DNA of 23,640 nt from a virus. The notes beneath the pieces were generated by a model. The model saw nothing but the letters and a program-made list of their open reading frames with translations, searched no databases and was not told where the DNA came from. The position numbers and the translations under genes were made by a program. Shown here one piece after another: positions 1 through 23,640 of the stretch (positions are counted from its first letter, which is position 1; every line of letters begins with the position of its first letter). The DNA lies in the IMG/VR virus record IMGVR_UViG_3300042549_001196, positions 1-23,640 of that record. One strand, given 5' to 3'.

Positions 1-527
1 ATGTCTTGCTCGACAAGTGTGAGCCGCAACGTGTTGTCGAAGATGGCCCAGGTCACACGGTCTGCATTGGAACAGATGGCTTGTTGAATGCCTTGAATTT
101 TCCAGTAGTCAGGAAGTGTGCCGGAGTATTCACGGCTGGTTGTTTTCACTTCGAGGATGTGTTTGGTTTCTTCGTTCCAGCCGTCAAGGGTTGAGATGAG
201 ATGGCAACCATTGTCGTCGTCGTAGCAGAACAGTTCTTCAGGTGTGGAGAATTTTACTCCGAGCCTGTCGCCTGCCCATTGGATGATGGTGTCTTCTAAA
301 CGGTTGCCTGTTTCCATTGCAGCGTTTGGTTGGATTGGTGTTGGTGCTACACCTGATAACAGTTCAGCTGCGTATTGGTCTTGTTTGACGAATGGGTGCA
401 GGCCGTAGATGGCTGCTGCTGCTGATGCTGATATTCGGCGGTTGCCTTGGTCATCCATGTATCTCTGGTTGAGCCATGCTTGTGAACCGTGTGGTTCTTT
501 TGTTATGCGGTAACGGTGGTTTCCCAT
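1..527 (-). CDS. YqaJ / lambda-exonuclease-family recombination nuclease, partial (runs off left edge)
   Basis: Reading minus from an ATG at 527 gives 175 open codons with no stop before the window edge, so the C-terminus is missing. The core of the YqaJ/lambda-exo (PD-(D/E)xK) fold is visible: an ISAS segment near residue 32, GNRLED with E78, a catalytic-type Asp in STLDGW (D115), the ExK motif LEVKTT (E126, K128), and a YWKIQGIQQA helix (Y141, Q145, Q148, Q149) matching the family's Y-x3-Q motif. Members degrade one strand of duplex DNA 5' to 3' and work with a single-strand annealing protein in phage recombination and replication. A purine-rich ribosome site (GAGGAAGGGG) lies upstream. It is separated from the small genes before it by a putative promoter, which suggests the start of an early DNA-metabolism operon. 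Family call is confident; the exact role is inferred. Confidence 0.88.
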   Translation of the reverse strand, partial: MGNHRYRITKEPHGSQAWLNQRYMDDQGNRRISASAAAAIYGLHPFVKQDQYAAELLSGVAPTPIQPNAAMETGNRLEDTIIQWAGDRLGVKFSTPEELFCYDDDNGCHLISTLDGWNEETKHILEVKTTSREYSGTLPDYWKIQGIQQAICSNADRVTWAIFDNTLRLTLVEQD

Positions 528-541
528 GTCGTTGCCCCTTC

Positions 542-566
542 CTCTGTGTTGTACTGTTACACAGAG
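542..566. promoter_or_regulatory. Perfect 8-bp dyad, candidate operator or leader hairpin
   Basis: CTCTGTGT (542-549) and ACACAGAG (559-566) are perfect inverted repeats separated by 9 bases. The right arm overlaps the proposed -10 element, so a bound repressor could block the promoter. In RNA it would form a small hairpin just upstream of the ribosome site of the nuclease gene. The dyad is directly visible; its function is inferred. Confidence 0.45.
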
Positions 567-591
567 TACAGGTGGGGTGTGTCGTTGTCAA
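563..591 (-). promoter_or_regulatory. Putative sigma70-type promoter for the recombination nuclease operon
   Basis: On the minus strand a perfect TTGACA (591-586) is followed by a 17-base spacer and TACTCT (568-563, 3 of 6 consensus). An alternative -10, TGTACT (570-565, 4 of 6), would need a short 15-base spacer. It lies in the 60-base gap before the nuclease start, and the -35 overlaps the stop codon of the upstream 93-aa gene. The -35 is good and the -10 mediocre. Confidence 0.42.
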
Positions 592-869
592 CTAGAAAGT
601 AAAATTATTTTACGAATCATTGCGACAGGTATATAAAACAGGTTTATTCCTTCGCCATCGTGGAAGCTTTGAAGCAGTGTCACATGGTTTTGTTTGGCAC
701 CTGGGTCCTCAGTGGGTACTAGGAAACCTATTGATTGGACTAGCACTTCGCCGTCGTCTTCAACGTCTTCGAGCGTTAGCCAGCCTGCGTCACCACCACA
801 TGCGTCAGCCCAATAGACAAGGGCCATTGAGTATGCAGGTGGGTCGTATTCAGTCGGTAGTGGATTCAT
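588..869 (-). CDS. Conserved phage hypothetical protein, 93 aa
   Basis: A 93-aa acidic protein with ATG start. It has the pattern of a widespread small phage family: a W-x-D-x-C segment (YWADACGGDAGW, residues about 19-30), a central strand ending in GFLVPTED, an HVTLLQS strand and a C-terminal IPVAMIRKI segment. I remember this arrangement from many phage hypotheticals of unknown function. It overlaps the end of the preceding zinc-ribbon gene by 20 bases and is the last gene before the promoter gap, so it closes the late operon. There is no membrane segment or catalytic motif. Confidence 0.8.
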   Translation of the reverse strand: MNPLPTEYDPPAYSMALVYWADACGGDAGWLTLEDVEDDGEVLVQSIGFLVPTEDPGAKQNHVTLLQSFHDGEGINLFYIPVAMIRKIILLSS

Positions 870-975
870 CTAGGGGTTCTCCTTCAACGCGACATTCGAC
901 ACAGTACCGACCTGTTTGTGATAGCCATGCTTCTCCGCATTGGGGACAGACATACAGGTTTCTGGGACTGGTCAT
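850..975 (-). CDS. Small zinc-ribbon protein, 41 aa
   Basis: An ATG at 975 opens a 41-aa frame ending with TGA at 850-852. It contains two CxxC knuckles, C10/C13 in CPQCGEAW and C25/C28 in CVEC, spaced by 11 residues, which is a classic zinc-ribbon layout for one structural zinc. The tail is acidic. It starts 12 bases after the preceding 46-aa gene and overlaps the following 93-aa gene by 20 bases, so the packing supports a real gene despite its size. The role is unknown; such ribbons often act as small nucleic-acid or protein binding modules. Confidence 0.72.
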   Translation of the reverse strand: MTSPRNLYVCPQCGEAWLSQTGRYCVECRVEGEPLDESTTD

Positions 976-987
976 AGCCTGATGTTA

Positions 988-1128
988 CTAGGCGGCTGAC
1001 ACCTGGCGGGGTTGTGTGAGCAAAGCATCTATGCGTGCCACAAGACTGAGAAGCTGGTCTTCTTCTGGCCCTCTCACTACTACTTTTGAAAGGAAATTAC
1101 GGATGAGAAGCAGGTCTGTGAGTGTCAT
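988..1128 (-). CDS. Small hypothetical protein, 46 aa
   Basis: An ATG at 1128 opens a 46-aa frame (begins MTLTDLLLIRNFLSKVVVRG) ending in TAG at 988-990. It looks like two helices, a Leu-rich one at residues 2-18 and a second at about 21-37 (EEDQLLSLVARIDALL), joined by a short turn. I see no ribosome site of note; it begins 16 bases after the stop of the 76-aa gene and is followed 12 bases later by the zinc-ribbon gene. Short helical proteins of this kind are common in actinophage genomes, but I cannot assign a function. Confidence 0.62.
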   Translation of the reverse strand: MTLTDLLLIRNFLSKVVVRGPEEDQLLSLVARIDALLTQPRQVSAA

Positions 1129-1144
1129 AGGACTTGTCACATTA

Positions 1145-1375
1145 TCAGCGTGGAAGTGTTATATGTTCCTCTACAACAGTTAAACGTGATTCTATTCTGT
1201 TGACTGAATCTCGAAGGGATGACCCCCCGTTTGGAAGCATTTGTTGCTCCACAAATGTCACAGTTTTTTCAAGCCGTTGCGCCCATTTGAATACAGGTAG
1301 GACAAGGGTTCGGAAGATTATGCCGAGCGCACCGACTGTCGCTCCTGCCGTAATAATCCATTGTGCGAATGTCAT
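1145..1375 (-). CDS. Small membrane protein with coiled-coil tail, holin/lysis-cassette candidate, 76 aa
   Basis: The 76-aa product has one N-terminal hydrophobic segment (about residues 4-25, rich in A, G, I and L), then a basic turn and a predicted amphipathic coiled coil from about residue 32 to 72 (QRLEKTVTFVEQQM and NRIESRLTVVEEHI). Its ATG overlaps the stop of the 38-aa gene in an ATGA junction. This one-TM plus coiled-coil design is common for phage holin-like or holin-associated proteins encoded next to endolysins. It could instead be an antiholin or another membrane-anchored regulator. Confidence 0.75.
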   Translation of the reverse strand: MTFAQWIITAGATVGALGIIFRTLVLPVFKWAQRLEKTVTFVEQQMLPNGGSSLRDSVNRIESRLTVVEEHITLPR

Positions 1376-1488
1376 TCGGGTTTGTCGCTAATCTTAACGG
1401 CCTCAAACCATACAGCAAGTAGCAAACATATGCAGCCAAGGCCAGTGATGCCAAACAAAGCAAAAAGAATAATCGCCGCATTGCTCAT
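1372..1488 (-). CDS. Tiny membrane protein in lysis cassette, 38 aa
   Basis: An ATG at 1488 gives 38 codons ending at TGA (1372-1374). The product begins MSNAAIILFALFGITGLG and is almost all one transmembrane segment (residues 4-29), followed by a short charged tail (VKISDKPE). It overlaps the endolysin stop by an ATGA junction and the 76-aa gene by a second ATGA junction, so the three genes form a chain of four-base overlaps. That packing is the main evidence that it is real. A holin, antiholin or holin-partner role is inferred from position and topology. Confidence 0.7.
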   Translation of the reverse strand: MSNAAIILFALFGITGLGCICLLLAVWFEAVKISDKPE

Positions 1489-2015
1489 GCTGGCTTAATC
1501 ATGGCCGCATCCCATGCTTTAGCAAACTTGTCTGCGTCTTTAGCCATAGCAGGTGATAGTTCTACGTGCAACCACTTACCGCCGAAACTTCCGGCGTTAT
1601 CGGTAGCGGTGAAAATCTTTACCCCTGCTGCGTTTTCGCCGCGCGAGCACCTGAAGCCGCGACCATAGCCCTGATTCTTGTCTTTAGGATTTGCGTCATA
1701 GGCGTAGTCATGTATTTCTTCAATGCCTAGCTCTTTAGTGTGAGCCAGCAAAAAGTCCCATATAGCGATGCCAACCTTGCGGTCAGAATATCCAACGTCA
1801 CAGGCAGCCCCAGTGGAGTGGACTGATAGGAATTTATCCATGCCTGGGTCGCCAATCTTTTTGCCTGCGGTATGGGAGTTACGCATGAGCCTGACGGAAT
1901 AGATACCCATGTTTTTGGTTTTGAATTTGGCGGCACAAAGAGCAACCAGTTTTACGGTGCCTGGCTGTGCGCCTTTGCCATCGAACGCTGGATAGTAACT
2001 ATATTTTCTTGGCAT
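1485..2015 (-). CDS. Endolysin, M15-type (VanY/D-Ala-D-Ala carboxypeptidase-like) zinc peptidase, 176 aa
   Basis: The signature SVHSTGAACDVGY matches the SxHxxGxAxD zinc motif of M15 peptidases (H66 and D73), and KWLHVEL near the C-terminus supplies the third zinc ligand (H150) in the usual WxH context. A catalytic acidic residue is expected just before H150 in this family; I did not find an obvious one immediately upstream. These enzymes cut peptidoglycan stem peptides or cross-links, here to lyse the host at the end of infection. There is no signal peptide and no separate cell-wall binding domain, so delivery must rely on a holin. An AGAAAG ribosome site precedes the ATG. It is followed by overlapping small membrane-protein genes. 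Confidence 0.87.
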   Translation of the reverse strand: MPRKYSYYPAFDGKGAQPGTVKLVALCAAKFKTKNMGIYSVRLMRNSHTAGKKIGDPGMDKFLSVHSTGAACDVGYSDRKVGIAIWDFLLAHTKELGIEEIHDYAYDANPKDKNQGYGRGFRCSRGENAAGVKIFTATDNAGSFGGKWLHVELSPAMAKDADKFAKAWDAAMIKPA

Positions 2016-2073
2016 AAAATTCTTTCTGGTTCACTGTTTTTTCTGTCAATGTGGTGTTATGATTCTGTTGCCT

Positions 2074-2107
2074 CTAGCAAGGTCGTTTCCCCTTTCTCCC
2101 TTGCTAG
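2074..2107 (-). promoter_or_regulatory. Hairpin in the endolysin leader
   Basis: The 106-base gap before the endolysin (2016-2121) holds a perfect 9-bp inverted repeat, CTAGCAAGG (2074-2082) and CCTTGCTAG (2099-2107), with a 16-base purine-rich loop on the transcribed strand. No T-run follows on the minus strand, so it is not a simple terminator. It may be an RNA-stability, processing or timing element. Confidence 0.5.
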
Positions 2108-2121
2108 GGGCATTTGCATAT

Positions 2122-2292
2122 CTAATCGTCTACGCCAACTCCAAGAGCAATAGCAATGATGTTGATGACAAGGGTTCCTGCGCTAATAAGTAAAGCTTTA
2201 CTGAGTGCATCGCCAGACAGGGTGATAAGTACAAGGCCAGTTCCGGATGCCCATAGGACTAATGATGCGATTGCGCCAAAGTATTTACTCAT
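2122..2292 (-). CDS. Small two-helix membrane protein, holin candidate, 56 aa
   Basis: An ATG at 2292 gives a 56-aa product, beginning MSKYFGAIASLVLWASGTGL and ending with TAG at 2122-2124. It has two hydrophobic stretches, about residues 7-25 and 33-51, joined by a short polar loop (SGDALSK), and an acidic C-terminus (VDD). The class II holin-like topology and position two genes before the other lysis proteins and directly before the endolysin make it a good holin candidate. It begins 13 bases after the stop of the secreted Thr-rich gene. The ribosome site is weak, suggesting translational coupling. The role is inferred from topology and context only. Confidence 0.7.
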   Translation of the reverse strand: MSKYFGAIASLVLWASGTGLVLITLSGDALSKALLISAGTLVINIIAIALGVGVDD

Positions 2293-2305
2293 GGGTTGCA
2301 CATTA

Positions 2306-3355
2306 TCAGTTCCGGCGTTTGATGGCGGGGGCTATTGAGAAGACTGTGGTGATGGCGATGAGAGCGCGTCGGGTTTTGACGGGGACTGTGGAACCGATGG
2401 GTACGTAGGTGTCGGTTGCTCCACTGAAGATGTCTATTTCTTCTTCGAAGCTGGCTCGAACTTCTGTTGGGGCATCTTGAACTGCTGCCACTAACTGTTC
2501 TAACTGGGTGTCGGTAAGGTCGTCAAGGACTATGGCATCAAAGACTTCGGTTGCTTCTTCGGCGGTGATTGTGGCGAGAACTTCGGGGTTGGTTGCTACA
2601 GCGGTGGCTTCTTCAGCTGTGATGGTTGGCAGGATGACTGGGATTGTTGTAGTTGTGGTCGGTGCCACAGTGGTGGATGTAGTGGTAGTGGTTGGCGCAA
2701 TGGTCGTAGTAGTTTGAGGGACTGTAGTTGTACTTGTAGAAGTAGAGGTTGTAGATGTCGAACTTGTTGTGGTTGGCGGGATTGTCGTTGTTGATGGCGG
2801 GACTGTTGTACTTGTCGTTGTCGAAGAAGTGGTGGTAGACGTTGAGGTGGTTGTTGGCGGCAGTGTGGTTGTCGTGGTTGTGGTTGTTGTGGTGGTGGTA
2901 GACGTGGTAGAAGTCGTTGAAGTAGTCGTCGTCGGCTCCTCAGTGGTAGACGTGGTGTTGGCTGGTTGCCCATTGAAACTCAACTCATACCGTTCGTTCC
3001 AGCCAGGGTTATTGCGCCACACATCAGCCTGGTAACAGCAAGTACCGGCCCGTAAACGGTACCGACCAGGTTGCACCTGTATGGATATGTACGATTGCAA
3101 ACCAAAATGGTCATCGTTAGTTGCTAACTGAACACCTTGTTCGTCGTATAGCCACAGTTGCGGGTCAGAGTTGAACCCGTCAACCATGTATGTCCGTGCT
3201 TCAAACTGTGTCGGCTCGGTGTATTCAAACCAGTAATCAGTGATACCAGTAATGATTGGATTTTCTGCTTTAGCACTAGAGGCTAAGAACAGGATGGAAA
3301 GTGCAACCCCTACGAGGGCGTAACCGTTACGCCTTTTTGCCGAAGGCTGCTGCAA
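2306..3355 (-). CDS. Secreted Thr/Ser-rich protein with beta-sandwich head and conserved C-terminal segment, 349 aa
   Basis: It starts at a TTG (3355) preceded by AAAGAAGAAG and overlapping the preceding gene by 29 bases. Residues 1-30 form a clear signal peptide: a KRR n-region, a hydrophobic core and an AKA cleavage site. Residues about 35-130 resemble a PPC/bacterial pre-peptidase-type beta sandwich (DPQLWLYDEQG, then GRYRLRAGTCC). Residues about 133-238 are a mucin-like Thr/Ser/Pro stalk. The last 110 residues are alpha-helical with two near-copies of TITAEEAT, then a VPIGSTVPV segment and a hydrophobic stretch before KRRN. I recall similar C-termini in freshwater actinobacterial proteins. 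Function is unknown; an exported or envelope-anchored protein made late in infection is inferred. Confidence 0.8.
   Translation of the reverse strand: MQQPSAKRRNGYALVGVALSILFLASSAKAENPIITGITDYWFEYTEPTQFEARTYMVDGFNSDPQLWLYDEQGVQLATNDDHFGLQSYISIQVQPGRYRLRAGTCCYQADVWRNNPGWNERYELSFNGQPANTTSTTEEPTTTTSTTSTTSTTTTTTTTTTTTLPPTTTSTSTTTSSTTTSTTVPPSTTTIPPTTTSSTSTTSTSTSTTTVPQTTTTIAPTTTTTSTTVAPTTTTTIPVILPTITAEEATAVATNPEVLATITAEEATEVFDAIVLDDLTDTQLEQLVAAVQDAPTEVRASFEEEIDIFSGATDTYVPIGSTVPVKTRRALIAITTVFSIAPAIKRRN
2640..2960 (-). repeat. Low-complexity Thr/Ser/Pro-coding tract
   Basis: This stretch of the secreted-protein gene is a run of degenerate ACN/TCN codons giving alternating Thr, Ser and Pro blocks. 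On the plus strand it reads as GT-rich sequence and creates long spurious Val-rich frames. It is an in-frame tandem-type tract likely to vary in length between related phages. Confidence 0.8.
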
Positions 3356-3554
3356 CTTCTTCTTTAGTAAGGGTTCCGTCTTCAGACCATGAACGTAGCA
3401 ATGCTTCAGTTACTTTACCTGCGGCTACTACACCTGCGATAGCTGCTGATTTCCAGAGTTCAACACCAAAGATTGCGCCACCGGCTACAGCTGCGAGTGC
3501 GGATGACCCGAATACACCAAAGATTCGGAGGATGAGGGTTTGTAGTTTAATCAT
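3327..3554 (-). CDS. Holin-like small membrane protein, 75 aa
   Basis: The 75-aa product has a hydrophobic region from about residue 8 to 47 that can form two helices (SSALAAVAGGAIFGV and AAIAGVVAAGKV), then a charged amphipathic tail (EDGTLTKEEVAAAFGKKA). This layout, an Ala/Gly-rich membrane hairpin followed by a GxLTxxEVxxAF tail, resembles small holins annotated in actinophages as I remember them. It starts 15 bases after the collar-fibre gene and opens the lysis region. The tail could also suit a structural role, so the holin call is probable, not certain. Confidence 0.68.
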   Translation of the reverse strand: MIKLQTLILRIFGVFGSSALAAVAGGAIFGVELWKSAAIAGVVAAGKVTEALLRSWSEDGTLTKEEVAAAFGKKA

Positions 3555-3569
3555 GGTTGGTATCTTATC

Positions 3570-4703
3570 CTAGTCGTGTTTGATGATGTAGTTGACGGCT
3601 ATGAACGGCTGGAAGTAGGCGGTGCCTGAACCTGTTGAGGCGTTGGTCATAGCAACCGTACCTGCGGCAGTTACGGTGTGGGTGTGAGCCGCACTACTAT
3701 TGGTTGATGTATTGGGGGTAAAGGTGCCGCTTGAAAGCGTTATTGAGACACTGCCAGTTTGCAGACTCCTCGTACTAAAGGCAGGTTCGTTATAAGTATG
3801 GGTATGCGAGGGGTCTGTGCTGCCTGTGTTTACAGAACTCCCAGTAAATGCAGCCGTGTTTGCGTGAGAATGGACTGGCAAGTTTGCCTCAGCAATGGTT
3901 GTTGAGCCACCAGTTCCAAGCAATGTGCTTCCCGTGCTTGATGCGGTTTTACCGATTGGGAACAGTCCACGCATATCAGGAGTTGTAGCACCCACCAAAG
4001 CAGCCAATGCTGCATATCCAGTAGTGCTTGTACCGTCGCAAAGCAAATAACCAGTAGGGGCGGTAGCACCAGCATAAGCATTGATGGTTCCTACAGGGAC
4101 AAGGAAAGCCTGTAATGCTGCAGCCAAGTCACCCAACACGATAGTGCCGTCAAGAATTTTGGCTGAAGTCACAGCACCATCAGCAATACCAGCAGCAGCC
4201 AACTGTCCCCATTCAGGGGCAGTAGCACCAGCATTAACTTTTAACGCCTGACCAGCCGTACCAACAGCAAGTTCAGTAAAAGTACCAGGAGTACCCGAAC
4301 CTTGATACACAACAGAACCAGCGTTAGCGTATTTAGATACCAACTCGTTTGCGTGGTTTGCATCAGTAGCGGTAAACACAGGATAAATAACAGCACCAAC
4401 ATCATGTGCTCGGTCTACGGTGTCATCCACTCCACGACCAGCAACAGACGCACCCCACGCTGAAGTAACAGCAGGGTCAACCACCGTCAAAGTAGTAGAG
4501 GAAGCATAGATAACACAAAGTTTTTCTTCCTTGGATGTGCCTGGGTCTATAACAACAAAGAAAGGTGTTCCACTTGTTGACCATCCAGAAATTGCTGCTG
4601 CAAGGGTGATGCTTGTAGCGTTAAGAGCAAGACCGCTGCCACCTAAAGTGTTTGATACAGGAGCACCCTTGTATGACCTTCTGCTTTTACCATTGACTGC
4701 CAT
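3570..4703 (-). CDS. Tail fibre / receptor-binding protein with phage tail-collar domain, 377 aa
   Basis: Residues about 202-252 match the phage tail collar domain: PVGTINAYAGATAPTGYLLC, then DGTS, a Y..L..L.G spacing and PDMRGLFPIG. The C-terminal third is Ser/Thr/Gly-rich with three His motifs, HSH (278-280), HTHT (300-303) and HTHT (340-343), like the metal-binding tips of T4-type fibres, and ends in the usual aromatic strand (YFQPFIAVNYIIKHD). Residues 24-110 form a beta domain similar to one in the 295-aa adaptor-like protein. The family contacts host surface receptors. It is the last tail gene before the lysis region and lies 7 bases after the 626-aa gene. Confidence 0.86.
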   Translation of the reverse strand: MAVNGKSRRSYKGAPVSNTLGGSGLALNATSITLAAAISGWSTSGTPFFVVIDPGTSKEEKLCVIYASSTTLTVVDPAVTSAWGASVAGRGVDDTVDRAHDVGAVIYPVFTATDANHANELVSKYANAGSVVYQGSGTPGTFTELAVGTAGQALKVNAGATAPEWGQLAAAGIADGAVTSAKILDGTIVLGDLAAALQAFLVPVGTINAYAGATAPTGYLLCDGTSTTGYAALAALVGATTPDMRGLFPIGKTASSTGSTLLGTGGSTTIAEANLPVHSHANTAAFTGSSVNTGSTDPSHTHTYNEPAFSTRSLQTGSVSITLSSGTFTPNTSTNSSAAHTHTVTAAGTVAMTNASTGSGTAYFQPFIAVNYIIKHD

Positions 4704-4710
4704 AAAACTC

Positions 4711-6591
4711 CTAGTTTTCTACCGAACGCAAGGTTACTACAAGCGTTCCATTGAATGACCAGCTGTTACCCACAGAATCCACAGGTTCCCAAACAATATC
4801 TTCGAGAATGACGTTATGGGTGAAGGACCCTATTTGTAGGGTGATGATACGGGGCGATTCAATCAGGTCATCAAAGAACTCTTGCTGTTCATCAACATCG
4901 TAATAGTATTCCTTACCCTTTGCAGTTATTGACTTATGTAACATAATCGGGATAGAGAAGACCTGTGAACGGAATGGGGCGGCGTAGGCTCTAGCCATCC
5001 AACGGGTAAAGGTTGGTCCCGTAGTGGCGGTGGCTCGTTCTAGTACAAACTTAAACTCTGCTTCAATGGCTTTAGTATCCGACCCGTTAAATGAGTTCTC
5101 GGTATCACCAACCACAGACCATGTACCTGCAAATTCGTATGCGCCGTCATCAATTTTAAGGTATGAAGTGATAGACCCAACCAGGGGGATGGAGCGGGTG
5201 TCTATTTTAGCGATGAACTTACGGTCTGGGATTCCCCACCGCCATATGCCTGTTTCTATTTCGCCTGAAGCAACTAGGTTGTCGGCATCTTCAGCAATGA
5301 CTCCTACGCCTGAGATGGTGAATACTTTTTTGGTGGCGAAGGGGGTTACTGGGTCGTCAAAGATAACTACGTTGGTAACATTGGCGGTTGATGTACGCAT
5401 CAGGTCTGTAGCGAACGCAGGTGTGTTGGGTGCGGTAAACACGGACAGGTCTAAAGCTCCTAAACCTGTTGATACGCCGTCATAGTTTGACCATGTGAAG
5501 TAGGAGAATTTGCCGTTTGATGCAAACTTTTGTACGGCACCTGATGTGGGGATTAATTGTCCCGCTACAAGGTTTGAGTTGGAATCGGTGGAGCAGTATC
5601 GAACACCTTTGTTTGTGCCGATAAGGATGAAGCCGAGATAGCCACTGATGGCTGTAACCAATTCGCCTGTTGGTAATTCTAGTGCTACGACACCTTTGTC
5701 TAAGGTTCCGTCTGCTTTGATGGTGATTTTGTAGATAAGGGATTTTTTGCCTGAGAACCCTGCTGCGTACACAGCGTTTTGCCCTGTGGCTACACCCACG
5801 AAACGAAACGCTGTATCGTCGGGTTCAATCACCAAAGATTTGGTGCCAGTGTCACTAATCAAATGAAGGTCGTGGTCGTGCGCACCAAACATGTAGTTCT
5901 TAGCGAACCCAAGCATGGTGAAAGATTCAGAACCAGTAACAAATTTAGTATTTGAAATAATTGCAGGGTCGGTAGAAGGAATTACCTGTCTTATGCCATC
6001 AGCAGGGAAAGCAAGATAAACTTTGTTGCCGTCGGTAGCCATAGCCGCAACTGTTCCTGTAGCGGCAGCAGTACCACCAGCTTCGTCAACAACTGAAGTC
6101 CATGTAGGGCTGGCCGCATAGGGGTTGGTGCTGAATTTAACGTCACCATCCAGCGAAGCATAAACACGAGTACCACAAACAACCATGTGTTGCGTAGTAG
6201 AAGCGTTAGACAACGAAACTTTAGTTGCGTTATGCAAACTCAACTGTCCCTTAACCCAAGGGTTTATACCTTTAGATTTGTAAAACCGATACGGTACAGA
6301 CTCGGCAGTATCGGCATAGGTTTGCCCTGCACCCGCATGCCAAGAATCCTGACCACGCCTCCACAAACCACCAGGGTTAATCGCAGCCTCACCAGGGGTT
6401 GTTGAATCATCCGTAGAGTCTCGAACACGTTGTTCATAACCACGTTGAAACTTGCCTGATTTTTGGTCAACCATAAACGGGCGACCATCAATAGCGACAG
6501 GGAAAACGTTAGGGACTAGCGAAGATACTGCTGTGCCGGAATAGAAAGGGGGTGTCCCAAAGTACGGCAGGGTGAAGGTCGTAACCGGCAT
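4711..6591 (-). CDS. Tail hub/nozzle-type structural protein with beta-propeller-like repeats, 626 aa
   Basis: It has no Met/Cys-rich or catalytic signature. Residues about 120-440 are a series of short beta repeats of the form 'xxVYAAGFSGKKSLIYKI' and 'YLGFILIGTNKGVRYC', typical of a beta propeller. The C-terminal 150 residues are beta-rich (KFVLERATATTGPTFTRWMA, then EYYYDVDEQQEFFDDL). It lies 3 bases after the adaptor-like gene and before a collar fibre, so a tail hub or nozzle comparable in position to T7 gp12 is likely. I cannot prove homology; 'minor tail protein' is the safe label. Confidence 0.72.
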   Translation of the reverse strand: MPVTTFTLPYFGTPPFYSGTAVSSLVPNVFPVAIDGRPFMVDQKSGKFQRGYEQRVRDSTDDSTTPGEAAINPGGLWRRGQDSWHAGAGQTYADTAESVPYRFYKSKGINPWVKGQLSLHNATKVSLSNASTTQHMVVCGTRVYASLDGDVKFSTNPYAASPTWTSVVDEAGGTAAATGTVAAMATDGNKVYLAFPADGIRQVIPSTDPAIISNTKFVTGSESFTMLGFAKNYMFGAHDHDLHLISDTGTKSLVIEPDDTAFRFVGVATGQNAVYAAGFSGKKSLIYKITIKADGTLDKGVVALELPTGELVTAISGYLGFILIGTNKGVRYCSTDSNSNLVAGQLIPTSGAVQKFASNGKFSYFTWSNYDGVSTGLGALDLSVFTAPNTPAFATDLMRTSTANVTNVVIFDDPVTPFATKKVFTISGVGVIAEDADNLVASGEIETGIWRWGIPDRKFIAKIDTRSIPLVGSITSYLKIDDGAYEFAGTWSVVGDTENSFNGSDTKAIEAEFKFVLERATATTGPTFTRWMARAYAAPFRSQVFSIPIMLHKSITAKGKEYYYDVDEQQEFFDDLIESPRIITLQIGSFTHNVILEDIVWEPVDSVGNSWSFNGTLVVTLRSVEN

Positions 6592-6594
6592 GGG

Positions 6595-7482
6595 TTAATC
6601 CCTGCTGAGAAAAGTGGGGTATTGCCTTGCAAGTCGTGCCGCTTCAGCAGTGATACGGTCACGGCGCATACGAATGATGTTGTTAATAGAACTGGACACT
6701 GAGCCTGTTGGTACTTCTTCGGCGCGGCGGGTGTCGCCTTGTGATTCTGTGAAGTTGCGTTTCACTTCCCGTGGGGATACAAGTCTGATTTGTGCGCCCA
6801 TCATAAGGATGTCTTCAGCAGTAGAAGGGAAACCAGAAATGTTTTGTAGGTTTTGTGCTTCTGATGTGACGTTGGTAAACGGGGCTTTGTAGACAACAAT
6901 CATTTTTCCAGCACGGACTTGTTCATCAAAACGGATTGCGTATCCTGCACTGAAGTCGTCGTTTGGTAGGTCACGGATGAGTCGGCATTTGCGGATGACT
7001 GGATAGTCGGTGGCTATGTAGCGGATAGTTACAGATACGAGGTCAATGATTTTGTCTATGGTTGGCAAGCTAATCATGTTCCAAGTGCCGTTGTAGTTTA
7101 GTTCAAGGCTTTTGATTTGGTACAGGCCATTCATGGGGCTGGATAGGTCGTCTATTTCGGCGTTGATTGCTTCAAGTATTTGCGCTCGTGGGAACTTTGG
7201 GTCAACAATCGCTATTGAATTTGTGATGTGGGCTGTTGCGGTGGTGCCATTCCAGCCACGTTCAACGGTCACGGTTTTGGAACCTGAAGATACTTCCCAT
7301 ACGTACATCAGTTCGTTATCTATTTGGATAACACCACCAGCACGTATGCCGTTGAGGTCGTACTGGAAGACAATAGATGTTGAGGTAGCGGTCAGCGCAG
7401 CAGTTGTTTTGTTGCGTTCCTCTACTGTGCCAGACATTAACTGACGTACGGTGCGGTCTACTACTGTTCCAACTGTGGACAT
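6595..7482 (-). CDS. Head-tail adaptor-like structural protein, 295 aa
   Basis: After a short N-terminal helix, residues 26-95 form a beta domain (GGVIQIDNELMYVWEV, then VTVERGWNGTTATAH). A helix of the form ILEAINAEIDDLSS (102-115) and a long beta/alpha region follow, ending in a basic helical tail rich in Arg (IIRMRRDRITAEAARLARQY). The helical start after the beta domain resembles phage adaptor proteins that sit between portal and tail. An AAGGAG ribosome site is well placed before the ATG. It follows the glycosyltransferase after 28 bases and is 3 bases before the propeller-like gene. The adaptor call is moderate; virion protein is near certain. Confidence 0.68.
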   Translation of the reverse strand: MSTVGTVVDRTVRQLMSGTVEERNKTTAALTATSTSIVFQYDLNGIRAGGVIQIDNELMYVWEVSSGSKTVTVERGWNGTTATAHITNSIAIVDPKFPRAQILEAINAEIDDLSSPMNGLYQIKSLELNYNGTWNMISLPTIDKIIDLVSVTIRYIATDYPVIRKCRLIRDLPNDDFSAGYAIRFDEQVRAGKMIVVYKAPFTNVTSEAQNLQNISGFPSTAEDILMMGAQIRLVSPREVKRNFTESQGDTRRAEEVPTGSVSSSINNIIRMRRDRITAEAARLARQYPTFLSRD

Positions 7483-7510
7483 GCAAACTCCTTGTGTTCA
7501 GCCAAGGCAA

Positions 7511-8548
7511 TCATAGCCTATAGTGGGTCAGGTTTGTTTTGAGTCTTTCATCTGTTGGGTTTAACGCGACAGCATTGGAGCCGTGGAAGAACGCTTCGTC
7601 GCTGTCTCCGAGGTGGTGGCAGGCGATTGCCATGAGGTCGTGTGGGAGCCATCCCCATGCTTCTGCTTCGCATAGATAGTCCAATGGTTTTTCGGTGATT
7701 GCTAAAGCCGAGGATGCTGCGTTTCTACATCCGAGCCAGTTGTGTTCGTTGTGGTAGTAGAGGGCTAGGTCTACCCATGATTCTCGACGGGTTGGGTCTT
7801 CAGCTATGGCACGGTAAAGGTGGTAGTCAACTGCGTTGGGAACCATTTTGGCTAAGTACCGGTGGGATGCTGCTCGTTCTGGGAACCATGTTGCTAGGTC
7901 TAGGTGACGTGCGAAATGGTATTGAGCTAATCCGTAGTCACCGTGGAAGTACAGTTCACGGGCTAGGTAGAACTGGTTGCGGTCATCACGGGGGTCTTCT
8001 TCTACAGCAAGTTTGAGTAGGGGCAGGTATTGGCTGCGGGACTTTGAGCTGTCTGGATGGTGGTGGATTTCTAAACCATCTACCCAATGTTGGGTTTCTG
8101 TGTCTAATGGTTTGAGGACTTCGTGGACTGGGTGTTTCCAAATGTAGCCGTGTCTGCTGTGGATTTTGTCGCCACCGTAGGTGAGTCCTTCGGTTCCGTC
8201 GGGGTTCCATGACCATGTGTATTTGTATCGGGGTCGGGTGATACCAGTAGGGGTTGCTTCTAGTTTTTCACGCCATCCTGGTTGCAGAACTTCATCCATG
8301 TCCAGTGCGATGCACAGGTCTATGTCTTGGGGGAGCATGGAAAGTGCGGTGTTGCGGGCTGTGTCAAATCGCCACGGGCTGAACTCACGGGTGACGGTGT
8401 GGATACCGAGGGAGTGGGCTAGGTGGGTGGTGTTATCTGTGGAGCCTGTGTCAAGGATTAAGAGATGGTCTGCTTCTTTAGCGGAATCAGCCCATCGTTG
8501 GACAAAGGCTTCTTCGTTCTTGGCGATTGTGTATACGGCTATTTTCAT
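7511..8548 (-). CDS. Glycosyltransferase family 2 (GT-A) with TPR-like C-terminal half, 345 aa
   Basis: The N-terminal half carries the GT2 hallmarks: TIAKNEEAF at residues 7-15, LILDTGSTDNT (30-40, nucleotide-sugar binding), FDTARN (61-66), and the metal-binding ALDMDE (81-86) in place of DxD. KHPVHEVL (138-145) and HHHP (162-165) follow. Residues about 175-345 are helical TPR-like repeats (FYLARELYFHGDYGLAQYHF; DEAFFHGSNAVALNPTDERL), as in SunS-like and TPR-fused transferases. It would transfer a sugar to a protein or cell-wall acceptor. It is embedded among tail-fibre genes and overlaps the upstream gene by ATGA, so decoration of virion fibres or host surface is inferred. Sampled lines are 57-60% G+C, higher than its neighbours. 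Confidence 0.88.
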   Translation of the reverse strand: MKIAVYTIAKNEEAFVQRWADSAKEADHLLILDTGSTDNTTHLAHSLGIHTVTREFSPWRFDTARNTALSMLPQDIDLCIALDMDEVLQPGWREKLEATPTGITRPRYKYTWSWNPDGTEGLTYGGDKIHSRHGYIWKHPVHEVLKPLDTETQHWVDGLEIHHHPDSSKSRSQYLPLLKLAVEEDPRDDRNQFYLARELYFHGDYGLAQYHFARHLDLATWFPERAASHRYLAKMVPNAVDYHLYRAIAEDPTRRESWVDLALYYHNEHNWLGCRNAASSALAITEKPLDYLCEAEAWGWLPHDLMAIACHHLGDSDEAFFHGSNAVALNPTDERLKTNLTHYRL

Positions 8549-9636
8549 TGGTTAGCCAATGCTAAAGCCAAATCTTTTTTGCGTTTCAACACACCCCATC
8601 TGAGGGTGTAAACGTTAAACCCGTTACCGTAATTGTCTGGTATTAATCCTAAAGCATCTTGATAGTTGTCTAATGTAAATGTATTTTCAATACGCATTTG
8701 CTCAATCGTTTCAGCAAATTCTTGGTCGGCAGAGTCAACATCAAAATGGATTGCAGCATCAAGATTGCCGTATTCTGGATAGCAAGATAGCAAATTAGCA
8801 AGTGACATGTGAGCCATTTTGCGTTTAACAAAATCAAGTAATCCTTGATTTGTTTCAACCACATCCGCAGGTCGTCTGCGGGCATCGGTGCTACCTAAGA
8901 AATACTGTGCTACTTGCATATTGGTTTGGTCGGCAACTAATGAACCATTAAACCCTAGTTGGTTAAGAAACTCTTTAGCGTCAAGAACTATTGGTTCCGT
9001 ACTATTAAATGGTGCTTCAGCAAGTGTTGCCCATTCAGTTAACAAACGGAACATCTCGGATAATGTTATGGCAGAACTAGGAATAATATCTTCGTTAATA
9101 GTGTAGTTCTTTACATATCCTTCTTCACTAGTAGAAAGATACATTAAATTTGCTACACCATTTATATTTATAATTGGTTCATAAACAACAACATCTTCTG
9201 CTTTGATTTGTGGGTAAAGAAAAAAACCATCTGGCGTGATATATCTTTGTGGACCATAAAAAGTATTGTCACAACGCCAATCATTAGGGTCAACATAAAT
9301 AGGTATAGAATTACACAATATAAAAACGCCTTTATTGTTGTAATCCAATGTTGGATTCCAATATGGCATTACACGCTCAAAAGGTATCGCACTAACGTAT
9401 TCTTCTGCATCTCCGCATACAGCAACAAAACTATATACTGTTTGCATATTCCAATAATAATTAAACGCTATAAGAAGTTTTCCGTCGGGCATACGATGTA
9501 AGTCGTAGTTGTTAAATTCTTCATCACCAGCTGGGGTTCTACGAAACAACTTTACAGATTCATCTGTGATGTTGTCTAGCATATAAAACAATTTGCGATG
9601 TTCTAAATTATTTATGTTGTAAGGTTTTGCTTCCAT
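8545..9636 (-). CDS. AT-rich protein of unknown function upstream of the glycosyltransferase, 363 aa
   Basis: I do not recognise a family. The product is rich in Asn, Tyr and Phe. An N-terminal half of beta-strand character (KLLIAFNYYWNMQTVYSFVA; GFFLYPQIKAEDVVVYEP) precedes a helical C-terminal half (AITLSEMFRLLTEWATLAEA; DFVKRKMAHMSLANLLSCYP) and a basic end (KRKKDLALALANQ). There is no signal peptide or membrane segment. The ATG is preceded by AAAGGGGAATC and starts 9 bases after the polyglycine adhesin gene; the stop overlaps the glycosyltransferase start as ATGA. Two sampled lines are only 33-35% G+C, clearly lower than flanking genes, which suggests separate acquisition. It could be a glycosyltransferase partner, a modified acceptor, or a virion protein. 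Confidence 0.75.
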   Translation of the reverse strand: MEAKPYNINNLEHRKLFYMLDNITDESVKLFRRTPAGDEEFNNYDLHRMPDGKLLIAFNYYWNMQTVYSFVAVCGDAEEYVSAIPFERVMPYWNPTLDYNNKGVFILCNSIPIYVDPNDWRCDNTFYGPQRYITPDGFFLYPQIKAEDVVVYEPIININGVANLMYLSTSEEGYVKNYTINEDIIPSSAITLSEMFRLLTEWATLAEAPFNSTEPIVLDAKEFLNQLGFNGSLVADQTNMQVAQYFLGSTDARRRPADVVETNQGLLDFVKRKMAHMSLANLLSCYPEYGNLDAAIHFDVDSADQEFAETIEQMRIENTFTLDNYQDALGLIPDNYGNGFNVYTLRWGVLKRKKDLALALANQ

Positions 9637-9645
9637 GATTCCCCT

Positions 9646-10671
9646 TTAAGGTCCGTAGTAATAGAAAAATACTAGTCCAGCACTACCTGCTTGGATTCCA
9701 GTTAAACCGAATCCTCCGTTACCGCCAGCACCATGATTATTAGGATTTCCGTGGGAACCATTTGCATTACTGTTGGTAGAACCACCGCCACCACCAGAGT
9801 TACCCCAAACACCATTACCGTCACCACCGTTACCAGCAGCAGCAAGACTGCCGTTACCGCCATTAGCATCCATTCCAGCACCACCACCAGCACGAGTTGT
9901 TGGTATTTTAGCACCATCAGTATAAAAACTACCGCCAGTACGGGCTACACCTTCACCACTGCCTAGGTTCCCACCTCTACCTTGATGTATGCCACCTTCA
10001 CCACCGCCTGCCGTGTATGAAGGGAAGTTGGTCCCACTTAAAGTTGTGCTAAGACCATTACCGCCATTACTAGATGCTGTACCACTATTATCACCAGCAC
10101 CACCACCACTACCAATACCAATACTTAATACGCCACTAGTACCAGTAAATGCACTTGAATGTGTATTTGTTGAACGAAGCCCACCTGCACCACCGCCGCC
10201 GCCACTGAAGGCTCCGCCACCTCCACCTCCAATAATAACAAACACTGGTAAAGCCGTAGGGTTTACGCCAGAAACAGTTGGAACGGTAAACGAATACAAA
10301 CCAGGAGTAGAGTTTGAATAAGTTAGTTTTCTCCATGTAGTAAACGAAGTAGAAGCAGAAGTAACAGAACCAATACTAGATGAGACTACAGCACGAACAT
10401 AATATAACTGACCAGAATCATTAATTGTTAATCCAGTGACAGTTGCGCTAGAAGAAAACGAACCAGTACCAGAACCAGAACCTACAACAGGCGTAAAAGA
10501 ACTAAAGTTGGAAACCGTACTGTAATGAAAAATCACTGTCGTGTTGGCTAGGTTGCCGTTAACTGTGGCGTTAAGAACTGCACGACTTTCCGTAACACCG
10601 GTTACGGCGTTTATTGTTACTGTAGGTCGTAGGTTTATAGCACCACCGAACACTCCACGACGGATGGGCAT
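9646..10671 (-). CDS. Polyglycine-rich tail adhesin with FN3-like domain, 341 aa
   Basis: Residues about 16-113 look like a fibronectin-III-type beta sandwich (AVTGVTESRAVLNATVNGN; SGQLYYVRAVVSSSIGSVTS). After a linker, residues 147-335 are dominated by Gly runs (IIGGGGGGAFSGGGGGAGG; GNSGGGGGSTN) broken by short loops, ending FFYYYGP. Glycine-run adhesins of this type (for example S16/T4-like gp38) fold as packed polyglycine-II helices whose loops contact receptors. The start overlaps the stop of the collagen-like fibre gene (TAATG). Fibre-tip adhesin is the best call; the FN3 assignment is by pattern only. Confidence 0.8.
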   Translation of the reverse strand: MPIRRGVFGGAINLRPTVTINAVTGVTESRAVLNATVNGNLANTTVIFHYSTVSNFSSFTPVVGSGSGTGSFSSSATVTGLTINDSGQLYYVRAVVSSSIGSVTSASTSFTTWRKLTYSNSTPGLYSFTVPTVSGVNPTALPVFVIIGGGGGGAFSGGGGGAGGLRSTNTHSSAFTGTSGVLSIGIGSGGGAGDNSGTASSNGGNGLSTTLSGTNFPSYTAGGGEGGIHQGRGGNLGSGEGVARTGGSFYTDGAKIPTTRAGGGAGMDANGGNGSLAAAGNGGDGNGVWGNSGGGGGSTNSNANGSHGNPNNHGAGGNGGFGLTGIQAGSAGLVFFYYYGP

Positions 10672-12461
10672 TATGCGCTCAAATCGCCAATGAGAACAAA
10701 ACTGTTAGAGCCGATACAAAACAAAGCCGCACTTGAATACTGGGTTCGCAGCTTCAACCCTGGTGTACCAACGAGCGTTGCACCACCAGCAGAAACCGTT
10801 ACTTGACCAGCACCAAGGCTGAGTAGGTCAATGCTTTGACCAGCAGTAGCTCCAGTAGAAGTACCAACAGTTACGGTCACAGCCGAAGGGTTATTTAATG
10901 TAACCATTTTTCCTAAGTCTGCTGTTAGTAATGTGTACGTCGTTCCTGTTTGTGTATTAACTGTTTGAGCTGTAGTGAATGTTCCTGTTGCGCCAGTAGG
11001 ACCCGTAGCACCTATTGGACCTGCGGGTCCAGTTACCGTACTTGCTGCACCTGTAGGTCCAGTTGGTCCTGTTGGTCCTGTGTCTCCTGCGTTTCCTTGA
11101 ATACCTTGTGTGCCTTGTGTACCTGTCGGTCCTTGCGCACCTGTAGGACCAGTAGCCCCATCTGCTCCAGCACCGCCAGCGGCACCTGTAGGTCCAGTTG
11201 GTCCAGTGACAGTAGAAGCCGCACCAGTGCCACCAGTTGCCCCTGTAGGACCCGTAGGCCCAGTTGCACCAGTAGGTCCCGTAACAGTAGACGCTGCGCC
11301 GGTTGCGCCAGTAGGACCCGTAGGTCCGATGTTGGCAATAACTAAAAGAACATTGTGGTTATTAGCAAAGTTTGTTGTGCCTGTGCCACCGCTAGAAACA
11401 TAAGAAACAGGAACATCAAGATAAGAGTTTCCGTAATCCGTAATCGTTGCGCTAACAGTAAACTTTTGAAAGTTAGCAGAGTTATTTGCGTCTTGAATAT
11501 AAACAGTATCGTTTGGTTTTAATAAACCAAGAAACAAGTCAATGTCGTAACCATCAACATCAATGTGGTTTATCTGCAATTGTGTCGCAGATATTTGAGT
11601 TGCGTTGTTATACGCAATCCTGGCAGTACCAGGGTTACCAGTTGTTGTACCTGTGTCAATTCTGTAGTCATAAAAACTTGACGATTGCCCTTGTGGACCT
11701 GTCGGACCTGTTGGTCCTGTAACGGTAGAAGCCGCACCTGTAGCACCTGTTGCACCTATCGGTCCCGTAGGTCCTGTAGAACCTGTAGGTCCTGTCACTG
11801 TTGAGTCGGCTCCTGTTGCACCTGTTGGTCCTGTAGGACCTGTAGGTCCTTGTGAACCAGTCGGTCCAGTGTTACCTATAATCCCTTGTGGTCCTTGTGT
11901 ACCTGTCGGTCCTTGCGCACCCGTAGGACCAGTCACTCCTTGTGGACCCGTAGGACCCGTCACTGTAGAAGCGGCTCCTGTAGGACCAGTAGGTCCAGTC
12001 ACTGTGGAAGCAGCCCCAGTAGGTCCTGTAGGACCCGTAACGTTACTTGCGTCACCTTGCGCCCCTGTAGGACCCGTCGGACCTGTAGGACCCGTTACGC
12101 CTTGGCTACCAGTAGGACCAGTAGGACCTGTAACGCCTTGAATACCTTGGGACCCTGTAGGACCTGTTACACCTTGCGACCCCGTAGGACCAGTAGAACC
12201 AGTCGGTCCAGTTACACCCTGTGAACCAGTAGAACCCGTAGGACCCGTAGGACCCGTTATACCCTGAGGACCAGTAGGACCAGTCGCGCCCTGAGGACCA
12301 GAGTTACCCGTAGTAACAACCGAAATAACAGCATCAACCGTAGTAGCCGACGTAGCCGGAATAACAACAGACCCAACAGTTTCAGTAGTGCGGGTAACCG
12401 CAATCAGATAAGTAGCTAAAGAAGTACCGCCACGATTGACCGTGATAAGGGTCGTAGCCAT
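10671..12461 (-). CDS. Collagen-like tail fibre with internal globular domain, 596 aa
   Basis: An N-terminal head (1-54) precedes Gly-Pro-Thr-type collagen triplets at about 55-257. A globular beta domain at about 258-375 interrupts them ([32 protein letters not shown]). A second collagen stretch follows (about 376-490), then a C-terminal beta domain with the common fibre-tip pattern ([29 protein letters not shown]). Such proteins form trimeric rods. It starts 2 bases after the Ig-like gene and shares a TAATG with the polyglycine adhesin, so the three are made together. Gly-X-Y with Thr in place of hydroxyproline is typical of phage collagens. Confidence 0.88.
10988..11332 (-). repeat. Collagen-like Gly-X-Y coding repeat, second tract
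   Basis: A second run of about 115 residues of Gly-X-Y triplets after the internal globular domain, again with repeated [11 protein letters not shown] units that match copies in the first tract. Shared units between the two tracts could allow recombination that removes the domain between them. Confidence 0.82.
11688..12299 (-). repeat. Collagen-like Gly-X-Y coding repeat, first tract
   Basis: About 200 residues of [12 protein letters not shown] triplets, with near-identical 9- and 18-base units (GGTCCTACGGGT-like). Includes several copies of an [13 protein letters not shown]-type 13-residue unit. The tract is likely prone to length change by slippage or recombination. Confidence 0.85.
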
Positions 12462-12463
12462 TG

Positions 12464-12802
12464 TTACCTAGTTACGTCAGCAAGAACCGTGATGTTGCCA
12501 GCAAGAATCGTAGAGACAGTCCCCGAAGCGGTTTCCTGCAAATCCCAGAAATACAATCCAGCAGACAAAGCAGCCGACGAAGTAGCAGACAACACACAAG
12601 TAACTTGCCCCGTAGCAGCAGAAGTAACAGTGCAAGTAAACGAAGCTTTGATAGTGGTGGAGTCCTGCTGGCTACGAATCTGAGATGCGTAGGTACGACC
12701 AGTGATATCAACAGCTGTAGACCCGTCAGTCGTAATGGTTACGATGAGGGTTTCAGTGTCACCACGAGTGATGGTTAGGTCTTGGTCAGCAGGTTGGGCC
12801 AT
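12464..12802 (-). CDS. Ig/BppU-N-like tail-associated protein, 112 aa
   Basis: The sequence begins with a strand pattern often seen in phage baseplate-upper or fibre N-terminal domains: [18 protein letters not shown], then [14 protein letters not shown], and a final GLYFWDLQE strand followed by a short [14 protein letters not shown] end. BppU-N-like domains are usually fused to larger fibres; here the domain stands alone. It ends 2 bases before the collagen-like fibre gene, suggesting a mounting or capping partner for that fibre. A head-tail connection role is the main alternative. The fold is inferred by pattern. Confidence 0.7.
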
Positions 12803-12820
12803 ACACCACCGATAATAGCA

Positions 12821-13093
12821 CTAAAGCGGTGCAGGTGTACCTTCAATTTGATGCCGAGAAGTAGCCAGTTGTTCAACAGCGTGGCACCCATCAATCGTTT
12901 TAGGTTGCAAACCTTCAGCCCGTAAACGCTTATACGCAGGCATATCTTTAGACCAGTTCTTTTCACGTTGGTTAATAGACGCAACCGATTCACCCTTAGT
13001 GGTCGTGGAGTTAGACCCCATCTGAACCCCTGCAACCCTGCAACCAAAACAACCCTCAACATCCAAACCTGGATGTGTTTCCCTATGCTTCAA
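12821..13093 (-). CDS. Small conserved phage protein with CxxC motif, 90 aa
   Basis: The start is a TTG at 13093, chosen because GGAGAC sits 4 bases upstream (it lies in the end of the previous gene, overlapping by 11 bases). The product has H7 in THPGLDVEGCFGC with C15/C18, then a second Cys-His pair (C70/H71) in IDGCH, a plausible zinc site. The middle has RLRAEGLQPKTIDGC, a pattern I recall from small actinophage proteins located after capsid or replication genes. Function unknown; a nucleic-acid-associated or small structural role is possible. Confidence 0.75.
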   Translation of the reverse strand: MKHRETHPGLDVEGCFGCRVAGVQMGSNSTTTKGESVASINQREKNWSKDMPAYKRLRAEGLQPKTIDGCHAVEQLATSRHQIEGTPAPL

Positions 13094-13340
13094 TGTAGTC
13101 TCCGTATCCCGCAGCGATTAGGTCTGCTTCTTCTGTGGCATCAATCGTATGGACATGACCACCGTGGTAGGTAATAGCAATATCTTCTTGTTCTGCTGGT
13201 TGGTACTCAGTGAAAGAACCGTCATTCATTTTGAACACGTTACGACCACGGCGGCCTGGTTTGAGAACGGCAAGGATGCCACGCTCACCTGGCAATGCCC
13301 AGTTCACGTAGTTATCTGTGGGCGGTTTGAAAGTTGTCAT
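13083..13340 (-). CDS. Small conserved protein downstream of major capsid gene, 85 aa
   Basis: The start is set at ATG 13340 (MTTFKPPTDNYVNWALPGER). An in-frame ATG 27 bases upstream would lie inside the terminator stem and is unlikely. The body (GILAVLKPGRRGRNVFKMND, then DIAITYHGGHVHTIDATEEA, AAGYGDYIEA) is a compact alpha/beta pattern I recall in short actinophage genes near capsid or tail genes. There is no clear ribosome site, and it lies just after the terminator, so expression depends on read-through. Function not known; a small virion or head-completion protein is possible. Confidence 0.74.
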   Translation of the reverse strand: MTTFKPPTDNYVNWALPGERGILAVLKPGRRGRNVFKMNDGSFTEYQPAEQEDIAITYHGGHVHTIDATEEADLIAAGYGDYIEA

Positions 13341-13354
13341 AGCTAGAGAATAAC

Positions 13355-13384
13355 AAAAGCCCCCCACCGAAGTGAGGGGCTTTC
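13355..13384 (-). terminator. Factor-independent terminator after the major capsid gene
   Basis: On the minus strand a 12-bp stem (one G-T wobble) closes a TTCG tetraloop with a C-G pair, and a T-run (TTTTGTT) follows. The arms are 13372-13383 and 13356-13367. It lies 20 bases after the capsid gene's stop and only 15 bases before the next start codon. The structure is textbook; how leaky it is cannot be seen. Confidence 0.88.
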
Positions 13385-13403
13385 ATTAATTCCTTGTTGG
13401 GAA

Positions 13404-14387
13404 TTAGGCGTTGTTTGCACCAATGCTTGAAGCTGATTCGATGCGACGCAAGGCTTCCTGACGGAATACTGCGTAACCAACAAAATGCTTCCAACCGACT
13501 GGGCGGAAACGCTGCAAGAGGTCTGTAACTGTTCCGTAGACGATTGTTGGCTGTGCGCCGTACTCGCCACCCATAGATACAGCCTTGGCAAGAGCCTGCT
13601 GTCCCATGATGAGTGTTCCGTATGAGTCACCTGTACCAGCGGCACCTGCACCGTTGAAAGCGTTTGCAAAGATTGGAGCACGAGCGGACTCCATAAAGCG
13701 TACGCCTTCAAACATACCAATTTCACCGTTGTAAAGAGGCATTGCGTTGGTGTACTTGTATGAGTCACGCCAACCTGATGCGTCTGTAATACCACGAAGG
13801 TCGTACGATACGTCTGGGTGGATGAAACCGACATAGTTGCCACCGATTGTTGGAACGTTAGCTCCACGCAATTGAGCCACTGCACGACGGACATCTTTAG
13901 CGGTGATGGTGTCATCAACATCCATGTCAACACGAGCCGTAGCGGTATCTGTACCACCCGTTGCGTAAATAACATTTGTTCCAGCTTGGACAGCGTTACG
14001 AGCGATGGTGTCAATTGACAAACCAGCGTTGTAACCAACAGCGTTAGCGGCTACTGGGTCCACAGGGAGGAATGAAGATGCACGGAGCTTGGCGGTTGTT
14101 ACCGTTGCGTTACCGTATTCTTCAAGGGTCACAGTAACTTGTGCGTCGCTCATTGCGACTGGGGTTACATCTTCTGCTTCACCAAGAGCAGTGGTTGCTG
14201 CTGCAAGGTCTGCGAAGACTGTGAACTTGACGGATGCACCTGGGTTAGTTGCGTTTGTTGCTTGAACATCTGCGAACTGGTCGAAGTACATTTCTGGGCG
14301 AAGGGCAAAGTATGCCAACTTCTCAAAAGCTACCTGGTCAACCGAAAGGTTGGAGGTGCCTGTTTCTGCTGCGTAATAATCAGCCAT
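13404..14387 (-). CDS. Major capsid protein, HK97-fold, N4-gp56-like family, 327 aa
   Basis: Length (327 aa) and order after a scaffold gene fit a major coat protein. Residue patterns match the N4-gp56/P22-coat-like HK97-fold family: an N-terminal arm with FEKLAYFALRPEMYFDQFAD, a TVTLEEYGNATVTTAKLR strand pair, a TAKDVRRAVAQLRGANVPTI spine helix, GGNYVGFIHPDVSYDLR, and a C-terminal RFRPVGWKHFVGYAVFRQEA strand. The ATG is preceded by AAGGAAAAACCCAA. A strong terminator follows, as expected for a gene needing very high output. It assembles the icosahedral head. Confidence 0.9.
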   Translation of the reverse strand: MADYYAAETGTSNLSVDQVAFEKLAYFALRPEMYFDQFADVQATNATNPGASVKFTVFADLAAATTALGEAEDVTPVAMSDAQVTVTLEEYGNATVTTAKLRASSFLPVDPVAANAVGYNAGLSIDTIARNAVQAGTNVIYATGGTDTATARVDMDVDDTITAKDVRRAVAQLRGANVPTIGGNYVGFIHPDVSYDLRGITDASGWRDSYKYTNAMPLYNGEIGMFEGVRFMESARAPIFANAFNGAGAAGTGDSYGTLIMGQQALAKAVSMGGEYGAQPTIVYGTVTDLLQRFRPVGWKHFVGYAVFRQEALRRIESASSIGANNA

Positions 14388-14422
14388 TTGGGTTTTTCCT
14401 TAAATTAGAGGGGGTTTAGTTG

Positions 14423-14881
14423 TTATCCAAGGTTGACACCTTGGGCTTGTGCCTCTGCAAAAATGTCGGAAATTTCTTCTGCTGACGCAGCATCCCTGAT
14501 TCGTTTAACCCATGATGGTCCTTCAGAAGCAGTTTCGGCTCCGGCAGCAATCCTATTGGTTTGCTTCCATGCGGCCTGGTCTGGGTCTTCCTGAACAGTT
14601 TGGGGTGTAATCAGTTGTGCTTCTTCTGCGGCCCGCCTAATGGCATCTGGAGTTAAGTCACCGTCGTAGCCTTTAACGAAATACTTGGCTACTGGAGAAG
14701 CAGGGTCTATACCTGCTTTTACAAAAGCTAGTTCACGTTGGCTGGCTGAGAATTCCGCAACTTGTTTGCGTAACTCTTTGGCTTCCTTTTCCAGTTGTTT
14801 CATCCTTGCACGAACAGGGTTCGTTTCGGATGCTGGCTGGTCGTAGTCGTCTTCGTTGAAATCATCTTCAAAATTTGACAT
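14423..14881 (-). CDS. Capsid scaffold protein, 152 aa
   Basis: The start is ATG 14881 (MSNFEDDFNEDDYDQPASET); an upstream in-frame ATG at 14908 lacks a ribosome site, whereas this one has a perfect AAGGAG at 14891-14896. It is acidic at the N-terminus, with a coiled coil at about 24-52 (RMKQLEKEAKELRKQVAEFS) and a helical, basic-containing C-terminus (PSWVKRIRDAASAEEISDIF). This is the standard architecture of phage scaffolds and it directly precedes the capsid gene. It directs coat assembly and leaves the head before packaging. Confidence 0.84.
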   Translation of the reverse strand: MSNFEDDFNEDDYDQPASETNPVRARMKQLEKEAKELRKQVAEFSASQRELAFVKAGIDPASPVAKYFVKGYDGDLTPDAIRRAAEEAQLITPQTVQEDPDQAAWKQTNRIAAGAETASEGPSWVKRIRDAASAEEISDIFAEAQAQGVNLG

Positions 14882-14902
14882 TATGGCACTCTCCTTGGTC
14901 CA

Positions 14903-14980
14903 CATCACACCGGAGGGTTGTGATGGCTACATAGTTTTTACACCCCGTTTTGCGCTGATAACTCAGGGGGTGGTTATCAG
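14903..14980 (-). promoter_or_regulatory. Two-hairpin leader of the scaffold-capsid operon
   Basis: Two perfect inverted repeats lie in the 136-base gap: a 7-bp stem (14903-14909 with 14919-14925, 9-base loop) and an 8-bp stem (14955-14962 with 14973-14980, 10-base loop). Neither has a T-run. I find no convincing promoter, so the region is called a leader or processing element rather than a promoter. Confidence 0.5.
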
Positions 14981-15007
14981 GTTCTCCCATCGGGATACGT
15001 TTTTACA
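14931..15007 (-). repeat. Pair of TGTAAAAAC direct repeats in the scaffold leader
   Basis: On the minus strand the motif TGTAAAAAC followed by a TAT triplet appears twice, at 14942-14931 (TGTAAAAACTAT) and 15007-14995 (TGTAAAAACGTAT), about 65 bases apart, flanking the 8-bp hairpin. It could be a phage-specific promoter or regulator site; copy number is only two. Confidence 0.4.
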
Positions 15008-15017
15008 TTAGCACATT

Positions 15018-15863
15018 TTATTGGCCGATGGTGCTTAGACCTGTCATGCCTTGTTGTGTTTGTGCGAAGCCTCCACCTTGCTCGAAGGTTGCTTGGCGTT
15101 TGCGTTTGCGTGTGGCGATGCGTTGGGCTGCGGCTTGGTTGGTTCCGAAGGTTCCAGCAATTTGTTCTTGTTGGCTTAATGCTGTTTCGCCTTGGAGTTC
15201 CATGCCGAGTAGTTCTTGGGTTGCTCCGATTTGTTGGAAGCCTTGGGCTGCTTGTGCGCGACTGATGCCTTCGGTTGCTAGTCCTTCGGCTGCTGCCACG
15301 TCGAGCGTGAACCCTGCTTGGCGACGTGCTTCAGAAGCGACCTGTGCGGCTTGGGCTTTCTTGATTGCATCTGACTGGTTGAAACGGGTCGGGTCAATAA
15401 AGAACGCAGCAATGTCCCCATCGGACAACCCATAGAGTTGTTTAAGTTCTGCTTTGGTTCCTGGCTCTGCTTGCATAACAGCGTTGTACCCTTGGGATAC
15501 ACGGGCGTTTAGTTCGCTTGCTGAAATGTCTCTGCCGATGAAGTTGTTGAAATCTTCTTGTTTGTCGTAGAAACCTTGGGGAAGGCTGTTGGCTCTGAGG
15601 GTTGCCTTAAATTCGTTTTCTAAAGCAATGATTTCGTCTTCGGACTTGGTGGCATATCCATTAGCAGTGCGGTATTCGTTTGCTTTGAAACGTTCCTTAT
15701 AGGCAGCTGTTCCTCTAACCGCAATCAAAGCAAGCTGTCTGCCGTTTACATCATTAAATTGTGTTGGGTCATCCTTCAATGCATCATCAAGTATCTTGAC
15801 AATCTCTGCGGAATTAAGACCGTAAGCGGCTAAAAAGGTTTTGATAATTTCGTCAGCATCCAT
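15018..15863 (-). CDS. Probable internal virion protein, helical, 281 aa
   Basis: Mostly helical with no catalytic or membrane signature. The N-terminal DADEIIKTFLAAYGLNSAEI is followed by a series of Ala/Gln/Glu-rich helices (EARRQAGFTLDVAAAEGLAT; GISRAQAAQGFQQIG) and a very basic, Gln/Gly-rich tail (RIATRKRKRQATFEQ). The start overlaps the stop of the 523-aa gene in TAATG. Ala/Gln-rich helical proteins encoded upstream of the scaffold are typical of internal core or ejection proteins in short-tailed phages. The exact role is not determined. Confidence 0.68.
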   Translation of the reverse strand: MDADEIIKTFLAAYGLNSAEIVKILDDALKDDPTQFNDVNGRQLALIAVRGTAAYKERFKANEYRTANGYATKSEDEIIALENEFKATLRANSLPQGFYDKQEDFNNFIGRDISASELNARVSQGYNAVMQAEPGTKAELKQLYGLSDGDIAAFFIDPTRFNQSDAIKKAQAAQVASEARRQAGFTLDVAAAEGLATEGISRAQAAQGFQQIGATQELLGMELQGETALSQQEQIAGTFGTNQAAAQRIATRKRKRQATFEQGGGFAQTQQGMTGLSTIGQ

Positions 15864-17434
15864 TACAGTGTCTTTCCAAATCCAGATGCCAAAGTTAAGG
15901 CAAGGTTACGATAGGCGTTTTTAGCAGCGTCAGTCTTTTTCCATTCAGGTTGCGCCCTGAGATAGCGGTTCCATTCTGAAGAATCCATAGTGCGATACTC
16001 GTTTGTTTTAGGGTCCTTATAGTTGAGAGCCTTATTCCATTTGTCTTCTGTCCAGTTAATAGTTGAAGGGTCAATACCAAGAACATTATTGGCCGCATCA
16101 GAATACATAGACACGGCTTGTTTAACTGTTTGATTCTTTTCAATCTGTGGAGCCAACGAACGGTACTGCTGCGAAGCTTGCATTTTCATTTGGTCAGTGA
16201 ACTGTGTCTCGGTTTTGGTGCCTTTAAGGATTTCTTGTGTCCACATATCGAGCATTGCAGGGTCTACTTTTTGTGCGTAGTCATCTGCTGACGCTCGAAG
16301 TCCTGCGGCTACTGAACCTTGACGCAACGAAGCAACACCTTGCGCCCCGCCTTGTGCTGTAGCAATAGATTCTGAACCAATAGCGTTCTTCAACTGTTGG
16401 GGCGACCAACCAAATTTGATTTGGTTTTCAGTCAACATGCGTAATGTGCTGTCAGAAAGGACAACACCGGAACCTACTTCAAGGCTTAATGCGCGGGTGT
16501 CTTCAATTCCTTTGTTGATATCTGCTTCAAGCGTTGCAGGGTCAGTAGATTTTTTGATGTTGTATTGACGGGTTGCTGATTCTGTTGTGCGGAACCAGTT
16601 AGTGTTTTGCAAACGAGATGTAAGTTTTTCTCCGTCGTTGTACCAGCCTTCTTTAACTGATATGTCAATAACTTTTTTTACTTCAGGGTTGTCGTTGTAA
16701 ACATCCCACATGGAACCAAATTCGTCTTGAATTATTTGTTGCCATTTGGAGCTACCAACTTTGACTTTTTTGCCGTCGAAAAGAACTTCACCTTTTTTAA
16801 GTCCAGTGACAACAGGTGGTACAACGGGTTTGCCAGAAACAACAGTTGGTTTAACAGCTGTCGCACCCATGCCAGAACGACCAGAAGCATCAACGCGGTC
16901 AACGGGTGTTGACGTAAATTGTGGTCTGGCTCCTGGTGTCGTAGATGGCGTAGCAGTAGTAGAGGTTTTAGGTATAAAGGAAGAACCCTTTTTAACTAAC
17001 GGCAAAAACTGTGGGGCTAACGGGTTCATGCCACCACCACGTTCAGTTCGGGCTGCGTTGTAGGTGTTGGCTATTTCAACAGCACCATTCACATCGAACT
17101 GTTTGTATTTATCTGCAACTGCTGATTCTTTAGCAGAAATACCACCAGCCAAAACACCACCGACAGGTTTGTATGTTTGTGCCTGGCTGGTCAACAATGC
17201 AGATAGTGATAGCACCGCAGCAATAGATAGGTCGCGTTGGTAGATGGCATCGCTTTGGGCGGAACTAAAACCTGGAGAACTGTTTACTTTTTTGTCGTAT
17301 TCATTAACAAGTTTTTGTGCGTTTTTAAGTTCTTTTTCAAGGTCAATAAGCCCAAGGTCACGTATGCGAACACCCTTTTTAACGGATGACTTTCCGCTAC
17401 CAAACTGGTTTAGTATTTCTTCGCTTGTGGCCAT
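15863..17434 (-). CDS. Actinophage-type virion protein, 523 aa
   Basis: An N-terminal helical part (1-130) is followed by a Pro/Thr-rich linker (about 145-215) and a long helical domain. The domain has motifs I recall from actinophage structural proteins: WYNDGEKLTSRLQNTNWFR, then TTESATRQYNI and a DPATLEADINKG helix near residues 275-315, and a C-terminal PKTNEYRTMDSSEWNRYLRA with YRNLALTLASGFG at the end. Residues 69-83 (LSIAAVLSLSALLTS) are hydrophobic enough for a membrane-interacting segment. It overlaps both neighbours by one base. An internal or ejected virion protein is inferred; not a tape measure by length or pattern. Confidence 0.74.
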   Translation of the reverse strand: MATSEEILNQFGSGKSSVKKGVRIRDLGLIDLEKELKNAQKLVNEYDKKVNSSPGFSSAQSDAIYQRDLSIAAVLSLSALLTSQAQTYKPVGGVLAGGISAKESAVADKYKQFDVNGAVEIANTYNAARTERGGGMNPLAPQFLPLVKKGSSFIPKTSTTATPSTTPGARPQFTSTPVDRVDASGRSGMGATAVKPTVVSGKPVVPPVVTGLKKGEVLFDGKKVKVGSSKWQQIIQDEFGSMWDVYNDNPEVKKVIDISVKEGWYNDGEKLTSRLQNTNWFRTTESATRQYNIKKSTDPATLEADINKGIEDTRALSLEVGSGVVLSDSTLRMLTENQIKFGWSPQQLKNAIGSESIATAQGGAQGVASLRQGSVAAGLRASADDYAQKVDPAMLDMWTQEILKGTKTETQFTDQMKMQASQQYRSLAPQIEKNQTVKQAVSMYSDAANNVLGIDPSTINWTEDKWNKALNYKDPKTNEYRTMDSSEWNRYLRAQPEWKKTDAAKNAYRNLALTLASGFGKTL

Positions 17435-18054
17435 TACAGACTTCCTAACACTTTAGATACGTTGCTGATAGCAGACAGGTATTTTGTTGCGTCTGATTCG
17501 GCACCATATGTTTGTTCAATGCGACTCTTGAAGAACGTGTCGGCTGCCGGTGCTGTCTGTGTGGATGTCCCGCTAGATGCTGACTGGTATGAACTGACCA
17601 AGTTAGATACTGCTTTGTCGTCTAGTTTGCGACCCATAACGGTAAGGGCTGTTTGCTGCAAGATTTCTTTAAGGTCTAAAGCTGATGGGACTCTGTTGAC
17701 AGCACTTGAACCCAATACGAGGTCTGGGCCTTTTGCTACTTCCCCAAGCAATGTTTGCCAATCGGTGCTTTTGGCAATGGCTGTTTGGTATAAATCTTTG
17801 AAAGCACCAAGGTCGCTATTTCCAAATCCGTTTCCTCTTTTGGATGAGCCGTACCAGCCTTTTGCTTTAAGTATTCCTTGGATTTGGTTGCGTCTAATGT
17901 CGTCTAACCCACCAAGAATTTCACGTACTTTTTGGTCGCTAATTTCAGAGCCACCGCCGCCACCGCCGCCAAGTGATTTGATGCCTTCAATGGCTGCGCC
18001 AAGGTCGGCAGATACAGGTCCGGAATTTGGCATTGGGTTTGGTGTATTGCTCAT
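17434..18054 (-). CDS. Hypothetical virion-associated protein with glycine run, 206 aa
   Basis: The N-terminus is Pro/Ser-rich and disordered, then has a seven-Gly run near residue 31. A helical middle (QKVREILGGLDDIRRNQIQG) with a GWYGSS turn and a DLKEILQQTALTVMGRKLDD helix pair follow; that last region has the LLGR-x-L-x-D type spacing seen in repeats of actinophage structural proteins. No catalytic residues are evident. It is joined by TAATG overlaps to the 1582-aa gene before and the 523-aa gene after, so co-expression at fixed ratio is likely. Function not known. Confidence 0.7.
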   Translation of the reverse strand: MSNTPNPMPNSGPVSADLGAAIEGIKSLGGGGGGGSEISDQKVREILGGLDDIRRNQIQGILKAKGWYGSSKRGNGFGNSDLGAFKDLYQTAIAKSTDWQTLLGEVAKGPDLVLGSSAVNRVPSALDLKEILQQTALTVMGRKLDDKAVSNLVSSYQSASSGTSTQTAPAADTFFKSRIEQTYGAESDATKYLSAISNVSKVLGSL

Positions 18055-21000
18055 TACTCAACTTCTTTCGATAGCAACCTATCGTACACCCGTGCGAACT
18101 CAGGATATTTCTCTGTGAGCGCACGAGCATAAGACGCAAGATAGTTTTGCAAATCAGAAACTTTTTCAGATTTCAACGATGACAGTCCACGGTTGGATGC
18201 CTCGACAAGTGCTTCCTGGCGGACAGCCGCATAGTTACGGACAGCAAGTGCGACGTTATTATTGTCTAGGTCTGGTCGTGCCGCTGCTTTAATGAGTGAT
18301 TCAATTTGCTTGGGTACCTTGTTAGGGTCGTAAACCATTTGTGCATAACCAGGATATTTAGCGTTTAACATATCTCGGTATTGGGACATGTACTGTTGCT
18401 GTTCATCATCCATGGAGTCAGGGAATTGCGCTCTGAGGGTTCGATAGTAAGCCATACCAACGGTTTGTTCTGCCGATGCAAGCATTTCTTCAGGAGATAG
18501 TTTCTTGCGTTCGCCCGCAGCTAACTGGCGTTGATACACAGTCTGGTCAAAGTCTGTTCCTACAGGTCCAAAGAATCCAGCAACATCACGGAACTGGTTA
18601 AACAAACCCTTGTTTGTGCGTTGGAAATCACCAAACTGTTTTGATGCGTCAAGACCGCCATATAGAGATTTGGTTTTGTTGCCCATATATGTGAAGGCAT
18701 CTTCACCGAATACGTCAATGAAGTTGATTACTGCGGTGTCGTAGTCTTTGGTTTGCATTTCACGGAACGCCTGAGCTAACACTGAAGTGTAGACATCCCC
18801 GCCTTTGGCGTGGATTTTAGGGTCGTATGAACCTGATGCTGGACCAGTGAACTGGGTTAATCCACGAAGAATTGAAAGATAACGAGCTTGGGTTTTGGCA
18901 TCATTCATTAATCGTTCACGGTCATTGGAATCTGAAGTGTTGTATTTGCCGGTAGCAGATAATGCCTGCATGGTTTCTACAAGGGTGTTCATAAAAATTG
19001 TTGAGCCTTCATTGCCGGTAAGACCGTCAAGAACTTTAGTAATCCAAGTAGGTATCAAGGCTTGGTTTAGCGAACCCCTTTCACCGAACGGGAGCAGTAT
19101 GCTGCGGATGGTGTCTGTTGATGGGGAATCAGGAAGAAGTTTTGATACAGACCATGTAGCTACAGGGCCTAGCCCTGGCTTCCAGTCAAGACCTTGACCG
19201 ATGCCTTTAACGGAAGCGTTGATAGGTGATTCAACACCAAATAATGCTCTGGTTAAATGGCCCGACAATGGGAAGGTAAAACTCCATTGACCTGATTGTG
19301 GGTCTTTGTATACAAAGCCACGCCCGTTTTGGTCTGGGTCGCCTGTTGTTGCTCCATGAACAATAAGTTGTCCTTTACGAAGAACGTTTACGTCAGGGAT
19401 AATGCTTGGACCGCTGGCGTTAATCGGGTTAAATGCAAGGTTGCTCATACGCCCAATAAATTCTGCCCATTGCTGTGCGAATGGAGAAATGATACGCATA
19501 GCGTCAACACCGTTGCGTCGGTCTACAGCGTTGTAAAACATTTTCATTGTGTCGTCAACAGCTTGACCTGCTGCAAAAGCATTTAGTTCGGCAGCGTTGA
19601 TAGTGCCGTATGATTTTCTTGCGCCACTTTGTAGGTCTTGTAGTTTTGCCCAGGTTTCTTTTCCAACCATAAGTTCTGGTCGTTTACCTGACGAGGTTGC
19701 TCTTTTGGTTATGTCGTTAATGATTTGGTTAATGGATGCTTTATCTAGCGAGTCGGCTAGTTTGTTTACCCATGTGTAATATATTTCACGGAATACTGGA
19801 GAACGTTCCATTGTGGCAATAGGGGTGTTGTATAACTTGCCATGAAACAAATCTGTTACGCGACTCATTGAGTCTTTGAGTGTTGACGATTCAGGGGTGC
19901 GAGGGTCAATTATTTCAGCGACAACACGTGGAGGCATATTAGGGTCATCATAAATACTTGCATCACCTAACCTTTTTGTTAATTCAGGTGTTGCTTCTCC
20001 ATCAACAAAAGCAAACGGTCTAACAGTAATCTCACCAGAGGCTTGGTTTATTCCGGTTATTTCTCCTTGGGCTAAACGCCTTTCGCCTTGTTTGTAAATA
20101 ACTCTTTCACCAATAGCAACTTTGCCTTGTTCAATAAGTGCAGAAGTTATATTTAGTTCTTTAACTTTTCCTTGGGCAATGATGTCGTAAAGTTCTGGAT
20201 TTTTGCCTGTTATGTAGTCAAGACGAGATTGAATTTCTCCTATATGCGCAAGAAGGTTTTGGTCGTCAGTTAAATCTATTGATTGTGTTCCCCATGCTTC
20301 TTCTCTTGAAGGTTTGGTTTTATCAAAAGTTGCACGGCCATCTTTGTAGTATTGCTTCATGGTGTCAAACCATTTGATTGCATCTTTGTCTTTGCGTTTA
20401 ATCATTATAAGGATGTCTTCTGGGGTTACATCACCATTTGATTTGTTGGCTAGTGTTCGAGCAAGCCAGTCAGCATTTAGTTTTCCTATTTCATCTGCAT
20501 GACCACGGATGTAGTCAGCGGGAGTGTCAATGTTTTTAGTGCGGGCAGTAAAGTTTCCTAAACGTGTTGCTTTACGCCAGGCAGTAACGGGGTCTTGATA
20601 ACGTGAGTTCAATGCTTGTGTAGTCACAAATTTTTTGGCTTCTTGTGCATCTGACAATTGGTTAACGGAAACTTCTGCATCAAAGTTGCGCCCAAATAAA
20701 TCTGCAAATTTGTAGCGTGGTCCTTTACCGACAACAGGTACGCCAGTTAATGACAGGTAATGAAAAGGGTGACGGAAAAGACTGCTGACAGGTTTGCTTG
20801 ATAACGCAATCATTAACTGAGAGTCAACGGTGTTACGTACAAAGTTACCCATTGTCAAGGTAACTATTGGCCGCCAAAAATCTTCTTGAAGGTTTACAAG
20901 TGCAGAGAACGGAACACGCAATTGTCCAGCCTCTACAAGAGCTTTTATGTTGGGGTCGCCCACAACGCCTTGTTTGGCGATAACCCAGTTGATTGGTTTA

Positions 21001-22802
21001 GAAGCAGTAAGTCTTCTGAGTTGGCGCACATCAGGAATGTAGTAGTCGTGCTGTGCGAATTCGGATGTTAAACCTGGGCCTGCCCATGTAACGTCGTTTC
21101 CGGCAACCGGAGGAAGTCCGTTCATTTTGTTGAATGAACCCCAGTCTTGGATGTCTGATGATTCGTCACCAGCAAATCTTGATTGGCTATCTCTAAGTTT
21201 TTTTACGCCATCAAATACTGCATCAACAATTTCACGATGCACCGATTCTGTGCCGATTTCAATTTCTGCTGTCTTGGCTTTTCTGTCAAGTTTTGTAATA
21301 TATGCAGCTTCACCAGAGTCGGTAACTACACGTTGACCAACAACAAAGTTTCTATCAAAAGCATTTTGGTGACTTTTTAATGTTGAAAGGTCGGCAGTTT
21401 TTTGTTCAGCAGCTTTGAATCCGCTAGAAGATTTACGTATTGCTTCATCAAATCTGTTGGTAAAATTTTCAATTTTGTTTGGATTCTTTTCTACCATCAC
21501 CGCAGCAGCTTGGTTAAGTAATGACCGTGCTTGGGTTGGTTCAACAAGAGACAGTTTTAACATGCGGTCAATAGTGTCAAGGTGTTTGATTTGGTCAGCA
21601 GGGCTTTCTGCTTTGAACAAGTTAAAACTACGGTTCGGGACATAAGCATATGCTCGTGAAACTTTACGGCCAAGAGCGTGTTGGTTTAGATATTTGTCCC
21701 TATTGGCGAGAGACATGTAAACCTTTTTTCCACCCTTAATGTCCCCAGTGTCTACAAGACCCTTGTGTGTCCCAAGTTGGTCAAGAAGCATAAGTCGAAT
21801 CTTGTTTGGGTCTGATTCTTTAGCCAAATTCAAAGCAAGTTGTGGTTCAATTTTTTTACCAAACAAACTCCATACACTAGAAAAATCATTAGTTTCAGCG
21901 GTGCGTTCAATAACACGTTGAGCATGGGCAGTGCCAAACCAGCGGTTTGCTTTTTCAAAATCAACTTGACTTCCAACAAGGATTCCTTTGCGGGCATCAT
22001 CAATTTCTTTAGCTGTCATTTTGGTTGCATTGATGACGGTTGAGCCTTTGCCTACCGACTCTAAGGCACGGGCAGTACCGGCTACAACGCGACCACCTTT
22101 TCCTGCTTCTTCAGCAGCAACAATGGCACCTTTAACTTGTTTGGCACCTGGGATTGTGGGGACAGCAAGTGCTGTAGCGGCATCAAAAACGCCAGACATG
22201 AGGTTGAAACCTAGAGTGTCGGGAGTAAAAACTGTGCTGGCAAGTCCACGGCCAATAGTCCACGCATGTCCACCGATAGTTCCACGATACTCACGTGCGC
22301 GTTGCGCTTGAAGTTGGCGGGCTTTCCCACCCAAAAAATACCCTGTGCCTGCTTCGGTATCGTTTTTAATTAACGACCCTAAATCTGTTGATGCAAACCA
22401 TCCATCAATGCTGGAGTTGTTATCAAATGCTTGCGCAGCGGTGCCTTGGATAACGTCAAGAGGAAGGTTTAATGCTGCAAAGCCGTATCGTGAACCAGTT
22501 TTAACTTTGTCCATTACATTGCGTTGGTACCATGTTTTTTGTTTTGGTGGTTCAGTAGCAGAAACTAAAGAAACGCCAGTTGCGTGAGGATAAATTTTGT
22601 TGATGATGTCGTTAGACATACCTGATTTAGCCATTGCAAGTTTTACACCAAGAGTTAAACCAGGGTATGCGCCATGTATTTCACCAAGGCGAGTAGCTGT
22701 TTGTGGGGTGGCTGTTGATTTGAATTGCTCAACTTTTGCGTTCTCTGATTGGAGGGTGTCAAAAATTACTTTATCTACAGCAAAGCTATTTGTTTTAGTC
22801 AC
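18054..22802 (-). CDS. Giant virion protein, probable internal/ejection protein, 1582 aa
   Basis: The start codon is GTG (22802), overlapping the upstream TAG by one base. It is by far the largest gene here. The product is mostly helical with no tape-measure heptads. Two short SH3/KOW-like beta segments stand out, near residues 483-515 (VVGQRVVTDSGEAAYITKLD) and 890-925 (AIGERVIYKQGERRLAQGEI). Around 640-660, FWRPIVTLTMGNFVRNTVDS recalls large fused structural proteins of actinophages. The C-terminus has repeated Tyr/Pro helices (KYPGYAQMVYD; KYPEFARVYDRLLSK). No MuF, protease or lysozyme motif was seen. Position upstream of scaffold and capsid and size comparable to T7 gp16 favour an ejected core protein; this is inference. 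Confidence 0.7.
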   Translation of the reverse strand: MTKTNSFAVDKVIFDTLQSENAKVEQFKSTATPQTATRLGEIHGAYPGLTLGVKLAMAKSGMSNDIINKIYPHATGVSLVSATEPPKQKTWYQRNVMDKVKTGSRYGFAALNLPLDVIQGTAAQAFDNNSSIDGWFASTDLGSLIKNDTEAGTGYFLGGKARQLQAQRAREYRGTIGGHAWTIGRGLASTVFTPDTLGFNLMSGVFDAATALAVPTIPGAKQVKGAIVAAEEAGKGGRVVAGTARALESVGKGSTVINATKMTAKEIDDARKGILVGSQVDFEKANRWFGTAHAQRVIERTAETNDFSSVWSLFGKKIEPQLALNLAKESDPNKIRLMLLDQLGTHKGLVDTGDIKGGKKVYMSLANRDKYLNQHALGRKVSRAYAYVPNRSFNLFKAESPADQIKHLDTIDRMLKLSLVEPTQARSLLNQAAAVMVEKNPNKIENFTNRFDEAIRKSSSGFKAAEQKTADLSTLKSHQNAFDRNFVVGQRVVTDSGEAAYITKLDRKAKTAEIEIGTESVHREIVDAVFDGVKKLRDSQSRFAGDESSDIQDWGSFNKMNGLPPVAGNDVTWAGPGLTSEFAQHDYYIPDVRQLRRLTASKPINWVIAKQGVVGDPNIKALVEAGQLRVPFSALVNLQEDFWRPIVTLTMGNFVRNTVDSQLMIALSSKPVSSLFRHPFHYLSLTGVPVVGKGPRYKFADLFGRNFDAEVSVNQLSDAQEAKKFVTTQALNSRYQDPVTAWRKATRLGNFTARTKNIDTPADYIRGHADEIGKLNADWLARTLANKSNGDVTPEDILIMIKRKDKDAIKWFDTMKQYYKDGRATFDKTKPSREEAWGTQSIDLTDDQNLLAHIGEIQSRLDYITGKNPELYDIIAQGKVKELNITSALIEQGKVAIGERVIYKQGERRLAQGEITGINQASGEITVRPFAFVDGEATPELTKRLGDASIYDDPNMPPRVVAEIIDPRTPESSTLKDSMSRVTDLFHGKLYNTPIATMERSPVFREIYYTWVNKLADSLDKASINQIINDITKRATSSGKRPELMVGKETWAKLQDLQSGARKSYGTINAAELNAFAAGQAVDDTMKMFYNAVDRRNGVDAMRIISPFAQQWAEFIGRMSNLAFNPINASGPSIIPDVNVLRKGQLIVHGATTGDPDQNGRGFVYKDPQSGQWSFTFPLSGHLTRALFGVESPINASVKGIGQGLDWKPGLGPVATWSVSKLLPDSPSTDTIRSILLPFGERGSLNQALIPTWITKVLDGLTGNEGSTIFMNTLVETMQALSATGKYNTSDSNDRERLMNDAKTQARYLSILRGLTQFTGPASGSYDPKIHAKGGDVYTSVLAQAFREMQTKDYDTAVINFIDVFGEDAFTYMGNKTKSLYGGLDASKQFGDFQRTNKGLFNQFRDVAGFFGPVGTDFDQTVYQRQLAAGERKKLSPEEMLASAEQTVGMAYYRTLRAQFPDSMDDEQQQYMSQYRDMLNAKYPGYAQMVYDPNKVPKQIESLIKAAARPDLDNNNVALAVRNYAAVRQEALVEASNRGLSSLKSEKVSDLQNYLASYARALTEKYPEFARVYDRLLSKEVE

Positions 22803-23188
22803 TATGCACCTTCATTAAGTAATGAAGACAACAAATTACCCAAATCAGTATTAGGGAATTGACGGTATAAAACTTTTAGTTCTTCCAATGAATCATTAAA
22901 CCCTGGGGCAACAATAGGAATACCCGCTTGTGCCGTGTTTGGTCCAGCACCAAAATCCATACCGGCAGTGATTGGTTCGTTTGGGCGTTCCGTCATGCGG
23001 TCTAACGCACCCATAGAACCAGGTGCAATACCTTGTGGCATCATAGAAGCAGGCGAGGCACCCATTGGTACAGCCTGTTGAGCAGCTATTTGTTTTCCTG
23101 CTTCACCATATGCTTGGCCTTTAGCTGCTGTTGCAGCAATCTTTGCCGCAGGATTCTGCAAGTCGGTACGGTTTGAATAGTCAGACAT
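22802..23188 (-). CDS. Small Ala/Pro/Met-rich hypothetical, 128 aa
   Basis: The N-terminus (NPAAKIAATAAKGQAYGEAG) is an Ala/Lys helix. The middle is disordered and rich in Pro, Met and Gly (PMGASPASMMPQGIAPGSMG), and the last 25 residues are a helix (SLEELKVLYRQFPNTDLG then LLSSLLNEGA). It starts at an ATG sharing a base with the previous TAA and ends in the TAG that overlaps the giant gene's GTG. Small disordered proteins between portal and internal protein genes are often virion-associated. Function not known. Confidence 0.72.
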   Translation of the reverse strand: MSDYSNRTDLQNPAAKIAATAAKGQAYGEAGKQIAAQQAVPMGASPASMMPQGIAPGSMGALDRMTERPNEPITAGMDFGAGPNTAQAGIPIVAPGFNDSLEELKVLYRQFPNTDLGNLLSSLLNEGA

Positions 23189-23634
23189 TAAGCCCCCAAT
23201 TGATTAGCAAGTGCCATTACACCGCCAGGTGATTGTGGTTGTGCAGAAGCACCCGCACCCCCACCAAGACGACCAAGTAAATCTCCAAGTTGCGGAGGAC
23301 CAGCAGGTCCACCCACGCCAGCTTCCATACCCATGCCAGGCATTGACAATCCAGGTTGTGCTTCTGGTGAACCAGCAGGAACCTGTGCAGCTTGACGTTC
23401 TTGTGCGCGTTTCTGTGCAGCCATGATTGCTTCAGAAAGACTCATCTTGTTAGATGCAACTTGCATAGCAATATACGCTAAATCGTCTGGCTGGTATGGA
23501 CCGTTAGGGTCTGCGGCTTGTGTCTGGATAGAAGACAACAATGCTGCTTCGATACCTTCAGAAACAAGACGGTCTTTCTCTAGTTCTGGGTCTGAGATGA
23601 GAGGGTCTGCTTCACGGGCTGATTCTTTAGACAT
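23188..23634 (-). CDS. Hypothetical protein, helical with Gly/Pro-rich C-terminus, 148 aa
   Basis: The N-terminal 80 residues are acidic and helical (DPELEKDRLVSEGIEAALLS; DLAYIAMQVASNKMSLSEAI), followed by an Ala/Gln/Arg helix (AQKRAQERQAAQ) and a Gly/Pro/Met-rich tail (GMGMEAGVGGPAGPPQLGD). It looks like a small virion-associated or portal-accessory protein by pattern only. The stop (TAA) overlaps the next ATG. The start lies 6 bases from the right edge, so any upstream gene, expected to be portal or terminase, is outside the window. Confidence 0.7.
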   Translation of the reverse strand: MSKESAREADPLISDPELEKDRLVSEGIEAALLSSIQTQAADPNGPYQPDDLAYIAMQVASNKMSLSEAIMAAQKRAQERQAAQVPAGSPEAQPGLSMPGMGMEAGVGGPAGPPQLGDLLGRLGGGAGASAQPQSPGGVMALANQLGA

Positions 23635-23640
23635 AAGCCC

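Follow-up and report, generated by a model that had tools for sequence, protein, structure and literature searches.

The window analysed here is a 23,640-base stretch of viral DNA (IMG/VR virus record IMGVR_UViG_3300042549_001196, positions 1 to 23,640). Along the direction of transcription, its minus strand carries genes for a collar fibre, a holin candidate, a stalked exported protein, a two-span hairpin, an endolysin candidate and small membrane proteins. The collar fibre gene (4703-3570) lies directly ahead of the holin candidate (3327..3554), which encodes 75 amino acids and was assigned, like the holins at all other loci, by size, position and conservation. Its product matches phrog_26427, a family labelled 'nuclease'; the label looks wrong, and this 75-aa membrane protein is holin-like in the cassettes seen. 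The endolysin candidate (1485..2015, minus strand) was assigned by an M15-like catalytic-motif pattern, SVHxxGxAxD...WxHxE, the residues of which are kept in four divergent relatives. No Pfam or PDB-sequence match was obtained for the candidate itself, and VanY peptidases fill its slot in relatives.

The stalked protein (2306..3355, minus strand; 349 aa, TTG start) is supported by its open reading frame, by 36 viral relatives found with its own sequence as query and by purifying selection on its head. The original prediction had described this reading frame from the DNA alone and placed it correctly between the holin and endolysin candidates; the signal peptide, the beta-sandwich head and the Thr/Ser/Pro stalk of about 100 residues that it proposed were all recovered. 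The signal peptide covers residues 1-30 (3266..3355), with a probable cleavage site at AKA|ENP. Judged by the A/V-x-A rule and not by SignalP, the site is conserved directly ahead of the mature start in 42/42 distinct PPC-headed relatives (AKA|ENPI in the window). The TTG lies within the 3'-terminal part of the holin-like gene upstream and is the sole start codon that keeps the signal peptide intact. It was found at the start position in 36 of the 42 relatives, where the upstream reading frame also constrains that position.

The head (residues 31-130; 2966..3265) adopts a PPC-like beta-sandwich in an AlphaFold2 model built with 23 sequences from the window and related loci (residues 39-127, pLDDT roughly 70-94). 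A Foldseek search of the PDB with this head returned PPC and collagen-binding domains, namely 3afg (E 1.8e-4), 5sv5 (TMt 0.60) and the ColG CBD 1nqd, each with a probability of 1.00, whereas the Pfam PPC model matched neither the window protein nor its relatives. Purifying selection acts on the head (pN/pS 0.26), and no 10-residue block exceeds a pN/pS of 0.41, so a diversifying head was rejected at this resolution. The stalk (residues 131-238; 2642..2965) contains 66 Thr, 17 Ser and 11 Pro in 108 residues and was predicted to be disordered (about 131-239). It is written with all four Thr codons and is thus not a simple codon repeat. As a whole, the protein has no family in Pfam, PHROGs or PADLOC; a SOG2 match was discarded as low-complexity.

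The last ~105 residues of the protein recur in more than 500 IMG/VR contigs. Together with the purifying selection on the head, this indicates that the locus is more than a chance reading frame. This C-terminal module consists of five helices, a YVPxGSxxxVxxRR motif, a short membrane helix and a basic tail. The helical part (residues 245-306, AVQDAPTEVR.SFEEEIDIF; 2438..2623, minus strand) was delimited by AlphaFold2 and alignments A1 and A3, and its five helices were modelled with confidence (247-306, pLDDT about 90). The motif, YVPIGSTVPVKTRR in the window (residues 317-330; 2366..2407), is near-invariant in phage and host copies. A short hydrophobic helix (residues 331-345) and the basic tail KRRN (together 2309..2365) follow in the sequence, and the AlphaFold2 model, of low confidence at its end, places the terminal helix at 326-341. 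Two kinds of ending were found: a short hydrophobic stretch with a mostly basic tail, or a Gly/Ser linker leading into a TLSG two-span hairpin. The module gave no Pfam or NCBIfam match above cut-off, no PADLOC family and no convincing PHROG match. SEA-type autoproteolysis, suggested by the GSxxxV residues, was unsupported because the module is helical in the model, and the hits of a PDB sequence search (protein A and other helical proteins) were not believed.

A second gene, missed in the first reading, is part of the stalked-protein unit. The hairpin ORF (2122..2292, minus strand) starts 13 bp past the stop codon of the stalked protein and encodes 56 amino acids with two membrane spans and the sequence LVLITLSG. 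Counted by HMM, a hairpin was adjacent or fused in 115/115 distinct viral and bacterial modules whose downstream DNA could be read; three further modules were cut off at the contig end. Among viral loci, 91 hairpins were adjacent and 10 fused, compared with five and nine in hosts, and no module lacked one. An unfused hairpin is encoded immediately downstream, with a spacing of about -3 to +40 bp; the two genes overlap or nearly do so, suggesting translational coupling. A reciprocal scan from the hairpin alone found the module beside it in 79 of 80 loci by the HMM test. In the exception (L381; 2-943 and 947-1168), the module's place is taken by a secreted protein that ends in a canonical sortase tail (LPVTG-helix-KKG). 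Moreover, module and hairpin distances are correlated among 60 representatives (Mantel r 0.67, 0/999 permutations). The pairing counts, the reciprocal scan and the correlated distances together indicate that the window hairpin is most plausibly the stalked protein's partner.

All 13 hairpins tested, from phages and hosts, match phrog_29041, a family of unknown function whose entry does not mention pairing (window hairpin, E 9.2e-6; best member, 6e-35). The hairpin is small, has two membrane spans and lies near an endolysin, and in these respects it looks like a holin. An orphan holin nevertheless seems unlikely in view of the obligate pairing, the fusions, the host chromosomal copies and the separate holin candidate at 3554-3327.

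Linkage to lysis genes was assessed in the 84 distinct viral loci that have 2.5 kb or more of sequence downstream. Within 2.5 kb of the pair, an endolysin homolog was present in 69 and a holin-like gene, homologous to the window's candidate, in 63. Two gene orders predominate, one with the holin upstream and the endolysin downstream (24 loci) and one with both downstream (34 loci), and the linked endolysins belong to different families. A scan with the hairpin only gave a holin-like gene and/or an endolysin homolog at 37 of 47 distinct loci. Neither gene was found nearby in 12 of the 84 loci, large phages included; the pair lies apart from lysis genes in the large phages DSL-LC01, L148, L150, L161, L183 and L184.

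Two samples of related contigs, whose counts are not independent events, were chosen without reference to the module. In the first, relatives of the 626-aa tail gene of the window were followed over 6 kb or more of downstream sequence: of 44 contigs, the collar fibre was present in 44, the C-terminal module in 43, a PPC head in 32 and a window-type endolysin in 19. The original prediction held that phage late genes rarely encode exported, stalked proteins; for this phage group, the near-universal pair (43/44) contradicts that generalization. Among 49 relatives of a VanY endolysin, the hairpin was present in all 49 and the module in 41. Six of the eight exceptions were examined (L305, L313, L315, L351, L359 and L361), and each encodes an exported protein of ~80 aa with no head and no stalk, consisting of a signal peptide, a short ectodomain, a GS-x-I-x3-QR motif, a membrane helix and a basic (RRK) tail. 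These genes (L305:4351-4587, L361:4314-4565 and similar ones) lie directly upstream of hairpin, holin and VanY endolysin genes. This sister lineage kept the membrane core and the hairpin in the same cassette slot. Other phage heads include PA14 (8/38), FN3 (4/38), SUEL lectin and LCCL domains, folds that, judging by their families, are often ligand-binding. Because the module is near-universal and the heads are swapped or absent, the constant part is the membrane base and the head is optional.

Several other window genes were noted. A glycosyltransferase family 2 gene of the late region (7511-8548; phrog_13126) is present in 24 of the 38 relatives of the 626-aa tail gene whose contigs reach 5.5 kb or further upstream, compared with 14/38 for a 363-aa gene; the substrate of the enzyme might be the host surface or the Thr stalk. 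A 596-aa collagen-like protein with long Gly-Pro-Thr repeats (10671-12461) has similar genes on some related contigs. Furthermore, a 1,582-aa protein is encoded at 18054-22802, and its 648-aa C-terminal part gave no PHROG match.

A first genome scan with alignment A1 returned no host relative. The broader alignment A2 identified six loci with full-length homologs in GTDB-species MAGs labelled Actinobacteria, Actinomycetes and Acidimicrobiaceae, and a phage-only distribution was therefore rejected. The C-terminus is thus host-type, as originally proposed. In the host loci read in detail, the homolog lies among chromosomal metabolic and transport genes. Whole-genome searches at three taxonomic levels found it in 7/395 (class), 14/201 (family) and 3/396 genomes (phylum), the last comprising two already known and one weak match with an internal stop. 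The expected host relatives were accordingly present in Acidimicrobiia-type genomes and, apart from this weak match, absent elsewhere in the phylum sample. The homolog was always single-copy, and no lysis genes were found near it at the loci examined, so the device as such is not specific to lysis. In four host genomes (L211, L212, L216 and L217) it is flanked by genes for a cytochrome P450-like protein and an MFS transporter, an arrangement that points to vertical retention within the lineage. Among the heads of host copies are RCC1, DUF4082 and DUF285. AlphaFold2 gave no confident packing of membrane helices for a fused host C-terminus. PF02366, a protein O-mannosyltransferase-type family, matched in four of six host genomes; it is too general to support stalk glycosylation. 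In the module tree, the host copies fall into a single clade of weak support (0.67) that joins large phages (local support 0.98), most of them with a fused hairpin; the window copy lies deep in a separate phage radiation. This topology speaks against a recent capture of a host adhesin, one of the origins first considered for this gene.

We regard it as highly probable that the protein is exported, stalked, membrane-based and obligately paired. Architecture, obligate pairing, cassette linkage and exchangeable heads can all be read at the level of sequence; surface exposure, a physical complex, late timing and a role in lysis are what we infer. Our leading interpretation, to which we assign a probability of roughly 40%, is that the two proteins would form a membrane-anchored, wall-crossing envelope unit that is a core part of the lysis cassette and mediates a third lysis step resembling that of LysZ or the spanins. 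The stalked protein would be exported through its signal peptide, and the module, the YVPxGS..RR motif and the short helix would anchor it, alongside the 56-aa TLSG hairpin, in the cytoplasmic membrane, giving three membrane spans in total. In the predicted topology, the head is outside, the C-terminal helix spans the membrane, and the hairpin is N-in/C-in with TLSG outside. The Thr-rich stalk could then take the PPC head across the wall to the surface layer. Produced late, together with holin and endolysin, the unit would engage the outermost envelope from the membrane and, after the wall is cut, help the envelope to yield or the phage to escape, with the head tuned to the host.

LysZ of Corynebacterium phages CL31 and Cog is a membrane protein for which a spanin-like action on surface lipoglycan has been proposed (PMC13056207). 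Like LysZ, the window protein appears to be an accessory lysis protein that is anchored in the membrane and reaches outside the cell, encoded in the lysis cassette of an actinophage. Compared by description only, LysZ differs in having 177 aa and one N-in/C-out span, whereas the window unit has a signal peptide, a C-terminal anchor, a long Thr stalk, exchangeable folded heads and a hairpin partner. A further trait of LysZ is its deletion phenotype of small plaques, which is rescued when the host lacks the surface lipoglycan. With the spanins of Gram-negative phages it shares an envelope-crossing protein pair in the lysis cassette. Spanin pairs include an outer-membrane lipoprotein; the window unit has none, and both its parts are predicted in one membrane. 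The best reading is that the unit works like LysZ or the spanins and is a member of neither. The order of motif, hydrophobic helix and basic tail at the extreme C-terminus recalls LPxTG and PEP-CTERM tails, but the motif is YVPxGS instead of LPxTG, there is one such protein per genome and its hairpin partner is conserved. A multi-substrate sorting tag of the PEP-CTERM kind was rejected on the basis of the single match in each positive genome. Sortases are present in the host genomes, and YVPxGS may be a non-canonical sorting signal. The head shares its fold with the PPC domains of B. anthracis collagenase (5sv5) and ColG (CBD), differing in that no peptidase is attached, Pfam PPC does not match and identity is 17-20%. 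Among 50,697 phage records, the only match was the Actinomycetia phage DSL-LC01, whose WJZ48438 has a homologous C-terminal module with a fused hairpin; it differs in its length (944 aa), its other heads and its position away from the phage's endolysin, and is annotated as hypothetical. DSL-LC01 is itself metagenome-assembled, and therefore no cultured phage with the cassette was found among these records. A literature search returned no earlier description of the unit.

Of the three roles first suggested for the protein, the near-universal, cassette-bound distribution favours a lysis accessory, with surface coating for exclusion as a serious rival. The core distribution and the cassette linkage both point to a function in lysis or exit more than to an optional exclusion gene. 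Exclusion genes tend to be patchy, and presence in 43/44 contigs is unusual for them. Still, a displayed head that binds or covers the phage receptor late, blocking superinfection and the re-adsorption of progeny to the dying cell or debris, is a possibility to be taken seriously, if a doubtful one: the heads are exported, anchored, stalked and lectin-like, and they swap on a constant base, as they would if the head followed changes in the host receptor. PADLOC gave no match for such an exclusion function, the head has no fast-evolving segment and headless lineages retain the pair. These headless versions also count against the lysis reading, because the head is dispensable for whatever the core does. 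Host homologs away from lysis genes, the 12 viral loci with neither gene nearby and the uncertain membrane packing in AlphaFold2 weigh against it as well. Alternatively, the membrane core could be an antiholin-type brake on the neighbouring holin and the head could sense the surroundings, a function like that of T4 RI; headless lineages keep the core, the invariant core adjoins the holin with overlapping or nearly overlapping genes, and the two-span hairpin is of holin-like size. We consider such a timing regulator unlikely, however, given that some hairpins are fused parts of surface proteins as long as 1,426 aa and others lie on host chromosomes without a holin.

The RCC1, DUF4082 and DUF285 heads of host homologs, together with the LPxTG-tailed protein that replaces one phage copy, would fit a modified host adhesin, in which the phage has adopted a surface-display device of its host so that infected cells or debris adhere to particles or to other cells. 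This explanation seems slightly less plausible still, as the window copy is not close to the host copies and the tight linkage to lysis cassettes is left unexplained. Finally, the gene lies downstream of a collar fibre gene, and PPC, PA14 and FN3 folds are also known from tail proteins, as would be the case for a tail or decoration protein encoded in the lysis region by chance. A signal peptide with a cleavage site kept in 42/42 relatives, a C-terminal membrane helix with an obligate membrane partner and homologs on host chromosomes make a virion component very improbable.

Envelope exit beyond holin and endolysin is an open question for actinobacterial and other Gram-positive hosts, and LysZ is among the few answers proposed. 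More specifically than the third lysis step, and more tentatively, the unit could be a hitherto undescribed, near-universal cassette component of freshwater actinophages in which a two-protein membrane platform, its base shared with Acidimicrobiia chromosomes, presents interchangeable lectin-like heads on a mucin-like stalk, so that exit is tuned to the host surface. Hundreds of contigs from uncultured phages, mostly of fresh water, carry the unit as a core component, and the two-gene architecture is testable. In addition, the unit supplies the TLSG family phrog_29041 with a partner and places it in a context. From the chromosomal homologs, phage and host seem to share a surface-display system; if so, the two would show different heads on the same base.
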